Assembly (NCBI RefSeq): GCF_004342605.1
Contig: NZ_SLZL01000009.1
Coordinates: 62,001-126,000 of the forward strand
Direction: 5' to 3'
From: Caulobacter sp. BK020
Lineage (GTDB): Bacteria; Pseudomonadota; Alphaproteobacteria; Caulobacterales; Caulobacteraceae
Length of the DNA stretch: 64,000 nt
Under the pieces are notes generated by a model. That model had not been told where the DNA came from. It did no database searches and saw only the letters and a list, made by a program, of their open reading frames with translations. Numbering within the stretch: position 1 is the first letter of the stretch; every line of letters starts with the position of its first letter. A program made the translations under genes and the position numbers. Below, piece after piece: positions 1 to 64,000 of the stretch.

Positions 1-1
1 G

Positions 2-295
2 GCCTGCGATCCGGGCCTGACCCGCGCCGTCGAGGCCGCTTGCGACGCGGCCGGCCTGTCGCGCGTCACCAATGGCCGGTTCAAGGGCGGCTGGATCACG
101 CGTCACTTCGGGCGGCCCGACAAGGGCGTCCACGCTGTGCAGATGGAGCTGGCCTGCCGCGGCTACATCGACGAGCCGACGGAGCTGACGCCGGACAATT
201 GGCCCACGCCGTTCCACCCGTCCCGCGCCGCGTCTCTGCAGGCGACGCTCAGTAATGTGATGAGGGCGTGCGTCGCGTTCGCCAACACCGCCTGA
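2..295 (+). CDS. hutG: N-formylglutamate deformylase HutG, C-terminal part
   Basis: This is the last 97 codons of a gene whose start lies left of the window. The translation contains NGRFKGGWITRHFG and VHAVQMELACRGY, both typical of the C-terminal half of N-formylglutamate amidohydrolases (FGase family). The enzyme releases formate and glutamate from N-formylglutamate, the last step of the five-step histidine degradation route that uses HutF and HutG. It is followed on the same strand by hutU and hutD. The family assignment is secure; the N-terminal zinc-binding part is not visible. Confidence 0.9.
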   Translation, partial: ACDPGLTRAVEAACDAAGLSRVTNGRFKGGWITRHFGRPDKGVHAVQMELACRGYIDEPTELTPDNWPTPFHPSRAASLQATLSNVMRACVAFANTA

Positions 296-309
296 CCTTG
301 GAGCGAAGC

Positions 310-397
310 CTCGTCCTTCGACCGGCTCAGGATGAGGTTTCGAATGATCGCCTCGAGCCCTTCAGCAGCCCTCATCCTGAGCTTGTCGAAGGACGAG
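310..397. repeat. Dispersed inverted repeat between hutG and hutU
   Basis: Two arms of 28 bases (310-337 and 370-397) are inverted copies differing at about two positions, with a 32-base loop. The arm core reads CATCCTGAGCTTGTCGAAGG, a palindromic element I recognise as common between genes in Caulobacter and related genomes. It can form a long hairpin in the hut transcript and so may stabilise mRNA or attenuate transcription. It also keeps a reading frame open upstream of the true hutU start. Confidence 0.8.
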
Positions 398-421
398 GGC
401 GGTCCCAACCGAGACCTCACC

Positions 422-2085
<1,664 letters not shown>

Positions 2086-2086
<1 letters not shown>

Positions 2087-2634
2087 TGCGCGTCCTGCGC
2101 GCCGCCGACCGGGTCGCCACGCCGTGGAAGAACGGCGGCGGCGTCACCCGCGAGGTGCTCGCCTGGCCGCCCGGCGCGAGGCTGGACGGCTTCGACTGGC
2201 GGGTCAGCCTGGCCGACGTCGCGACCGACGGACCGTTCTCGGCTTTTCCGGGCGTCGACCGGGTGCTGACGGTGATCGCGGGTGATGGCCTGGTGCTGGA
2301 GATCGACGGCCGACCAATGCGCCTGGAACGCTTCGCGCCCCTGGCCTTTCCCGGCGAGGCCGCCATCATGGCGCGCCTGGCCAGCGGCCCGATCCGCGAT
2401 CTCAACGTTATGGTCCGGCGGGGCGCCTGGACCGCGCGAGTCGAGCCTTGGCGCGGAAATCCCGTCCCGATCTCGGACGGGCCGACGCTGGTCGTGCTGT
2501 TGGAAGAGGTCGAGGATTTCGCCCCACTGGACGTGATGCTTATCAACGCGGGCGAAACGGCGACGCTTGATCTTCCCGCCAAGATCAGAGCATTGACCGT
2601 CGCCTTGCACGCGATGCATCCGAATATTCGCTGA
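2086..2634 (+). CDS. hutD: HutD family cupin-like protein
   Basis: The 182-residue product has the HutD signature TPWKNGGGVTRE near the N-terminus and WRVSLADV after it. HutD proteins are small cupin-fold proteins conserved in hut operons. They are thought to bind an intermediate such as formylglutamate and to set an upper limit on hut expression, but no enzyme activity is established. The start overlaps the hutU stop by one base, and no better start lies further in. This is the last hut gene; no terminator with a T-run follows. Confidence 0.9.
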
Positions 2635-2782
2635 CAACGTTCAGTAGAGCTTCAAGCATAACCATGGACGCGCGCGACCGTCGGCCGCACTTGGCTTGCC
2701 ATGTCTTCGCCTTATCTGGCGATTAACCCACCAAAACGCCCACACCGCCAAAACGATCCACCAACAACTTCAGGACGATTTG

Positions 2783-3463
2783 ATGCAAGCATCGGATGCG
2801 AAGAAACTCGCCGCGCACAAACTCGCTCCCTGGGCGCGCGGCGCGCTGGGCCTGGCCCTGGTCTTTGCTCCGATGGTGGTGGCGGCGATGGAGAACCCGC
2901 ACAAGGCCGCGCGGGGCTCCTCGCCCATGGTCCAGCGCCTGCTGGCCGACATGGCCGCCAAGCCGCAGAAGCCGGTTCGCAAGGAGCTGGTCTGGAGCGG
3001 TTCGGACATCGACGGCGACGGCGCTCCCGACTTCGCCAACCCGACCGGCGGCGTTCCGCGCGGCCATGACGAGTTCGGCGACGGCCAGTTCGGCGCCCGC
3101 CGCGACGGCGGCTCGCGCAGTCACGAGGGCGTCGACTACGTGGCCACGGCCGGCCAGGACGTGAAGGCCCCGATGTCGGGCTACGTGACGAAGATCGGCT
3201 ACGCCTATGCCGGCGACAGCGGCCTGACGTTCGTCGAGATCACCAATCCCGCGCTCGGCTACGTCGCCCGCGCCTTCTACGTGAAGCCCAGCGTCGAGGT
3301 CGGCCAGACCGTGCGCCTGGGCGAGACGATCGGCGCCGACCAGAGTCTGCAGGGCCACTATCCCGGCATCACCGACCACGTCCACCTGGAGGTCATGCAG
3401 CCCGGCGGCGAACGCGTGAACGCGGCCGAGCTGATCACGCGCAAGCTGGTGGTGCAGGCCTAG
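2783..3463 (+). CDS. Exported M23 (LytM) family metallopeptidase
   Basis: This is a predicted periplasmic zinc peptidase acting on peptidoglycan cross-links. The 226-residue product has an N-terminal hydrophobic stretch (about residues 19-35) followed by an M23 domain. The zinc-site motifs are intact: HEGVD (His114, Asp118) and HVHLE (His199, His201). I chose the ATG at 2783 because AGGAC precedes it and the signal-like region follows directly; the frame is open back to 2696 but that extension looks non-coding. The 3' end overlaps the convergent gene at 3460 by four bases. It could be a catalytic endopeptidase, or a regulator if catalysis has been lost elsewhere. Confidence 0.88.
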   Translation: MQASDAKKLAAHKLAPWARGALGLALVFAPMVVAAMENPHKAARGSSPMVQRLLADMAAKPQKPVRKELVWSGSDIDGDGAPDFANPTGGVPRGHDEFGDGQFGARRDGGSRSHEGVDYVATAGQDVKAPMSGYVTKIGYAYAGDSGLTFVEITNPALGYVARAFYVKPSVEVGQTVRLGETIGADQSLQGHYPGITDHVHLEVMQPGGERVNAAELITRKLVVQA

Positions 3464-3711
3464 GGCAAGTGATCGTCATCATCGGGGTCGACGCCGCCTG
3501 ACCGCGACATCAACTGGTCGAAGGCGGCGAAGTCGGCTTTCGATCGCCGCTCGGCGAAGAAGGCCGCGGTGTTCATGACGGCCAGCTTTTCCGCCACGGC
3601 CGTCGCCACGAACTGATTGACGCTGGCGCCCTCAGCCTTGGCCCGGCGCTCGACCTCGGCGCGCACCGAGGTCGGCAGGCGAAGCGGATAGGTGCTTTGA
3701 CGCGCCGTCAT
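3460..3711 (-). CDS. Ribbon-helix-helix antitoxin-like protein (orphan)
   Basis: The 83-residue product begins with TYPLRLPTSVRAEVERRAKAEG and continues ASVNQFVATAVAEKLA, the strand-helix-helix pattern of Arc/MetJ-type DNA-binding proteins often annotated as HicB-family antitoxins. The acidic tail DPDDDDHL would be the usual toxin-binding end. No toxin gene lies next to it: the next gene downstream is the convergent M23 peptidase, and the gene upstream is the GH31 enzyme. A 16-bp perfect palindrome lies 80 bp upstream and could be its operator. Confidence 0.7.
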   Translation of the reverse strand: MTARQSTYPLRLPTSVRAEVERRAKAEGASVNQFVATAVAEKLAVMNTAAFFAERRSKADFAAFDQLMSRSGGVDPDDDDHLP

Positions 3712-3791
3712 GGTGTCTGTCTCCTCAAGGCTTCGAGCGGCTGCCAGACTTCGACCCCAAATCGCGCGGGCGCGGCGATATCATATCCCAA

Positions 3792-3807
3792 CGCATGTGC
3801 ACATGCG
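3792..3807. promoter_or_regulatory. 16-bp palindrome upstream of the RHH gene
   Basis: CGCATGTGCACATGCG is a perfect palindrome about 80 bp upstream of the ribbon-helix-helix start. TGTGCACA-type palindromes are frequent operators of RHH antitoxins, so autoregulation is a reasonable inference. It also lies just past the GH31 terminator. Confidence 0.5.
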
Positions 3808-3811
3808 CACG

Positions 3812-3843
3812 AAAAAGCCCCGGTCCCGCTGGACCAGGGCTTC
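3812..3843 (-). terminator. Intrinsic terminator after GH31
   Basis: Read on the minus strand, AAGCCCTGGTCC pairs with GGACCGGGGCTT around a short loop and is followed by a run of T. It lies about 24 bases past the GH31 stop and should end the GH35-GH31 transcript before the RHH gene. Confidence 0.8.
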
Positions 3844-3866
3844 AACGCGCAACGATCGAATGCCGA

Positions 3867-6704
3867 CTACTTCCGCGTCACCACCACCGGCTGGCCGTTG
3901 TAGGCCACGGTCTCGTCCACGGTGTCGAAGTCGACCGGCTTGGCGCCCGAGCCGATGAAGCGGACCTTGATCGTCCGGTTCTCGACCATGCCTTTGAACG
4001 ATCCCGAGCGGGCGCCGATGGTCAGGCGGCCGGTGGCGTTGTCGAAGCTCATCGGGATCCGGCTCCAGGCGCCGCGGGCGTAGCCGTTGCTGAGGCCGTC
4101 GTCCTCGTAGAGCTCGAACTTGCCGTCGGCCCCGGTGTAGACCACCACGGTCAGCGGCGCGTCGGGCTGTTCGCCGACATATTGCTGGACCACCGTGGTC
4201 GGCACGATCGAGCCGGCCTTCACGAACAGCGGCATGCGCGACAGCGGCGCGTCGGCCTTGATGGTCTGGCCGCCCTTGAACGCCTTGCCGGTCTCGAAGT
4301 CGTACCAGCTGGTTCCTGCCGGCAGATAGACCTGCCGCGAGCGCGCCTTGAACTGCGTCACCGGGGCGACCAGGAACGCCTTGCCGAACAGGTACTCGTC
4401 ATTGACGCCGCGGGCAGTCGTGTCGGACGGGAAGTCCATCACCAGGCCGCGCATCATGATCCCGTCGCGCTGATAGGTGTCGGCCGCCAGGGTGTAGACG
4501 TAGGGCATCAGCCGGTAGCGCAGCTCGTCGTACCAGGCCAGGCTCTTGTAGACCTCAGTCCCCTCGTCGGCGAGGTTGTAGATTTCGCGGTACGGGAACT
4601 CGCCGTGGCTGCGGAACAGCGGGCTGAAGGCGCCGAACTGGAACCAGCGCAGGTTCAGCTCCTGCCATTCAGCCCAGTGCGCCGGGTCCTTGTTGGTGTA
4701 GCGATCCTCGACCGAGAAGCCGCCGATGTCGGTGGTCCAGTTGGGAATGCCCGACATGGACAGGTTCACCCCGGCCGAGATCTGGTCCTTCAGGTCGTCC
4801 CAGCGCGCGACCACGTCGCCGCTCCACAGGGCCACGCCGTTGCGCTGGATGCCGCCGAAGCCCGAGCGCGACAGGATGAAGCTGCGCTTGTCGGGGTCGG
4901 TCTGGCGCTCGCCATCGAACACGCCCTGGGTGTGGATCAGCGGGTAGGAGTTGTAGAATTCCGCCCCCGGGCCGATCGCCGTAGGCCCCATGCGCAGGGT
5001 GCGCTCGGGGATGTCGAGATTGGAGTGCATGTCCGGCTCGTCGCTGTCCATCCACCAGGCGTCGATGCCGAAGCCCTTCAGGCTCTCCTTGACCTGGCGC
5101 CAGTAGATGTCGCGCGCTTCCTTCGCATAGGGGTCGTAGAACGAGTTCAGGTAGCCCGGGCCGACCCAGTCCAGGGCGCCCTGCTCGATGTTACGCTTGT
5201 ACATGAAGCCCTTGGCGTCCAGCTCCTTGAAGTGCTCCGTGGTCGGATAGAACTTCGGCCAGATCGAAATCATGATGTGGCCGTTCATCCCGTGGATGTC
5301 GTCCACCATCTTCTTGGGGTCGGCGAAGCGGGTCTCGTCGAACTTGTGGCTGCCCCAGGCGTCGTCCTTCCAGTAGCGCCAGTCCATGACCACGTTGTCG
5401 ATCGGCAGCTTGCGGTCGCGATATTCCTTGAGCACGCCGACGATCTGGTCCTGGGTCTCGTAGCGCTGGCGGCTCTGCCAGAAGCCGTAGGCCCAGCGCG
5501 GCAGGGCCACGGCCTTGCCGGTCAGTTCGCGATAGCCGCTCACCACCTGGTCCAGGTCGCCGCCCGTCACGAAGTAGTAGTCGACCGCATGGGCGACGCC
5601 CGAGGTCATGGTCAGCGACTTCTGGTCGGCCGCCGGCATCGGATTGTTGTGCAGCAGGCCAATATAGCCCTCGTTGGGATCCCACTCGACGCGAATCTTG
5701 TGGCGGGTCCCGGCTTTCATCGGGGCGGTGAAGTTGTGGAACCACGGGTTCCAGTTCTGCCGCCAGCGGTCGATCGTCAGCTTGCCGTCGACATAGACCT
5801 TGGCGTAGCTGGACGAGTAGAGCTTGAACTTCTGGACGCCGCTGACCGAGGGCTCGACCGAGCCTTCCCAGACCACGGTGGCGCCCTTGACCGGCTTCTT
5901 GTCAGGACCGGTCAGCTCGGCCGGCCAGTTGGGCAGATCCTTCAGGAAGCGATAGTCGATGTCCTTCTCGGTCCGGGTCAGCTTCAGCGCGCCGTTGACA
6001 TAGTACTTGGCGGTGAAGCCGCCGGCCTTGCCGGCCGCGTCGAAGATCTTCAGGTCGCGCGAGGCGACGTCATAGGGCGTCGGGTCGCCGAACCGGGTGA
6101 TGCCGTTGTTTTCCCACAGCAGGCCGTAGTTGCGGGTGGACAGTACGAACGGCACGGCGATGTCGCGATTGTACTGCGCCAGTTCGACGTCCTGGCCGTT
6201 GTAGTTCATCTGGCCGTTCTGGTGCTGGCCCAGGCCGTAGAAGGCCTCGTCCGTACCCGGATTGAACTGCTGGCTGACGCTGTAGAAGGTCTTGCCGTCG
6301 ATGGTCTCGGGCTTGAACGGACGCCGGCCGTTCTCGGCCAGGACCACCTTGCCGGCCGTGTCGCGGAAGCTGACCTGGCCGTCGGCCAGCGAGACCTCGG
6401 CCGAGGCCTTGCCGGCCTTGACCACCACCTTGCCGCCCGCCTCCGTCACCGTGAACGGGCCGCCCGGCCTGGCCGTCACCATCAGGCTGGGGGGCGTGTC
6501 GAGGCTGTCGGTCGGCGTGGCCGTGACGTGGATGATCCGCTCGCCCATCACCTGAAGCCGCACCTTCTTGGCGGGCCCCGAGGCGGGGGTGACGACCACG
6601 CCGTCGGCGGTCTTTTCGAAGGCGCCGTCCAGCGCGAACGCGCTGGTCGAGGCCATCAGGGCGAGTGTGAGGCCGGCCAGAAGGGCCTTGGGCAGCATGC
6701 GCAT
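3867..6704 (-). CDS. GH31 alpha-xylosidase/alpha-glucosidase with PA14 insert
   Basis: This is a large (945-residue) exported glycoside hydrolase of family 31. The signal peptide ends near ASTSAFA. An N-terminal beta-sandwich is interrupted at about residues 235-345 by a PA14-like domain (YVNGALKLTR, VYVDGKLTIDRWRQNW). The catalytic barrel follows with the nucleophile motif WWMDSDEPDMHSN (Asp553). A PA14 insert at this point is the hallmark of xyloglucan alpha-xylosidases such as Cellvibrio japonicus Xyl31A, so removal of alpha-1,6-xylose from xyloglucan oligosaccharides is the likely role. AGGGGAAG sits upstream of the ATG. It follows the GH35 gene after 78 bases and is probably co-transcribed with it. 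Confidence 0.9.
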   Translation of the reverse strand: MRMLPKALLAGLTLALMASTSAFALDGAFEKTADGVVVTPASGPAKKVRLQVMGERIIHVTATPTDSLDTPPSLMVTARPGGPFTVTEAGGKVVVKAGKASAEVSLADGQVSFRDTAGKVVLAENGRRPFKPETIDGKTFYSVSQQFNPGTDEAFYGLGQHQNGQMNYNGQDVELAQYNRDIAVPFVLSTRNYGLLWENNGITRFGDPTPYDVASRDLKIFDAAGKAGGFTAKYYVNGALKLTRTEKDIDYRFLKDLPNWPAELTGPDKKPVKGATVVWEGSVEPSVSGVQKFKLYSSSYAKVYVDGKLTIDRWRQNWNPWFHNFTAPMKAGTRHKIRVEWDPNEGYIGLLHNNPMPAADQKSLTMTSGVAHAVDYYFVTGGDLDQVVSGYRELTGKAVALPRWAYGFWQSRQRYETQDQIVGVLKEYRDRKLPIDNVVMDWRYWKDDAWGSHKFDETRFADPKKMVDDIHGMNGHIMISIWPKFYPTTEHFKELDAKGFMYKRNIEQGALDWVGPGYLNSFYDPYAKEARDIYWRQVKESLKGFGIDAWWMDSDEPDMHSNLDIPERTLRMGPTAIGPGAEFYNSYPLIHTQGVFDGERQTDPDKRSFILSRSGFGGIQRNGVALWSGDVVARWDDLKDQISAGVNLSMSGIPNWTTDIGGFSVEDRYTNKDPAHWAEWQELNLRWFQFGAFSPLFRSHGEFPYREIYNLADEGTEVYKSLAWYDELRYRLMPYVYTLAADTYQRDGIMMRGLVMDFPSDTTARGVNDEYLFGKAFLVAPVTQFKARSRQVYLPAGTSWYDFETGKAFKGGQTIKADAPLSRMPLFVKAGSIVPTTVVQQYVGEQPDAPLTVVVYTGADGKFELYEDDGLSNGYARGAWSRIPMSFDNATGRLTIGARSGSFKGMVENRTIKVRFIGSGAKPVDFDTVDETVAYNGQPVVVTRK

Positions 6705-6782
6705 CGTTCTTCCCCTGGGATCTTGGATTTTTATCGCCGCCGATCCCGGTAATCCCCGGGACCGACGCTTGAACTACGAACG

Positions 6783-8405
6783 TCAGTACGTGGCCAGCTT
6801 GACTTTCAGCACCTGCGGTAATGTCGTCAGGTTCAGGCCATAGTCGACCTGATCGCCGTTCCACACCCGGTCGAACACCCATTGGCCGTTGTCGAAGTGG
6901 CCTTCCTCGACCCGGGCCAGCATGAACCGCTCGTCCTTGGCCGAGCCGAAGGTGACGCGGGCGCGATAGCCGGTGACCAGGAACTCGTTGGCCGAGAGCC
7001 GGGCGATCAGGGCGCCGCCGTCGGGGACCTCGCGGCCCGGCTGCTTCTCGGCCTTGCCCATCCAGGGAGCGTCCATCGAGCCGAACTGCCATTCGCCGTA
7101 CGAGATCGTGGCTGTCCAGCGGTCGCCCAGCTTCAGGGTCTCGGCCTTGCGGTCGTCAGCCTCGCCCGCGCCCCAGACCTCGCCCGTGTAGGACAGCCTG
7201 GCCCACTCGCGGGCCATTGGGGCCAGCAGGCGATAGTGGACGCCGAAGTTCTCCAGCGCCTGGGCATCCACCGTCTTGGCGCCGAGCGGGTAGTTGGAAT
7301 AGCCGGTGTAGTCGAGGCCAAACGGCGAGAAGCCGATTCCGTGATGGCCCAGCACGTCGTAGACGTGGCGGGCGTAGCCCTTGTCGCTGCCGATCTCGGG
7401 CACGAACAGAGCGTTATCGGGCCGGCCGTACTGCTCCAGCGTCTTCCGTACGCTGGCGCTCTCGCGCATGTAGATGTCGGGCGCGATGGCGTCGATCGAC
7501 GGCGCGGCGGCCTTCCAGACGTCCAGCACGTTCCAGGTCGGCCCGCCCGACGAATAGGTGAACGGGTCCTGATACTTGAAGGGGTCGCGCAGGGCGGCGT
7601 TGACGTACATCGGCAGCGGCAGCTCGCGCTTGCCGGCGGCGGCGACCTCGTCGACGAACCGGCCGATCGACCAGGCGTGGAAGAACTCGTCGGCGTCCTT
7701 GCCGAACACCGCCGTCCAGGTTCCCGGCTTCTTGCCCATGGCCTTGACCAGTTGGGCCGGCACGGGGCCTTCGAACAGCTTCTGGGCGGTGGGGGAATAG
7801 TCGCGGATGGCGCTGTAGGTGCCGGTCTCGTTCTCGGGCTGGATCATGATCACCGTGTGATCGGGATCGGCCGCCTTCAGGTGACGCATCAGGGCGACGA
7901 AGGCCTTCTTGTCGGCTTCCAGCGTGGCCGGAAAGTGCGGCGACAGCGAGTTCTTGACTTCGCTCTTGGCGTTGATCACCCGCGGGAAGCGCTTGTTGTC
8001 CAGCTTGACCCATTCAGGCGCGTATTGCGGACCGTTGTTCTTCCAGGTGCCGAACCACAGCAGCACCAGCTTCACGTCGTTGTCGCGGGCCTGTTTCAGC
8101 AGCAGGTCGACATACGAAAAGTCGAACTGGCCTTCGACCGGCTCGATCTGCTCCCAGGCGATTGGGATCTCCAGGGTGTTGGCGTGCATCGCCTTCACCG
8201 CTGGCCACACCTTGGGCAACTGCGAGGGATAGTTGGCGGCGTTGTTGGCCTGGACGCCCAGCATCAAGTACGGCGCGCCGTCGACCATCAGGGCGTGCCG
8301 GCCGTCCTTGGCGACCAACCTGGGCAGGTCGGCGGCGTGGGCGGGCGCGGAGGCTGCCATGCCGGCCAGGGTCGTGGCGGCCAGCAGCGCCGCAACGCGC
8401 GCCAC
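6783..8405 (-). CDS. GH35 beta-galactosidase, exported
   Basis: The product resembles the GH35/DUF5597 beta-galactosidases of xyloglucan loci (Cellvibrio Bgl35A type), which remove galactose from the side chains. The catalytic pair is visible: the acid/base Glu193 in MIQPENETGTY and the nucleophile Glu337 in FVPEIGSDKGY. The C-terminal part (GGALIARLSANEFLVTGY) fits the DUF5597 beta-sandwich. I chose the GTG at 8405 because CAGGA precedes it by seven bases and it gives a clean signal peptide ending SAPAHA. A TTG start at 8447 would add 14 residues of poor signal-peptide character. A promoter with a LacI-type operator lies upstream. Confidence 0.9.
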   Translation of the reverse strand: MARVAALLAATTLAGMAASAPAHAADLPRLVAKDGRHALMVDGAPYLMLGVQANNAANYPSQLPKVWPAVKAMHANTLEIPIAWEQIEPVEGQFDFSYVDLLLKQARDNDVKLVLLWFGTWKNNGPQYAPEWVKLDNKRFPRVINAKSEVKNSLSPHFPATLEADKKAFVALMRHLKAADPDHTVIMIQPENETGTYSAIRDYSPTAQKLFEGPVPAQLVKAMGKKPGTWTAVFGKDADEFFHAWSIGRFVDEVAAAGKRELPLPMYVNAALRDPFKYQDPFTYSSGGPTWNVLDVWKAAAPSIDAIAPDIYMRESASVRKTLEQYGRPDNALFVPEIGSDKGYARHVYDVLGHHGIGFSPFGLDYTGYSNYPLGAKTVDAQALENFGVHYRLLAPMAREWARLSYTGEVWGAGEADDRKAETLKLGDRWTATISYGEWQFGSMDAPWMGKAEKQPGREVPDGGALIARLSANEFLVTGYRARVTFGSAKDERFMLARVEEGHFDNGQWVFDRVWNGDQVDYGLNLTTLPQVLKVKLATY

Positions 8406-8499
8406 GGGGCGGTCCTGTCCTGGCCGAGTTCTATCCTGAAGCCGCAAGCTCGCCTCCCACTAGGTCGTCATTCCAGAGGCTCACCTCGTCGCGACAACC

Positions 8500-8542
8500 T
8501 GTTACCGCTATCACTAGTATAAGTAGGACAATTGACTGGCAA
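8500..8542 (-). promoter_or_regulatory. Promoter and XylR-like operator for GH35-GH31
   Basis: Read on the minus strand, TTGCCA (8542-8537) is followed after 17 bases by TACTAG (8519-8514). The next base begins TGATAGCGGTAACA (8513-8500), a near-palindrome with a central CG. A repressor bound there would cover the transcription start. The same motif, as a perfect palindrome, lies between the receptor and dehydratase genes. Both resemble the operator I recall for the LacI-family XylR of C. crescentus (TGTTAGCGCTACCA). Confidence 0.6.
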
Positions 8543-8571
8543 GGTGGGAGGTCGTGGTCCCGTCTCGTCCG

Positions 8572-10083
8572 CTAGATCGGATCAGCCTTGCAATGACGAG
8601 CGATGAACTCGTCGTGCGTGATCAGGCGATCGGCGATATGGACCATCTTGTCCCGGATATTGAACAGCGTGCGCTCGACGTCGGCGATCGGCGGGACGTC
8701 GGCCAGGCGGTCGTGGTCGCGGGGCTCGATCCCCTGCCCCAGGAACACGGCGATCCAGCTGGGTTCGGCGAACAGCTGGTCGTCATAGCGGGCGACCTTG
8801 CCGCGCTCGCGGAAGAGCTCGATCTTGTGGGTCAGCGCCTCGGGCAGCGCCATGTTCGCGCAATAGCGCCATAGCTCGGAATCGTCCCGTTCCGTGGCGC
8901 AGTAGTGCAGGATGATGAAGTCGCGGATCTGCTCGTACTCGACCTTCGACAAACGATTATATTCCGCGACCGCAGCCGCGTCGTAGGTTCGGGTCGGCAG
9001 CAGGGAGAGCAGGCGCATCACTCCCGTCTGGATCAGGTGGATGCTGGTGGATTCCAGCGGTTCCATGAAACCGCTGGCTAGGCCCAGGGCGACGACGTTC
9101 TTGTTCCAGGCCTGCTTGCGCCGGCCCGTCGTGAACCGCAGCAGCCGCGGCTCGGCCCGCGGCGCGCCGTCCAGATTGGCCATCAGGGTGGCGGCCGCCT
9201 CGTCGTCGCTGATGAACGGGCTGGAATAGACGTAGCCGTTGCCGGTCCGGTGCTGCAGCGGAATGCGCCATTGCCAGCCGGCGGCGCGCGCGGTCGAGCG
9301 GGTATAGGGCGTCAGCGGCGTGACGCTGTCGCAAGGCACGGCCAGCGCCCGGTCGCAGGGCAGCCAGTGGGTCCAGTCCTCGTAGCCGGTCTTCAGGGTC
9401 TGTTCGATCAGCAGGCCCCGGAACCCCGAACAGTCCACGAAGAAATCGCCCTCGACACGTCGGCCGCCCTCCAGCTCGACCGCTTCGATGAAGCCGTCGG
9501 CGGCGCGCTGCTTGACCTCGACGATCTTGCCCTCGGTCCGCTTGACGCCTCGCGCCTCGGCGTACTCGCGCAGGAAGCGGGCGTAGAGGCCGGCGTCGAA
9601 ATGGTAGGCGTAGGCCAGCGGCGGCACGCCGGGCGGCAGCTCGCGCGGCGCGATGACGAACTTGCCTTTCCGGGCCGCGACGGCCGACATCGAATAGTCG
9701 TAGAGATCGGTGGCGTCGCCGTGCTCACGCAGGCGATGCCAGTAATGGTGGAAGCCCACGCCGTCGATCGGCGTCCCGATCGGACCGAAGGGATGGAGAT
9801 AGCTGTGGTCCAGCTTCTTCCAGTCGCGGAACTCGATGCCCAGCTTGAAGGTGGCTTGAGTCTTCTTGACGAAGTCGATCTCGTCGATACCCAGCATACT
9901 GTTGAGAAACTGGATCGGCGGGATGGTGGCCTCGCCGACCCCGACGGTGCCGATCTCCTCGGATTCGACGAGTTCGATCTCGGCGACCTTCCCCTTGACC
10001 GCATGGGCCAACGCGGCGGCGGCCATCCAACCCGCGGTGCCCCCGCCGACGATCACGAACTTGAAGGGAGACTGCCCGGTCAT
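8572..10083 (-). CDS. Tryptophan-halogenase-like flavoprotein
   Basis: The 503-residue product is a flavin-dependent halogenase of the PrnA type by motif. It has the FAD motif GGGTAGW (residues 13-19), the halogenase motif WQWRIP (270-275), the catalytic lysine Lys80 in ATFKLGIEF and a glutamate (Glu344) in EPLESTSI. These equal PrnA Lys79 and Glu346, so the active site looks intact. It lies 139 bases downstream of a TonB receptor gene and upstream of GH35/GH31, with no natural-product genes nearby. Halogenase-like genes beside TonB receptors are common in Caulobacter and Xanthomonas, but their substrate in that setting is not known. There is no signal peptide, so it is probably cytoplasmic. 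Confidence 0.88.
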
Positions 10084-10148
10084 GGCGCGGATTTTCCGTC
10101 GTTAGGTCACGCGCGCAGGCTAGCGTCTTCTCCAGCCGGCGCGACGAA

Positions 10149-10199
10149 TAAAAAGGCCCCCGCCCCACCCCGGTCGGGCCGGGACGGAACGGGGGCCTG
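10149..10199 (-). terminator. Intrinsic terminator after the TonB receptor
   Basis: On the minus strand AGGCCCCCG pairs with CGGGGGCCT across a GC-rich loop, followed by TTTTATT. It lies about 25 bases past the receptor stop and upstream of the halogenase-like gene, so it should separate or attenuate transcription between the two. Confidence 0.8.
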
Positions 10200-10222
10200 T
10201 TCAGCGGCTCGCGAGCGAGACC

Positions 10223-13159
10223 CTAGAACGTGCCGCGCAGCACGATCGAGTAGCGGCGGTCCGCCACGATCCAGTTGTGGCCGGTCAGACCCTCTTCAGG
10301 CCGGCCGGGATAGCTGACCAGGATCTTGCTCTTGGCGTTGGCCAGGTTCGCCGCCTGGAAGCCGATCTTCAGCGCGTCGTTGACCGTGTAGAAGACCGAA
10401 CCGTCCAGCTGGCCGTAGTCGTCGTACCAGGCCGGAATGTTGATGTTCGCGGCCGTGGTGGTCAGCAGGTAGCGCTCACGCCAGTTGTAGGCCAGGCGCG
10501 CCGACACCTTGCCCAGGTCGTAGAGCGCCGCGACATTGTAGCTGGTCTTCGACATGCCCTCGAGCGGGAGATCTTCCGCCGCGCTGTTGGTGATCTGGGT
10601 GTTGTCGTACGGGTTGACCGCCCCGTTTCGCGTGCCCTTGCTGTCGATATAGGTGAAGTTGGCCTGTACGCCGAAACCGCGCAGCGCGCCGGGCAGGAAG
10701 TCATAATACTGCTGGTAGGCGACTTCGAAGCCCTTAACCTTTCCGTGGCCGGCGTTGTACGGCTGGATCACCTGGACGGTGCGGGTCACGCCGTTGTTGG
10801 TGAAGCTGAGGTTGGTCGGACTGTTGGCGATGAAGTTGTAGATGTCCTTGTAGAACACCGTCGCCGTCACGCTGCCGGTCGAGTTGAAGTACCACTCGTA
10901 CGACAGGTCGTACTGGGTGGAGCGGATCGGCTTCAGCTCGGGATTACCGGCGTTGGCCGTGTATTGATAGACGCAGTTGGCCTGGGAACCGCCGGGGATG
11001 CTGTTCGTGCAGACGCCGCCGGAGATGAAGCCGTTGGTGGCGCCGATCGAGTAGTTCGGCTGCAACTGTTGGAAGTCCGGACGGACGATCGACTTGGCCG
11101 TCGCGAAGCGGATGAACATCTCCGGAGTGAGCTTCAGGCGCACGTTCAGGCTGGGCAGAACGCTCACATAGTCGCGGCCGCCCTTGATGGGGCTGGAGGC
11201 CCCGTTTCCGAACGCCTGGTCGGCCGCCGGAAGGTTGGAGCTGCTGCTACCGTTGTTGACCGGGAAGGTCTGGGTGCCCTGGCCCTGGCTCTCGGTCTTG
11301 ACGACGCGCAGGCCGATGTTGCCGTCGATCTCGCGCTGGTCGCCCCATAGCGAGACGTCGTGTCCGAACCGCAGCAGGCCGTAGGCCGCCAGGGTCTCTT
11401 CCTTCTGGTGGTTGATGCTGCCCCGGCCACCAGCCGGGGTTTGCTCGTCGAACACGCCGTTGAAGGCGCGCCAGCCGCCGCCGTTCGCCTGTGCGATCCG
11501 TTGCAGCAACTGCGAGGTGTCGCCGTAGTTGTTCACGAAGGCCGCGGTCGGCATCACGAACGGTGCGGGCAGCTTAGTCTTGCCGCGGAAGTAGTTGTCG
11601 AACGCGAAGACCCCGTAATAGCCCTGGTAGGCGTCCAGCGTGGTGATCGGACCGCTCGCCGACCAGCTCGGCGCCACCGTGTCCCAACGATAGGTGGTTT
11701 CGCGGGTAGTGGCTTGGCGGAAGGTGTGGCGGACGCCGAAGCGGAACGACTTCAGCCAGCTGCCCTCGTCGAAGCTGTACTCGCCGTCGAAGCGCTCGGC
11801 CCACTCGGCGGCGTCGTTGCGATCGTGGTGATCCATCGCCGCTTGCAGGTAGTAGTTGGCCGGATTGGCCAGGAACGCTGCGTCGTTATTGACCGTGATC
11901 TGGGGCAGGTCCCCGGTCAGGTCCAGCGTTGCCGGCAGGGTCGAGCCGTTCAACGAGTTGAACGCGGTGTTATCGACCGTCTTGGTCTTGGCGTAGATGT
12001 ACTGAATGTCGGCGGTGAACGCCCACTTGTCGTTCGGATTGTACTTCACGTTCAGTGAGTAGTCCGAGGTCACCGAGCTGCGGTCGGCGAAGCGGGTGTC
12101 GATCAACGACGAGCCGAGGGTGTCGCCGCCCGGCGCGTTGGCCATCGTGCCCTTGAGGAAGTGGCCGGTATCGCTGTAGGTGAAGCTGGTCCCGGCGGCC
12201 GGGCCGTTGCCCGATCCCGGATTGAAGCCGTTGGCCCGTTCGGTCGAGGCCTGCGACGCCGACGAGCGCAGGAAATGCAAGGTGGCTTCCCACTGCTCGT
12301 TGGGGCGCCATTGCAGAGCGGCGTCGATGCCCTTGCGCTCGCGTTCGAAGTCCAGGCTGCGATAGCCGTAGCCGCCGGGGACGTACACCGTCTTGCCCGG
12401 AACCAGGTCGGTGCGGACGTTGTACGGATCGACCGACATGGTGTCGGTGCGGCTGGAGAGCTTGGAATCGGACAGGTCGACCAGGAAGCCCAGCTCGCCG
12501 ATATTGGTGTCCCAGCGGTTGCTGTACAGGATCGAGCCGCTCGGCTCCCACTTCCGGGCCAGGTCGCCCCAGCTGGAGTCGAGCGAATAGGCCAGGACGC
12601 TCTTCTTGGAATCGAACGGCATGCGCGTGCGCAGGTTGACGGTGCCGCCCACCCCGCCTTCGATGATGTCGGCCGACGGGTTCTTGTAAACGTCGACGCC
12701 GGCCATCAGCTCGGGCGGCACGTCTTCGAAGCTCAGGGTGCGGCCGGCCTTGGCCGAGAAGCTGTCGCGGCCGTTCAGTTCGCCGCGGACCCAGCTGAGA
12801 CCGCGAACCTGCACGCCGCTGCCCTCGACCGAAATGCGGTCGGCGTCGCGAGGATCCGAGGTTCGGCCGATGGTGACGCCCGAGATGCGCTGTAGCGCCT
12901 CGGTGACGCTGCGGTCCGGCAGGGCCCCGATGTCGGTCGAGGTGATCGAATCGACCATCTGCTCGGCGTTTTGCTTCAGCTTCTGCGCCGACTGGATGGC
13001 GGCGCGCTGGCCGGTGACGACGATTTCTTCGACAGTGTCCACGCTCTGCGCGGGAGCGGCGGCCGTCTGAGCGGCGGCGATGGCGGGCAGAGCCGCGCAG
13101 ATGACGAGCGCTGACGCGCCCATGAGCATGGCGTTGCGACGGGTATTGCGAGACGACAT
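10223..13159 (-). CDS. TonB-dependent receptor for oligosaccharides (probable)
   Basis: This is a 978-residue outer-membrane receptor with a signal peptide ending AIAAAQ, a TonB box VEEIVVTGQ, a plug domain (LPDRSVTEALQRISGVTI) and a long beta-barrel ending with the aromatic residue Phe. Size and motifs match the large TonB-dependent receptors that import plant-polymer oligosaccharides in Caulobacter and Xanthomonas. Its neighbours (GH35, GH31, GH5, galactose catabolism) point to xyloglucan oligosaccharides as cargo, by inference. AAGGAAACC precedes the ATG. A perfect LacI-type palindrome lies 130 bp upstream, and a strong terminator follows the gene. Confidence 0.9.
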   Translation of the reverse strand: MSSRNTRRNAMLMGASALVICAALPAIAAAQTAAAPAQSVDTVEEIVVTGQRAAIQSAQKLKQNAEQMVDSITSTDIGALPDRSVTEALQRISGVTIGRTSDPRDADRISVEGSGVQVRGLSWVRGELNGRDSFSAKAGRTLSFEDVPPELMAGVDVYKNPSADIIEGGVGGTVNLRTRMPFDSKKSVLAYSLDSSWGDLARKWEPSGSILYSNRWDTNIGELGFLVDLSDSKLSSRTDTMSVDPYNVRTDLVPGKTVYVPGGYGYRSLDFERERKGIDAALQWRPNEQWEATLHFLRSSASQASTERANGFNPGSGNGPAAGTSFTYSDTGHFLKGTMANAPGGDTLGSSLIDTRFADRSSVTSDYSLNVKYNPNDKWAFTADIQYIYAKTKTVDNTAFNSLNGSTLPATLDLTGDLPQITVNNDAAFLANPANYYLQAAMDHHDRNDAAEWAERFDGEYSFDEGSWLKSFRFGVRHTFRQATTRETTYRWDTVAPSWSASGPITTLDAYQGYYGVFAFDNYFRGKTKLPAPFVMPTAAFVNNYGDTSQLLQRIAQANGGGWRAFNGVFDEQTPAGGRGSINHQKEETLAAYGLLRFGHDVSLWGDQREIDGNIGLRVVKTESQGQGTQTFPVNNGSSSSNLPAADQAFGNGASSPIKGGRDYVSVLPSLNVRLKLTPEMFIRFATAKSIVRPDFQQLQPNYSIGATNGFISGGVCTNSIPGGSQANCVYQYTANAGNPELKPIRSTQYDLSYEWYFNSTGSVTATVFYKDIYNFIANSPTNLSFTNNGVTRTVQVIQPYNAGHGKVKGFEVAYQQYYDFLPGALRGFGVQANFTYIDSKGTRNGAVNPYDNTQITNSAAEDLPLEGMSKTSYNVAALYDLGKVSARLAYNWRERYLLTTTAANINIPAWYDDYGQLDGSVFYTVNDALKIGFQAANLANAKSKILVSYPGRPEEGLTGHNWIVADRRYSIVLRGTF

Positions 13160-13490
13160 TCCGGTTTCCTTCCCCAGGTGAGATCCGTCCCGACGCTCTC
13201 AAAGGCGTCGGTGACGTGCGCCGCACGCAGCGGTCACACGATCTGTTTTGGACCTTTAGTCATATAATTCGGACTGACAAGCCGAAATTGATAGCGCTAT
13301 CATTTCGGCCGGCCACGGCGACTTTTGAGCCACAGGCCTCGCAGCAAACCCGTCTGCCGCCTGGAGAATTACAGCCTCAGGTCGTCTTTCGCAGCGCGCC
13401 ACGACGTTCCAGGCGTTTGCGATCATCATTATAATACTATAAATGCACGGAACGAATTCGAGCGGCTCGGCCGCGGCGTCAGGGCGGGTC
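13160..13490. promoter_or_regulatory. Divergent promoter region, receptor versus dehydratase operon
   Basis: This 331-base gap separates two divergent transcription units. It holds a perfect 14-bp palindrome, TGATAGCGCTATCA, at 13289-13302, flanked by CCGAAAT and ATTTCGG and next to an AT-rich stretch that could be the receptor -10 region. On the plus strand TATAAT at 13430-13435 is a candidate -10 for the dehydratase operon. The ATG at 13443 lies within this AT-rich stretch with no ribosome site, which argues for the start at 13491. Confidence 0.6.
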
Positions 13491-15227
13491 ATGAGTCAGG
13501 GAAGCGGGGGCGGTCGATTCCGCAGCGGTCACAGCTATGGGAAGCTGGATCGCGACGGGTTCATCCATCGCAGTTGGATGAAGAGCCAAGGCTTGCCGGA
13601 CGATGTGTTCGACGGCCGTCCGGTGATTGGCATCTGCAATACCTGGTCGGAGATCACCCCCTGCAACGCCGGCCTGCGCGACCTGGCCGAGCATGTGAAG
13701 CGCGGCGTGTGGGAGGCCGGCGGCCTGCCGCTGGAATTCCCGGCGATGTCGCTGGGCGAGACCCAGATGCGGCCAACGGCCATGCTGTTCCGCAACCTGC
13801 TGGCGATGGACGTCGAGGAGTCGATTCGTGGCAATCCGATCGACGGCGTCGTGCTGCTGGGCGGCTGCGACAAGACCACCCCGGGCCAGATGATGGGCGC
13901 GGCCAGCGTCGACCTGCCCACCATCGTCGTCTCGACCGGCCCGATGCTGAACGGCAAGTTCCGCGGCAAGGACATCGGTTCGGGCACCGACGTGTGGAAA
14001 TTCTCCGAGGCCGTCCGAGCGGGCGAGATGACCCTGCCGGAATTCATGTCGGCCGAAAGCGGCATGAGCCGCTCGCCCGGCACCTGCATGACCATGGGCA
14101 CCGCCTCGACCATGGCGGCCATCGTTGAGGCCATGGGCCTGTGCCTGCCCTACAACGCCTCCATTCCCGCCGTCGACGCCCGCCGCGCGGCCATGGCCCA
14201 CCACACCGGCCGCACCATCGTGCGCATGGTGCATGACGGCCTGACCATGTCGCAGGTGGCCACCCGGGCCGCCTTCGAGAACGCCCTGCGCGTGCACGCC
14301 GCGATCGGCGGCTCGACCAACGCCGTGGTCCACCTGCTGGCCCTGGCCGGCCGTCTGGGCGTGGAGCTGTCGCTGGAGGACTTCGACAACCTGTCGCGCG
14401 ACGTGCCGCTGCTGGTCGATCTGCAGCCGTCGGGCCGCTTCCTGATGGAGGACCTGCACTACGCCGGCGGCCTGCCGGCGGTGATGAAGCAGATGGCCCC
14501 GTTCCTGAACCCCGAAGCCCTCACCGTCTCGGGCCAGCGGATCGGCGAGCAGTACGAAAAGGCCGAGGTGTTCAACGCCGAGGTCATCCGCAGCATCGAG
14601 GCGCCGGTGAAGCCCGACAGCGGCATCTGGGTGCTGCGCGGCAACCTGGCCCCGGGCGGCGCCGTGATGAAGCCCAGCGCCGCCAGCCCCGAACTGTGCA
14701 GCCACCGGGGCAAGGCGGTCGTCTTCGAGACCATCGAGGACTTCCGCGCCCGCATCGACGACCCGACTCTGGACGTCGACGCCAGCTCGATCCTGGTGCT
14801 CAAGGGCTGCGGTCCCAAGGGCTATCCCGGCATGCCGGAAGTGGGCAACATGCCCCTGCCGACCAAGCTGCTGGAGAAGGGCGTCAAGGACATGGTCCGC
14901 ATCAGCGACGCGCGGATGAGCGGCACGGCGTTCGGGACGGTGATCCTGCATGTCTCGCCCGAGTCCGACGCCGGCGGCCCGCTGGCCGTGGTGCGCGACG
15001 GCGACGAGATCGCGCTGGACGGCCCGTCCCGGTCGCTGAACCTGCTGATTTCCGACGAGGAACTGGCCAGCCGCCTGGCCGCCTGGCGCGCCAATCCGCC
15101 GGCGCCCAAGGCGACCCGCGGCTATGCCAAGCTCTACATCGACCACGTGCTGGGCGCCGACAAGGGCGCGGACCTGGACTTCCTGGTCGGCGCCAGCGGC
15201 TCGGTCGTCACCCGCGAGTCGCACTAG
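13491..15227 (+). CDS. IlvD/Edd-family sugar-acid dehydratase (galactonate or arabinonate type)
   Basis: This is a 578-residue iron-sulphur dehydratase of the IlvD/Edd family. The cluster cysteines are visible in GICNTWSEITPCN, GGCDKTTPG and SPGTCMTMGTAS. Length and sequence fit the pentonate/hexonate dehydratase branch (L-arabinonate or D-xylonate dehydratases), which dehydrates aldonic acids to 2-keto-3-deoxy sugars. Because dgoK starts right after its stop and dgoA overlaps dgoK, D-galactonate is the most likely substrate. Here it would replace the enolase-family DgoD of E. coli. I chose the ATG at 13491 (AGGG upstream) over 13443. Confidence 0.85.
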   Translation: MSQGSGGGRFRSGHSYGKLDRDGFIHRSWMKSQGLPDDVFDGRPVIGICNTWSEITPCNAGLRDLAEHVKRGVWEAGGLPLEFPAMSLGETQMRPTAMLFRNLLAMDVEESIRGNPIDGVVLLGGCDKTTPGQMMGAASVDLPTIVVSTGPMLNGKFRGKDIGSGTDVWKFSEAVRAGEMTLPEFMSAESGMSRSPGTCMTMGTASTMAAIVEAMGLCLPYNASIPAVDARRAAMAHHTGRTIVRMVHDGLTMSQVATRAAFENALRVHAAIGGSTNAVVHLLALAGRLGVELSLEDFDNLSRDVPLLVDLQPSGRFLMEDLHYAGGLPAVMKQMAPFLNPEALTVSGQRIGEQYEKAEVFNAEVIRSIEAPVKPDSGIWVLRGNLAPGGAVMKPSAASPELCSHRGKAVVFETIEDFRARIDDPTLDVDASSILVLKGCGPKGYPGMPEVGNMPLPTKLLEKGVKDMVRISDARMSGTAFGTVILHVSPESDAGGPLAVVRDGDEIALDGPSRSLNLLISDEELASRLAAWRANPPAPKATRGYAKLYIDHVLGADKGADLDFLVGASGSVVTRESH

Positions 15228-16169
15228 ATGAACCCCATGGACAGTTCGATCACGATCTTCGGCGACTGGGGCACCTCGCGCCTGCGGCTCTATCTGCGGC
15301 AGGGCAAGAGCGTGCTGGACCGGCGCGACGGACCCGGCATCGGCGCGCTCAAGGCCTCGCCGCGCGAGATCTTCCTGGAGCTGGTCGGCGACTGGCGCGA
15401 GGCCAAGCCCTCGCTGGCCCTGCTGTGCGGCATGGTCGGCTCGCGCAACGGCTGGCAGGAAGCGGCCTACGCCCCCTGCCCGGCCAACGCCGCCGACATC
15501 CGCGAGCGGCTGTTGCAGATCGACGTCGAGGGCCTGCCGGTGGCCATCGTGCCCGGCCTGTCGTGCCGCAACGCCCTGGGCGGGCCGGACGTCATGCGCG
15601 GCGAGGAGACCCAGATCCTGGGCGCGCTCGAACTGGATCCCGCCCTCAAGCAGGGCCGGCGCCTGCTGGCCCTGCCCGGCACCCACACCAAGTGGGTCGT
15701 GGTCGAGGACGGCGCGATCACCAGCTTCCTGACCGCGCCGGTCGGTGAGCTCTACGCCCTGCTGCGCGAGCACTCGATCCTGGCCAAGGCGACCCCGGGG
15801 GACGGCCCGGAATCACCCGAGGGCTTCGCCCGCGGTGTCGCCCGGATCGTCGAACAGGGCCCCGCGCGCCTGCCGCACCTGATCTTCGAGACCCGGAGCC
15901 GACAGCTTCTGGACGGCCTGCCCAAGGACGAGGCCATGGGCTTTCTGTCCGGCCTGCTGATCGGCAGCGACATCGCGACCACCGCCAGCTGGTTCGGGGA
16001 TCTAGGCCAGGTGTCGCTGATCGGCGCCCCGGCGCTCGGCGCGCTCTACGCCCAGGCCATCGCCGCCCATGGCGGTTCCAGCGCGGCCGTCGACGGCGAT
16101 TCCGCCGTCCTGGCCGGACTTGCAACCTTGTCGCCAGCCCAGAACAGTGGAGTTCACGTCCTTGCCTAG
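15228..16169 (+). CDS. dgoK: 2-dehydro-3-deoxygalactonokinase DgoK
   Basis: DgoK phosphorylates 2-keto-3-deoxygalactonate with ATP, the second step of galactonate breakdown. The 313-residue product begins with the ASKHA-type phosphate motif FGDWGTSRLRLYL and contains CGMVGSRNGWQE, GEETQILGAL, LPGTHTKWV and FLSGLLIGSDI, all characteristic of the DgoK family. Its ATG directly follows the TAG of the dehydratase, so the two are translationally coupled; a second ATG three codons in is an alternative. The 3' end overlaps dgoA by eight bases. Confidence 0.93.
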   Translation: MNPMDSSITIFGDWGTSRLRLYLRQGKSVLDRRDGPGIGALKASPREIFLELVGDWREAKPSLALLCGMVGSRNGWQEAAYAPCPANAADIRERLLQIDVEGLPVAIVPGLSCRNALGGPDVMRGEETQILGALELDPALKQGRRLLALPGTHTKWVVVEDGAITSFLTAPVGELYALLREHSILAKATPGDGPESPEGFARGVARIVEQGPARLPHLIFETRSRQLLDGLPKDEAMGFLSGLLIGSDIATTASWFGDLGQVSLIGAPALGALYAQAIAAHGGSSAAVDGDSAVLAGLATLSPAQNSGVHVLA

Positions 16170-16791
16170 CACCACCCCCAAGGCGGCTCCGCCGATCGTC
16201 GCCATCCTGCGCGGCGTCAAGCACGACGAGATCCTCGACATCGCCGCGGCCCTGGTCGAGGCTGGGATCGAAGCCATCGAAGTGCCGCTGAACTCGCCCG
16301 ACCCGCTGGTGACCATCGGCAAGCTGTGCGCCACGTTCGGCGACCAGGTGCTCTGCGGCGCGGGCACCGTCCTGTCGCCGGAAGCGGTCGACCAGGTGGC
16401 CGGCGTCGGCGGCAAGCTGATCGTCACCCCCAACACTGATCCTTCCGTCATCACCCACGCCGTCGGCCTGGGCCTGACCGTGATGCCCGGCTTCGCCACA
16501 CCCAGCGAGGCCTTCGTCGCCGTCAAGGCCGGGGCCAGGGCCCTGAAGCTCTATCCGGCCGGCACCTACGGCCCCGGCCATATCAAGGCCGTGCGTGATG
16601 TGCTGCCCAAGGACATCGCGGTCTACGCCGTCGGCGGCGTGGGCGCGGCCAATCTGAAGCCCTGGATCGACGCCGGCGTGGCCGGCATCGGCGTCGGCGG
16701 CGAACTCTATCGACCCGGCTACACCGCCCAGGAGGTGGGCCAGCGCGCCAAGGCCCTGGTGGCGGCCTGGGCGGAACAGACCGCGCAGTAA
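16162..16791 (+). CDS. dgoA: 2-dehydro-3-deoxy-6-phosphogalactonate aldolase DgoA
   Basis: DgoA cleaves 2-keto-3-deoxy-6-phosphogalactonate into pyruvate and glyceraldehyde 3-phosphate. The 209-residue product is a class I KDPG/KDPGal aldolase with AILRG, EVPLNSP, GAGTV and the Schiff-base lysine Lys129 in ALKLYPAG. I chose the TTG at 16162 because TGGAG lies nine bases upstream and the product matches the usual length of about 205. A GTG at 16147 is the alternative. The start overlaps the dgoK stop by eight bases, so the two are translationally coupled. Confidence 0.93.
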   Translation: MPSTTPKAAPPIVAILRGVKHDEILDIAAALVEAGIEAIEVPLNSPDPLVTIGKLCATFGDQVLCGAGTVLSPEAVDQVAGVGGKLIVTPNTDPSVITHAVGLGLTVMPGFATPSEAFVAVKAGARALKLYPAGTYGPGHIKAVRDVLPKDIAVYAVGGVGAANLKPWIDAGVAGIGVGGELYRPGYTAQEVGQRAKALVAAWAEQTAQ

Positions 16792-16821
16792 CAACAAGAA
16801 CGGCCCGAAGGGGGGACCCCA

Positions 16822-18387
16822 GTGAGAACCATCGACTTCGTCATCCTAGCGATCTACGCCGTCGCCATCTTCGGCCTGGCCCAGTGGGTCAGCCGCGACA
16901 AGGGCGGCCACAAGAAGGACTCCACCGACTACTTCCTGGCCGGCAAGGCGCTGCCCTGGTGGGCGATCGGCGCCTCGCTGATCGCCGCCAACATTTCGGC
17001 CGAGCAGATCATCGGCATGAGCGGCTCCGGCTACGCCCTGGGCCTGGCCATCGCCTCCTACGAGTGGATGGCGGCCCTGACCCTGCTGATCGTCGGCAAG
17101 TTCTTCCTGCCGATCTTCCTGAAGAACAACATCTCGACCATGCCCCAGTTCCTGGAGCAGCGGTATGGCCCCAGCGTCCGCAACGTGATGGCCGTGTTCT
17201 GGCTGGTGCTTTACGTCTTCGTGAACCTGACCTCGATCCTGTGGCTGGGCTCGATCGCCATCCATACCGTGGCCGGCATCGACCAGATGCAGGCCCTGGT
17301 GATCATCGGCGTGTTCGCCCTGGCCTACCAGCTTTGGGGCGGGCTGAAGGCCGTGGCCCTGACCGACATCGTCCAGGTGGCCCTGCTGATCACCGGCGGC
17401 CTGATCATCGTCTTCCTGTCGCTGAGCAAGATCGGCCACGGCGACGTCCTGGCGGGCTTCCACCAGCTGACCGTCCAGTTCCCCGAAAAGTTCGACATGA
17501 TCCTCAGCAAGGACAACCCGCACTACAAGGATCTGCCCGGCCTTAGCGTCCTGTTCGGGGGCCTGTGGGTGATGAACGTCTCGTACTGGGGCTTCAACCA
17601 GTACATCATCCAGCGCGCCCTGGGCGCCAAGGACATCGCCGAGGCCCAGAAGGGCATCGCCCTGGCCGCCTATCTGAAGCTGCTGATGCCGGTGATCGTG
17701 GTGCTGCCGGGCATCGCCGCCCTGGTCCTGGCGCCGGGCCTGGCCAAGCCCGACCAGGCCTATCCGGAGATGATGAAGCTGCTGCCGCCCGGCGTGCTGG
17801 GCGTGGTGTTCTCGGCCCTGGTCGCCGCGATCGTCGCGTCGCTGGCCGCCAAGATCAACTCGATCGCCACCATCTTCACCCTGGACGTCTACGCCAAGGT
17901 CAGGACCGGCTCCAGCGAGCGCCACCTGGTCACCGTGGGCCGGATAACGGCCGTCGTCGCGGTGATCGTCGGCATCCTCATGGCCAGGCCGTTGCTGGGC
18001 AAGGCTGAGCAGGCCTTCCAGTTCATCCAGGACTTCACCGGCTTCTTCACCCCGGGCATTGTGGTGATCTTTATGCTGGGCCTGTTCTGGAAGCGCGCCA
18101 CCACCGCTTCGGCCCTGGTGGCCGCGATCGGCGGCGCGGCCCTGTCGGGCGCCTTCTTCGTCGCCGACAAGATGGGTCTTTTCGTGATCCCGTTCATGAA
18201 CCGCGTGGGCCTGGTCTTCCTGCTGACCCTGGCCGCGGCGATCATCGTCTCGCTGGTCGCGCCTCAGAAGAAGGAGGTCAACGTCGTGTCGCTGGACGGC
18301 GTCAGCTACAAGACCACCGCCGGCTTCAACATCGCCGGCCTGGGCGTGATCGTGATCCTGGTCGCCCTCTACGCCATGTGGTGGTGA
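16822..18387 (+). CDS. Sodium/galactose symporter, SSS family (vSGLT-like)
   Basis: This inner-membrane Na+/sugar symporter of 521 residues has about 13-14 predicted helices. Long stretches match the Vibrio galactose transporter vSGLT, for example DYFLAGKALPWWAIGASLIA, AANISAEQIIGMSGSGY and YWGFNQYIIQR. Sugar-contact positions of vSGLT are kept, including the glutamate of ASYEW (Glu81 here, Glu88 in vSGLT), the glutamine of SAEQ and the lysine of AYLKLL. This supports galactose as the imported monosaccharide. The GTG start is preceded by GGGGGG at good spacing, 30 bases after dgoA, so it belongs to the same operon. Confidence 0.92.
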   Translation: MRTIDFVILAIYAVAIFGLAQWVSRDKGGHKKDSTDYFLAGKALPWWAIGASLIAANISAEQIIGMSGSGYALGLAIASYEWMAALTLLIVGKFFLPIFLKNNISTMPQFLEQRYGPSVRNVMAVFWLVLYVFVNLTSILWLGSIAIHTVAGIDQMQALVIIGVFALAYQLWGGLKAVALTDIVQVALLITGGLIIVFLSLSKIGHGDVLAGFHQLTVQFPEKFDMILSKDNPHYKDLPGLSVLFGGLWVMNVSYWGFNQYIIQRALGAKDIAEAQKGIALAAYLKLLMPVIVVLPGIAALVLAPGLAKPDQAYPEMMKLLPPGVLGVVFSALVAAIVASLAAKINSIATIFTLDVYAKVRTGSSERHLVTVGRITAVVAVIVGILMARPLLGKAEQAFQFIQDFTGFFTPGIVVIFMLGLFWKRATTASALVAAIGGAALSGAFFVADKMGLFVIPFMNRVGLVFLLTLAAAIIVSLVAPQKKEVNVVSLDGVSYKTTAGFNIAGLGVIVILVALYAMWW

Positions 18388-18390
18388 GGA

Positions 18391-18422
18391 ATTCGGCGGT
18401 GTTTCGACCAAAAACCGCCGAA
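18391..18422 (+). terminator. First hairpin after the symporter gene
   Basis: TTCGGCGGT and ACCGCCGAA form a nine-base stem directly after the symporter stop. There is no T-run, so it may protect the 3' end or work together with the following hairpin. Confidence 0.5.
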
Positions 18423-18435
18423 GCCTGAGTCGAAG

Positions 18436-18470
18436 GCCTCGCCACAGTTGTTGTGGCGGGGCTTTCATCT
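18436..18470 (+). terminator. Intrinsic terminator of the dgo operon
   Basis: GCCTCGCCACA pairs with TGTGGCGGGGC (one G-T pair) around a five-base loop and is followed by TTTCATCTTT. It should end the dehydratase-dgoK-dgoA-symporter transcript before the regulator gene. Confidence 0.75.
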
Positions 18471-18503
18471 TTGACATGATTGTTCCGGGCGTGGACGAAG
18501 CAC

Positions 18504-18522
18504 GCTACACAAGGTCAGACCT
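18504..18522 (+). promoter_or_regulatory. Candidate -10 and GntR operator before the regulator gene
   Basis: GCTACACA (18504-18511) resembles the Caulobacter sigma-73 -10 element (GCTANAWC as I recall it). It is followed at once by the 11-bp palindrome AGGTCAGACCT (18512-18522), which has the GGT-N3-ACC core of FadR-subfamily operators. The same GTCAGAC core recurs at the GH5 promoter. Autoregulation is the simplest reading. Confidence 0.45.
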
Positions 18523-18569
18523 ATTCCGACGACGACCGGTTCGAGAAGCGTTTTGGGGGCGACAACTTG

Positions 18570-19301
18570 GTGATCCGTACGCAGCCAGGCCTCAGTCTGA
18601 CCTATGGACTCGTCGAGTCCCTGGGCCAGGCCATCGTCACGGGCGAATACGCCCAAGTCGGTTTCCCCACCGAGGGCGAGCTGTCCAAGCAGTTCGGCGC
18701 CAGCCGGACGGTCACGCGCGAAGCGGTCAAGATGCTGACCGCCAAGGGCCTGCTCAGCGCCCGCCCTCGCCACGGCACCGTGGTCGAGCCCGAAACCGAG
18801 TGGAACCTGCTGGATCCCGACGTCCTGCGCTGGATGCTGGAGCGCAAGTTCTCCCTGCGCCTGCTGGCCGAGTTCACCGAGATGCGCCTGGGCATCGAGC
18901 CCGCCGCCGCCGGCTTGGCGGCCCGCAACGCCGACGAGGCGGGGCTGGAGGGCATCCGCAAGGCGCTGAACCGCATGAAGACCGCGGCCGAGGGCGAGGA
19001 CGACCCGCTGACCGCCGACATCGCCTTCCACGTGGCGATCCTCAACGCCACGAAGAACCCGTTCTATCGCGACCTGCACGAGCTGGTGAACACCGCCTTG
19101 CGGATCTCGATCCGCTTCACCAACCGCATCAAGGGCCGCACCGCCTCGATCCCCTCGCACGAGGACGTCGCCAACGCCATCTTCGCCCGCAACGCCGAGG
19201 CGGCGCAGAAGGCCATGCAGGTGATCTTGGTCGACGTTCTGGACCTGATCCGCGCGGCCTCGCCCGAGACCGAGTCCGAAGCCGCCCGCCGCGACGCCTG
19301 A
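18570..19301 (+). CDS. GntR family regulator, FadR subfamily (DgoR-like)
   Basis: The product has an N-terminal winged helix (GEYAQVGFPTEGELSKQFG, then ASRTVTREAVKMLTAKGLL) and a C-terminal all-helical FCD domain with ligand/metal-type residues (EMRLGIEP, DIAFHVAILNATKN, SHEDVANAI). In E. coli DgoR of this subfamily represses the dgo operon and responds to galactonate. Its position next to the dgo genes suggests the same role. The GTG at 18570 is preceded by GGGGG and gives 243 residues, close to DgoR. The frame is open to a TTG at 18480 but that has no ribosome site. Confidence 0.85.
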   Translation: MIRTQPGLSLTYGLVESLGQAIVTGEYAQVGFPTEGELSKQFGASRTVTREAVKMLTAKGLLSARPRHGTVVEPETEWNLLDPDVLRWMLERKFSLRLLAEFTEMRLGIEPAAAGLAARNADEAGLEGIRKALNRMKTAAEGEDDPLTADIAFHVAILNATKNPFYRDLHELVNTALRISIRFTNRIKGRTASIPSHEDVANAIFARNAEAAQKAMQVILVDVLDLIRAASPETESEAARRDA

Positions 19302-19320
19302 TCGGTCCGCCGGATCGGCC

Positions 19321-19367
19321 TTGCGCGCCCGCGACTTCAGGCTAAGACTGACAACGTTGTCAGACGA
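19321..19367 (+). promoter_or_regulatory. GH5 promoter with perfect 16-bp operator
   Basis: TTGCGCG (19321-19327) and GCTAAGAC (19341-19348) are separated by 13 bases, a good fit to the Caulobacter sigma-73 promoter pattern as I recall it. The perfect palindrome CTGACAACGTTGTCAG (19348-19363) begins at the end of the -10. It has the central CG of LacI-family operators. Overlapping it, TTGTCAGACGA (19357-19367) fits the FadR-subfamily pattern TNGTNNNACNA, so either a LacI or the adjacent GntR protein could bind. Confidence 0.6.
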
Positions 19368-19397
19368 AAGCCCGCAGAGGCTGTTTGAGGAAACGCC

Positions 19398-20411
19398 ATG
19401 CTCAAAGCCCTTCAGGCCGTAACCCGTCCCTTGGCCGCCCTGGCTCTGCTCTCGGCCTTGGTCGCCGTGCCCGCCGCGGCGCGCGAAATCTCGGCCCAGG
19501 ATCAGGTCAGGACGATGACCCGAGGGATCAACGTCCTGGGCTACGACCCGCTGTGGAAGGATGCCGCCAAGGGCCGCTTCCAGATGCGGCACTTCAAGAC
19601 GATCAAGGCCGGCGGATTCGATACGGTGCGGCTGAACCTGCACGCCTTTGAGCACATGGACGCCGACAACCGGCTGGACCCCGCCTGGCTGAAGACCCTG
19701 GATCAGGTAGTCGACGCCGCCCTGGCCCAGAAACTGACCGTCATTCTCGACGAGCACGACTTCGACGCCTGCGGCGAGGCCCCCGCAGCCTGCAAGCCCA
19801 GGCTGGTCGCCTTCTGGAAACAGATCGGCGAGCACTACAGGGACGCGCCGGACCGGGTAGTGTTCGAACTGCTGAACGAGCCCTGCAAGGGCCTGATCGA
19901 CGACGTATGGAACGCTTGGATCGCCGAGCTCCTGCCGGTCGTGCGAGCGAGCAATCCCACGCGCAACGTCGTGGTCGGCCCCGCCTTCTGGAACAATATC
20001 GGCCACCTTGACCAGTTGAAGCTGCCGGAAAGTGACCGGCACCTGATCGCCACCGTCCACTATTATCTGCCCATGGAGTTCACCCACCAGGGCGCGTCGT
20101 GGAATCCCGCCACGCCCAAGACCGGCGTCACCTGGGGCACGGACGCCGAGCGCCAGCGGATGAAGGCCGACTTCGACGGCGTCCAGGCCTGGGCCAAGGC
20201 CCATGAACGACCCATGCTGCTGGGCGAGTTCGGGGCCTACGACAAGGGCGACATGGCCTCGCGCGTCGCCTACACCGCCGCCGCCGCCCGCGAGGCCGAG
20301 GCGCGCGGCTGGGCCTGGGCCTATTGGCAGTTCGACAGCGACTTCATCGCCTATGACATCAAGAAGGACGCCTGGGTGGCGCCGATCCATGGGGCGCTGG
20401 TTCCGCGCTGA
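19398..20411 (+). CDS. GH5 endoglucanase, exported
   Basis: This is a 337-residue family 5 glycoside hydrolase with a signal peptide ending VPAAA. The catalytic acid/base is Glu161 in VFELLNEPCKG and the nucleophile is Glu277 in MLLGEFGAY; the conserved HYYLP motif lies between them. GH5 enzymes cut beta-1,4-glucans, and in this setting xyloglucan or a mixed glucan backbone is likely. GAGGAA precedes the ATG at good spacing. It is transcribed from its own promoter with a strong operator just upstream and follows the GntR gene after about 96 bases. Confidence 0.9.
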   Translation: MLKALQAVTRPLAALALLSALVAVPAAAREISAQDQVRTMTRGINVLGYDPLWKDAAKGRFQMRHFKTIKAGGFDTVRLNLHAFEHMDADNRLDPAWLKTLDQVVDAALAQKLTVILDEHDFDACGEAPAACKPRLVAFWKQIGEHYRDAPDRVVFELLNEPCKGLIDDVWNAWIAELLPVVRASNPTRNVVVGPAFWNNIGHLDQLKLPESDRHLIATVHYYLPMEFTHQGASWNPATPKTGVTWGTDAERQRMKADFDGVQAWAKAHERPMLLGEFGAYDKGDMASRVAYTAAAAREAEARGWAWAYWQFDSDFIAYDIKKDAWVAPIHGALVPR

Positions 20412-20513
20412 GCGGCCAACGACATCGGCTGAAACCCGGCCAGACGACTAATGACAGGGCGCCTGTTTCGCGCCATCCATCCCCGCGCTTCGTCCCTCCC
20501 CAGGAACCCCGCC

Positions 20514-21572
20514 ATGCAAAAGCCCTACGTCGCCGCCCCGACCCGCTATGACGCCATGCCCTATCGCCGCACCGGCCGCAGCGGGCTGGATCTGCCGGCG
20601 ATCTCGCTGGGCCTGTGGCAGAACTTCGGGGGCGCCGACGTGTTCGAGACGGGCCGCGCCATCCTGCGCCGCGCCTTCGACCTGGGCGTCACCCACTTCG
20701 ACCTGGCCAACAACTACGGCCCGCCCTACGGCTCGGCCGAGGAGAACTTCGGCAAGGTGATGGCCAGCGACTTCGCCGCCCATCGTGACGAGCTGGTGAT
20801 CTCCACCAAGGCCGGCTGGGACATGTGGCCGGGGCCGTACGGCGGGATCGGCGGCTCGCGCAAGTACCTGATCGCCAGCTGCGACCAGAGCCTCAAGCGC
20901 ATGGGCCTGGACTATGTAGACATCTTCTACTCGCACCGCGTGGACCCGACGACGCCGCTGGAGGAGACCATGGGCGCCCTGGCCCACCTGCACCGCCAGG
21001 GCAAGGCGCTGTACGTGGGCATATCGTCCTATTCGCCGGAACTGACCCGCCAGGCGGCCGCGATCCTGAAGTCGGAAGGCGTGCCGTTGCTGATCCACCA
21101 GCCGTCCTATTCGATGCTGAACCGCTGGATCGAGGACGAGCTGCTGGACGCCCTGGAGGATCTGGGCGTCGGTTGCATCGCCTTCTCGCCCCTGGCCCAG
21201 GGCATGCTGACCAGCAAGTACCTGGGCGGGGTGCCCCAGGACTCCCGCGCGGCCCGCGAGGGTTCGCTGGGCGGCCACCTGCTCAGCGCCGACAACCTGG
21301 CCCGCATCCAGGCGCTAAACCAGATCGCCCAGGCGCGCGGCCAGAGCCTGGCCCAGATGGCCCTGGCCTGGGTGCTGCGCGACCCGCGCGTCACTTCGGC
21401 GCTGATCGGCGCGCGCACCGTGGCCCAGCTTGAAGACTCGCTGGCGGCGTTGAACACCTTGGGCTTCACGCCCGAGGAGCTGGCCGAGATCGACCGCCAC
21501 GCCACCGAAGGCGCGATCGACCTCTGGAAGGTCTCGTCCAGCCTGGCGGTCTCGGACCTGCCAAAGGGCTGA
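20514..21572 (+). CDS. Aldo/keto reductase, L-glyceraldehyde 3-phosphate reductase type
   Basis: The 352-residue product closely follows the E. coli YghZ (GpR) subfamily: GLWQNFGGADVFETGRAIL, HFDLANNYGPPYGSAEENFG, SHRVDPTTPLEET and SPLAQGMLTSKYL. The aldo/keto reductase residues are present (Asp and Tyr in FDLANNY, Lys in ISTKAGWD, His in YSHR). YghZ reduces L-glyceraldehyde 3-phosphate and methylglyoxal with NADPH. The ATG at 20514 is preceded by CAGGAA. The frame is open back to 20451 but that part has no family similarity. It may dispose of reactive trioses from sugar breakdown. Confidence 0.9.
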   Translation: MQKPYVAAPTRYDAMPYRRTGRSGLDLPAISLGLWQNFGGADVFETGRAILRRAFDLGVTHFDLANNYGPPYGSAEENFGKVMASDFAAHRDELVISTKAGWDMWPGPYGGIGGSRKYLIASCDQSLKRMGLDYVDIFYSHRVDPTTPLEETMGALAHLHRQGKALYVGISSYSPELTRQAAAILKSEGVPLLIHQPSYSMLNRWIEDELLDALEDLGVGCIAFSPLAQGMLTSKYLGGVPQDSRAAREGSLGGHLLSADNLARIQALNQIAQARGQSLAQMALAWVLRDPRVTSALIGARTVAQLEDSLAALNTLGFTPEELAEIDRHATEGAIDLWKVSSSLAVSDLPKG

Positions 21573-22006
21573 TTACACCTTGCGGTAGAATGACGTCGGA
21601 CTACAATCACCCCATGATCGTGGGGGCCGCCGACTTGGACCAGACAGCGAGCGGTATGGAGCGGCTGACTGGGCGCTGTAGCCCCGCACGACATCGGCCT
21701 CACGGCCGTCTGGTTCAGCGGGGGCGACGAGACGTCCCCGTTTTCCCGATCGGCGGCCTTCGGGTGACGCCGACGACGCGCGAAGCCGCCTGACCTCCCC
21801 ACTCAGGCCTCGCGCCGCGGGCCCGGTCATGACCCCCCACATATGATCGGGCCCGCACCTTCACGGATCGGCATCGGCGGATGTCGCGAGAAATCAGGGC
21901 CGAGGGCGTTCGCCCGACACCGTTTTGTCTCCTTACGATCATTTAATCCGGTGAACGGCGTTTCTCGGTTAGAAGGCGGTGGCTGTTCAAAATCATCGGA
22001 GCTGAG
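21573..22006. other. 434-base gap without a recognised gene
   Basis: I recognise no protein on either strand here; the open frames have poor codon patterns and no convincing ribosome sites. The gap contains a strong inverted repeat (21817-21856) and, at its right end, presumably the promoter of the RND efflux operon. No transposon or tRNA pattern is visible. Confidence 0.5.
21817..21856. repeat. Long inverted repeat in the gap before the RND operon
   Basis: GCGGGCCCGGTCAT (21817-21830) and ATGATCGGGCCCGC (21843-21856) pair at 13 of 14 positions around a 12-base loop. No T-run follows on either strand, so it is not a classical terminator. Confidence 0.65.
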
Positions 22007-23155
22007 GTGGTCGTGCATCAACGGATCTATGGGCGCGGCCTGCGTTCGACGGCTTTACCCGTGGCGCTCTGCATCGGCGCTTTGGGGCTGTCGGCCTGCG
22101 ACCATGGCGACAAGGCCAAGGCCAAGACGCCCAAGCCCTCCCTGACCGCCAGCCAGACCGTCAGCGTGGCCGTGGTGAGCGTCCAGTCCCTGCCGCGGAT
22201 CATCAACGCTTCCGGCACCGTCACCCCCTGGGAAGAGGTGCCGGTCGGAGCCGAGACCGGCGGCCTGACCGCCGTGGCCGTCAACGCCGATGAAGGCCAG
22301 GTCGTGCGCCAGGGGCAGATTCTGGTCGCCCTGAACGACACCATGCTGCGCGCCCAGCTGCACCAGCAGGAAGCCGCCGTCGCCAGCGCCAAGGCCACCC
22401 TGGCCGAGGCCCAAGCCGCCCTGGGCCGCTCGCGCGAGCTGCAGGCCAAGGGCTATCTGTCCCAGGCCTCGCTCGACACCGCGATCGCCCGCCAGCAGAC
22501 CGCCGCCGCCCAGCTGGCGGCCGCCGACGCCGCGCGCAACGAAACCGTCGCCCGCCTGGGCCAGGCCGCCGTCCGCGCGCCGGTCTCGGGCCTGATCAGC
22601 CGCCGCAGCGTCACCAAGGGCCAGATCGTCTCGGCCGGGACGGAGCTGTTCCGCATCGTCCGCGACGGCCGCCTGGAGCTGGACGCCGAGGTCCCGGAAG
22701 CCGACCTGCTGTCCGTCAAGGCGGGCATGCCGGCCACCGTCAGTTCTGACCAGGTCGGCCAGACGACGGGCACGGTCCGCATCGTCACCTCCGAGGTCAA
22801 CGCCCAGACCCGGGTCGGCCTGGCCCGCATCAGCTTGGCGCCCGGGGGCGGCTTCCGCTCGGGCATGTTCGCCCGCGCCCAGATCGCCGCCGGCGATCGC
22901 CCAGCCCCGACCATCCCGACCGCCGCCATCCTCTATCGCCAGAACCAGCCCGGCGTCTTCGTGGTCGACGCCAACAACCACGCCCGCTTCCGGCGCGTCG
23001 ACATCCTGGCGCGCAACACCGATCAGAGCTCTGTCGAGGGCCTGAACGCCGGCGAGCGCGTCGTGGTCGAGGGTGCGGGCTTCCTGGGTGACAACGACGC
23101 AGTGCGCATCGCCGCGACGACGGCGGCCCCGTCGATCGCCGCCGCCAAGCGCTAG
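22007..23155 (+). CDS. RND efflux periplasmic adaptor lipoprotein
   Basis: The 382-residue product is a membrane-fusion protein that links an RND pump to an outer-membrane channel. It has a lipobox (LGLSAC), a biotinyl-lipoyl-like domain (GTVTPWEEVPVGAETGG and RAPVSGLISRRSV), an alpha-hairpin rich in Ala, Gln and Leu (about residues 115-185) and a beta-barrel region. The GTG at 22007 has GGAG upstream; GTG 22013 is an alternative. It is followed after nine bases by the pump gene, so the two form an operon. No outer-membrane factor gene is in the window. Confidence 0.9.
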   Translation: MVVHQRIYGRGLRSTALPVALCIGALGLSACDHGDKAKAKTPKPSLTASQTVSVAVVSVQSLPRIINASGTVTPWEEVPVGAETGGLTAVAVNADEGQVVRQGQILVALNDTMLRAQLHQQEAAVASAKATLAEAQAALGRSRELQAKGYLSQASLDTAIARQQTAAAQLAAADAARNETVARLGQAAVRAPVSGLISRRSVTKGQIVSAGTELFRIVRDGRLELDAEVPEADLLSVKAGMPATVSSDQVGQTTGTVRIVTSEVNAQTRVGLARISLAPGGGFRSGMFARAQIAAGDRPAPTIPTAAILYRQNQPGVFVVDANNHARFRRVDILARNTDQSSVEGLNAGERVVVEGAGFLGDNDAVRIAATTAAPSIAAAKR

Positions 23156-23164
23156 GGGGTCGCG

Positions 23165-26100
23165 ATGGAAAATCCGAGCCCCAACATCAACAACATCTCG
23201 CGCTGGGCGATCAAGAACCCGATCCCCGTCCTGCTGTTGTTCGTGCTGCTGACCATCGCCGGCATCTCCGGCTTCACCAGCATGCGGATCAACGACAATC
23301 CGGACGTCGATCTGCCGCTGGTGGTGGTCAACGCCTCGCGCCCCGGGGCCGCGCCGACCGAACTGGAGACCCAGGTCACCCGCCTGATCGAGGACTCGAT
23401 CGCCGGCCTCGGCCAGGTGCGCCACATCAGTTCCACCGTCGGCGACGGCTTCTCGTCGACCTTCATCGAGTTCGAGCTGGGCGTCGACCACGAACGGGTC
23501 ACCAACGACGTCCGCAACGCCATGTCCAACCTGCAGAGCTCCCTGCCGCAGGACATGCAGATCCCCAACGTCACGCGGATCGACATCTCGGGCAATCCGC
23601 TGATCACCTACGTGGTCCAGGCCCCGACCCTGACGCCCGAGCAACGCAGCTGGTTCGTCGACCATGACGTCAGTCGCGCCTTGCTGGCCATCAAGGGCAT
23701 CGGCGAGGTCAACCGCCAGGGCGGCGTCACCCGCGAGATCCAGGTGGCTCTGGATCCCGACCGCTTGGCCGCGCGCGGCGTGACGGCGGCCGAGGTCAGC
23801 CAGGCCCTGCAATCGGCCAACGCCGACCTGCCGGGCGGCCGCGTGACGGTTTCCGGCTCCGAGCGGGCCATCCGCACCCTGGGCGCGGCCAACACCGTCG
23901 ACCAGCTGCGCGAGACCCGCGTCCAGCTGAACAACGGCGAGACCGTGCGCCTGGGCGACCTGGGCGAGGTCACCGACCACTGGGCGGAGCCGCGCAACCA
24001 GGCGCGCTTCAACAACCAGGAAGTCGTCACCTTCAACATGGTCCGCTCGCGCGGCGCTTCCGAGGTCAAGGTTGCAGAGAAGGTCCGCAAGGAGGTCGAA
24101 AAGCTCGACAAGGCCCATCCGGAGCTGAAGATCGTCGAACTGACCTCGAACGTGAAATACATCGAGGAAAGCTATTACGCGTCGCTGGAGGCCCTGGGCC
24201 TGGGCGCCCTGCTGGCCGTGCTGGTGGTGTTGCTGTTCCTGCGCGACTGGCGCGCCACTTTCCTGGCGGCCGTGGCCATTCCGCTGTCGCTGTTCCCGAC
24301 CTTCGCGGTCATGGCGCCGCTGGGTCAGTCGCTGAACGGCGTCACCCTGCTGGCCCTGTCGCTGACCGTCGGGATCCTGGTCGACGACGCCATCGTCGAG
24401 ATCGAGAACATCGTCCGCCACATGCGCGGGGGCAAGTCGCCCTATCACGCGGCCATGGAGGCGGCCGACGAGATCGGCCTGGCGGTCGTGGCCACCACCT
24501 TCACCATCGTGGCGGTGTTCGCCCCTGTCGGCTTCATGCCCGGGATCATCGGCCAGTTCTTCAAGGCCTTCGCCCTGGCCGCCTGCGTCTCGGTGCTGTT
24601 CTCGCTGGTGGTCGCCCGCATGCTGACGCCGCTGATGGGCGCCTACATGCTCAAGGCGCACCACAAGCCCGACAAGGATCCGCCGTGGATGGGTCCCTAC
24701 CTGAAGAGCCTGGACTGGGCGCTGTCGCACAAGATCGTCGTGGCCCTGCTGGCCATTCCGATGCTGATCGGCACCGTCGTCCTGGCCACGCGCCTGCCGT
24801 TCGAGTTCCAGCCGGCGGCCGACCGCGGCCGCGCGCCGTTCAGCGTCGAGCTGCCCCCCGGCGCCACGCTGAACGAAACCGACGCCATCGCCCAGCGCAT
24901 GACCCGCGCCCTGCTGGCCCGCCCCGAAGTCACCGGCGTTTACGCCTCGGTCGGCGCCGATGGAGTCAACAAGGCCGAACTGACCGCCGACCTGACGCCC
25001 AAGGGCGAACGGATGAGCCAGCGCGACTTCAGCCGCCAGATGGTCGACCAGTTCAAGGCGATCCCCGGCGCGCGGATCGGGGCCGGCAGCAACAACGGCG
25101 GCGGTCCCAGCGACGGTTCCAGCTACACGTTGCGGCTGGTCGGCGACAACGGTCCGCAGCTGGAAGCCGCCGCCCGCGCCGTCGAGTCCCAGATGCGCAC
25201 CGTTCCGGGCCTGGCCAACGTGGTCAACACGGCCGCGATCGCCCGTCCGGAGATCATCGTCTCGCCCAAGCCCGACCAGGCCGCGCGGGCCGGGGTCTCG
25301 GCCGGCGCCATCTCGCAGGCCGTGCGGGTCGCCACGATCGGCGACATCGACCAGTCTCTGCCCAAGTACAATCTGGGCGACCGCCAGGTGCCGATCCGCC
25401 TGCGCCTGACCGATGACGCGCGCGAGAACATGTCGGTGCTGGAGACCCTCAAGGTCCCGTCCAGCCATGGCGGTTCGGTGCCGCTGAACGCGGTGGCCGA
25501 CGTGCGCTACGGCGCGGGCCCGTCGCAGATCTCGCGCCAGGACCGCTCGCGGGTGGCCGAGATCACCGCCGAACTCGACGGCATCGTGGTCGGCGAGGCC
25601 AGCAAGCGGGTCCACGCCCTGGTCTCGGTCAAGAACCTGCCCCCGGGCGTCAAGGAAGTGGCGGCGGGCGACGCCGAGTTCATCCAGGAGATGGTCACCG
25701 GCTTCGTCGCCGCCCTCGTGACCGGCATTCTGCTGATGTACGTCGTGCTGGTGCTGCTGTTCCGCAGCTTCGCCCACCCGGTGACCATCATGGCCGCCCT
25801 GCCCCTGGCGATCGGCGGCGCGTTCGGCCTGCTGGTGCTGGTCAAGAGCAGCTTCTCGATGTCGACCCTGATCGGCATCCTGATGCTGCTGGGCATCGCG
25901 GCCAAGAACTCGATCCTGCTGGTCGAGTACGCGATCATGGCCATGAAGGGCGGCATGACCCGCCGTGAGGCCCTGCTCGACGCCGCCCACAAACGGGCGC
26001 GGCCGATCATCATGACCACGGTCGCCATGGCGGCCGGCATGTTCCCGGTCGCGGTCGGCTTCGGGGCCGACACCGAGTTCCGCGCCCCGATGGCCATCGC

Positions 26101-26293
26101 GGTGATCGGTGGCCTGATCACCTCGACCTTCCTGTCGCTGCTCTACATCCCGGTGGTGTTCGTGTTCATGGACAAGCTGAAGAACTGGTCGGGCAAGATC
26201 GTCGACCGGATGTTCAGGCACCAGCACGCCGCACCTGGCCACGCGGTCCACCAGCCTGAGCCTATTGTCAGCGGCGGCGGGCGCGAACTCTAA
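23165..26293 (+). CDS. RND efflux pump (HAE1/AcrB-like)
   Basis: This 1042-residue inner-membrane proton/drug antiporter has the usual length and layout of 12 helices and two large periplasmic loops. It has [20 protein letters not shown] after helix 1 and [17 protein letters not shown], whose adjacent Asp pair in helix 4 carries protons. [17 protein letters not shown] lies in the second half. The substrate cannot be told from sequence; antibiotics, solvents or metabolites are all possible. It follows the adaptor gene with a nine-base gap. Confidence 0.92.
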
Positions 26294-26306
26294 CGCCGCC
26301 GCCTCT

Positions 26307-26339
26307 CCGTCGTCCCGGGCCGCAAGCCGGGGATGACGG
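26307..26339 (+). terminator. Palindromic repeat, probable terminator of the RND operon
   Basis: CCGTCGTCCCGG and CCGGGGATGACGG form an imperfect stem around GCCGCAAG. This sequence is a common intergenic palindrome in alphaproteobacteria. It lies 14 bases past the pump stop, followed by AAAAG rather than a T-run. Confidence 0.55.
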
Positions 26340-26353
26340 AAAAGACGCCGGGC

Positions 26354-26644
26354 TCAAAGGCGCGAGACGATGCTTTCGATGGTCATCGCCCGGGCGGCGC
26401 TGTCTTCGGCCAGGCGGCGGGCAAGATCACGAACGCCCGCCGGATAGGCCTCGCCGCCATTGGCGATCTCCTCGGCGACCCGCTGAGTCTGGAGCAGGCT
26501 GGCTTGGAGGGCGTCGATATGGTCTCCGGCCAGGCGCTTGGCCTCGGCCTGGAGATGCTGGACCCGCTCGCTCAGGCCTGCGGTCGCTTCCACCGCCACC
26601 TTCGCCCGCTGACCGGCCGTAACCACGCGAAGAGATGCCGACAT
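26354..26644 (-). CDS. Small helical protein of unknown function
   Basis: The 96-residue product is almost wholly helical, with heptad-like patterns such as GLSERVQHLQAEAKRLAGDH and LLQTQRVAEEIANGG; it begins MSASLRVVTAG. There is no signal peptide or membrane segment, and I do not recognise a family. The ATG at 26644 has GGA nine bases upstream; an ATG at 26653 is the alternative. It lies convergent to the RND operon and divergent from the YeiH-like gene. Confidence 0.6.
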   Translation of the reverse strand: MSASLRVVTAGQRAKVAVEATAGLSERVQHLQAEAKRLAGDHIDALQASLLQTQRVAEEIANGGEAYPAGVRDLARRLAEDSAARAMTIESIVSRL

Positions 26645-26867
26645 CGCAATCATTCCGTTCCACGCCGTGGATGTTCACGGCCACGGTCACCTTTTGCGGG
26701 GCGGCGGCTGAACGCGTTGTGAGGCTTTCGTTAGCCGCCGTTCAGAAACGGGCCCAAGCCTTGTCCCGCCGACAGAGGGGTTCGGCGCCGATTTTTCTTG
26801 TCCGCTCCCCACGCATCGGCTCTCGATCCCTGATGACCGGCGCGACTCGCCAGTCCAGGGCCCGACC

Positions 26868-27974
26868 ATGAACTCCGACCTCGACACCGACACCGCCGCC
26901 GCGCGGGCGCTCTTCCAGTCGCTGGAGGGCATGGAGGGGCTGTCGCGACCGGAGCCGGCCGCCCCGACGGTCGGGACCCGGTTCCTGGGCCAGACGGCCC
27001 TGATCAAGCTCTATCCCGGCGTGCTGGTGGCGGTGACCATAGCCCTGGCTTCGCAATGGCTGGCTCAACACTACGGCGCGCCGGTGATGCTGTTCGCCCT
27101 GCTGTTCGGCATGACCTTCCACTTCCTGCACCAGGAAGGCCGCTGCATCCCCGGCATCGAGTTCTCGTCCAAGGCCGTGCTGCGGTTCGGCGTCGCCCTG
27201 CTGGGCGCGCGGATCACCGCCAGCCAGATCCTGGGCCTGGGCCTGACGCCGATCGTCACGGTTATCCTCGGCATCGGCTCGACCATCGCCCTGGGCGCGT
27301 TCCTGGCCAGGCGGATGGGCCTGAGGTCCAGCTTCGGCGTATTGTCGGGCGGGGCGGTCGGCATCTGCGGCGCCTCGGCGGCCCTGGCCATCGCCTCGGT
27401 CCTGCCGCGCGGCAAGGACGCCGAGCGCGACACCATCCTGGCCGTGGTCACCGTCACGGCCCTGTCGACCATCGCCATGATCACCTATCCGCTGCTGACC
27501 GCGGCCTTGCACCTGGACCACACCCGGGCGGGGATCTTCCTGGGCGGCACCATCCACGACGTCGCCCAGGTGGTCGGGGCCGGCTACATGATCTCGCCCC
27601 ACACCGGCGACGTGGCCACCTATGTGAAACTGCTGCGGGTGACCATGCTGTTGCCGGTGGTCTTCACGATCGCCTTCGTCGTGGCCCGCATGGGGCCCGG
27701 GGTCAGCGGCGGAGCCAAGGCGACCGTGCCGCTGTTCCTGCTCGGCTTCGCGGCCCTGGTGATCGTCAACAGCCTGGGCTGGCTGGCCAAGCCTGTCACC
27801 GACGCCGCCAACGAGGTCTCCCGCTGGTGCCTGGTCACGGCCATCGCCGGCCTGGGCATGAAGACCTCGTTCAAGGACCTGATGACCGCCGGGTGGCGGC
27901 CCGTGGCCCTGATGATCTTCGAGACCGTGTGGATCGCCGGGGTGGTGCTGGTGGCGGTGGCGTTCTTCACCTAG
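26868..27974 (+). CDS. YeiH/UPF0324 family membrane protein (putative sulfate exporter)
   Basis: The 368-residue product has about ten predicted helices and the family motifs SGGAVGICGASAALAIA and FLGGTIHDVAQVVGAGY. Members are annotated as putative sulfate exporters (UPF0324), but their transport role is only partly established. A soluble N-terminal stretch of about 45 residues precedes the first helix. The ATG has AGGG upstream. The 3' end overlaps the convergent SGNH esterase gene by eight bases. Confidence 0.85.
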   Translation: MNSDLDTDTAAARALFQSLEGMEGLSRPEPAAPTVGTRFLGQTALIKLYPGVLVAVTIALASQWLAQHYGAPVMLFALLFGMTFHFLHQEGRCIPGIEFSSKAVLRFGVALLGARITASQILGLGLTPIVTVILGIGSTIALGAFLARRMGLRSSFGVLSGGAVGICGASAALAIASVLPRGKDAERDTILAVVTVTALSTIAMITYPLLTAALHLDHTRAGIFLGGTIHDVAQVVGAGYMISPHTGDVATYVKLLRVTMLLPVVFTIAFVVARMGPGVSGGAKATVPLFLLGFAALVIVNSLGWLAKPVTDAANEVSRWCLVTAIAGLGMKTSFKDLMTAGWRPVALMIFETVWIAGVVLVAVAFFT

Positions 27975-28647
27975 CGGCGGTCTGGGTGGGCATCGCCTTC
28001 AGCGCCTGGGCCACCAGCGGCGCCAGCCTGCCGCCGATGATCCGGGCGCCGGCCGCGTTGGGATGGATGCCGTCGCCCTGCATCAGTTGGCGCGAGCCGC
28101 CGACCCCGGCCAGGATGTTGGGATAGAGCGGGACCGAGAACTCCCGCGCCAGGGCCGGATAGAGGGCGTTGAATTCGCGGGCGTAGGCCGCGCCGATCAG
28201 CGGCGGTGCGCCGACTCCGACCAGGACGACGGCGATCCGGCGCTGACGCAGGCTCTGCAGGATGCCGCGCAGGTTGGCCTTGGTGAGGCGGGGCTCGATC
28301 CCCTGCAGCAGGTCGTTGCCGCCCAGGGCCACCACGCATAGGGCGGTGTCCGGCGCGACGCTGAAGTTGACCCGGGCCAGGCCGCCGCCGCTGGTGTCGC
28401 CCGACACCCCGGCCGCTCGCACGGTGGCCAGGACGCCCATCCGGGTCAGCGCCGCCTGCAGCTGGGCGGGCATGGCGTCCCTGGCCGGCAGGCCCAGGCC
28501 GGCCGTGATCGAGTCACCCAGGACGGTGACCACCGGCGGCCTGGGGGCCGCCTTGAGCTGGGTCCGGGGCGCCGCCGCGGCCTGGGTGGCCAGCAACAGT
28601 CCGGCGAGAACGGCGCGGCGGTCCGGAAAGCGTGCGGTGAAGCTCAT
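27967..28647 (-). CDS. tesA: SGNH-type arylesterase/lysophospholipase (TesA-like)
   Basis: This periplasmic serine esterase has 226 residues. All SGNH blocks are visible: GDSITAGLG (serine nucleophile), the glycine of VRAAGVSGDTS, GGNDLLQG and DGIHPNAAG (catalytic Asp and His). The N-terminus MSFTARFPDRRAVLAGLLLA carries a possible twin-arginine or Sec signal. I chose the ATG at 28647 because GAGCAGG precedes it; the frame is open upstream to 28788. It is divergent from the ABC genes exactly as tesA is from ybbA-ybbP in E. coli. Confidence 0.9.
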   Translation of the reverse strand: MSFTARFPDRRAVLAGLLLATQAAAAPRTQLKAAPRPPVVTVLGDSITAGLGLPARDAMPAQLQAALTRMGVLATVRAAGVSGDTSGGGLARVNFSVAPDTALCVVALGGNDLLQGIEPRLTKANLRGILQSLRQRRIAVVLVGVGAPPLIGAAYAREFNALYPALAREFSVPLYPNILAGVGGSRQLMQGDGIHPNAAGARIIGGRLAPLVAQALKAMPTQTAAR

Positions 28648-28811
28648 GGCCTGCTCATCGGCGCGGTCGGGAGGCGAGCCGGCGCGCGCGCGCTCCGCCG
28701 TGTTGCTGCACAAGCAATCCTGGACAATTGGATCGTCACCGCATTCAGGCTCATGGCTTCCTATGTAGGTTCGGTTCCGTCCAGACAATGACCAGGAAAT
28801 CAGGAAGTTTC

Positions 28812-29507
28812 ATGGCTGAAGGCTCAACGCCCGTCCTGGCCCTTGAGGCCGTGACCCTCACCCTGCCCTCGGCGGCCGGACCCGTGAACATCCTGCGCGG
28901 CGTGGACCTGGCGGTCGCGCCCGGCGAGCGGCTGGCGGTGATCGGTCCGTCGGGCTCGGGCAAGTCGTCGCTGATCGCGGTCGGGGCCGGACTGGAGCAA
29001 CCGACCTCGGGAGCGGTGCGCCTGTTCGGCCAGGATCTGGCCAGACTCGACGAGGACGGCCGGGCGCGCCTGCGCCGGGGCCGCGCCGCCCTGGTTTTCC
29101 AGGCCTTCCACCTCCTGCCCGACATGACCGCCGAGGAGAACGTCGCCACCCCGCTGGAGATCGCCGGCGCCAGGGAGGCGCTGACCACCGCCCGCCAGTG
29201 GCTGGGACGCGTGGGACTGTCGGGCCGGCTGACCCACTATCCGCACCAGTTGTCCGGCGGCGAGCAGCAGCGCGTCGCCCTGGCCCGCGCCCTGGCCGCC
29301 CGCCCTGCCCTGCTGTTCGCCGACGAGCCGACCGGAAATCTGGACTCCCGGACGGCCGCCATCGTCGCCGACCTGATGTTCGACCTCGTCGCCGAGGCGG
29401 GCGCGGCCCTGGTCATGGTCACCCACGACCCGGTCCTGGCCGAGCGCGCGGACCGCCTCGTGCGCATGGCCGACGGCCAGATCGAAACCCGGACGATCGA
29501 AGCCTGA
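28812..29507 (+). CDS. ybbA: ABC transporter ATP-binding protein (YbbA/LolD-like)
   Basis: The 231-residue ATPase has Walker A GPSGSGKSS, the signature LSGGEQQRVALARAL, Walker B LLFADEPTGNLD and the H-loop VMVTHDP. It falls with the LolD/MacB-type ATPases that work with non-transporting or lipoprotein-handling permeases. The ATG at 28812 is preceded by AGGAAG; ATG 28788 is an alternative. Its TGA overlaps the permease ATG by one base. Synteny with tesA supports the YbbA assignment. Confidence 0.9.
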   Translation: MAEGSTPVLALEAVTLTLPSAAGPVNILRGVDLAVAPGERLAVIGPSGSGKSSLIAVGAGLEQPTSGAVRLFGQDLARLDEDGRARLRRGRAALVFQAFHLLPDMTAEENVATPLEIAGAREALTTARQWLGRVGLSGRLTHYPHQLSGGEQQRVALARALAARPALLFADEPTGNLDSRTAAIVADLMFDLVAEAGAALVMVTHDPVLAERADRLVRMADGQIETRTIEA

Positions 29508-32020
29508 TGGCCGCCCTCTCCTTCCGCCTGGCCGCCCGCGAGCTGCGCTCGGGGGTACGCGGCTTTCGCATCTTCCTGGCCTGCCTGGCCCTGGGCGTGG
29601 CCGCCATCGCCGCGGCCGGCTCGACCGCCGAGGCCTTCCGGCACGGCCTGTCGAGCCAGGCCCGCGAGATCCTGGGCGGCGACCTCTACGTCTCGGTCGA
29701 GAACCGCGACTTCACGCCCGCCGAGCGCGCCGCCTTCGATGGGCTGGGCACCACCACCTACACCGCCGCCGCGAGGGCGATGGCCGAGGCGCCCAACGGC
29801 GACCGGCGGCTGGTCAGCCTGCGCGGCGTCGACGGCCGTTTCCCCTTGGCCGGGACCGTCAAGCTCGATGGCGCTTCCAACCTGGGGGCCGCTCTGGCCG
29901 ACCGCGACGGCGCGCCTGGCGCGGCGGTCGAGCCGGCCCTGCTGGACCGCCTGCACCTGAAGCTGGGCGACCGCTTCACGGCCGGTCCGGTGACCTTGAG
30001 GGCCAGCGCCGTGCTGGTCAGCGAGCCCGACGGCCTGTCGCGCGGCTTCGCCCTGGGGCCGCGCGTGCTGGTGCGGCGCGAGGTGCTGGAGCGTTCGGGC
30101 CTGCTGGCGCCCGGCGGCCTGTCCGGTCGCGCGGTCCGCATCGCCTTGCCCGCCGGCCAGGATCCGCGCGCCGTGGGCAAGGCGATCCAGGCCCGGTTCC
30201 CCGAGGCGGGCTTCGAGGTCCGCGACCGCCTGGACGCCGCGCCCGGCGCGCGGATCCTGATCGACCAGCTGGAATATTTCCTCGGCTTCATCGGCCTGGC
30301 CTCGCTGGTGGCCGGCGGCCTGGGCGTGGCGGGCGCCGTCAGCGCCTACCTGGCGACCCGCGAACCGTCGATCGCCGTGCTCAAGGCCCTCGGCGCCGAC
30401 GGGGCCCTGATCCGCAACCTCTACCTGATCCAGATCGGCCTGCTGGCCGTGCTGGGCGTCGCCATCGGGCTGGCGATCGGGGCGGTGGCGCCGCTGATCC
30501 TCGGACAGCTGGCGGGCTCGTCCCTGCCGATCCCCGCCCTGTTCGCGGTCTATCCGCTGCCCCTGGCCAAGGCCGGGCTGTTCGGCCTGCTGGCCGCCGC
30601 CGCCTTTTCCCTGGTTCCTCTGGCCCGGGCCCGCCGCACCCCGCCCTCGGCCCTGTTCCGCCGCAGCCTGGGCGGCCGCCTTCCCCTGAGCCTGGAAACC
30701 CTGGGCGCGGTGCTGGCCGGCGCGGGACTGGCCGCCCTGGCCGTGGCCACCGCCCCCACGCCGATCGCGGCCGCGATCATGATCGCCGGGGTCGCCGTGG
30801 CGTTCGCGGTCCTCTGGGCCCTGGGCCGCGTCGCCGCCTGGGGCGCGGGCCGGGCGCGTCGCCTGGTCCACGGTCCCGGCCGGCTCGGCCTGGCCAACCT
30901 GGCCGGACCGCGCTCGGCCGCCCGCACCGCCAGTCCGGCCATCGGCCTGGGCGTCGCCCTGCTGGCCTGCGTGGTGCTGATCCAGTCGGCCCTGCTGACC
31001 CAGATCACCACCACCGCCCCGCGCACCGCCCCGGCCATGGTGTTCACCGAGATCCCCGGCGGCGAGGCCGCCGCCTTCGACGCCGAGGTCGCTCAAGTCA
31101 TGCCGCTGACGCCCGAGACCTATCTGCGCCTGCCGTTCGTCACGGGCCGGATCAGCGGCCTGAAGGGCCGGCCCGTGGAGAAGGACAAGATCAAGCCCGG
31201 CCAGCGCTGGGCCTTCGACAACGATATCGGCATGACCCTGCTGAGCGGCGCGCCGAAAGACGGCGAGACCGCCGCCGGCCGATGGTGGACGCCCGACTAC
31301 GCCGGCCCGCCGCTGCTGGCCCTGAACGCCGAACTGGCTCAGGGCGCGGGGCTGAAGGTCGGCGACACAGTCACCCTGACCGTCCTGGGCCGCGACATCG
31401 AGGCGCGCATCGCGGTGCTGCGCCGGATCGAGTTCGGCGGCTTCGGCCCCAACTTCAACGTCGTGCTGAACGCCCGGGCCCTGGAGGGCGCCGACCTGCG
31501 CAACGTCGCCATCGCCCGGCTGGGCAAGCCACAGGAAGCCGCCCTGACCCGCCGCCTGGGCGACAGCTTTCCCGGCGTCAACGTGATCAGCGTCCGCGAG
31601 CAGCTGGACGCCGCCGCCGCCCTGTTCGGCCGCCTGGCCCTGGCCGTGCGCGGCGCGGCGGCGGTGGCGGGCCTGGCCGGGCTGCTGGTGCTGGCCGGGG
31701 CCATCGCCGCCGGGGCCAGGGCCAGGGCGCGCGAGGCTGCGACCCTGAAGGTGCTGGGGGCGACGCGCGGCCAGATCCTGGCCGCCTACGCCATCGAATA
31801 CGGCGCCGTCGGGCTGATCGCCGGGGCGGCGGGCGTCGCCCTGGGCTTCGCCGCCGCCTGGCCGGTGGTGGTCAAGGTGTTCGAGGCCCGCTGGAGCGTC
31901 GACTGGGGCGGGGTCATGATCCTGCTGAGCGGCGCGGCGGGGCTTTCGATGGCGGGGGGCCTTTTGGCGGCGGCTTTGGCCCTGTCGCAGCGGCCGGCGC
32001 CGGTGCTGCGGGCGGATTGA
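29507..32020 (+). CDS. ybbP: FtsX-like ABC permease (YbbP-like)
   Basis: This 837-residue inner-membrane protein has two FtsX domains, one near residues 260-400 (FLGFIGLASLVAGGLGVAGA) and one at the C-terminus (ARAREAATLKVLGATRGQIL), with large periplasmic regions between. This is the YbbP layout. The YbbAP complex has no settled substrate; roles in membrane lipid or signal-peptide handling have been proposed. The start overlaps the ATPase stop (TGATG). The last 107 bases overlap the convergent M15 peptidase gene. Confidence 0.88.
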   Translation: MAALSFRLAARELRSGVRGFRIFLACLALGVAAIAAAGSTAEAFRHGLSSQAREILGGDLYVSVENRDFTPAERAAFDGLGTTTYTAAARAMAEAPNGDRRLVSLRGVDGRFPLAGTVKLDGASNLGAALADRDGAPGAAVEPALLDRLHLKLGDRFTAGPVTLRASAVLVSEPDGLSRGFALGPRVLVRREVLERSGLLAPGGLSGRAVRIALPAGQDPRAVGKAIQARFPEAGFEVRDRLDAAPGARILIDQLEYFLGFIGLASLVAGGLGVAGAVSAYLATREPSIAVLKALGADGALIRNLYLIQIGLLAVLGVAIGLAIGAVAPLILGQLAGSSLPIPALFAVYPLPLAKAGLFGLLAAAAFSLVPLARARRTPPSALFRRSLGGRLPLSLETLGAVLAGAGLAALAVATAPTPIAAAIMIAGVAVAFAVLWALGRVAAWGAGRARRLVHGPGRLGLANLAGPRSAARTASPAIGLGVALLACVVLIQSALLTQITTTAPRTAPAMVFTEIPGGEAAAFDAEVAQVMPLTPETYLRLPFVTGRISGLKGRPVEKDKIKPGQRWAFDNDIGMTLLSGAPKDGETAAGRWWTPDYAGPPLLALNAELAQGAGLKVGDTVTLTVLGRDIEARIAVLRRIEFGGFGPNFNVVLNARALEGADLRNVAIARLGKPQEAALTRRLGDSFPGVNVISVREQLDAAAALFGRLALAVRGAAAVAGLAGLLVLAGAIAAGARARAREAATLKVLGATRGQILAAYAIEYGAVGLIAGAAGVALGFAAAWPVVVKVFEARWSVDWGGVMILLSGAAGLSMAGGLLAAALALSQRPAPVLRAD

Positions 32021-33065
32021 GCAGCGGGTCGCCCGGACGGCCCGAACCCGCCAGCGGCAGGCTGGCGATCGGCACGCCCGGCAGCATCGGCTCGCCCGTC
32101 CACTCCCAGTGCCAGGGCTCAAACACGTAGTTGACGAAGCCGAACCGCCCTGCGTTGGCGACCAGCCAGCGATAGAGGTCCGAGCGACTCATCGCCAGCC
32201 GGTTGGGATCGGCGCTTGAGTCCGGTCCGAAGCCCGGCGCGGCGGCTATGAACAGGTCCATGGCCAGGCCCGTGCGGTGGGCCGAGCAGATGGTGCGGGA
32301 CACGCCCTGGCAGTTGTTGTCGCGGGCGCAACGGGCGGCGTCGGCGGCGGGGTCGCGGAAGCCGGAAAACAGGGTCAGGGCGCGCGGATCACGCACGACG
32401 CCGGCCGCCTTGGCCTCGACCACCATCCGGCGGTAGGCGTCCAGGGCTCCAGGCCGCAGCTGGATGGCCTTGCCGCCGTAGCTTTCCTCCGGCCTGGCCG
32501 TGGATAGAAGGGCGACGGAGGGCGCGCCGGGGCAGATCCCCTCGCCATTGACCTTCACGAACGGCCGCGCCCGGTGCCAGCGCGTCAGCATGACCTTGAA
32601 GGTCTCCGGATCGAAGGTCCCCGTCGACTTCAGGCCATGACCGCCCTGCCAGCGCGCCAGGGCGGCGGCGAAGCGCGGCGTGTCCGGAGCGCAGGCGGTC
32701 TGGATCTCGTGGGCGACGCGCGGCGCGTAGATCTCCCAACCGGTCTCGGCGCGGCCGAACGGCGCCCAGGCCAGGGTGGTCAGGGAGGCGGCGTTGACCG
32801 GGGCGGCGCTGACCGAGGCGCCGCCGGCGTTGCAGTCCTCCGGCGAGTCGCCGGGCGCCGCCCCAAGGGCCGGGCTGGCCGGCGGGTCGTTCGACGGCAG
32901 ATAGGTTGGGGGCTGATAGGCCAGCGGCTCGCGCGGGGCCGAGGCCGAGGGCGGCGGCGAGGCCGGCGCGGGTCTGTTGCTCGGCCACATCACCCACGCG
33001 ACGAACGCGGCGGTCAGCACCGCCAGTCCGCCCAGAACCCAGATCAGCCGCCGCAGGATCTTCAA
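31914..33065 (-). CDS. M15 (VanY-type) D-alanyl-D-alanine carboxypeptidase, membrane-anchored
   Basis: The product has one N-terminal membrane helix (about residues 5-25, [20 protein letters not shown]), a Pro-rich linker and a C-terminal M15B domain. The zinc ligands are visible in [10 protein letters not shown] (His, Asp) and EPWHWEW (His), so it is probably active on peptidoglycan stem peptides. The TTG at 33065 is preceded by AAGGAG at six bases and is the best start. The C-terminus ends in about 45 Pro/Ala/Lys-rich residues. The last 107 bases lie antisense to ybbP, so that tail may be a late addition. Confidence 0.85.
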
Positions 33066-33158
33066 GCAGGTCTCCTTGGCCACGGGAGCCGGTGGTGGAA
33101 CTTCGCCATGGCTCAAGGCTTGAGAGGGGCAAGGCGTTCCCGCCCCGGAGTTGTTTGC

Positions 33159-34241
33159 ATGCCCTCGACCCTGCGTCCCGTCGTACTGCTGCTCGGCTGC
33201 CTGGCGGCCACGGCCGCCTGTTCGGACCCCGCCCCGAAGTCGGACAAGCCGGCCGCGTCGAAACCCGCCGCGCCGCCCGCCAAGCCCCAGACACCGGTGG
33301 TCACCGCCCCGGCCGCGCCCTCGCCCCTGGCCCAGGCCGTGAACGCGGCCGCCTTCGATCCCGCCGCCCTGACGCCGCAGGCCAAGCAGGCCTATCTGGT
33401 CCGCGCCCAGGTGCTGCTGGACCGCGCCCATTTCTCGCCCGGGGTGATCGACGGCCGGGAAGGCTCGAACCTGACCCTGGCGCTCAGCGCCTTCCAGGAG
33501 GCCCGTCGCCTGACCGCCGACGGCCAGCTGAACCCCGCGACCTGGGACGCCCTGGTCGCCGACGCCGGTCCCGCCCTGACTGACTACGTGATCACGCCGC
33601 AGGACGTCGCCGGCCCCTTCACGCCGGACATTCCCAAGGACGACTACGAGGCCATGGCCAGGTTGCCGGCCCTCGGCTACGGCTCGCCGCTGGAGGCCCT
33701 GGCCGAGAAGTTCCACATGGACGAGCCGCTGCTGCAGGCGCTCAACCCCGGAGTCGACTTTTCCAGGGCCGGGACCACGATCATCGTCGCCGCCCTGGGG
33801 CCCGACGGCCTTCCCGGCAAGGTGACCCGGATCGAGATCGACAACGCCAAGGGCGTGCTCAAGGCCTATGCCGACGACGACAGCCTGCTGGCGGTCTATC
33901 CCGCCACGGTGGGCAGCACCGAGCGTCCGGCCCCGGTCGGCGAATGGGCGGTCAACACCGTGGCCCCGCGCCCGACCTACACCTACGACCCCTCGCGCCT
34001 GACCTTCGGCAAGCCCAAGGCCAAGCTGACCATCAAGCCCGGGCCCAACAATCCGGTGGGCTCCACCTGGATCGACCTGACCAAGGACACCTACGGCATC
34101 CATGGCACGCCCGATCCCAAGCTGGTCAACAAGCGGGCCTCGCACGGCTGCGTGCGGCTGACCAACTGGGACGCGGCGGAGCTGGGCGCGGCGGTGCAGA
34201 AGGGCGCCAAAGTCGTGTTCCAGGGCAAGCCGGTGCGTTAG
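33159..34241 (+). CDS. L,D-transpeptidase (YkuD) lipoprotein-like
   Basis: The 360-residue product has a signal region ending near Cys21 (AATAACSD, an imperfect lipobox), a Pro/Ala linker, a peptidoglycan-binding domain ([20 protein letters not shown]), a LysM-like stretch (about residues 165-215) and a YkuD domain. The catalytic motif is HGTPDP followed by SHGCVRL with Cys331. Such enzymes make 3-3 cross-links or attach proteins to peptidoglycan. It is divergent from the M15 carboxypeptidase, which could make the tetrapeptides that L,D-transpeptidases use. GGAG lies eight bases upstream of the ATG. Confidence 0.92.
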
Positions 34242-34245
34242 CCCT

Positions 34246-34272
34246 GGGGACACGCCCTTGCGGCGTGTCCCC
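34246..34272. terminator. Perfect hairpin between convergent genes
   Basis: GGGGACACGCC and GGCGTGTCCCC form a perfect 11-base stem with a five-base loop, between the stops of the L,D-transpeptidase and the receptor gene. No T-run is present; it may serve both genes as a shared 3' end. Confidence 0.65.
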
Positions 34273-34277
34273 CGGCG

Positions 34278-36275
34278 CTAGATCGCCAGCCTCAGCCCCA
34301 CCCGCACTATCCTCGGCGCCGCATATCCCGCCACGCCATCCGCCGTGCGCGAGGTTTGGATATTGGCGTCCAGCAGGTTGTCGCCGGCCAGGTACAGCGT
34401 CACCAGTGGCTTCACACGCCAGTCCAGCCGGGCGTCCAGCCGCCAGGCCGGATCGAGCACGCGGCTGTTGAGGTCGTCGTCGAACCGCTTGCCCTCCCAG
34501 GTCAGGTCGGCGGCCAGGGCCAGGGTCTCGGTCAGCTCGGCCGACAAACCCGCCGTGGCGCTCCAAACCGGGGCCTGGGCCGGGCGTTTGCCGGTCAGTT
34601 GCGGCGCAGTCGACCCGCCGTCGAGCCGGGCGTCGGTGACCGACAGGGCTGAGCTCAAGGTCACGACGCCGACCTTGCGCTCGGCCCGCCCCTCGAGCCC
34701 GATCGCGTCGATCGTCCCCGCGTTCTGGCGCTGACGCAGCACGCCGCCGGCCGGGACGAAGCCGCCGATCGGGAAGGTCCCCGGCCCGGCGCCGAGGGTG
34801 ACATTGACGATCGGGTCTTCGATCCGGTTCCAGAACGCCGTGGCCTGGACCAGGCCCTTGTCGCCCTTGTGCGAAACGCCGGCCTCCAGCCCCTGCAGCC
34901 GCTCGGGCTTCAGCCCCGCATTGGCCTCGGTGACGTCGTTGCCCACCCGGAACGGTCGGTAGAGCTCGTTGAGGCTGGCGGGCCGGAAGCCGATATAGCC
35001 GGCCAGGCGCGCCGTCGTCCCGCCGCCCAGGTCGCGGGTCAGGCCCAGGCGCCCGCTGGCCACCTCGCCGTCGCGGTCGGCGGGACGCTGGTCCAGCAGC
35101 ACGGCCCCGGTCAGGGCGTTGCGCTCGGTCCGGAAGCCGTCGGTGGTCGCCCAGTGGTCAAGACGCAGGCCGCCGGCCACCAGCCACGGGCCGGTCGACC
35201 ACGACCCGTCGGCATAGGCTCCGACCACCCAAGTCTTGCCGCCGGCGACGCGGTTGCGCGTGTAGGTCCGGCCCGAATAGCCGTAGCGCTCGCGTTCCTC
35301 GCCGTCGTTCAGCCGAGCGTCGGCGCCCAGCTCCCACTCCAGCCCGCCGACCTTGCGGCGCAGGGCGCCGTTCAGGCCCCAGCCGGTGGCCGGCGTCTTG
35401 TCCTGGCTGTTGGCCGGGGTGGTGGCCGAGCGGTCGGCGGCCACGGCGACCGAGCTGTTGAACAGGTCGCTGGTGCGCCGCCAGGCCTGCAGCTTCCAAC
35501 CCAGCGCCGCGCCGCGCGGGGTGCGCACCAGGGTGGCGCTGAACACGTTGCCCGAGGCGTTGGCGCGGGCGCCGGCCAGCCCCGCCCCGCGGTCCTCCTC
35601 GAAGAAGCCGCCGCGCAGCGACAGCAGGCCCAGGCCCGTGGCCATGTCAATCCGGCCCGAGATGCTCTTGGCCTCGAGATCCGTCTTGGTGTCGGCCGCG
35701 CCCCGGGCGTCGCCGCGCACCGGCACGTAGCCGTTGGACTTGTCGTAGAAGGCCGCGCCGGTGAACTCGAACCGTCCGAAGGTCGAGGTGGCCGCGGCGG
35801 AGGCGCGCTGGGAGCCCAGCTCGCCGACCGAGACGTCGCCAGCGATGCCGGCGTCGCGCTCCTTGAGCCCGATGACGCCCGTCAGGGCCCCGGCGCCATA
35901 GGGTCCCGCCCCCGCGCCGCGCACGATGTCGATCCCCGACAGGGAGTCCGGGGCCAGCTGGGACCAGATCACCCAGCCGCCGAACGGGTCATTCAGCGGC
36001 ACGCCGTCCAGGATGACCAGGGTCCGCCCGGCGCCGGACGGCGCGATGGCCCTCAGGCTGATCCCCTGGGTGGTCGGATTGGCCGACAGGCTGGAGGTGC
36101 GGCGAAACAGCGACACGCCCGGCGTCTGGTCCACCGCCTCGTCCACCCGCTGGGTCCTGGCCAAGTCGCCCTCGCCCAGATGGACGACGGAGAACGCCGC
36201 CTCGGCCGCAGCCGGCGGCAGGCGGGCGGCGGTGACGATCACCTGCTCAATGGGAGGCGGCGTGTCGAAGGGCAT
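34278..36275 (-). CDS. TonB-dependent receptor, BtuB-like size
   Basis: The 665-residue product has a TonB-box-like start (IEQVIVTAARLP), a plug domain (TPGVSLFRRTSS, SANPTTQGISLRAIAPSG, LVILDGVPLNDPFGG, IDIVRGAGAGPYGAGA) and a barrel ending RIVRVGLRLAI. Size and plug resemble vitamin B12 or siderophore receptors, but the substrate is not certain. Oddly, no signal peptide precedes the TonB box. In the same frame a TGA lies 15 codons upstream with no usable start between, so either the start region is damaged or export uses an unusual N-terminus. Confidence 0.85.
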   Translation of the reverse strand: MPFDTPPPIEQVIVTAARLPPAAAEAAFSVVHLGEGDLARTQRVDEAVDQTPGVSLFRRTSSLSANPTTQGISLRAIAPSGAGRTLVILDGVPLNDPFGGWVIWSQLAPDSLSGIDIVRGAGAGPYGAGALTGVIGLKERDAGIAGDVSVGELGSQRASAAATSTFGRFEFTGAAFYDKSNGYVPVRGDARGAADTKTDLEAKSISGRIDMATGLGLLSLRGGFFEEDRGAGLAGARANASGNVFSATLVRTPRGAALGWKLQAWRRTSDLFNSSVAVAADRSATTPANSQDKTPATGWGLNGALRRKVGGLEWELGADARLNDGEERERYGYSGRTYTRNRVAGGKTWVVGAYADGSWSTGPWLVAGGLRLDHWATTDGFRTERNALTGAVLLDQRPADRDGEVASGRLGLTRDLGGGTTARLAGYIGFRPASLNELYRPFRVGNDVTEANAGLKPERLQGLEAGVSHKGDKGLVQATAFWNRIEDPIVNVTLGAGPGTFPIGGFVPAGGVLRQRQNAGTIDAIGLEGRAERKVGVVTLSSALSVTDARLDGGSTAPQLTGKRPAQAPVWSATAGLSAELTETLALAADLTWEGKRFDDDLNSRVLDPAWRLDARLDWRVKPLVTLYLAGDNLLDANIQTSRTADGVAGYAAPRIVRVGLRLAI

Positions 36276-36512
36276 GGACAGTCTCGTGCAGGACGCGTTG
36301 GCACGACCTACACCGCTTCACGCGGCGGAAGAACGGCGCCGGACGCCCGTGCTTCTCCTTTCGTACGGCCCTACATCCGGAACGTTCAAACCTTCCCATG
36401 TCGGCCCACGGCGGTTGGGGAGGCTTGGAGCGGCCCTGAACCCGCTCCGCTCTCCCGGTCGCACGTCCGTCGGTGACACAACCTCCTACTGCCGAGCAAG
36501 GCTCCGAAAACG
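36276..36512 (-). other. Structured leader region upstream of the receptor
   Basis: The 237 bases upstream of the receptor contain several potential hairpins on the minus strand, including GGAGCGG/CCGCTCC and GGAA/TTCC around GTTTGAACG, and stretches such as GGGAAGG. This loosely recalls a cobalamin riboswitch, which would fit a B12 receptor, but the strongest conserved blocks (AAAGGGAA, GCCACTG, CCAGGAGACC) are not clearly present. I report it only as a structured leader. Confidence 0.3.
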
Positions 36513-37418
36513 CTAGCAGCTTCCCGGATTATCCCGCTTCAGCACGCAGATCATCTTGGCGCCGCGCGGCGCGCCGTAGACGGCGATCAGGCGGCTCTCG
36601 AAATAGGTCCACTTGGCCCGGGTGTCCTGGGCGGCGACGTCCATGGCGCGGTTGTAGGCCGGCAGGCCGCGCGCCGTGCCGGTCGTGTCCTTGTTGAGCA
36701 CCGCGTGCCTGATCCGTCCATCGCAGTGCCGCGACTCGGGGAATCCTTCGTAGCAGCCGCTGATCAGACCTGCGGGAAACGCGCTACCGGCCGGCGACAA
36801 CCATGGCGCCGGCGCGGTGTGGTTCAAGCCCTGGGGATCGGTGATCGACGGCGTGGCTCGCGGCGTGTCGATCCAGTTGCTGTGCGAGTAGAAGTCTTGG
36901 GAGGCGTGGAAGGCCATGCCCATGTCCTCGAACACGTTGCACTTGGCCCGGCCCTTGACGCCATTGAACGAGCAACCGCCGAAGATGCTGGTGCTGTCCA
37001 GTTGCAGGTTCGGCTTCACCAGACCTGCGGCGTCGGTCACCGCCGCGTTGATGCTGTTGTAGATGTAGGTGCGGCACGACGTCAGGATGCTCTGGGCCGT
37101 GGCGGCGCTCTGCGGATAGGCGCCCGGCGTGAAGAAGTCGCCGCCGTCGCAATGGGCGGGCTTGCTGCTCATCAGGCCGCGCGTCGGGTTGTCCGGCGCG
37201 CCGACCGCGCCCCAGGTTCCGTTCCTGCCAGCCAGTTGGTCCAGGGAGTCCGAGCCGAAACCGAACGTGGCCAAGCCGCTGCGCGTGATGCGCTCGTGCT
37301 CGGCGTTCTGGCCGAATCCACGGATCGTGCCGAAGGCCTGGGCCTTGGGGGTGAGCGCCTGCGGCGTGAGCAAGATCGAGGCGGCGACGGCCGCCATGGC
37401 CACGGAACACTTACGCAT
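36513..37418 (-). CDS. Secreted Het-C/CinY-like protein
   Basis: The 301-residue product has a signal peptide (MRKCSVAMAAVAASILL, cleavage near KAQA) and the motif GMAFHASQDFYSHSNWID. That His/Asp-rich helix is shared by Het-C-related, CinY and zinc phospholipase C-like proteins. NAEHERITRSGL near the N-terminus supplies another His typical of that fold. Six or more cysteines suggest disulfides outside the cytoplasm. A metal-dependent hydrolase or lipid-binding role is possible but not shown. AGGGGG precedes the ATG at 37418. It ends 92 bases before the dipeptide epimerase stop on the same strand. Confidence 0.6.
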   Translation of the reverse strand: MRKCSVAMAAVAASILLTPQALTPKAQAFGTIRGFGQNAEHERITRSGLATFGFGSDSLDQLAGRNGTWGAVGAPDNPTRGLMSSKPAHCDGGDFFTPGAYPQSAATAQSILTSCRTYIYNSINAAVTDAAGLVKPNLQLDSTSIFGGCSFNGVKGRAKCNVFEDMGMAFHASQDFYSHSNWIDTPRATPSITDPQGLNHTAPAPWLSPAGSAFPAGLISGCYEGFPESRHCDGRIRHAVLNKDTTGTARGLPAYNRAMDVAAQDTRAKWTYFESRLIAVYGAPRGAKMICVLKRDNPGSC

Positions 37419-37510
37419 GACGATAACCCCCTGACTATTCAATCAAGAGTTACATCCATGCGTGCAAAAGTACAGCCCAGGTTCGGCGTTTCGCACACGC
37501 CGTCCGGCGT

Positions 37511-38524
37511 TCAGAGCCACAGGCCCGTCGACGTCACCCCATCGCCCCAGAACCCCTCGGCGGGCCGCGTCATCCGCCCGTCCGCCACCCGGCAGCCGCC
37601 TGGGTGGTCCTGCGCCAGCCACCACGGCCCGTCCAGATCGGCGAAAGCGCACGAGCCGGCCAGATGCAAGGCGGGCGCGATGGCAAGGGACGAAGCCACC
37701 ATGCAGCCGACCATCAGCGTGAAGCCGTGGTTGCGAGCCTCCTCCAGCATCAGCAGGGCTTCGGACAGTCCGCCAGCCTTGTCGAGCTTGAGATTGACAG
37801 CGCGATAGCGGCCCTTCAGCCCCGGCAAGTCCTCGGCCACGTGCACCGACTCGTCGGCGCAGATCGGGTAAGGCGGGTCGTAGCCCTCCAGCGCCTGGTC
37901 CTGGCCGGCCGGCAGGGGCTGCTCGACCAAGGCGATGTTGAGGTCCGACAGCACCGGCCTGAGGCCGTCGAGCGTTGCGAAGTCCCAGCCCTCGTTGGGA
38001 TCGACGATCAGCCGGGCGTCCGGCGCGGCCCGGGCCACGGCCAGCAGGCGGGCGGCGGGATCGTCGGCCGACAGCTTGACCTTGATCAGCGGGGCCGAGG
38101 CCACGGCCCGGGCGGCCGCGCCCATCGCTTCGACGCTGTCCAGGCTGACCGTGACCGCGGTGACCAGGCTGTCGGGAACGCGCAGGGCGGTCAGGGCCTC
38201 GACGCTGAGCCCCTCCCGCTTGGCCCGCAGGTCCCAGAGGGCGCAGTCCAAGGCGTTGCGCGCCGCGCCGGCCGTCAGCGGGACCAGGGCGTCGTGCGGC
38301 CGCGCGCCCTCGCGCAAGGCCTGGGCGGCCGGCTGGAGCTGGGCGACCACGCTGTCCACCGTCTCGCCATAGCGGGCGTAGGGCACGCTCTCGCCCCGTC
38401 CAATCCACTCGCCCTCGACCACCTCGACCACCACCACCTCGGCGGCGGTCTTGACCCCGCGCGAGATGCGGAACGGAGCCTTCAAGCGGTGGCTGACATG
38501 GGCGATCGAGACGGTGCGCTGCAT
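37511..38524 (-). CDS. Dipeptide epimerase (L-Ala-D/L-Glu epimerase type, enolase superfamily)
   Basis: The 337-residue product is an enolase-superfamily enzyme of the dipeptide epimerase branch. It has a KxK acid/base motif (LIKVKLSADD), metal ligands in IVDPNEGWD, VEQPLP and CADES, and the second catalytic lysine in VNLKLDKAGG. The DLDGPWWLA stretch near the C-terminus is the DxD region that binds the dipeptide amino group. The usual substrate is L-Ala-D-Glu from murein recycling. I chose the ATG at 38524 (AGGGAC upstream); the frame is open further up but enters a repeat. Confidence 0.88.
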   Translation of the reverse strand: MQRTVSIAHVSHRLKAPFRISRGVKTAAEVVVVEVVEGEWIGRGESVPYARYGETVDSVVAQLQPAAQALREGARPHDALVPLTAGAARNALDCALWDLRAKREGLSVEALTALRVPDSLVTAVTVSLDSVEAMGAAARAVASAPLIKVKLSADDPAARLLAVARAAPDARLIVDPNEGWDFATLDGLRPVLSDLNIALVEQPLPAGQDQALEGYDPPYPICADESVHVAEDLPGLKGRYRAVNLKLDKAGGLSEALLMLEEARNHGFTLMVGCMVASSLAIAPALHLAGSCAFADLDGPWWLAQDHPGGCRVADGRMTRPAEGFWGDGVTSTGLWL

Positions 38525-38560
38525 GTCCCTGCCATCCCACCGATCGCCCGGCTTGGCTAG

Positions 38561-38667
38561 CCTAGAGCAAATCGCGCGATACAGAAATCGCACGATTTGC
38601 TCTAGGCTTTTGTTTTCGCATCACTTTTACGGAAAACCGGCGTCCACTTTTCCGCGCGCTGCTCTAG
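38561..38667. repeat. Composite dispersed palindromic repeat
   Basis: CCTAGAGCAAATCG (38561-38574) and CGATTTGCTCTAGG (38593-38606) are perfect inverted arms. They are followed by a second element with GGAAAACCGG, CCACTTTTCCG and GCTCTAG, which I recognise as a frequent intergenic repeat in Caulobacter and rhizobia. It fills the gap upstream of the epimerase gene and reaches the stop codon of the next gene. Confidence 0.75.
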
Positions 38668-38873
38668 TGGCGACGGCGGATCGGGGAGTCGGCGCGGCGC
38701 TCACGGAACACCTGCATCGCCAGACCGGGCCGCACCACGAACAGAGCGGCCCAGACCAGCAGCACGCCGGCGTAGTTCAGCGCGCCGAGCGCGCCGCCGG
38801 GGCGGCCGGGACGCGTGAAGCGGACCGAGCGCGGCTGGGGCTGGAAAAGGCTGGGCATGGCGATGTCGGTCAT
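38664..38873 (-). CDS. Small single-helix membrane protein
   Basis: The 69-residue product has one membrane helix (GALNYAGVLLVWAALFVVRP) between a Pro/Arg-rich N-terminus and a basic tail ending IRRRH. A strong ribosome site (GGAGGACGCC before the ATG at 38873) supports it as a real gene. I know no function. Its stop lies at the edge of the repeat. Confidence 0.6.
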   Translation of the reverse strand: MTDIAMPSLFQPQPRSVRFTRPGRPGGALGALNYAGVLLVWAALFVVRPGLAMQVFRERRADSPIRRRH

Positions 38874-39013
38874 GGCGTCCTCCGTGGATGCGACGACCTT
38901 CACCCACTGATGCGTCAGATCCGGACGTAGAGACGAACGCTGCTCGACCCCATATGTCCCTCGCGGGCATCAAGCCCACGGACTTAGGCCCACGGACAGG
39001 GAGCGCCACGCGC

Positions 39014-39325
39014 ATGAGCAAGCCGGTGACCATCACCATTCCCCACCAGCTGGGGGCCGCCGAGGCGCGCCGCCGCATCGAGGAAGGGTTCGGCCAGCTG
39101 CTCAACCAGACGGGCGGCATGGTCAAGGACGTCCAGAAGGCCTGGGCCGGCGACGCCCTGACCTTCTCGGCCCAGGCCATGGGCCAGCCGATCTCCGGCG
39201 TGCTGACCGTGTTCGACCAGTCGGTGCGAATGGACCTCGTCCTACCCGGCCTGCTGGGCGTGATCGCCGGCAAGATCACCGGCCAGGTCAAGAAACAGGG
39301 CCAGCTGCTGTTGGAGAAGAAATAG
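39014..39325 (+). CDS. Polyhydroxyalkanoate system family protein
   Basis: The 103-residue product matches the PHA_gran_rgn family: TITIPHQLGAAEARRRIEEG at the start, then WAGDALTFSAQAMGQPISG and a basic tail. Members occur near polyhydroxyalkanoate genes and are thought to associate with granules, but the role is not defined. AGGGAG lies about ten bases upstream of the ATG; the frame is open upstream without a better start. No other PHA gene is in the window. Confidence 0.8.
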   Translation: MSKPVTITIPHQLGAAEARRRIEEGFGQLLNQTGGMVKDVQKAWAGDALTFSAQAMGQPISGVLTVFDQSVRMDLVLPGLLGVIAGKITGQVKKQGQLLLEKK

Positions 39326-39371
39326 GTCTACGCCCTAAGCGCTCCAGGGATTGGTTCGGCGACCGTGAATC

Positions 39372-39857
39372 CTAGGACGCCTTCACTCGCCGCGCCGGCG
39401 CGTTCTTGGCGGGCGGGCGCTTGGCGCGGGCGCGCTTGGCCTTTGGCGCGGCCTTGGCCTCGTTCCGCGACTCGCGCACGGCGGACACCTTGTCGAGGCG
39501 CTCCTGGGCGATCCTGGCGTGCTCGACGCAGCGTGCGTGCATCGCCGCAAGCTCCTTCTCGGTCAGCTTCTCGATGCCCATGAAGTCGTTCTCGGCCGCG
39601 GAGGTCAGGATCAGCTCGTCCAGCTTGGTCTGGACCGCCGCGCCGTCGCGGTTCTGGGTGTTCTGGATCAGGAACACCATCAGGAAGGTGATGATCGTGG
39701 TGCCGGTGTTGATCACCAGTTGCCAGGTCTCGGAGAACTTGAAGATCGGTCCACTGGCGGCCCAGGCCAACACCACCAGAACGCAGAGGAGAAAGGCCTG
39801 CGGGCTGCCGGTGACGCGCGCCGTGGCGTTGGCGAATTTGGCGAACAGCTTGTCCAT
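39372..39857 (-). CDS. Low-affinity iron permease family protein
   Basis: The 161-residue product has two helices (AFLLCVLVVLAWAASGP and WQLVINTGTTIITFLMVFLI) with the family motif QNTQNRDGAAVQTKLDELI after them. This matches the low-affinity Fe/Cu permease family (Iron_permease). The last 45 residues are Lys/Ala/Arg-rich (KAKRARAKRPPAKN) like a nucleic-acid or membrane-surface binding tail, which is longer than usual. GGAG lies before the ATG. It is convergent with the PHA-family gene and divergent from the antiporter. Confidence 0.8.
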   Translation of the reverse strand: MDKLFAKFANATARVTGSPQAFLLCVLVVLAWAASGPIFKFSETWQLVINTGTTIITFLMVFLIQNTQNRDGAAVQTKLDELILTSAAENDFMGIEKLTEKELAAMHARCVEHARIAQERLDKVSAVRESRNEAKAAPKAKRARAKRPPAKNAPARRVKAS

Positions 39858-39962
39858 GACGCTCCAACTCCCTGGCCTGATAGCCCGGGCATAACGCCCA
39901 CCAGCGCCGCTCGGTTCGGTCCTCCCATGGCTCCGGTCCCCCGCCCCGCGCGTTAGGGACGG

Positions 39963-41225
39963 ATGTTCGATCCGTACCTGCTGTTCCTTCTGGGTCTGGG
40001 CGTTGTCGTCCTGCTGGTCGCGTGGCTGCCGATGGCGCTGAGCCGCCTGCCGCTGTCCCTGGCCATTCTCTGTGTGTTGATCGGCGTGGTGGTGTTCCAT
40101 GGCGACGTCCTGCCGTTCCGCTCCGATCCCTTGCGGTTCTCGACCCTGACCGAGCGGCTGACCGAGATCGTGGTGATCGTTTCGCTGATGGGCGCAGGGC
40201 TGAAGATCGACCGACGGATCGGTTGGCGACGCTGGGAATCGTCGTGGCGACTGATCGCGGTCACCATGCCGCTCAGCATCCTGGCCGTGACGCTGATGGG
40301 CGTGCACGGCCTGGGCCTGCCGCTGGCCGCCGCCCTGCTGCTGGGCGGCGCGCTGGCGCCCACCGATCCGGTGCTGGCCTCGGACGTCCAGGTCGGGCCG
40401 CCCCGGTCGGGCGAGGACGGCGAAGCGCGGTTCGCCCTGACCTCCGAGGCCGGCCTCAACGACGGCTTCGCCTTTCCGTTCGTGCATCTGGCCGTGGCCA
40501 TCGCCCTGGCCCAGGGGACGGTCGCGCCCGCCCTGCTGACCCATTGGCTTGTCCTGGACGTGCTGTGGCGCGTGGCGGCCGGGGCCGGCGTGGGCTGGGC
40601 GGTGGGCCGCGCGCTGGGCTGGGCCACGTTCAAGGCTCCGCACGCCCGGATCTCGGGCACCGGCGACGGCCTGGTGGCCCTGGGCGCGACCCTGGTGGCC
40701 TACGGCCTGGCCGAAGCCGCCCACGGCTACGGCTTCCTGGCGGTGTTCGTCGCCGCTCTGGCCCTGCGGGAGACCGAGCGCGACCACGAATTCCACGAGG
40801 CCATGCACGACTTCGCCGAACAGGTTGAGCGCCTGCTGATGATGCTGGTGCTGGTCCTGCTGGGCGGGGCGGTGGCCGGCGGCCTGCTGGACTCCCTGAC
40901 CTGGAAGGAGATCGCGTTCGGCTTGGCCCTGGTCTTCCTCATCCGCCCGCTGGCCGGCTGGATTGGCCTGATCGGCGCGCCCCACTCGATGCGGGAGCGC
41001 GCGGTGGTGGCCTTCTTCGGCATCCGCGGGCTCGGGTCGTTCTACTACCTGGCCTATGGCCTCAACCACGGCGACTTTCATCGCTGGGACCGGCTATGGG
41101 CGATCACCGGCTTTGTGGTGCTCTGCTCGATCCTGGTCCACGGCGTCACCGCCACCCCGCTGATGACGCGGATCGACGCCTGGCGACGGAGGGAAGTCCT
41201 GCGGAAAGATGAAGCGCAACCGTGA
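39963..41225 (+). CDS. Na+/H+ antiporter, CPA1 family
   Basis: This 420-residue inner-membrane protein has about 12 helices. Core motifs of the NhaP/NHE group are present: GGALAPTDPVLASDVQVGPP, the ion-binding TSEAGLNDGFAFPFVHLA (Asn-Asp pair) and FFGIRGLGSFYYLAY. It should exchange Na+ or K+ for protons to control pH and salt. The C-terminal cytoplasmic part is short. AGGGACGG precedes the ATG closely. The ion cannot be told from sequence alone. Confidence 0.9.
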   Translation: MFDPYLLFLLGLGVVVLLVAWLPMALSRLPLSLAILCVLIGVVVFHGDVLPFRSDPLRFSTLTERLTEIVVIVSLMGAGLKIDRRIGWRRWESSWRLIAVTMPLSILAVTLMGVHGLGLPLAAALLLGGALAPTDPVLASDVQVGPPRSGEDGEARFALTSEAGLNDGFAFPFVHLAVAIALAQGTVAPALLTHWLVLDVLWRVAAGAGVGWAVGRALGWATFKAPHARISGTGDGLVALGATLVAYGLAEAAHGYGFLAVFVAALALRETERDHEFHEAMHDFAEQVERLLMMLVLVLLGGAVAGGLLDSLTWKEIAFGLALVFLIRPLAGWIGLIGAPHSMRERAVVAFFGIRGLGSFYYLAYGLNHGDFHRWDRLWAITGFVVLCSILVHGVTATPLMTRIDAWRRREVLRKDEAQP

Positions 41226-41334
41226 CGCGATTGCGCTGCACCCCAGGATGCGGCAAAGCGTCACAGCGCCGCCTATCGAAGAACCGTAGTGGCTCGGTTC
41301 GCGTATTTGTCCCGTCCGGGGAACGGGAACACCC

Positions 41335-43395
41335 ATGCAGGCTAACGTCGCCCATCAGGAACAGCGGCGACAGGATCGGATCCTGTTCGTCCTGGCTATG
41401 GCGTTGCTGGCCAGCCAGGCCTTCAGCGACTTCCTGACCCGCAACGCGCTCGGCATAGCAACGCTGTGGCCGACGAACGCCCTGCTGGCCGGCGGCCTGC
41501 TGGTGCTGAACCCCCGCCGCCGGGTCGTCCTGACGGTCGTCGCGGTGGTCAGCCATCTGGCTATCGACCTGATGGTTGGCGACAGCCTGGGGCGCGCCGC
41601 TCTCTACACCCTGGTCGACGTCGGCGAGGCCCTGCTGGTCTGGTGGGTGGTCAAGCGCTTCTTCGGTCCCCCGCGCGTGCGGACCATGCGGCAGCTGGCC
41701 CTGCTGACCACCCTGACCGCGCCCGTCATCCTGGCCATGGCCACGGTCGCCGCGACCGTGCTGACCCTGGCCTATGGCCTGCCCTTCGTGGCGGTGCTGA
41801 CCGACCGGTTCGTATGCGGGGTGCTGGGCATGGCCATCGTGCTGCCCGCCGTGCTGGTGCTGCTGGACGGCGAGCATCGCCGGGCCTTCCATCGCCCGCT
41901 GCTGGAGCAGCTGGGCCTGGCCCTGCTGGCGGCCGCCCTGTCGGCGCTGGTGTTCCACGGCAAGGGGCTGCCCGTGCCCTTCATGCTGTTCCCCGTCGCC
42001 CTGCTGACCGCCTTCCGCCTGGGTCCGCGCGGGGCGGCGCAGACATCGCTGATCGTCGCCTGCGTGGCCATTCCGCTGACCGTCCACGGCCTGTGGAACT
42101 CGCAGATCCAGACCGACTGGTCGCAGGCCCACCAGAACCGGCTGGTCCAGGTGTTCGTCGGCGTGCTGTTCGTCACCAGCCTGGCCACTGGCCTGGCCCT
42201 GGCCCAGCAGGAGCGTCTGCGTCGCCTGCTGGTGCGGCGCGAGCAGCTGACCCGCGCCGCGCGGGCGCGCGCCCTGGCCGCCAACGAAGCCAAGACCGAA
42301 TTCCTGGCCACCATGAGCCACGAGATCCGCACGCCGCTGAACAGCATGCTCGGTTTCTCGCAACTGCTGGTGGAACGCCGCGACCTGCCGCCCGACGTCC
42401 GCCGGCAATTGACCCTGATCGACAGCGCCGGCACGGCCCTGCTGACGGTCGTCAACGACATCCTCGACTTCTCGCGGGTCGAGGCCGGTCAGGTGGAGCT
42501 CCTGTTCCAGCCCACCTCGGCGGCGGCGGTGCTGCACGACGCGGTGGGCATCATCCGGCCCGAGGCCGAAAACAAGGGTTTGGCGCTCGAGGTCGATGTC
42601 GTTGATCCCGTCGGCGGCCTTCACGACCTCGACGGCCTGCGCCTGCGACAGGTGTTGCTGAACCTGCTGAACAACGCGGTGAAGTTCACCGAGGCGGGGC
42701 GGATCCGGGCCTGCCTGACCGTCGAGCCCGGTGAGATCGAGGACCGGTTGAAGTTCGAAATCGTCGACACCGGTGTCGGCATCGCCGTCGAGCGGCAGGG
42801 CCGGCTGTTCCAGCGCTTCAGCCAGGTCGACAGCTCGGCCAGCCGTCCGTATGGCGGCGCGGGCCTGGGCCTGGCGATCAGCAAGGCGCTGGTCGAGCTG
42901 ATGGGCGGCAAGATCGGCTTCGACAGCGCCCCGGGCCACGGCTCGGCCTTCTGGCTGGAGCTGCAGGCGCCGCAGGTCGAACCCTATGACGTCGGCGAAC
43001 CACAGCCGGCCGCCGCTCCCGGCGCGGCCCGCATCCTGCTGGTCGACGACCACCCGATGAACCGCGAGATCGGCGCGGCCCTGCTGAGTCTGGTCGGCTG
43101 TCAGGTCGAAACCGCCGACAACGGCGAGCAGGCCGTGGCCAAGGCGGCGCGCGGCGGGTTCGACATCATCCTGATGGACATCCACATGCCGCAGATGGAC
43201 GGCCTGGCCGCCACCCGCGCCATCCGCGCCCTCGACGGCGGGGCGGGCGAGGTGCCGATCATCGCCATGAGCGCCGACGCCCTGCCCCAGCAAGTCGAGC
43301 GCTGCTACGCCGCCGGCATGGTCGACCACGTGGCCAAGCCGGTGCAACGCGAGGTGCTGTACGCCAAGGTCAACCGCTGGTTGGCGCGGACGTAG
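41335..43395 (+). CDS. MASE1-type hybrid sensor histidine kinase
   Basis: The 686-residue product has an N-terminal membrane domain of about eight helices resembling MASE1 ([19 protein letters not shown]), a short coiled linker, HisKA with His329 in [14 protein letters not shown], an HATPase domain ([51 protein letters not shown]) and a C-terminal receiver with Asp615 in [13 protein letters not shown]. The signal sensed by the membrane domain is unknown. No separate response regulator lies beside it, so it may pass phosphate to a histidine phosphotransferase elsewhere. Confidence 0.9.
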
Positions 43396-43482
43396 GGACG
43401 CTCTTGGAGAGGCATGAATCCCTGACCGGACTTCCCAGGCCGCGCCTCGACCACTAGGTTCACCCCGCACCTCGGGGAGACC

Positions 43483-44466
43483 ATGATGAAGATCCTGCGC
43501 CTGGCCGCCGTGGCTTTCTGCGCCGCCCTGGCCGCCTGCTCGCCCGCCAAGCAGGAGACCGCCGAACCCGCCGGCCGCACCGCCCTGAAACTGGCCACCG
43601 ACTGGAAAGGCGAGGCCGAGCTGGGCGGCTACTACCAGGCCCTGGCGACCGGCGAATACGCCAAGCGCGGCCTGGACGTGACCCTGATCCAGGGCGGCCC
43701 GGGCGTGAACGTGCCCCAGCTGCTGGCCACCGGCGCGGTCGATGTCGGCGTCGGTTCCAACAGCTTCATCGTGCTGAACCTGGCCAAGGAGAAGGTTCCC
43801 GTCAAAGCCGTGGCCGCCTTCATGGACAAGGACCCCCAGGTGCTGATCGCCCACGACGGCGTGGGCATCAGTTCGATCGCCGACATGAAGGGCCACCCGA
43901 TCCTGTTGTCGGACGCCTCGATCACCGCCTTCTGGGTCTGGCTGAAGGCCAAGCACGGCTTCACCGACGCCCAGGTGCGCAAGTACAACTACTCGGCCGC
44001 GCCGTTCCTGGCCGACAAGTCGGTGGTCCAGCAAGGCTACGCCACCTCCGAGCCCTACCTGATCCAGAAGGAGGGCAAGATCACGCCCAAGGTCTTCCTG
44101 CTGGCCGATGACGGCTACCCCGCCTACGCCTCGTTCGCCCTGGTCCCCGACGCCCTGATCGCCAAGAATCCGGCCGCGGTGAAGGCCTTCGTCGAGGCCA
44201 CGGCCGCCGGCTGGACCAGCTACCTCTACGGCGATCCCAAGCCGGGCGACGCCCTGATCCTCAAGGACAATCCGGAAATGACCCAGGACGTCCTGGACCA
44301 GGCCCGCGAGAAGATGCGATCCTACGGCATCGTGTCCCGTCAGGGCGTGGGCAAGATGGACGACGCCCGCTGGGCCGAGTTCTTCAAGGTGGCGTCCGAA
44401 CAGGGCGTCTACCCCAAGGACATGGACTACAAGCGCGCCTACACGCTGGATTTCCTGCCGAAGTGA
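43483..44466 (+). CDS. ABC transporter substrate-binding lipoprotein, NMT1/SsuA type
   Basis: The 327-residue product has a lipobox (ALAACS) and a periplasmic binding fold of the NMT1/THI5-like group: LATDWKGEAELGGYYQALA, VDVGVGSNSFIVLNLAKEKV and AFVEATAAGWTSYLYG. Relatives bind thiamine pyrimidine precursors, riboflavin, aliphatic sulfonates or taurine. The tryptophan and acidic residues in DWKGEAE recall the pyrimidine-binding branch, but this is not decisive. GGGGAG precedes the start. The ATPase and permease genes follow, each behind a repeat copy. Confidence 0.85.
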   Translation: MMKILRLAAVAFCAALAACSPAKQETAEPAGRTALKLATDWKGEAELGGYYQALATGEYAKRGLDVTLIQGGPGVNVPQLLATGAVDVGVGSNSFIVLNLAKEKVPVKAVAAFMDKDPQVLIAHDGVGISSIADMKGHPILLSDASITAFWVWLKAKHGFTDAQVRKYNYSAAPFLADKSVVQQGYATSEPYLIQKEGKITPKVFLLADDGYPAYASFALVPDALIAKNPAAVKAFVEATAAGWTSYLYGDPKPGDALILKDNPEMTQDVLDQAREKMRSYGIVSRQGVGKMDDARWAEFFKVASEQGVYPKDMDYKRAYTLDFLPK

Positions 44467-44474
44467 GTGCGAAC

Positions 44475-44577
44475 GCCCCCTCAGTCGGCTTCGCCGACGG
44501 CTCCCCCAGAGGGGGAGCATCCGTACGACGTAGATCCTGCCCCTCCGGGGGAGGTGACCCGAAGGGCCGGAGGGGGC
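44475..44577. repeat. Dispersed repeat, copy 1, supplying the ATPase ribosome site
   Basis: This element of about 103 bases runs from GCCCCCTC to GAGGGGGC with internal palindromes (GTCGGCTTCGCCGAC, CTCCCCCAGAGGGGGAG). A related copy lies at 45321-45421. Its right end GGAGGGGG stands seven bases before the GTG start of the ATPase gene and is the only Shine-Dalgarno candidate there. Confidence 0.8.
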
Positions 44578-44581
44578 TCGC

Positions 44582-45319
44582 GTGATCGCCGCCCTGAACC
44601 AGGTCGAGGTCGACTACGCCCGTGGCCGCGCCCTGGGACCGATCGATCTCGCCCTTTCGCCCGGCGAGATCGTCGCCCTGGTCGGGCCGTCGGGCTGCGG
44701 CAAGTCCACAGCCCTGCGGCTGCTGGCGGGCCTTGAGGCGCCGACGCGCGGGACCGTCCTCCGCACAGCCGGCAAGGGCGAGACCTCGGTGGTCTTCCAG
44801 GCCCCGACCTTGGCCCCGTGGCTGAGCGCGGCGGCCAATGTCGCCCTGCCGCTGGAATTGGCAGGGGTGTCGAGGGCCCAGGCCAAGGCCCAGGCCGTCG
44901 ACGCCCTGGTCAAGGTGGGGCTGAAGAGGGCCGAGACGGCCCGCCCCGCCCAGCTGTCGGGGGGCATGGCCATGCGCGCGTCGCTGGCCCGCGCCCTGGT
45001 CACCCGCCCGCGCCTGCTGCTGCTGGACGAGCCGTTCGCGGCCCTGGACGAGATCACCCGCCGCGCCCTGGCCGACGACGTCCTGGCCCTGGCGGCGGAG
45101 CTCACCCCGGCCGTGGTCTTCGTCACCCACAATGTCGAGGAGGCCGTCTACATGGCCCGCCGGGTCGTGGTGATGAGCCCCGGACCGGGCCGCGTCGCCG
45201 GCGAGGTGGCGGTCGAGGGCCCGATGGTCCGGCCGCCGGGCTTTCGCACCACCGCCGCGTTTCGGGAGACGGCGGAGCAGGTGTCGCGGCTGCTGGCGCT
45301 TCATGGAGCCGTCGCGTGA
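44582..45319 (+). CDS. ABC transporter ATP-binding protein, nitrate/sulfonate type
   Basis: The 245-residue ATPase has Walker A GPSGCGKST, a Q-loop VVFQAPTL, the signature QLSGGMAMRASLARAL, Walker B LLLDEPFAALD and the H-loop VFVTHNVEEAV. The GGMAMR signature is typical of the SsuB/TauB/ThiZ group, which matches the binding protein. The GTG at 44582 has the end of a dispersed repeat as its ribosome site. It is the second gene of the importer operon. Confidence 0.92.
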   Translation: MIAALNQVEVDYARGRALGPIDLALSPGEIVALVGPSGCGKSTALRLLAGLEAPTRGTVLRTAGKGETSVVFQAPTLAPWLSAAANVALPLELAGVSRAQAKAQAVDALVKVGLKRAETARPAQLSGGMAMRASLARALVTRPRLLLLDEPFAALDEITRRALADDVLALAAELTPAVVFVTHNVEEAVYMARRVVVMSPGPGRVAGEVAVEGPMVRPPGFRTTAAFRETAEQVSRLLALHGAVA

Positions 45320-45320
45320 G

Positions 45321-45421
45321 CTCCCTCAGCCGCTCCGCGACAGCTCCCCCAGAGGGGGAGCCTCCACGCTCCGATAGCTCCTCCCCCTCTGGGGGAGGTG
45401 GCCCTAAGGGCCGGAGGGGGC
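45321..45421. repeat. Dispersed repeat, copy 2, supplying the permease ribosome site
   Basis: This is a second member of the family at 44475, with CTCCCCCAGAGGGGGAG and a right end GGCCGGAGGGGGC. GGAGGGGG stands eight bases before the permease ATG at 45429, so the repeat again appears to provide the ribosome-binding site. Confidence 0.8.
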
Positions 45422-45428
45422 CAGCGGC

Positions 45429-46187
45429 ATGACCCGCCTCCTCGCCCCGATCATCCTCATCGCCCTTCTCCTCGCGGCCTGGGAAGCGGCCTGCCGAGTC
45501 CTGGCTGTCCCCGTCTACCTGCTGCCCACGCCGTCGGCGATCGGCGCGGCCTTGGCCGAAGGCTGGCCGCTGCTGCTGGCCAGCGCCTGGACCACCCTGT
45601 CGACCGCCCTGGTCGGCTTGGCTCTGGCCAGCGTCCTGGCGTGCGGTCTGGCCCTGGCGGTCAGCCTGAACCCGACCGTCGAGGACGCCGTGCGGCCGGT
45701 CGCCGTCACCCTGCAGGTCACGCCGCTGGTCGCCATCGGGCCGCTGATGACCATCTGGGCCGGGATCGAGCACCCGCAGCGCGCCGTCGTCGCCCTGGCG
45801 GCGGTGGCGGCCTTCTTCCCGATCTTCTCGGGCGCCCTGACCGGCCTCAAGGCGGTCGATCCGGATCTGGCCCGACTGTTCGACCTCTATGGCGCCCGCC
45901 GGATCCAGCGCCTGTGGCGGCTGCGGCTGCCCTCGGCCGTGCCCGCCCTGCTGGAAGGTCACAAGGTGGCGGCCGGCCTGGCCGTGGTCGGAGCCGTGGT
46001 CGCCGAGTTCGTGGCCGGATCGGGCGGGAACCAGGGACTGGCCTGGCGAATCCTGGAGGCGTCGAACCGCCTGCAGACCGCGCGGGTGTTCGCCGCCCTG
46101 GCGATCCTGGCTATCCTCGGTGTGGCCCTGCACGGGCTGCTCAGCCTGGCCGAACGCCGCCTGCTGACGTGGTGGCGCGGCCGCTGA
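45429..46187 (+). CDS. ABC transporter permease, nitrate/sulfonate type
   Basis: This 252-residue inner-membrane permease has about six helices and the EAA-type cytoplasmic loop LYGARRIQRLWRLRLPSAVP, characteristic of the SsuC/TauC/ThiX group. TLQVTPLVAIGPLMTIWAGI is also family-like. It completes the importer with the ATPase and binding protein upstream. The ATG is preceded by the GGAGGGGG of the repeat. No transcription terminator with a T-run is seen after it. Confidence 0.92.
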   Translation: MTRLLAPIILIALLLAAWEAACRVLAVPVYLLPTPSAIGAALAEGWPLLLASAWTTLSTALVGLALASVLACGLALAVSLNPTVEDAVRPVAVTLQVTPLVAIGPLMTIWAGIEHPQRAVVALAAVAAFFPIFSGALTGLKAVDPDLARLFDLYGARRIQRLWRLRLPSAVPALLEGHKVAAGLAVVGAVVAEFVAGSGGNQGLAWRILEASNRLQTARVFAALAILAILGVALHGLLSLAERRLLTWWRGR

Positions 46188-46317
46188 GGCCTGAAGGCCG
46201 AGTCGAAAACACGACACAAACCGCACAATCTTGCAGTGTGGCCGGGCCGCGTTAGGTCAAGATTAAGTCCCGATATCTATCAATTGGACCGATCCCGCGA
46301 CCTGTCGGACCGGTTCA

Positions 46318-47202
46318 ATGCGTCTCGCCCTGCTCCTGCCCGTGCTGTTCTGCGTCGCCGCTCCGGCCCATGCTGAGGGCGCGCGCGAGAGCCGCTACGG
46401 CCCGACGACGCCGCGCCAGACTTCCGCCGCAGCGACCGCCGTCGCCACGCGCTACGACGGCCCGATGCTCAGCTGGGCCAACAAGCGCGAAGCGCCGAGC
46501 GACCCGGTCACCGCTGCGACGCCAACGTCAACACCAGCTCAGCCCGCCCCGCTCGCCGCCTGGGCGGGCTACAGCGCGCGACCGGAGCCCGTCGCCTACG
46601 CTCCGCCCGTGGCGCCCACCTTTGCGCCACGCCCCACGGCGCTGCCGACCAGCCTCTACGCCGCGCCCCGCCCATCGCCGGTCGCCGTCGCGACGCCCGC
46701 GCCAGCTCGCCCCGCGCCGCTCCGCGACCGGGCCAGCTATGACAGGCCTCCAGCGCCCGCCGCCGTGCAGCCCGCCGCGAGCCGCCCGTCGCCGGTGGTC
46801 GGGGCTACCCCCGGCCCCGCCAGGGACTGGTCCAGCTATCGCAGCGTCCGCATGGCGACCGCCGCCTCTGCGCCTGCCGCCGCGCCGGTATCGGCCCCAG
46901 CGCCCGCGCCAGCCCCCCCGCCGCCCGCACCCCGCCAGATCGCCGCCGCCAATACCGGCGTGACCGGGGCCCGCTTCTATTCCGTGGCCCGCGAGTCCGG
47001 CCTGACGCCCGATCCGATCCCGCCGGCCGGTCCCGACCATCAGGTGTTGATCACCACCGACGCGCCGCCCTCGCCGGCCGAGGACGCCGCTCCGATGCAC
47101 GGCTCGGCCGACTGGCTGGCGGCCGGAGCGCGTGGCGACGACGACGGTGATGGCGACGACAGCGCCGCCCGCCGCGCCAAGCCCCGGAAACAAGGCCTTT
47201 GA
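46318..47202 (+). CDS. Exported Pro/Ala-rich protein of unknown function
   Basis: The 294-residue product has a signal peptide (MRLALLLPVLFCVAAPAHA) and then a low-complexity region rich in Pro, Ala and Ser with repeated short blocks such as RPSPV. A more ordered stretch near the end reads NTGVTGARFYSVARESGLTP; the C-terminus is acidic then basic (GDDDGDGDD, RRAKPRKQ). I do not recognise a family. Low complexity makes it hard to exclude a spurious frame, but the signal peptide and the TTGA overlap with the next gene support it. Confidence 0.65.
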   Translation: MRLALLLPVLFCVAAPAHAEGARESRYGPTTPRQTSAAATAVATRYDGPMLSWANKREAPSDPVTAATPTSTPAQPAPLAAWAGYSARPEPVAYAPPVAPTFAPRPTALPTSLYAAPRPSPVAVATPAPARPAPLRDRASYDRPPAPAAVQPAASRPSPVVGATPGPARDWSSYRSVRMATAASAPAAAPVSAPAPAPAPPPPAPRQIAAANTGVTGARFYSVARESGLTPDPIPPAGPDHQVLITTDAPPSPAEDAAPMHGSADWLAAGARGDDDGDGDDSAARRAKPRKQGL

Positions 47203-48290
47203 TCCAGTCGCGCCTCCACGACCTCATCGCCCTGGCCGATGAGCCGTCCAGCTCGCGCCGCCGCGAACTGCTGCGCGGGGTCACTGACCTGTTCTTCACC
47301 GCCGAGGGCCATGGCGACGTGGAGATGGGCCTGTTCGACGACGTGCTGGGCCAACTGGCCGGCGAGATGGAAGAGGCCGTGCGGATCGAGCTGGCCGAAC
47401 GGCTGGGCACGAGCGCCACCCCGCCGCCGACCCTGACCCGCGCCCTGGCCAGCGACAGCATCGCCGTCGCCCGTCCTATCCTTCAAGGCGCTCCCCAGCT
47501 CAGCGAGGCCGACCTGCTGCACGTGGCCCGCACCCAGGGCCAGGACCACCTGCGGGCCATCTCGCAGCGTTCCGTCGTGCCCAGCCAGGTGTCCGACGCC
47601 ATCGTCCAGCGCGGCGACGACACCACCCTGGGCGTGCTGCTGCGCAACGAGGGCGCGGTGCTGTCACGCCAGGCCCACGAGGCGGCCGTCGACCGCGCCG
47701 CAGCCAATCCCGAACTGCACGAGGCGGTGATCGATCGCCAGGCCCTGCCGATGGACCTGCTCAACGAGATGTACTTCGTGGCCGAGGCGCGACTGCGCGA
47801 CCGGATCATGGAGCGCAACGCCAATGTCGATCCGGCCATCCTGGAAGCCGCCCTCAAGGCTGGCCGCAACCGCGTCGCGGCCAGCGACGGCGCCCTGCCG
47901 GCCGACTATGACGCGGCGGTCAAGGAGGTCACCGCCCTGAAGGCGCGCGGCGCCGTCACGCCCCAGGCCCTGGTCGCCATGCTCCGCGCCAACCGCACCA
48001 CCATCTTCCTGGTCGCCCTGGCCGAACTGGCCGACGTCGACTTCCACACCGCCCGCAAGATTATCGAGCGCCGCGAACTGGACGCCCTGTCCGTAATCTG
48101 CAAGGCGGCGGACTTCGATCGCGCCCTGTTCCTGACCTTCGCCCTGCTGATCCTCGATCCCAACGACAACGCCATGGGCAAGGCCAAGGAATATGGCAAG
48201 CTCTACGCTGCCCTGCCCCGCGACGCGGCCCTGCGCACCATCCGCTTCTGGCGCATGCGCCGCACGACGGGCGACGTCGCGGCGGCTTGA
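47199..48290 (+). CDS. DUF2336 domain protein
   Basis: The 363-residue product is all-helical and repeat-like, with segments such as LLRNEGAVLSRQAHEAAVDR and ERRELDALSVICKAADFDR that match the DUF2336 family found mainly in alphaproteobacteria. The function is not established. The TTG start overlaps the TGA of the preceding gene by four bases, suggesting translational coupling with the exported Pro-rich protein. There are no membrane segments, so it should be cytoplasmic. Confidence 0.75.
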   Translation: MIQSRLHDLIALADEPSSSRRRELLRGVTDLFFTAEGHGDVEMGLFDDVLGQLAGEMEEAVRIELAERLGTSATPPPTLTRALASDSIAVARPILQGAPQLSEADLLHVARTQGQDHLRAISQRSVVPSQVSDAIVQRGDDTTLGVLLRNEGAVLSRQAHEAAVDRAAANPELHEAVIDRQALPMDLLNEMYFVAEARLRDRIMERNANVDPAILEAALKAGRNRVAASDGALPADYDAAVKEVTALKARGAVTPQALVAMLRANRTTIFLVALAELADVDFHTARKIIERRELDALSVICKAADFDRALFLTFALLILDPNDNAMGKAKEYGKLYAALPRDAALRTIRFWRMRRTTGDVAAA

Positions 48291-48365
48291 CGCATCGCGC
48301 GGAACTGGCGTCCCCTCAACGCCGTTCCCTCATGTCGAGAGGCCTTCCGTCTCCGGAGCGCCCTG

Positions 48366-48956
48366 GTGAAATTGCCCGAAAACAAGAAAGTCCTGATCGC
48401 TGGCGTCGCCGCGGCGGCGGTGGTGACGACGGCCGCCGCGGTGATGGCGGTCTGGCCCGCCCTGACGCGACCCGACCCGCCGGCGGAGGCGGCCGGGGAC
48501 GGCGGCCTGCGCATCCGCGTGGTCGAACCGCCCAAGGCGGCTGTCCCCCGCGCCGGTCCATTGGATGTCGGCCTGTCCGAGGCCGCCCAGGCCATGGCGA
48601 AGAGCCGCGAGGCCCTATTCACCGGAACGTCGACCTATCTTCCGGCGTCGCCTTCCCTGCCTGTTCGGAACACGCGGGCGGACGAGGATGGCGGCCCGCC
48701 GTCCCTCGGGCCTGCCGACGACCATTGGGAGCGCGAGCGAGCTGGAAGCGGCTTCGAGCTTGCCCGGCGACTGCGGCAAGAGGAACGGGCGGCCAGCCGC
48801 GAACGCGCGCGCCGCGAGGCTTGGGAAGAGACCGAACGCGACCGCCGCTGGGACGAGGAGCACGAGCGGGAGTCCGCCGACGCCCAGCGCCGTGACGATG
48901 GCTATGATCCCCCGCCCTCCCCCGACGACGACCGCCCGCCGCCCGAACCCCAGTGA
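48366..48956 (+). CDS. Membrane-anchored charged protein of unknown function
   Basis: The 196-residue product has one N-terminal helix (KVLIAGVAAAAVVTTAAAVM) and then a linker, a highly charged helical region (ELARRLRQEERAASRERARR, WEETERDRRWDEEHE) and a Pro/Asp tail. GGAG lies before the GTG start at 48366. I do not recognise a family. It follows the DUF2336 gene after 75 bases and is probably in the same transcript. Confidence 0.6.
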   Translation: MKLPENKKVLIAGVAAAAVVTTAAAVMAVWPALTRPDPPAEAAGDGGLRIRVVEPPKAAVPRAGPLDVGLSEAAQAMAKSREALFTGTSTYLPASPSLPVRNTRADEDGGPPSLGPADDHWERERAGSGFELARRLRQEERAASRERARREAWEETERDRRWDEEHERESADAQRRDDGYDPPPSPDDDRPPPEPQ

Positions 48957-49016
48957 GGCGGAGCGTCGGGACGAGCGGATCGGGAAAGCGGTGACGCAAG
49001 ACCCGGGAGCCGCGCC

Positions 49017-49460
49017 CTAGCCGCGTCGCCGATGCATTAAGGTCAACAGCCAGCCGACGCCCAGACCGCCCACGACGGTCAGCGGCAGGGTCAGCGGGTC
49101 AGGCGTGGGCGCGTGCAGCCACAGGTCCCTGCCGGCCACCAGGCCCCAGACGATCAGGCCCCAGATCGCGCCGTACACCGCCCACGGATACTGGTCCACC
49201 CAGCCCCGCAGACCCGGCCGCGGCTCGGGCTCACGCGCCGGCTCGACCGGCCCGCCGCAGGCGCGGCAGGTCCAGCCGCCCCAGGGCCCCAGAGGCGCGG
49301 CGTCCGCCTCGACCGGCGCTTCGCAGGCCTTGCAGCGCGGCGGCTCGGCGCGCCGACGCACCATCGACGGCAGGCCGCGCAGCCCCATGATCACGATGAA
49401 CAGATAGAGGACGAGATAGAGCGCCTGGGAGACGTCCACGTCCTTGAAATTCTCGCCCAT
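49017..49460 (-). CDS. Membrane protein with zinc-ribbon motif
   Basis: The 147-residue product has a helix near the N-terminus (ALYLVLYLFIVIMGL), two CxxC pairs (CKAC and CRAC, about 28 residues apart) forming a likely zinc ribbon, and two more helices at the C-terminus (WAVYGAIWGLIVWGLVAG and LPLTVVGGLGVGWLLTLM). No function is known to me. It is convergent with the preceding charged membrane protein and ends 61 bases after it. Confidence 0.65.
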   Translation of the reverse strand: MGENFKDVDVSQALYLVLYLFIVIMGLRGLPSMVRRRAEPPRCKACEAPVEADAAPLGPWGGWTCRACGGPVEPAREPEPRPGLRGWVDQYPWAVYGAIWGLIVWGLVAGRDLWLHAPTPDPLTLPLTVVGGLGVGWLLTLMHRRRG

Positions 49461-49522
49461 GTCGCCCCCGAAACGCTACGCCACCAAGCTAGGGCGTGTC
49501 GCGCCTCGGGTCGAGCGGCCGA

Positions 49523-49825
49523 TCAGCGAATGCGGATGCGGACCGGGACGTCGATGAACGAGCCGGCGCGGCTCTTGCCGTCGGGGCCCATCAGGTCGAC
49601 CTGGAACTGCGACGCCATGGTCAGGGCCGCCTTGCCCACGCCCATTTCCGCCGGGAATTCGCTCTGCACCGAACAGGCGGTCAGGCCGCCGTCGCGCTTG
49701 ACCATGCAGCTCAGCAGCGCCTCGGCGATCTGCGGCTGTACGTCCTTGACCTGGGTGACGGCGGGCTGGGCCACGGGCGTCGGAACGATCGAGACAGCGG
49801 CGGCGGCGAGCAACGAAGCGATCAC
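49523..49825 (-). CDS. Small exported protein, TonB C-terminal-like
   Basis: The 100-residue product has a signal peptide (MIASLLAAAAVSIVP) and a single domain whose pattern (PQIAEALLSCMVKRDGGLTACSVQSEFPAEMGVGKAALTMA, read in parts) resembles the TonB C-terminal or TonB-like fold, with two cysteines that could pair. The C-terminal VDVPVRIRIR-like strand (here IDVPVRIRIR) fits the last beta-strand of that fold. It lacks the membrane anchor and Pro-rich arm of a true TonB, so energy transduction is unlikely. Confidence 0.6.
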   Translation of the reverse strand: MIASLLAAAAVSIVPTPVAQPAVTQVKDVQPQIAEALLSCMVKRDGGLTACSVQSEFPAEMGVGKAALTMASQFQVDLMGPDGKSRAGSFIDVPVRIRIR

Positions 49826-49886
49826 TGGGTCTTCCCTACTGGTGCTTGGGTCCGGCCCGTTCGGGACCGTCCGGTTTCATTCTGGG

Positions 49887-51263
49887 TCAGGCGGCGTGCG
49901 CCTGCTTGACCCTTTGCAACCCCTGGGCCGCGAGGTCGGTCAGAGACCGCAGGCCCAGTTCGGCGAAGATGTCGAAGGCGCTGGCCAGGGCCGTGGCGGC
50001 CCGGGTCAGCCGGCCGTCGTCGCGGCCGGTAATCTCGACCCGGGCCTCGTAGAGCCGGGCCAGGTTCATCTGGGTCACGGCCCAGGCGGCTGGATCGCGA
50101 GACCCTGGGGTCGCGGTCAGTTCGGCCTTGAAGGCCATCTCGGCGGCGTCCAGCACGGCCAGGTCGGCGGTCAGCTCAGCGCAGCGGGCCAGACTGAGGG
50201 CGCGGTTGTTGGCGACCACGGCGCGCAGGGCCAGGGCCGGCTGGGTCTTGAGGATGTGCGAGGCGCGGTCGTAGCACGTGACCGCCCGCTCGAAGCAGCG
50301 CTCCGAGGTGGTGGCCTCGCCCATGGCCTGCAGGCCGGCGCCCAGGGCGGCCTGGGCCCGGGCCCAGTCCATTGGGCTGTGATCGGCGGTGACCGGCTCC
50401 AGCGCCTGGGCCAGGGCTTCGACGCCGTCGGCGATGAAGTTGATCTCGCCGTCCAGCTCGCCCAGCTGCACCAGGGCGGTCCCGCGCAGGGACTCCAGCC
50501 GCGACCAGGCCAGGGGTTCGAAGTCGGGATCCAGGCCCGCCTCGGCCTCCCTGGCCTCAGCCAGGGCCACCTCGGTGAGGGCGCGGTCCTTCAGGCGGGC
50601 GGCGCAGGCCAGCAGCAGCTCGACGCGGGCGGCGCGCTGGTCGGCCAGCAGCAGGCGCGAGGCTCCGCCCTTGACCCGGCGGGCGGCCGACAGGCCCCGC
50701 AGCGGCGCCTCGAAGGCCTCGGCGGCGGCCAGGGCGCGATCCAGGTCGTTCTCGCCCAGAGCCACGCGGCCCTCCAATCCGGCCAGCAGGGCCTCGACCA
50801 TGGCGCAGCGGTGCCCCGGGGCGGTCTTGGCCAGGGTCAGGGTGGCCCCGGCGGCGGCGTGCAGTCCCTCGTCGCCGAACAGGTCGGCGCCCAGCACGGC
50901 CAGGGTCGCCTGCTCGCAGCGCGCGGCGGCCAGGCTCTCCGGCTTGTGCTCGGCTTCGAAGATCTTGGCGGCGGCTTCGGCCTGGGCCGCGCCCTTGCGC
51001 AGGGCGGCGGCGTCGCCCGAGCGGCGGGCCAGCTCGCGCCAGACGACGGCGGCTTCGAGCAGCCGGTGGCCGCGATCCTTCGCCCCGATCCGGCCGGCCG
51101 CGACATCGGCCGCGCGGGCCTCGTTGACCAGCAGGCGCAGGTCCAGCAGCTCCAGCAGCGAGGTGTCGCCGCCGGTCAGTCCGTCGCGATGCGCCGCGGC
51201 CCGCGCGGGAGCGGCGGCGTCGACTCCGAAGAGTCTTTTCAGGTCACGACCGAAATCGAACAT
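49887..51263 (-). CDS. TPR-like helical repeat protein behind a CtrA box
   Basis: The 458-residue product is made of helical hairpins rich in Ala and Leu that look like degenerate TPR units (for example ALREAEAGLD-type, EALAQALEPVTADHSPMDWA and CFERAVTCYDRASHILKTQP). It begins MFDFGRDLKRLFG and has no signal or membrane segment. I do not recognise an exact family. A CtrA-type box lies 88 bp upstream, suggesting cell-cycle control and perhaps a part in polarity, motility or envelope development. Confidence 0.7.
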   Translation of the reverse strand: MFDFGRDLKRLFGVDAAAPARAAAHRDGLTGGDTSLLELLDLRLLVNEARAADVAAGRIGAKDRGHRLLEAAVVWRELARRSGDAAALRKGAAQAEAAAKIFEAEHKPESLAAARCEQATLAVLGADLFGDEGLHAAAGATLTLAKTAPGHRCAMVEALLAGLEGRVALGENDLDRALAAAEAFEAPLRGLSAARRVKGGASRLLLADQRAARVELLLACAARLKDRALTEVALAEAREAEAGLDPDFEPLAWSRLESLRGTALVQLGELDGEINFIADGVEALAQALEPVTADHSPMDWARAQAALGAGLQAMGEATTSERCFERAVTCYDRASHILKTQPALALRAVVANNRALSLARCAELTADLAVLDAAEMAFKAELTATPGSRDPAAWAVTQMNLARLYEARVEITGRDDGRLTRAATALASAFDIFAELGLRSLTDLAAQGLQRVKQAHAA

Positions 51264-51350
51264 CGCTGCGTACTCCGGACACGGAACGTCCCAGGCCGGG
51301 ACGTCCGGCGCAGGTTCAACGCACGACTAGCAAAGCCGGAGCCAACACGT

Positions 51351-51365
51351 TTAACAAGCCGTTAA
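51351..51365 (-). promoter_or_regulatory. CtrA box upstream of the TPR-like gene
   Basis: TTAACAAGCCGTTAA fits the full CtrA consensus TTAA-N7-TTAA exactly. The surrounding 363-base gap (51264-51626) holds no gene, is AT-rich for this genome, and has two further TTAACCAT half-sites at 51383-51390 and 51544-51551. Because the next gene to the right also runs leftwards, the TPR-like gene is the only target. Confidence 0.7.
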
Positions 51366-51626
51366 CGAAGCCTAAGGCGGCGTTAACCATAAATATTTGC
51401 AACGCGCTTGCACTTCGTTCCTCAAGGGGGTCCAAACCCCCGTTTTTGCACCGATTTGGCACACTTCTTGCTTGACCGTCCCCGGCCGAGAAACGGACTC
51501 CGACGCGCTCGTTAGAACATTGTTCACCGAAGTGAAAATGACGTTAACCATAGATTTTAAGATCGAGTTTACCTTCTGTTCCGGCCCGGCTGCTCAACGG
51601 CGCCCGGAACGCGACTCCCTCGCCGG

Positions 51627-52076
51627 CTAGAGGCCGTAGCCGCGAGCCATGGCGGCGGCGAAGATCGGGATCAGAGCGAAGACCAGAAGCTCGGCCAGCA
51701 TCACCTTGCGGACCTTGGCGACCTCGGTGTCCGACGGGGTGAAGGCGGAATCGGCCTTGGCCTGCTTGCGCCATTTCAGAATGGCGATCGTCGGGGCGAT
51801 CGACAGCAGCCCCACCGCCGCGAAGGCGGCGATCTTGGCCCAGAACACCGGGTTGTGCAGATAGAAGTCCGCCCCCTTGGCGCCCAGATAGACCCGGCAG
51901 AAGCCGACCACCAGGATCAGGGTCGCCGTCCCGCCGTAGCTGGCGTCGATCCCGGCCAGGGCCTTGAGACTTGCTCCGCTCACGCCGGGCCTGACCAGCA
52001 CGAACCCGGCCATCATCAGCCCGGCCAGCGACAGGATCAGCAGGTGGTGCAGGACGGCCAGGACGAGATCCAGCAT
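51627..52076 (-). CDS. DUF2214 family membrane protein
   Basis: The 149-residue product has four predicted helices (VLAVLHHLLILSLAGLMMAG, GGTATLILVVGFCRVYLG, FWAKIAAFAAVGLLSIAPTI and ELLVFALIPIFAAAMARG). This matches the small DUF2214 membrane family, whose function is unknown; the histidine pair in helix 1 is a family feature. The ATG at 52076 is preceded by GGAG; the frame is open to 52136 without a ribosome site. Confidence 0.8.
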   Translation of the reverse strand: MLDLVLAVLHHLLILSLAGLMMAGFVLVRPGVSGASLKALAGIDASYGGTATLILVVGFCRVYLGAKGADFYLHNPVFWAKIAAFAAVGLLSIAPTIAILKWRKQAKADSAFTPSDTEVAKVRKVMLAELLVFALIPIFAAAMARGYGL

Positions 52077-52185
52077 GGCGGGCTCCGACTCGGTGGAACG
52101 TTGGACCAGCATGGCCGGAAGAACGGCGTTCGTCACGGGCCCGCCTGCTCTGGCCAGCCCTCGCCTCCCCCTCTAAACAGGGGCC

Positions 52186-52656
52186 ATGACCGCTTCCGTC
52201 GACCTCTGGACCGCCTCGCTCTGCAAACCCGATCCCGGCTATGGCGGCTGGGCCCATGTGCGCCGGAACGCCGACGGGACCCTGGCCGGCGCGGCGGGCG
52301 GCGAGCGACGGGTCAGCGGCGCCAGGATGGTGCTGACCGGAGTGATCGAGGCGCTGGCGGCCCTGGGCGACCTGCCGGCCGACACGGCCGTCACCCTGCA
52401 CTTCGCCGATCCGGCCCTGGCGGCGGAACTGGTCGCCAGCGACGGCGCCTGGGCCACGGCCGAGCCCGAGGCCTGGGCCGCAGCCCGCCAGCGGCTGGCC
52501 GCTCGGCCGGTGCTGACCTTGTCGCCCCTGGCCGATGCGACGCCCGCCGCCGGCTTCCTGAAGGCCTGGGCCGACTTCGGGCTCGACACCGCCAAGACGC
52601 GGGGCACGTTCAAGGCGGCGATCCCGCGGCCGAACCTGCTGAAGTTTCCCGGCTAG
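52186..52656 (+). CDS. RNase H-fold protein lacking catalytic residues
   Basis: The 156-residue product lines up with RNase HI by eye: DLWTASLCKPDPGYGGWAHV for the first strand and loop, and SGARMVLTGVIEALAAL for the first helix. RNase HI needs Asp10 (tDGS), Glu48 (NRMEL) and Asp70. Here the first Asp is replaced in WTASLC and the Glu by Val in ARMVL, while an Asp remains in LHFADPAL. It is therefore probably inactive and may bind nucleic acid or protein. It is divergent from the DUF2214 gene. Confidence 0.6.
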   Translation: MTASVDLWTASLCKPDPGYGGWAHVRRNADGTLAGAAGGERRVSGARMVLTGVIEALAALGDLPADTAVTLHFADPALAAELVASDGAWATAEPEAWAAARQRLAARPVLTLSPLADATPAAGFLKAWADFGLDTAKTRGTFKAAIPRPNLLKFPG

Positions 52657-52725
52657 CCACGTGGACCCGCCGCATGGGCGTTCGGCGTCGCAGGGAGCCA
52701 CCGGGGCGGCGAGGCGTCGCTCCGC

Positions 52726-53388
52726 CTAGCGCACGACCCCGTGCCGATTTCCCTGCCCGGCGGACTGCGGCATGTAGGACGGGCGGCGGGGCAGTATCTT
52801 GTCGGACAGGCTGTCGGCGCCATTGGCGATCCGCCCGCGGACGGAAACCCGGCCGACGGCATAGTCGCCGGCCTGCCAGCTCGGCTGGTCGAGGTTGGTC
52901 TGCTCAATGTCCACGAGGCCAACGATCGCCAGCATTTCCTTGAGACAAGGAAGGTTCGGCGTCCACCAATTGGAGGGATTTTCGTCCAGAGTATCGCCTG
53001 GATGGAAGATCATGAGCGGATGTTCCGAGGGACCGATGGCGACGGTCGTCTCAATGTGCATCGCGCCCCCAAGCTTTCCGAGCTTCCTGAGACGAAACAG
53101 CAGGGAGAGCGGATTTTCGACGTGATAGAGCACGCCAGCGCAGCGCACGATGTCGAATTCAGGAAGCTGCAGCGCCTTTTCCGAGAGAATGTCGAGCTGG
53201 AGGAAGGAGAAGTTGGACCGCTCCATGGTCATCTTGAGGTGGGGCGAGGTGCAGTAGTCGACCCCCAGCACGGGTGAGGCGCCACGCGTCACCGCCTCGG
53301 CGCAGATCCCGCCTTCCCAACACCCCACGTCGATGAAACTCAGACCTTCCAGACGTTCGGGCAGGCCGTCGCGAGACCACACGTCCAT
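52726..53388 (-). CDS. SAM-dependent methyltransferase
   Basis: The 220-residue product has a class I methyltransferase fold: motif I FIDVGCWEGG, motif II-like GVDYCT, DIVRCAGVLYHVENPL at motif IV, and MHIETTVAIG after it. The YHVENPL stretch and layout resemble CmoB-like and DUF1698 methyltransferases, but the protein is shorter than CmoB and its substrate is unknown. I chose the ATG at 53388 because AAGGAG precedes it at six bases; an upstream ATG at 53427 has no such site. The rightmost 60 codons (52726 side) are poorly conserved in character. Confidence 0.75.
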   Translation of the reverse strand: MDVWSRDGLPERLEGLSFIDVGCWEGGICAEAVTRGASPVLGVDYCTSPHLKMTMERSNFSFLQLDILSEKALQLPEFDIVRCAGVLYHVENPLSLLFRLRKLGKLGGAMHIETTVAIGPSEHPLMIFHPGDTLDENPSNWWTPNLPCLKEMLAIVGLVDIEQTNLDQPSWQAGDYAVGRVSVRGRIANGADSLSDKILPRRPSYMPQSAGQGNRHGVVR

Positions 53389-53514
53389 TGCAGCTCCTTC
53401 AATCGAAGTTCGATTATCCCAAGACATACAGCGACTGGTAGATTCGGAAACACGGCCTTTGGGCCGCCCGGCCCAGAGCAGGCACGGCAAGCTCCTGGTC
53501 CTGATCGCGGCGCT

Positions 53515-53910
53515 TCACCGTCCCGCCACGATCAGATCCGCCGTGGCCGGATTGCAGGCGAAGGGGATGTCGGCCAGGGTCGCCATGCGGATCAGCGCCT
53601 TGACGTCGACGTCGTGCGGCTGCGGCGACAGCGGGTCGACGAAGAACACCAGCATGTCCAGCAGCCCCTCGGCCAACAGCGCGCCCAGCTGCTGGTCGCC
53701 GCCCAGCGGGCCGCTCTTCAGCCGGGTGAGGTCCAGGTCCGGCAAGGCCTGCAGGATCCGTCCGCCGGTGGTGCCCGTGGCGTACAGCCGGTGCCGCGAC
53801 AGGAACGCCTGGTGGGCCACGGACCAGTCGACCAGGGCGGTCTTCTTGTCGTCGTGGGCGACCAATCCGATGGAAAGGGAGCCGATGGCGTGCGAGGCGG
53901 CGGCGGGCAT
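53515..53910 (-). CDS. mgsA: Methylglyoxal synthase MgsA
   Basis: MgsA converts dihydroxyacetone phosphate to methylglyoxal and phosphate, a bypass of lower glycolysis when phosphate is short. The 131-residue product has GLVAHDDKK (Asp20), TGTTGGRI, the catalytic Asp72 in SGPLGGDQQ and [18 protein letters not shown], all core family motifs, with length close to the E. coli enzyme. It is followed downstream by the methyltransferase on the same strand. Confidence 0.95.
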
Positions 53911-53998
53911 GGGGATTCTCCAGGATCCTGCTCTCTCCTAGCCCTTCCCCGCGGACCTGGAAAAGTCGAACCTTGGTAGACACGGCGGAGGCCCTTCA

Positions 53999-54571
53999 TC
54001 AGGCGAACCGGATCCTGGCCGGGGCCGCGAATTCCGGGGTCGCCTTCTCGACCAGCACCTGGTCGTGCAGCGACAACTTGGCGTTGGCCGAGAACACCCC
54101 GGCCGTGGCGCAGACCACCTTTCCGGCGCGCACCTCCAGCCTCACGCCCTTGGCCTTCAGGGCCAGCTCGATCTCGAAATCCAGATCCGCCACCTTGACC
54201 GCGCCGTAGCGCAACTCGATCCGCGGCTTGTGGGTGGAGGCGATCTCGTGGTCGTCGAGGTCCTGGAAAAAGGCGTCTTCGGGATTGACCTTGGACTCCT
54301 CGACGCATTTTTTGAACCGTTCCAGCTTCATCCAGCCATCGAACAGCACCCGTTCGACCGACAGGTCCAGCAGCTTGCCGACCTCGTCGCGGCAACCGCT
54401 CTCGACGTCGTTCCAACAGGCGCTGGGAAACTTCTGGGCCGCCTTGGTGATGGCCTGGGTCAGGGGCGGGGCGTTCTTGCAGGCGTCCAACGGATCGCCG
54501 CCGTCGTCGGCGAACAGGGCCCGCCAGGTCGTGGCGCCGGAGGCCGGCGGATGGGGGGCCGCCTGGGTCAT
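53999..54571 (-). CDS. Unknown cytoplasmic protein coupled to an envelope gene
   Basis: The 190-residue product begins MTQAAPHPPASGATTWRALF and contains a helical region with four or five cysteines (LDACKNA, SACWNDVESGCRDEVG, RFKKCVEES), then a beta-rich C-terminal part (ELRYGAVKVADLDFEIELAL, VCATAGVFSANAKLSL). There is no signal or membrane segment. I do not recognise a family. Its ATG overlaps the stop of the preceding gene (ATGA), so the two are almost certainly translated together. Confidence 0.65.
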   Translation of the reverse strand: MTQAAPHPPASGATTWRALFADDGGDPLDACKNAPPLTQAITKAAQKFPSACWNDVESGCRDEVGKLLDLSVERVLFDGWMKLERFKKCVEESKVNPEDAFFQDLDDHEIASTHKPRIELRYGAVKVADLDFEIELALKAKGVRLEVRAGKVVCATAGVFSANAKLSLHDQVLVEKATPEFAAPARIRFA

Positions 54572-55662
54572 GGCGCGGTCTCCAGCGCGGGATAGTCCAG
54601 CCTCACCTCGCCGGCGTCGGCGGCAAGGGCGAACCGCAGCGACACCGCCATGCCGGCGCGGGGCGGACCGTCGGGTTTCAGGACCACGACGCCGGGGTCG
54701 GGAACCAGGGCGATCTCCGGCGCGCAGGGGACGGACGCGGCGTGCGACGACGCGGGCCGCGCTCGGCCCAGCCAGCGGGCGAGACCGAACCCGCCCCCGG
54801 CGGCCACGGCCAGGGCGACCAGCCACAGCCAGATCGGAATGGTTGGGGCCTTGGCGGGAAGCGGCGCAGGCGGCGCGATGGGCGGCGGCGCGACGGGCGG
54901 CGGCGCGGCGACGGAGGGCGGCGGCTCAGCGGCCGCGACCGGCGGAGACTGGGGCTCGACGACGGGCGTGGGCTGAACCGGCTCCGGCTCGACCGGCCGG
55001 GACGTGAGGGTCGGCGGCGCCCGGGCGGGCCGCGTCTGGACTCGTGGCGTCTGGACTGGCGGCTTCGACTGCACGACCGGCGGCGTGGGCCGGGGCTCGA
55101 CGGGCGCCGGTTCGACGGTGGGCGGGGTCTGCAGAACCAGCGGCGGTTGGCCGCGCAGCCCCGCTTGGCGCCACCTGTCGGCCGTGCAGCGTCGCCAGCG
55201 CTCCGGGGTGTCGGCATAGGCCGCGCAAGCGGCCTGGATATCGGGAATGACCGCCAGGGGGTCGGCGGGCGGGCTGGGCGTGGCCGGCGGCGGTCTGGGA
55301 CGGTTGCGCCAGGCGTCGATCAGCCGCTCGATCTGGGGGGTGACGTCCACCGGCTCGCGAGTTGGCGCCTGCGTCGAGTCGCCGGGCGTGGTCGTCGCCC
55401 CCGGGGCGGTCGTCGACGGCGCCGTGTCGGGGAACCGTCGGCGGCAATAGGCCGTCGGATCGGTCCGACCGGCATAGGACCGCAGGCATTCATCGTAGGT
55501 TCTGGGCGCGGTCGGGGCGGCGGAGGCGGCGTAGGGAGCGGTCGGAACCGCTGTCGTCGTCATCGGGCGGATCGGCTGCTGGAACGCGGCGGCCGATGTC
55601 GCGATCGCCAGCAGCGCCAACGCCGCGACCAAGCCGCCAGCCCTGCCCGGATCCCGTGCCAC
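54568..55662 (-). CDS. Unknown envelope protein with Pro-rich region and membrane helix
   Basis: The 364-residue product has a signal peptide (GGLVAALALLAIATSAAA), two small Cys-containing segments (YDECLRSYAGRTDPTAYCRR and CAAYADTPERWRRCTADRWR), a long Pro-rich stretch (about residues 155-275), a membrane helix (IPIWLWLVALAVAAGGGFGL) and a C-terminal domain of about 60 residues rich in beta-strand. The two short segments with paired cysteines look like repeats. The GTG at 55662 has AAAGG upstream; the longer open frame above it is non-coding. The gene is coupled to the next by ATGA. Confidence 0.65.
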   Translation of the reverse strand: MARDPGRAGGLVAALALLAIATSAAAFQQPIRPMTTTAVPTAPYAASAAPTAPRTYDECLRSYAGRTDPTAYCRRRFPDTAPSTTAPGATTTPGDSTQAPTREPVDVTPQIERLIDAWRNRPRPPPATPSPPADPLAVIPDIQAACAAYADTPERWRRCTADRWRQAGLRGQPPLVLQTPPTVEPAPVEPRPTPPVVQSKPPVQTPRVQTRPARAPPTLTSRPVEPEPVQPTPVVEPQSPPVAAAEPPPSVAAPPPVAPPPIAPPAPLPAKAPTIPIWLWLVALAVAAGGGFGLARWLGRARPASSHAASVPCAPEIALVPDPGVVVLKPDGPPRAGMAVSLRFALAADAGEVRLDYPALETAP

Positions 55663-55924
55663 TCCAGACGACCTTTCATCGCGGGGAAGCTCCCCGGCAG
55701 CGTCCGCCCGCGTTGATGCGCGGTCAAGTAGAATCGATCCTCGACAGCAACTCACACGCGCCAGCACGGCGAGCAGACGCCGACCTGATGGTCCCCGCCG
55801 CGGCGATCTCTGCCCAAGCAGCAGGCAATCGAACTCGGTGGTCGTTCTCGCCCCTTGCCCTCGACGGCGCGAGGGCTCGTGGTGGGCCCGCCCGCGCGGG
55901 CGGGGCAAGATCAGGGAGATGACC

Positions 55925-57175
55925 ATGGACACGCCTCCGTCGAGCCGATCGGCGATCGGCCGCCGATCCCTCCTGCGGGCCGCGGCCCTGGCGGCCGCGG
56001 CGCCGATCCTGACCGAGGCCGCCCTGGCGCGCGCCGCCGCCGCCGATCCCGCCAAGCCCGGCGCCCCGCCCTCGGGCATGGCCCTGCACGGCCAGGGTCC
56101 GAACATTCCGCCGCCCGGCGCGGTGCTGATCAACGCCAACGAAAATCCGCTGGGCCCGTCCAAGGCCGCCTGCGAGGCGATCGCCCGCATGGCCCCGCTG
56201 GGCGGACGCTACGACCGCAACGGCGAGACCGAGCTGCTGGCCATGACCTTCGCCGCCCAGAACGGGCTGAAGGTCGAGAACGTGGCGGTCTATGCCGGCT
56301 CGTCCGAACCGCTGCACTACAGCGTGCTGGCCTTCACCTCGCCCGAGCGCAGCTTCGTCACCGCCGACCCGTCCTACGAGGCGGGCATGTACGCGGCCAT
56401 GACCAGCAAGGCCAAGATCGTCAAGGTTCCCCTGGCCGCCGACTACGGCCACGACGTCAAGGCGATGGTCGCCGCCGACCCCAACGCCGGCGTCATCTAC
56501 ATCTGCAACCCCAACAATCCGACCGGCACGACCACCGCCAAGCAGGACATCGTCTGGGCGCTGGACAACAAGCCGGCCGGTTCGATCCTGCTGGTCGACG
56601 AGGCCTATATCCACCTGTCCGACGCCCAGGACGCCCTGGACCTGGTGGCGGCCGGCAAGGACCTGATCGTCCTGCGGACCTTCTCCAAGATCTACGGCAT
56701 GGCCGGCATCCGCTGCGGCTTCGCGGTGGCCCGGCCCGACCTGCTGGCCAAGCTCAAGCCGTTCGGCCAGAACGCCATGCCGATCACCGGCTCGGCCGCC
56801 GCCCGCGCCTCGCTGGAAGACAAGGGCCTGGTCGCCGAGCGCAAGACGATCATCGGCGACACCCGCCGCGACACCCTGGCTTGGCTGAAGGCCAACAATT
56901 ACAAGGTCATCGGCGCGCCCGAGACCAACTGCTTCATGATCGACACCGGCCGCGACGGCAAGTCGGTGATCGCCGCCATGAAGGCACGAGGCGTCTATAT
57001 CGGCCGCACCTGGCCGATCTGGCCCAACGCCGTGCGGGTGTCGGTGGGGACGCCAGAGGAGATGGCCGCGTTTAAGACGGCGTTCAAGGCGGTGATGGAC
57101 AGCAAGGCGGTGGCGCTCGAGACGCATGACCCGGGCGGGCATCGGGCTGACCTCGGATACCACGCGACCGCCTGA
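55925..57175 (+). CDS. Tat-exported HisC-like PLP aminotransferase
   Basis: The 416-residue product has a twin-arginine signal (GRRSLLRAAALAAAAPIL) followed by a class I/II aminotransferase domain of the histidinol-phosphate aminotransferase type: NANENPLGPSKAAC, CNPNNPTGT, LLVDEAYIHL and the PLP lysine Lys255 in TFSKIYGMAGIRCGF. Biosynthetic HisC is cytoplasmic, so an exported copy probably has another substrate in the periplasm. The ATG at 55925 has GGGAG at suitable spacing; ATG 55919 is too close to it. It is divergent from the envelope gene. Confidence 0.88.
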   Translation: MDTPPSSRSAIGRRSLLRAAALAAAAPILTEAALARAAAADPAKPGAPPSGMALHGQGPNIPPPGAVLINANENPLGPSKAACEAIARMAPLGGRYDRNGETELLAMTFAAQNGLKVENVAVYAGSSEPLHYSVLAFTSPERSFVTADPSYEAGMYAAMTSKAKIVKVPLAADYGHDVKAMVAADPNAGVIYICNPNNPTGTTTAKQDIVWALDNKPAGSILLVDEAYIHLSDAQDALDLVAAGKDLIVLRTFSKIYGMAGIRCGFAVARPDLLAKLKPFGQNAMPITGSAAARASLEDKGLVAERKTIIGDTRRDTLAWLKANNYKVIGAPETNCFMIDTGRDGKSVIAAMKARGVYIGRTWPIWPNAVRVSVGTPEEMAAFKTAFKAVMDSKAVALETHDPGGHRADLGYHATA

Positions 57176-57213
57176 AGCCGCCGTCGCCAACACCGCACCC
57201 TGGGCTGGGGCCG

Positions 57214-57428
57214 TCAGGCGTCGTCGGGCGAGTCCGCTTTTCGTGGCGCTCCCGAGCGGCTCGCGGCGTAGGCGGCTTCCACCGCCTCCAGCCGCAGAAG
57301 TCGCCGGCGAATCTCGCGACGGACATAGTCGACGCTCGCGGGCGTGCGCCCGCTGTCGTCCACTCCAGTGCGTTCCCATTCCGCGCGCGGGCGGCGCGAG
57401 CAAGCGCGCGGGTCTTGGATCTGGGCAT
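57214..57428 (-). pseudogene. Small ORF broken by a CG-repeat frameshift
   Basis: A strong ribosome site (GAGAGGAG) precedes ATG 57428, which opens MPRSKTRALARAARAR. After the tract CCGCGCGCGGG (57381-57391) the plausible protein continues two bases out of frame: EWERTGVDDSGRTPAS, then VDYVRREIRRRLLRLEAVEA and a stop at 57214. Removing one CG pair joins the two halves into a 70-residue protein. The in-frame continuation instead runs into HisC antisense with poor codon use. Either the gene is decayed, it slips in phase, or the sequence has an error. Confidence 0.45.
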
Positions 57429-58055
57429 CGGGGTCTCCTCTCGGGCATGGCCTGGCCGCCTCACGCGGCGGGCCGCTGAAGGTGCGGGGAGGGTTGCGGA
57501 GCGCCGGGCCAGGCCCGGAAGCTTTTGAAGAAATACCGTTTCGACCAGGACCGACGCTCCGCGCGATCGTTATCCGGGAGCGTCCGGCGGTGGATCCTGT
57601 TCGGACCTCGCCGGTCTAAAGCCCCCGACGGGCGGGCCAGGCTTGCGTCGCCCGGTCCCGGACGCCTGCGTCACCGCAAGCCTGTCGCGCCCTTCGGCCC
57701 TCATCCAACGCCGTATCTGTGTTCCAGGCCCGGCCGGCACCAGATGGATGAGGTTTGGCGGCCCCTGACGAGACCGCCGCCGACGAGCGCGCCCGCTCGA
57801 CCGCCCCCCAAGGCCGCGAAGGTCGCAGGCCTTAGCGCCCTCCCCATCGCCTTGAGGTGAGTTGATTATGCTGTGGCGCGAAAGGGGGAGGATAAGTGAT
57901 TTTTAGGCGTTGAATTCGTTCAAGAAACACGCCGGGAGCGATGGGCGCAAGCCTTTCGGCGCAGCGCTGGCGTCCGCTTCTTGGCACGGCGACGATTTGG
58001 GCTTTCGCCCCTCAGCTGACGTTGCGCGCGCCTGCGGCGCCTGGCCAGATCGCTG
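57429..58055. other. 627-base gap without a recognised gene
   Basis: No convincing protein appears on either strand; open frames such as one starting TTG at 57525 have no ribosome site and poor codon patterns. An inverted pair CCTCATCCA (57699-57707) and TGGATGAGG (57745-57753) could form a hairpin. The stretch near 57865-57920 is relatively AT-rich. I see no tRNA or transposon remnants. Confidence 0.5.
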
Positions 58056-58691
58056 TCAGGTGGAGGCGCGGGCCGCATCGCGGATGGCCAATGCAATCTC
58101 GTCTTCGCTGCGTCCCCCGTTGATGGCGATGCGCCCACCGAAGACGAAGTGAGGAACCGACCGCACCCCGGCCACCGTCGACCGTGCCGCCTCCTGCTCG
58201 ACGAGTCGATGTTGTTCGCGATCAAGCGCGATCGCACGGGCTTCTTCGCGTTCGAACCCATGGGACACAGCGATATCGGCGAGGATATCAGCGTCAGAGA
58301 TGTTCCTGGCTTCCAGAAAATGGGCGTCGGTGATCGCGACCGCGAGCCGGTGCTGCGTGCCTCGCGCACGGGCCGCGAGGATGAGCCCGTGCGCCGCCTG
58401 CGTCCTGTAGGTCCAGAGCTGGCGGCTGAGGTCGAGGTCAAGGCCGGACGCGCGGGCTTCCGCCTCGGGCCGGGCGAACGACGCCTTCGGATCCGTCACG
58501 CCATAGCGCGCGCGGAGAAGATCGGGAATGTAGAGGCCTTCCGTTGGCGCATCGGGGAGCAGAAGCACCGGGTGCTGGCGGATATCGACGTCCAGATCAG
58601 GGAAGCGTTCCGCCAGGACCTTGTCGAGACGGTGATGCCCGATAATGCACCAGGGGCAGGAGATCTCGGTGTAAAAATCGATTTGCAGCAT
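58056..58691 (-). CDS. DsbA-family oxidoreductase (FrnE-like)
   Basis: The 211-residue product has a thioredoxin fold with a CPWC active site (residues 12-15 in EISCPWCIIGHHRL), a helical insert and the cis-proline loop VRSVPHFVFGG. This fits cytoplasmic FrnE/2-hydroxychromene-2-carboxylate isomerase-like proteins, which act as disulfide isomerases under oxidative stress. There is no signal peptide. It lies 27 bases after azoR on the same strand and is likely co-transcribed, pointing to an electrophile or quinone stress response. Confidence 0.88.
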   Translation of the reverse strand: MLQIDFYTEISCPWCIIGHHRLDKVLAERFPDLDVDIRQHPVLLLPDAPTEGLYIPDLLRARYGVTDPKASFARPEAEARASGLDLDLSRQLWTYRTQAAHGLILAARARGTQHRLAVAITDAHFLEARNISDADILADIAVSHGFEREEARAIALDREQHRLVEQEAARSTVAGVRSVPHFVFGGRIAINGGRSEDEIALAIRDAARAST

Positions 58692-58718
58692 GATGTGATC
58701 CCTCCGCTTTGCTCGCGG

Positions 58719-59339
58719 TTAGGCGGCCTTTTCCAGGACCGAGCGAACCTGGGCTTCGGTGGCGGCGATGGCGGCCTTGGCCGCCTCCGGCCCGAAGACG
58801 GTGCCCTCCACCTGGATGATTTCGATGTCGGTCAGGCCGATGAAGCCTAAGAGGTGGCGTAGATTGCCGGTCTGGAAATCAAAGGGCGCCCAGTCGCCTT
58901 CGGAGAAGACGCCGCCCGCGGCGGTGACGAGATAGACCTTCTTGCCGGTCAGCGTCCCCCGCGGCCGGCCGTCTTCGCCATAACCGAAGGTTACGCCAGG
59001 CCAGGTGATATGATCGAACCAGGCCTTCAGCTGCGAGGACGGGCCGAAATTGATCATGCCCGAACCCAGGACGATCACGTCGGCGGCCTTCACCTCATCG
59101 ACGAGTTGCTGGGCGAGGGCGACAGCCTTGACCTGCTCGGGCGTGCGCGCCTCGGGGGGCGTGACGCGGCCGTGAATATAAGCCTCGGTGATGTGCGGCG
59201 GCGGGTTGGTCGCGAGGTCGCGGGTCAAAAGGACGCCGCCCAAGCGAGCCTTGAGGCCTTCGGCGATCTCGGCCGCGAAACGGGTGGACAGGCTCTCGGC
59301 GCCGCGAGGGCTGGACGTCACGAGGAGGATGCTGGTCAT
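58719..59339 (-). CDS. azoR: FMN-dependent NADH-azoreductase AzoR
   Basis: The 206-residue flavodoxin-like quinone reductase has the FMN phosphate-binding start [35 protein letters not shown] and [12 protein letters not shown], all typical of AzoR. It reduces quinones and azo compounds with NADH by two electrons, giving protection from thiol-specific stress. The ATG at 59339 has GGAG upstream; the frame is open to 59384. It is divergent from an HxlR regulator, a common arrangement. Confidence 0.93.
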
Positions 59340-59358
59340 GATTGCTCCGACGGAAACA

Positions 59359-59401
59359 GGGCAGTAACTTCTTGTTACCGACACTATTAAGGTGACTGCC
59401 C
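59359..59401. promoter_or_regulatory. HxlR operator region between azoR and its regulator
   Basis: The 86-base gap between the divergent starts holds GTAAC-TTCTT-GTTAC (59364-59378), a perfect inverted repeat with a five-base spacer. A wider pair GGGCAGT (59359-59365) and ACTGCCC (59395-59401) encloses it. HxlR proteins such as YodB bind palindromes of this kind, so this is the likely shared operator. Confidence 0.6.
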
Positions 59402-59425
59402 AGTCGCCCGCAAGAAGGCACTCCG

Positions 59426-59803
59426 ATGACCCTTAGTGACATTGATTTTCCTACCCCCGGCGAAGGGGACGACTGCCGGATGGTTCGGGAAATCCTTGAT
59501 CTCGTCGGCGACAAGTGGACCCTGTACATCATCGCGACGCTCAAGGACGGGCCCGTGCGGTTCAATGAACTGCGGCGTCGGATCGACGGCATCTCGCAGC
59601 GGATGCTGACGATCAACCTGCGCGGGCTGGAACGTGACGGGCTGGTGAAGCGGACCTTGTTTCCGACTATTCCGCCGCGCGTCGATTACGAGCTGACGGC
59701 TGTAGGGCGCACGCTTCTCGCGCCCGTCATGGCGCTCGTGACCTGGGCGAACGCCAACCAGGAGAACATCAAAGGCGCTCGCGTCCGATACGACGCCAGC
59801 TAG
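59426..59803 (+). CDS. HxlR family transcriptional regulator
   Basis: The 125-residue winged-helix protein has the HxlR core: [40 protein letters not shown] and [20 protein letters not shown]. The cysteine near the N-terminus (Cys17) is at the position where YodB-type members sense quinones and diamide by thiol chemistry. Divergent azoR and frnE-like genes are its probable targets. The start follows a region with weak ribosome-site similarity. Confidence 0.92.
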
Positions 59804-59960
59804 TTGGTATCGCGGTATCACTTGTGCGGCTTTGGCGCGCGGTCGCGGGACGAAGGTAGATCGAAGGGCTGCTTCCCCCTCTTCCCAGACAAGTCATCAG
59901 TCCGCCGTCGGGCCTGACCTCGCTCCGCCGGCAGCCTCGCACGCCGGCGGCGAGCAGGCG

Positions 59961-61562
59961 TCAGCCCCGCTCCTTGGTCCGCTCGAACCGCACCTTGGGG
60001 TATCGCTCGGCCACATAGCCGATCTCCCAGCTGGACTTGCCCAGGAACACCGGCTGTTCGTCGATGTCGTGGGCCATGGCCGAACGGTGCTTGTTGGTGA
60101 AGTCCTCGACGTCGGCGCGCTCGCCGGCGATCCAGCGGGCCTCGGCGTAGGGCGCCGCCTCGAAGAGGCACTCCAGGGCGTATTCGTTGGCCAGACGGTC
60201 GGCCATGACCTCGAACTGCAGCTGGCCCACGGCGCCGACGATGAAGTCCGAGCTGCCGATCATCGGGCGGAACAGCTGGGTCACGCCCTCCTCGGCCAGG
60301 CCTTCCAGCGCCTTCTTCAGGTGCTTGGCCTTCAGCGGGTCCTTGACCCGCACGCGGCGCAGGATTTCCGGGGCGAAATTGGGCAGGCCGGCGAAGCGCA
60401 GGGTCCCGCTCTCCGACAGGCTGTCGCCCACCCGCAGCACGCCGTGGTTGGGAATGCCGATCACGTCGCCGGCGAAGGCGTCCTCGGCCAGTTCGCGGTC
60501 GCTGGCGAAGAACATGATCGGCGCGTTGACGCTCATGGCCTTGCCGGTGTTCTGGGCTTTCAGCTTCATGCCGCGCGTGAAGCGGCCGCTGGTCAGGCGC
60601 AGGAAGGCGATCCGGTCGCGGTGGTTGGGGTCCATATTGGCCTGGACCTTGAACACGAAGCCCGAGACTTCGCCGTCGCCGGGGGCCACGTGGGTATCGA
60701 CGCCGGCCTTGCTGACCTTGGCCGGGTGCGGCGCGGGGGCGTAGCTGCCGATGCCGGCCAGCAGCTCGCTGACGCCGAAATGGCGCAGGGCCGAGCCGAA
60801 GAACACCGGCGTCATGTGGCCTTCCAGGAACGACTGCACGTCGAACGGCTTGGCGGCCTCGGACACCAGCAGGGCGCCCTCCTCCACCTCGGCCAGCTCC
60901 TCGGGGTCGAGGTACTGCACCACGGCGTTCGACTTCAGGGCCACCGGGTCGGGATGGCCTTCCTCGTCGGTCGAGCTCTTCTTGGCGTACGGGATGAACT
61001 TCTGGCCGCGCAGGTCCAGCATGCCCTTGAACCGCCCGCCCGAGCCGGCCGGCCAGTAGAGCGGGGCCGGATCCAGGGCCAGCTTGGACGACACCTCGTC
61101 CAGCAACTCGAACGGGTCCTGGGCCTCGCGGTCCATCTTGTTGATGAAGGTGATGATCGGGATGTCGCGCAGGCGGCAGACCTCGAACAGCTTCAGGGTC
61201 TGGGGCTCGATGCCCTTGGCGGCGTCCAGCACCATGATCGCCGCGTCGGCGGCTGTCAGGGTGCGGTAGGTGTCTTCCGAGAAGTCCTCGTGGCCCGGGG
61301 TGTCCAGCAAGTTGAACATCAGGCCGTCGTGGTCGAACGTCATGACACTGGCCGACACCGAGATGCCGCGCTCGCGCTCGATCTTCATCCAGTCGGACTG
61401 GGTGCGGCGGGCCTGGCCGCGGGCGCGCACCGCGCCGGCCGCGCGGATCGCCCCGCCGGCCAGCAGCAGGTTCTCGGTCAGGGTGGTCTTGCCGGCGTCG
61501 GGGTGGCTGATGATGGCGAAGGTGCGCCGACGGGCGGCCTCGAGGGCGAGGGAAGTGCTCAT
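59961..61562 (-). CDS. prfC: Peptide chain release factor 3
   Basis: RF3 is a GTPase that removes RF1/RF2 from the ribosome after termination. The 533-residue product has the G1 motif SHPDAGKTTL, G3 DTPGHEDFSEDTYR and G4 NKMDREAQD, then the RF3-specific domains with DPNHRDRIAFLRLTSGRF and VGAVGQLQFEVMADRL. Length matches the family (about 530). It lies 9 bases after the metallopeptidase gene on the same strand. Confidence 0.97.
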   Translation of the reverse strand: MSTSLALEAARRRTFAIISHPDAGKTTLTENLLLAGGAIRAAGAVRARGQARRTQSDWMKIERERGISVSASVMTFDHDGLMFNLLDTPGHEDFSEDTYRTLTAADAAIMVLDAAKGIEPQTLKLFEVCRLRDIPIITFINKMDREAQDPFELLDEVSSKLALDPAPLYWPAGSGGRFKGMLDLRGQKFIPYAKKSSTDEEGHPDPVALKSNAVVQYLDPEELAEVEEGALLVSEAAKPFDVQSFLEGHMTPVFFGSALRHFGVSELLAGIGSYAPAPHPAKVSKAGVDTHVAPGDGEVSGFVFKVQANMDPNHRDRIAFLRLTSGRFTRGMKLKAQNTGKAMSVNAPIMFFASDRELAEDAFAGDVIGIPNHGVLRVGDSLSESGTLRFAGLPNFAPEILRRVRVKDPLKAKHLKKALEGLAEEGVTQLFRPMIGSSDFIVGAVGQLQFEVMADRLANEYALECLFEAAPYAEARWIAGERADVEDFTNKHRSAMAHDIDEQPVFLGKSSWEIGYVAERYPKVRFERTKERG

Positions 61563-61571
61563 CCCCGGGGG

Positions 61572-63137
61572 TTAGCTTCCCGAGGCCGCCTTGTCACCCT
61601 CCGCCGACGCCTTGTCGGCGGACTTCGGCCCATCGGACGCCTCGTCGCCGGCCTTGGCGTCGATGGTCTTGAGCATGGCCTGGGCCGCCTCGACCTCGCC
61701 GCCGCCATGCGGATTGCTGGCCAGGGGCGTCAGCATGGCGCGAGCCGTGTCCAGGTCCTTGACCTGGATCAGGGCCCTGGCCGCGTCCAGGCGCAGGTGG
61801 CCGACCTGCGGCGCCAAGACCACGGCCCGGACGCGGATGTCGGCCATGGCTTCGGTCATCGGCTCCAGGCTGTGGGCCTCGGCATAGCCGTGCAGGGTCT
61901 CCGGATTGTCCGGATCGACCTTGAAGGCCCGCGCGAACAGCTTGCCGGCCTGGGCGAAGGCGGCGGCGCGCTGGGCCGGGTCGTCCGGCGCCGCGGCAAG
62001 CCGGCTTTCGCCCAGGGCCACCAGCGCGTCCTCGTCCTTGGGATCAGCGGCCAGCAGGTCGTCGAGGATCGCCTCGCCCGCCTTGCGGTCGCCGAACGCC
62101 GTCTCGGCCTTGGCCAGGACCAGCTGGCTGAAGCGGTCCTTCGGCCGCTTGGCGGCGGCCGCGCGGATGTCGGCCAGGGTCTCGGCCCGGTCGTCCTTGG
62201 GCACGCCCAGCTTCAGCCGCTGGCCCTCCAGGATCAGGTCGTCGGCGCCCGGCGGCAGATGGGTCACCGTCATCGCCGGTTCCAGCGGCCCCGTCCGCGG
62301 CAAGGCCCCTGCCGGGATCGGCCGGTTCATGTAGGTCTGCAGCTTGCGGCGCAGGCCCTCCGGATCGTCGCCATAGACGGCGTCCCAGGCCTTCACCGGG
62401 TCGTCGCCGTCGCGCACGGCTTTCAGATAGGCGCCCAGCTGCCTGTGCCGCGCCGGGTCGGACAGGATGTAGTGGGTCAGCAGCCAGGCCTGGGCGTAGT
62501 AGGCGTAGATGTCGCGTTCCTTCAGGGCGCCGGGACGCTTGCCCAGCACGTCCTCCATCGGGATCCATCCGCCCGGCTGGGTCAGGCTGTAGGCCCGTCC
62601 CCGATTGACGCCGCCCACCACCATCCGGGTCTTGGCCAGGTCGACGGTCATGTAATATTCGGCATAGCCCTCGACCAGCCAGGCCGGGTAGGCGCTGGGA
62701 TAGTACTGCAGCATGAAGTGGTGCACGTATTCGTGCAGCACCGTGTCGTCGCCCTTGTTCTGGTCGAGCTCGTCGCCGTCGCGGATCGCCACCACGAAGA
62801 CCTCGGGCACGGTCGACAGATAGACCCCGGCCATGCCCTCCTTGGCGCTGGGCAGCACCCGCTTCAGCTGGCCGAGATTGGAGACCAGATAGACCGGCAG
62901 CTTGCGGGGCGTGACCTCGTCCTTGGGCCGGCCGTGCAGGCGACGCAGCAGGGAGTCGAAGTCCTCCAGCATGGTGGCGTATTCGCGCACCGACCTCTCG
63001 CTGCGGCCATAGACCACGAAGTGGTCGCTCTCGGCCCGCAGCCACTCGGCTCTGGCCGGCGATCCAGCGGCCAGAAATGCCGCCGCCGCCAAACCCAACA
63101 GGACCTTGCGGCCTCCCCAAAGGCCCTTCCGGCGCAT
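61572..63137 (-). CDS. Exported HExxH metallopeptidase-like protein with TPR-like C-terminus
   Basis: The 521-residue product has a signal peptide (VLLGLAAAAFLAAGSPARA), then a domain with the zinc motif HEYVHHF (His135, Glu136, His139) and the downstream VEGYAEYY helix that would supply the third ligand. This resembles DUF1570-like and gluzincin basic-secretory peptidases. The C-terminal half is helical with TPR-like spacing (KDEDALVALGESRLA, ARALIQVKDLDTARAML) and ends in an acidic/Lys tail. GGGGGG precedes ATG 63137; a GTG at 63152 is an alternative. The substrate is unknown. Confidence 0.8.
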   Translation of the reverse strand: MRRKGLWGGRKVLLGLAAAAFLAAGSPARAEWLRAESDHFVVYGRSERSVREYATMLEDFDSLLRRLHGRPKDEVTPRKLPVYLVSNLGQLKRVLPSAKEGMAGVYLSTVPEVFVVAIRDGDELDQNKGDDTVLHEYVHHFMLQYYPSAYPAWLVEGYAEYYMTVDLAKTRMVVGGVNRGRAYSLTQPGGWIPMEDVLGKRPGALKERDIYAYYAQAWLLTHYILSDPARHRQLGAYLKAVRDGDDPVKAWDAVYGDDPEGLRRKLQTYMNRPIPAGALPRTGPLEPAMTVTHLPPGADDLILEGQRLKLGVPKDDRAETLADIRAAAAKRPKDRFSQLVLAKAETAFGDRKAGEAILDDLLAADPKDEDALVALGESRLAAAPDDPAQRAAAFAQAGKLFARAFKVDPDNPETLHGYAEAHSLEPMTEAMADIRVRAVVLAPQVGHLRLDAARALIQVKDLDTARAMLTPLASNPHGGGEVEAAQAMLKTIDAKAGDEASDGPKSADKASAEGDKAASGS

Positions 63138-63371
63138 TATGCATCCCCCCACAACGTCGCGTTGAACATGCCGGGACGAAAGAGGCGAGGCAAGGCTGAA
63201 AGCCGTCCGCCGCCGGGCCGGCGCCAGCCCGCCGGGACTGCGACATCTCGCCCCATACCCGTCCTACGAATGGCCCGAAACGACCCTAGTCATTGTGGGG
63301 TTTTAGAGTCATGCTCAGGCTACTGCGGACCGTTCCCCGCCAGAGGGAAGGCCGCGAAAGAGGAAATGACA

Positions 63372-63518
63372 ATGGCAATGGTCCACGAGCCGCGTCACAA
63401 GCGCGGCGCCTGCACCCCCCAAGGAAACGCCCTCTGCCTCGGCGTCGCGTTCGCCGGGCTGGTGATCGTGGCGATGATCCTGACCTGGCTGTTCAGCCTG
63501 GTCGGTCTGTTCCTTTAG
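63372..63518 (+). CDS. Small single-helix membrane protein (48 residues)
   Basis: The product begins MAMVHEPRHKRGACTPQG and has one membrane helix (GVAFAGLVIVAMILTWLFSL) up to the C-terminus. GAGG stands eight bases before the ATG at 63372, and an in-frame ATG at 63366 is the alternative. The basic N-terminus would stay in the cytoplasm. No function is known to me. It is divergent from the metallopeptidase gene. Confidence 0.6.
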   Translation: MAMVHEPRHKRGACTPQGNALCLGVAFAGLVIVAMILTWLFSLVGLFL

Positions 63519-63578
63519 GCCATCGAACGCTCCGAGCGGACGGCCTTCGCGGGAGCCCGTGGCCGCGCTGCGTGACGG

Positions 63579-63959
63579 TCAGGCCGCCAGGCGCCGCCAG
63601 ACCTGGCGATCGGCCTCGACATTGCTCAGGGCGCCGGCCTTCTGGCGCTCGAACAGCGATCCCATGATCTCCAGGCTCAGCTGGGCGTAGCGCACCTGCA
63701 CCTGGTCGACCAGGCAGCCGCGCGACGGCGCGATGAACAGCGCCGCGTTGACGTCCGGCGCCTTGGCGATGATCAGGGCCGCCAGGCGCTGGGCCTTCTC
63801 CAGGTCCTTGTGGTGCAGCAGCGGCTCGGCGGCGTACAGCTCCTGGCCCAGCTGGCCGACATAGCTCAGCGACACCTTGGCGAAACGCTCGCGGGTGAGC
63901 GGCGGGGCCAGTTCGGCCGCGTCGAGGCTGAGAACGACGTCGTTGAGCAGGAAGAGCAT
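63579..63959 (-). CDS. Conserved-looking protein of unknown function
   Basis: The 126-residue product begins MLFLLNDVVLSLDAAELAPP and is mostly helical (FAKVSLSYVGQLGQELYAAE, KAQRLAALIIAKAPDVNAAL), with a VDQVQVRYAQLSLEIMGSL stretch near the end. There is no signal peptide or clear membrane segment. AAGG lies before the ATG. I do not recognise a family. It lies at the right edge of the window, so its operon partners upstream are not visible. Confidence 0.6.
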   Translation of the reverse strand: MLFLLNDVVLSLDAAELAPPLTRERFAKVSLSYVGQLGQELYAAEPLLHHKDLEKAQRLAALIIAKAPDVNAALFIAPSRGCLVDQVQVRYAQLSLEIMGSLFERQKAGALSNVEADRQVWRRLAA

Positions 63960-64000
63960 CGGAACCTTGCTGAGGCCTGGCGGCGGCTGCGGGGGAATCG

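Follow-up and report, generated by a model that had tools for sequence, protein, structure and literature searches.

Characterized Relatives and the Halogenase Gene

Flavin-dependent halogenases of the BrvH/Xcc4156 type (group C) have been studied as biocatalysts, and their natural job is still being sought. These enzymes are described as having open sites and rejecting free tryptophan; no native substrate is assigned to BrvH or to the Xanthomonas enzymes, and peptides have been suggested (PMC5945002, PMC7336383). BrvH brominates free indole, but the activity is low and its authors doubt that indole is the natural substrate (PMC5945002); the Xcc enzymes are active on indole derivatives (PMC7336383). 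A BrvH K83A mutant is inactive (PMC5945002). Group C enzymes are without the tryptophan lid motif (PMC8269204).

We analyzed a gene of this type in a 64,000-nucleotide stretch of DNA from Caulobacter sp. BK020 (hereafter the window):

8572..10083, minus strand, flavin-dependent halogenase of the BrvH/Xcc4156 (group C) type, with K80, E344, S345, and WQWRIP intact

The open reading frame begins with ATG, encodes 503 amino acids, and matches the Pfam family Trp_halogenase (PF04820) with an E value of 1.7e-206 over profile positions 1-455 of 458, a near-complete coverage. Residues 13-19 (GGGTAGW) supply an FAD motif that fits the GxGxxG pattern, WQWRIP occupies residues 270-275, and Lys80 and Glu344 fall in the aligned catalytic columns, with Ser345 also present. 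Lys80, Trp270, Trp272, Ile274, and Glu344 are invariant in an alignment of 32 diverse sequences, Lys80 aligns with the essential lysine of BrvH, and both catalytic residues are kept in 137 of 150 relatives. Against four Caulobacter orthologues, dN/dS is 0.12-0.27. The catalytic residues are intact and under purifying selection, and the initial annotation, which described a halogenase-like protein with the FAD motif, WxWxIP, and Lys80/Glu344, is confirmed by the Pfam match, the 32-sequence alignment, and the alignment with the BrvH lysine. An AlphaFold model (mean pLDDT 92) superimposes on 6y1w with TM scores of 0.94-0.97. Inspection shows no obvious signal peptide, which makes a cytoplasmic location probable. 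From its sequence, the gene is predicted to encode a bromide- or chloride-using flavin halogenase.

The nearest solved structures are Xcc4156 (6y1w), a Pseudoalteromonas enzyme, and BrvH (6frl), while PrnA, RebH, and SttH are more distant. The tryptophan lid is absent: unrelated residues align where SttH has YYHGL-PPYS. The protein instead carries ATIPPI and HPFGP, which fit the group C motifs ATIPxx and HPFGx. Nearest structures, missing lid, and motifs together place the enzyme in group C with BrvH and Xcc4156, and the missing lid sets it outside the free-tryptophan halogenases of groups A and B (PrnA, RebH, PyrH, and SttH).

The Surrounding Sugar Locus

The genes flanking the halogenase encode sugar uptake and sugar catabolism:

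3867..6704, minus strand, GH31 glycosidase with PA14 domain, likely an alpha-xylosidase
6783..8447, minus strand, GH35-type beta-galactosidase with DUF5597 domain
10223..13159, minus strand, TonB-dependent receptor of the TIGR01782 (TonB-Xanth-Caul) type, 978 amino acids
13443..15227, plus strand, IlvD/EDD family dehydratase (sugar acid dehydratase, galactose side)
15228..16169, plus strand, 2-keto-3-deoxygalactonokinase (DGOK)
16069..16791, plus strand, KDPG/KHG-type aldolase (start probably near 16147)
16822..18387, plus strand, sodium:solute (sugar) symporter
18480..19301, plus strand, GntR/FCD-type regulator
19398..20411, plus strand, GH5 endoglucanase-type enzyme

The GH35 and GH31 genes lie downstream of the halogenase, and the genes from the dehydratase to the GH5 enzyme lie upstream of the receptor and are divergently oriented. 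The gene sits between a TonB receptor and glycoside hydrolases, as had been noted. The locus has the three genes expected of a xyloglucan locus (GH31, GH35, and TonB receptor), and these occur together in the Cellvibrio japonicus XyGUL, which combines a GH31 alpha-xylosidase, a GH35 beta-galactosidase, and a TonB receptor. Because of this match xyloglucan is a good guess, and by analogy the window locus probably serves this substrate. A halogenase is not reported in the Cellvibrio locus (PMC4285296), suggesting that the enzyme is dispensable for the sugar chemistry as such.

The domain identities of the neighbors also bear out the earlier remark that no biosynthetic cluster is present. PF04820 enzymes of antibiotic clusters are homologues, and a conventional secondary-metabolite or RiPP halogenase could in principle have landed here by accident. 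This explanation is very improbable: biosynthetic genes are lacking nearby, the gene holds its position in four Caulobacter orthologues and also in other orders, and no convincing precursor open reading frame adjoins the gene, as the receptor-halogenase gap contains no small open reading frame and the other flank only one of 24 codons.

Two putative regulatory elements accompany the receptor gene:

10154..10198, minus strand, strong intrinsic-terminator-like hairpin with a 20 bp stem and U tract, between the receptor and halogenase genes
13289..13302, unstranded, LacI-type operator-like perfect palindrome TGATAGCGCTATCA, upstream of the receptor gene

The hairpin is conserved in the orthologues. 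Terminators are found in 71% of same-strand receptor-halogenase pairs; the figure falls to 40% for unlinked receptors and to 5% for shuffled sequences. The palindrome is exact in four orthologous Caulobacter loci, and of seven other loci that were checked, six match it with no more than two mismatches.

Halogenases Recur Beside TonB Receptors

The most constant neighbor of these halogenases is a TonB receptor. The Caulobacter genome (5.1 Mb) encodes 20 PF04820 genes in 13 clusters and approximately 90 TonB receptor barrels. Adjacency computed from search coordinates places a receptor within 500 bp of nine of the 13 clusters, and at a tenth (L019) a profile search revealed a receptor 60 bp away that the Pfam barrel search had not picked up. 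A random genome site is expected to lie within 1 kb of a receptor 6% of the time; at p = 0.06, ten of 13 clusters corresponds to a probability near 1e-10 when the clusters are treated as independent. Among 80 loci from other alpha-, beta-, and gammaproteobacteria, a receptor lies within 1 kb of 67 of 82 halogenase clusters, and some clusters have no neighboring receptor. As these loci were picked by similarity to the window halogenase, it is important that the pattern also appears in a second sample, a genome belonging to a different family (G012), where all five halogenase clusters are within 2 kb of a TIGR01782 receptor, four of them within 600 bp. Recurrence of halogenases beside TonB receptors is far above chance. 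The initial annotation had stated that such genes recur next to receptors in related bacteria and had asked for a survey of gene neighborhoods; the statement holds in all three samples, and the survey indicates that the association is not accidental.

Divergent PF04820 proteins (425-460 bits) are also found in genomes without TIGR01782 receptors, and in the Caulobacter genome members scoring about 425-460 bits have WxWDIG in place of WxWRIP. The receptor link thus appears to belong mainly to the WxWRIP subgroup. One divergent gene of the halogenase family (WTWDIG; L018:9566-11158) directly adjoins a PTS sugar permease gene (L018:11163-12923).

We found no report of the receptor-halogenase link in the open literature. 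As far as that literature shows, the sugar-agnostic receptor link, the conserved terminator, and the catalytically degenerate copies considered below are undescribed, although such an absence counts as weak evidence.

The Loci Serve Different Sugars

The sugars served by the 80 loci bear directly on what the halogenase might modify. Alpha-glucan genes (GH13, GH97, and glucokinase) mark 30 loci from which other markers are missing, sucrose or raffinose genes (GH32 and GH36) mark seven, and xylan genes (GH10 and GH43) eight; ten are of the GH35 type seen in the window (xyloglucan-like). Alpha-glucans and sucrose carry no aromatic groups, so an aromatic target from the plant wall cannot explain the whole set of loci. 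The earlier suggestion that the enzyme halogenates an aromatic on plant cell-wall material is weakened by the 30 alpha-glucan and seven sucrose/raffinose loci and by the absence of a signal peptide by inspection; such a target is possible for single loci, not for the whole set. It is more likely that the target is something common to the uptake systems than plant material. The alternative suggestion of an envelope component, whether the receptor or another shared protein, is favored over the plant-wall aromatic.

A related explanation holds that a small free aromatic (indole-like, phenolic, or of feruloyl type), brought in with the glycan or made by the cell, is halogenated or detoxified. BrvH and the Xcc enzymes act on free indole and on indole derivatives, respectively (PMC5945002, PMC7336383), and xylan and xyloglucan derive from aromatic-rich plant walls. 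We nevertheless consider this rather unlikely, since the indole activity of BrvH is low and doubted as natural, as introduced above, the receptor-halogenase pair also occurs in starch- and sucrose-type loci, and a single metabolite hardly explains twenty locus-specific copies.

The Receptor as a Candidate Target

We tentatively propose that the gene product is a functional BrvH/Xcc4156-type halogenase, dedicated to a TonB sugar-uptake locus, and that it modifies an aromatic residue of an uptake protein. An uptake-system protein is suggested because the target must occur in all of the starch, sucrose, xylan, and xyloglucan loci and be accessible to a cytoplasmic enzyme. Twenty locus-specific halogenase copies in one genome are also easier to reconcile with dedicated partners than with a single common metabolite. 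The enzyme would act on an aromatic residue, with tryptophan the prime suspect, and the best candidate substrate would be the neighboring receptor, prior to its export. The terminator between the two genes would keep halogenase levels low compared with those of the plentiful receptor. Because the halogenases track TonB receptors whatever the sugar, the search for the natural role of group C enzymes narrows from plant aromatics to a shared component of uptake.

Several observations bear on the receptor itself. First, tryptophan makes up 2.1% of residues in receptors beside halogenase arrays and 1.9% in window-type receptors, compared with 1.2% in unlinked receptors, an enrichment that is confounded by receptor phylogeny; linked receptors of beta- and gammaproteobacteria are not enriched (1.25%). 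We also looked for tryptophans that would tell linked receptors from unlinked ones. None is diagnostic. The best is W563, which 88% of linked receptors carry, as do 57% of the unlinked, and it is the only tryptophan found at 90% or more across the three main linked receptor clades. Second, co-divergence of receptors and halogenases within the Caulobacter genome is not significant (r 0.37, P 0.10), and the correlation over all loci (r 0.61) is confounded by common descent and by linkage. Finally, in locus L026 the receptor is 92% and the halogenase 79% identical to those of the window, whereas in L024 the values are 81% and 90%; this conflict in relatedness indicates separate histories of exchange for the two genes within Caulobacter. 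Conflicting relatedness between the receptor gene at 10223-13159 and those of L023-L026 suggests recombination of the receptor gene alone. In the open literature we came across no halogenated protein described from these bacteria. The receptor is the halogenation target that we favor as a guess, and it should not be read as demonstrated.

The receptors paired with halogenases come from more than one family. That several receptor families are linked to one halogenase family, and that the loci tolerate independent exchange of the two genes, would also be expected if the target were a different envelope component common to these systems; a lipoprotein, a surface glycan, or a TonB/ExbD partner would be examples. 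We regard this as improbable, as no candidate gene recurs in the loci beyond receptors, sugar hydrolases, transporters, and LacI regulators.

Degenerate Copies and Possible Partners

Where three to five halogenase genes stand in tandem beside a receptor, the array usually includes a copy that has lost the catalytic Lys and/or Glu, and often WxWxIP as well. Thirteen catalytically degenerate copies occur in Caulobacterales, Sphingomonadales, Hyphomonadaceae, relatives of Maricaulis, and gammaproteobacteria, mostly at array position 2:

L009:13931-15382, plus strand, degenerate halogenase copy
L013:10505-12010, degenerate halogenase copy
L028:6481, L029:4976, L031:4952, L033:6496, L036:3484, and L036:6488, degenerate copies
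L045:4668, L065:6505, L088:6547, L100:6488, and L069:3317 (partial), degenerate copies

Most of these branch together in a midpoint-rooted tree, with the partly degraded L069:3317 apart. The L009 copy keeps the Lys and has Asn at the Glu344 position, and an alignment with PrnA agrees. An AlphaFold model of a dead copy (pLDDT 90.9, best match BrvH) predicts an intact fold. For one species pair, dN/dS is 0.22 in dead copies compared with approximately 0.10 in active neighbors, a weaker but real constraint. One may guess that dead copies act as a scaffold or partner.

Bromide is scarce in freshwater habitats. This general consideration, and the persistence of fold-intact dead copies in receptor-side arrays at a dN/dS of 0.22, would suit a protein that no longer performs halogenation in vivo and instead binds flavin as a redox or regulatory partner to the uptake machinery. 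We judge this quite unlikely for the window gene, which keeps both catalytic residues together with 137 of 150 relatives; a purely structural role needs neither.

Other genes are found near halogenases in some loci. DUF6445 genes occur at L075:1679-2404 and in nine further of the 80 loci, with another at L018:8853-9494. They share a conserved pattern (H.D ... H ... GRLT) reminiscent of Fe(II)/2-oxoglutarate oxygenases, and searches by sequence against solved structures gave no match for DUF6445. Cupin_8 (JmjC-like) genes accompany some receptor-halogenase loci (L013:17428-18441, L069:9523-10536, L019, L037, L060, and L088). SapC, which we take to be a halogenase associate, was considered as a partner and rejected: the genome has only two copies, neither adjoining the window halogenase gene.

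Returning to a dedicated modification of the uptake machinery, a wider and speculative version would have TonB uptake systems carry a protein-halogenating maturation system of their own, with a receptor-linked halogenase, sometimes an array of active and dead copies, and occasional oxygenase-like DUF6445 or Cupin_8 partners, acting on aromatic residues of the receptor or of a partner and so tuning glycan capture. We consider this broader scheme unlikely as a whole. If it were true, an enzyme that halogenates a membrane protein of nutrient uptake would represent a type of modification new to bacteria.

Comparison With Known Systems

Among described enzymes, Xcc4156 of Xanthomonas campestris (PDB 6y1w) is approximately 50% identical to the window halogenase over the full length and shares its fold, its catalytic residues, and an open substrate site with no tryptophan lid, differing in the organism. 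BrvH of Brevundimonas (PDB 6frl) is approximately 47% identical, with the catalytic lysine and open site alike; a second halogenase gene adjoins that of BrvH, which is of marine origin. PrnA, RebH, and SttH have the fold, the K79/E346 machinery, and WxWxIP in common with the window enzyme, but bind free tryptophan via a lid motif (YYHG.PPYS in group B) and sit in antibiotic clusters. MibH, a peptide halogenase with the PF04820 fold, offers a precedent for peptide tryptophan as a target, although its sequence match to the window halogenase is much weaker and it is part of a lanthipeptide pathway.

Follow-up and report, generated by a model that had tools for sequence, protein, structure and literature searches.

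CtrA is an OmpR-type regulator without an AAA+ domain, and sigma-54 RNA polymerase requires an AAA+ enhancer-binding protein. In the usual Caulobacter cascade, as outlined in a section of PMC3930126, CtrA switches on the early flagellar genes, and the later ones are switched on by sigma-54 together with its activators. The RpoN motif of Caulobacter is printed as GGCNC-N4-CTTGC in an extract of PMC4287350. C. crescentus CC_1072, annotated "Ribonuclease H", is listed in Table 2 of PMC3073932 as a direct, cell-cycle-regulated CtrA target, and a passage of the same source gives it as 3.35-fold up in carbon starvation. The region before a gene for a TPR-like protein was compared with these systems in a window of 64,000 nucleotides, that is, the whole stretch of DNA analysed, which comes from a Caulobacter-like genome with Caulobacter species as its closest named relatives. 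It resembles the promoters of the CtrA regulon, represented by CC_1072 in the tabulated part of PMC3073932, in its TTAA-N7-TTAA and TTAACCAT sites, and the two divergent regions would be one and the same should CC_1072 prove to be the counterpart of the neighbouring RNase H-like gene. Unlike those promoters, the box here adjoins a sigma-54 element and is missing in two genera which keep the gene and the element. With the RpoN cell-cycle promoters of Caulobacter (spmX and flagellar genes, in the extract of PMC4287350) the locus shares the element GGCNC-N4-[C/T]TTGC and a gene found mainly in flagellated, RpoN-bearing genomes, and it differs from them by a CtrA box at a fixed 22-bp offset beside the element. 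The favoured explanation, considered fairly probable, is that the TPR gene belongs to motile or polar development, is transcribed with sigma-54 and is gated by CtrA in some lineages.

The gap at 51264-51626 is bounded by the start of the 458-residue TPR-like ORF (49887-51263, minus strand) and by the stop of a DUF2214 ORF (51627-52076, minus strand). The lowest-GC 300-bp stretch of the window begins at 51281, having 52.3% GC compared with 69.1% for the window. The earlier note had described the gap as the only markedly AT-rich one; it is indeed the lowest in GC but not the sole one, as the stretches at 2511 and 13151 reach 55.3%. The predicted elements in the gap were more conserved than its remainder (major-allele frequency 0.84-0.96 against 0.64, 45 loci), and the gap is best read as an old regulatory region that was divergent in origin. 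The Rfam scan of the window gave no family at gathering score and the tRNA scan of the window gave none. The idea of a replication origin, arising from the AT-rich gap and the CtrA sites, was set aside; the neighbouring genes gave no hint of one. A small ORF at 51537 was also rejected because the conserved block at that place is explained better by CtrA sites. A terminator-like hairpin, GC-rich and followed by a T-run, was noticed on the plus strand at 51426-51441 and by eye is not kept in the relatives; it may be due to chance, since one such hairpin was counted and shuffles average 0.9.

The CtrA box TTAACAAGCCGTTAA (51351-51365, plus strand) is an exact TTAA-N7-TTAA lying in the promoter region, as expected of a CtrA-regulated promoter, and is the sole match in the 64 kb window (1 against a mean of 0.01 in 100 shuffles), thereby bearing out the exact consensus claimed previously. 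The two TTAACCAT half-sites claimed along with it are also present, at 51383 and 51544, compared with a shuffle mean of 0.11 and no shuffle having two. The first is followed by AAATATT (51383-51397, plus strand) and showed a mean major-allele frequency of 0.963 against a background of 0.638 in 45 loci, and the second (51544-51551, plus strand) lies inside a conserved AATGACGTTAACC..TTTTAA block. Across the genome the exact box is rare, with 15 copies counted in 5.13 Mb and 7 sites for the control pattern.

The distribution of the box was analysed in 141 upstream regions. For the genus, 74 matching genomes yielded upstream loci from 70, of which two without the N-terminal match (L077 and L092) were removed to leave 68; outside the genus, 74 matches were hand-picked, mostly beginning at model position 1, and 73 were analysed, with L238 left out. 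The genus loci are mutually related, so that counts across them are not independent. The exact box was found in 70 of the 141 regions: at the same place in 45/45 close relatives, in 12/23 loci from the far part of the genus (57 of the 68 genus loci), in 10/20 of genus g7, in 0/20 of g3, in 0/18 of g15 and in 3/15 of the others. The proposal of a CtrA-controlled promoter was thus upheld in part. It is supported by the conservation of the box within the genus and by the likely counterpart of the divergent gene, which is a printed CtrA target in the tabulated part of PMC3073932. However, g3 and g15 keep the gene without the exact box, and the sigma-54 element was present in all 38 of their loci, which argues that the TPR gene is probably not a simple CtrA-activated gene.

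The element TGGCTCCGGCTTTGCT, predicted to be a sigma-54 (RpoN) -24/-12 element toward the TPR gene, is located at 51329-51344 on the minus strand and was recognised by conservation and motif match. Its -24 GG and -12 GC are 10 bp apart in the consensus TGGCNC-N5-TTGCW. The pattern GG-N8-TTGC[AT] was present at -60 to -99 from the ATG in 138 of the 141 upstreams (68 genus and 73 outside), compared with a shuffle mean of 0.6 and with counts of 0, 0, 1 and 1 across four control windows. The search pattern itself dictates the GG and TTGC letters, and the informative result is the presence of the pattern. The consensus from 127 distinct leaders was YGGCNC-N5-TTGCW. The -24 half is degenerate, its first position being C for T in 71 of these leaders, and the far part of the genus has a GGAC-type half, where YGGC fits 1 of 23. 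TGGCAC-N5-TTGC occurred 5 times in the genome and 5 times for the control, that is, without enrichment; therefore, the support for sigma-54 comes from conservation at the locus. The RpoN gene is present in the genome of the window and was found in 19/20 TPR-bearing family genomes tested. Two flagellin sigma-54 sites have GGCAAAACGCC-type palindromes downstream, which are presumably ftr-like FlbD sites, and by eye none was seen in the gap. The sigma-54 element is the more widely kept feature and CtrA is limited to lineages, because the element is found in 138/141 regions and the box in 70/141, with none in g3 and g15. As part of the whole best explanation, the family-wide conserved promoter before the TPR gene is rather probably of sigma-54 type, with the CtrA site beside it in some branches only.

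The spacing between the two sites was then considered in gene orientation with the box upstream. Measured between the opening base of the CtrA box and the first G of the -24 half, the offset was 22 bp for 64 of the 71 instances of the exact box, 23 bp for 5 and another value for 2, and the distance of the sigma-54 element to the ATG in the genus varied from -73 to -86. The constant offset despite the varying ATG distance points to a coupled pair and not to unrelated sites. In the proposed mechanism, sigma-54 RNA polymerase would start the TPR gene at 51329-51344 (minus strand) with an AAA+ enhancer-binding protein. The box, whose end is about 7 bp away from the -24 GG, would be occupied by CtrA in Caulobacter and in some members of one related genus, and from this fixed distance CtrA may time or restrain the TPR promoter. 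More tentatively, and at somewhat less than an even chance, CtrA may act directly on the sigma-54 polymerase through the box 22 bp from the -24 GG, in one promoter without a cascade, and the gene-specific leader palindrome with its paired changes may add a second layer.

An ordinary CtrA-activated TPR promoter of sigma-70 type, in which the box would stand at -35 and the -10 near GCTAGT (51325-51330), would also account for the exact box in all the close relatives. According to a portion of PMC11264516, a single site at -35 is usual in promoters activated by CtrA. At the TPR gene, transcription beginning some 34 bp from the centre of the box would likewise be reasonable. This arrangement is nevertheless unlikely, as the promoter search turned up no sigma-70-type site, the bases past TTTGCT are free to vary while GG-N8-TTGC is kept, and the element persists in 38/38 loci of the two genera without the exact box. 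It was judged improbable that the GG-N8-TTGC block is the site of another protein or part of a longer leader structure. Such a role would agree with the degenerate -24 half seen in some of the genus loci and with the conservation of the inner bases, but the constant spacing and position of the block, its match to the RpoN motif in the published extract (PMC4287350) and the occurrence of RpoN in nearly all the TPR-having genomes tested argue for a sigma-54 promoter.

The divergent side of the gap was also analysed. A second predicted sigma-54 element, TGGCACACTTCTTGCT (51457-51472, plus strand), is directed away from the TPR gene toward the RNase H-like gene and matches the RpoN motif of the PMC4287350 extract exactly, whereas the TPR-side element differs from it by one position. 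The rightward TGGCAC-N5-TTGC was found in 44/45 close relatives and in 0/96 other loci, and the alignment of relatives revealed a palindrome, GAACATTGTTC (51515-51525), downstream of it. The 156-residue RNase H-like protein is encoded at 52186-52656 on the plus strand (PRK00203, E 3.7e-7), and its gene was adjacent to the TPR gene in 43 genus genomes at E < 1e-40. The DUF2214 membrane protein gene (PF09980, E 1e-45) lies on the opposite strand and separates the rightward element from the RNase H-like gene in the clade of the window. It was present in 9 of the 11 closest genus loci, including that of the window, and the surroundings of the other 57 genus loci analysed showed no copy; in relatives without it, the RNase H-like gene is the immediate divergent neighbour. 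Because of this intervening gene, transcription proceeding rightward in the window (51484-52186) would be antisense to DUF2214; only the clade of the window shows this arrangement. The earlier note had named the TPR gene as the sole downstream gene, which is incomplete, as the RNase H-like gene too has a conserved sigma-54 element on the plus strand and CtrA sites directed toward it. In the opposite direction, this second element and the TTAACCAT sites would serve the RNase H-like gene.

The RNase H-like protein aligned with ribonuclease HI (1ril) over residues 5-79 (E 0.0021). It differs from ribonuclease HI in that TDGAC is replaced by TASLC and RMEL by RMVL, and the copy in C. vibrioides DSM 9893 (L014) has IANLC and KMSL at those motifs. 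The altered acidic positions are presumably catalytic, so the product of the divergent gene would lack two catalytic acidic residues of ribonuclease HI. Its counterpart in C. crescentus is likely to be CC_1072, as suggested by the annotation of the latter. We take CC_1072 to sit just before fliQ (CC_1075) and cckA (CC_1078) in C. crescentus. The least probable account is that CtrA acts on the divergent RNase H-like gene only and that its sites are unrelated to the TPR gene, since the listing of CC_1072, taken as this gene, as a CtrA target in the tabulated part of PMC3073932 and the TTAACCAT sites and exact RpoN motif facing it are set against a box-element distance which is also held in 12 far-genus and 10 g7 loci without the divergent sigma-54 element.

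The leader predicted downstream of the TPR-side sigma-54 promoter contains a palindrome, GTCCC-N5-GGGAC (51288-51302, minus strand), identified by alignment and pair counts. It is usually positioned 25-27 nt past the -12 element TTGC and takes the form GTATC-N5-GATAC in most g15 loci. At least 4 of the 5 pairs were found in 134 of 138 element-bearing loci, in 13 of which the best-scoring match was at offset 19. Pairing was kept in 93.5% of cells and two-sided changes numbered 17 against 4.0 in shuffles, a count which drew on 93 of the 127 distinct leaders. These counts favour pairing but are ambiguous, because kin sequences share changes and a DNA operator would look alike. When seven leaders were folded as RNA, the z-scores were weak (+0.8 to -2.1). 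The exact palindrome has two copies in the genome, the other one being within a coding ORF, so that this is the only promoter copy. The genome-wide search with one mismatch gave 42 against 104 for the control, hence it is not a genome-wide motif, and the combined pattern of TTGC and palindrome gave 7 genome matches, one of which is the TPR locus. The leader palindrome may equally be an operator or an mRNA hairpin specific to the TPR gene.

The TPR-like protein (458 residues; 49887-51263, minus strand) consists of a conserved N-terminal helix followed by a helical TPR solenoid. The ORF gave no match in Pfam and NCBIfam at E 0.1, Pfam TPR families included, and no match in the PDB sequence search. 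The AlphaFold2 model was a confident helical solenoid (pLDDT 87.5) showing the repeated helix-turn-helix arrangement of TPR proteins. Conservation is strong over residues 1-12, MF[ED]FGR[DE]LKRLF, and this segment is amphipathic (moment about 0.8). The gene was found in 74/75 genus genomes, in 19/22 genera and in 172/199 family genomes, two of these 172 matches (G167 and G171) being partial repeat matches. The model has a helical TPR scaffold in common with Rap-type and LGN/Pins-type adaptors (PDB 4gyo, 8rte, 4wnd). For 4gyo and 4wnd, Foldseek gave E 1e-5 to 3e-5 with TMq 0.42-0.43, and VIA-align gave Z about 22 and rmsd 5.3-6.0 over 319-329 aligned residues; the match is of the predicted, generic TPR fold at 8-16% identity. 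The shared-fold searches with the model returned nothing beyond generic TPR matches. The gene is possibly CCNA_01127 of C. crescentus, a 1377-nt gene for which, according to an extract of PMC3951458, the correction of the reading frame dates only from 2014. The possible starts in L014 give 1368, 1374, 1380 and 1401 nt, none exactly 1377, so the name is suggested without an exact match of length. In the open-access literature, the CCNA_01127 entry in that extract was the only publication found for the gene, and the portions of PMC7010744 and PMC6169604 at hand contained nothing on it.

The relation of the TPR gene with motility was analysed in 20 of the 27 TPR-lacking family genomes and 20 TPR-having ones. 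Among these 40 genomes, 8 were without flagellin, all 8 were without RpoN and 7 of the 8 were without the TPR gene, the exception (G185) having a weak TPR match though it lacks flagellin and RpoN. Flagellin was present in 13 of the 20 TPR-lacking genomes; therefore the TPR gene is not needed for flagellation. In the genus g22, 14 of 16 genomes were without flagellin and none of the 14 had a full-length TPR gene, while one of the two flagellated genomes had the gene. The seven flagellin-less g22 genomes that were tested were also without RpoN, and g22 offers a natural example of motility lost in this family. In the window, a small, weakly TonB_C-like gene (49523-49825, minus strand; profile match and C. 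vibrioides comparison) directly follows the TPR gene. In C. vibrioides DSM 9893 the TPR gene is followed by a similar small gene, fliQ, fliR, flhB and a hybrid histidine kinase gene, presumably cckA. These relations support, without proving, a role of the TPR gene around the flagellum or the pole.

Other genes were noticed in the neighbourhood. A DUF2336 gene at 47199-48290 of the window matched SpbR (NCBIfam E 1.7e-35, below its cut-off), and a relative was near the TPR gene in 6 of 11 other loci compared. A PF10090 histidine phosphotransferase gene, presumably of the ChpT kind, occurred within about 5 kb of the TPR gene at L028:7126-9142 (Brevundimonas) and L261:10337-11035, and in L028 a cheR-like gene follows.

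In the sigma-54 reading, the TPR protein would be made in cells building a flagellum or remodelling the pole, and it would most likely be a cytoplasmic adaptor combining an amphipathic N-terminal helix with a TPR scaffold. The unnamed, family-wide TPR protein is a candidate factor of motile or polar development, and a promoter in which CtrA and sigma-54 come together at a constant distance would provide a compact example for testing their direct crosstalk.
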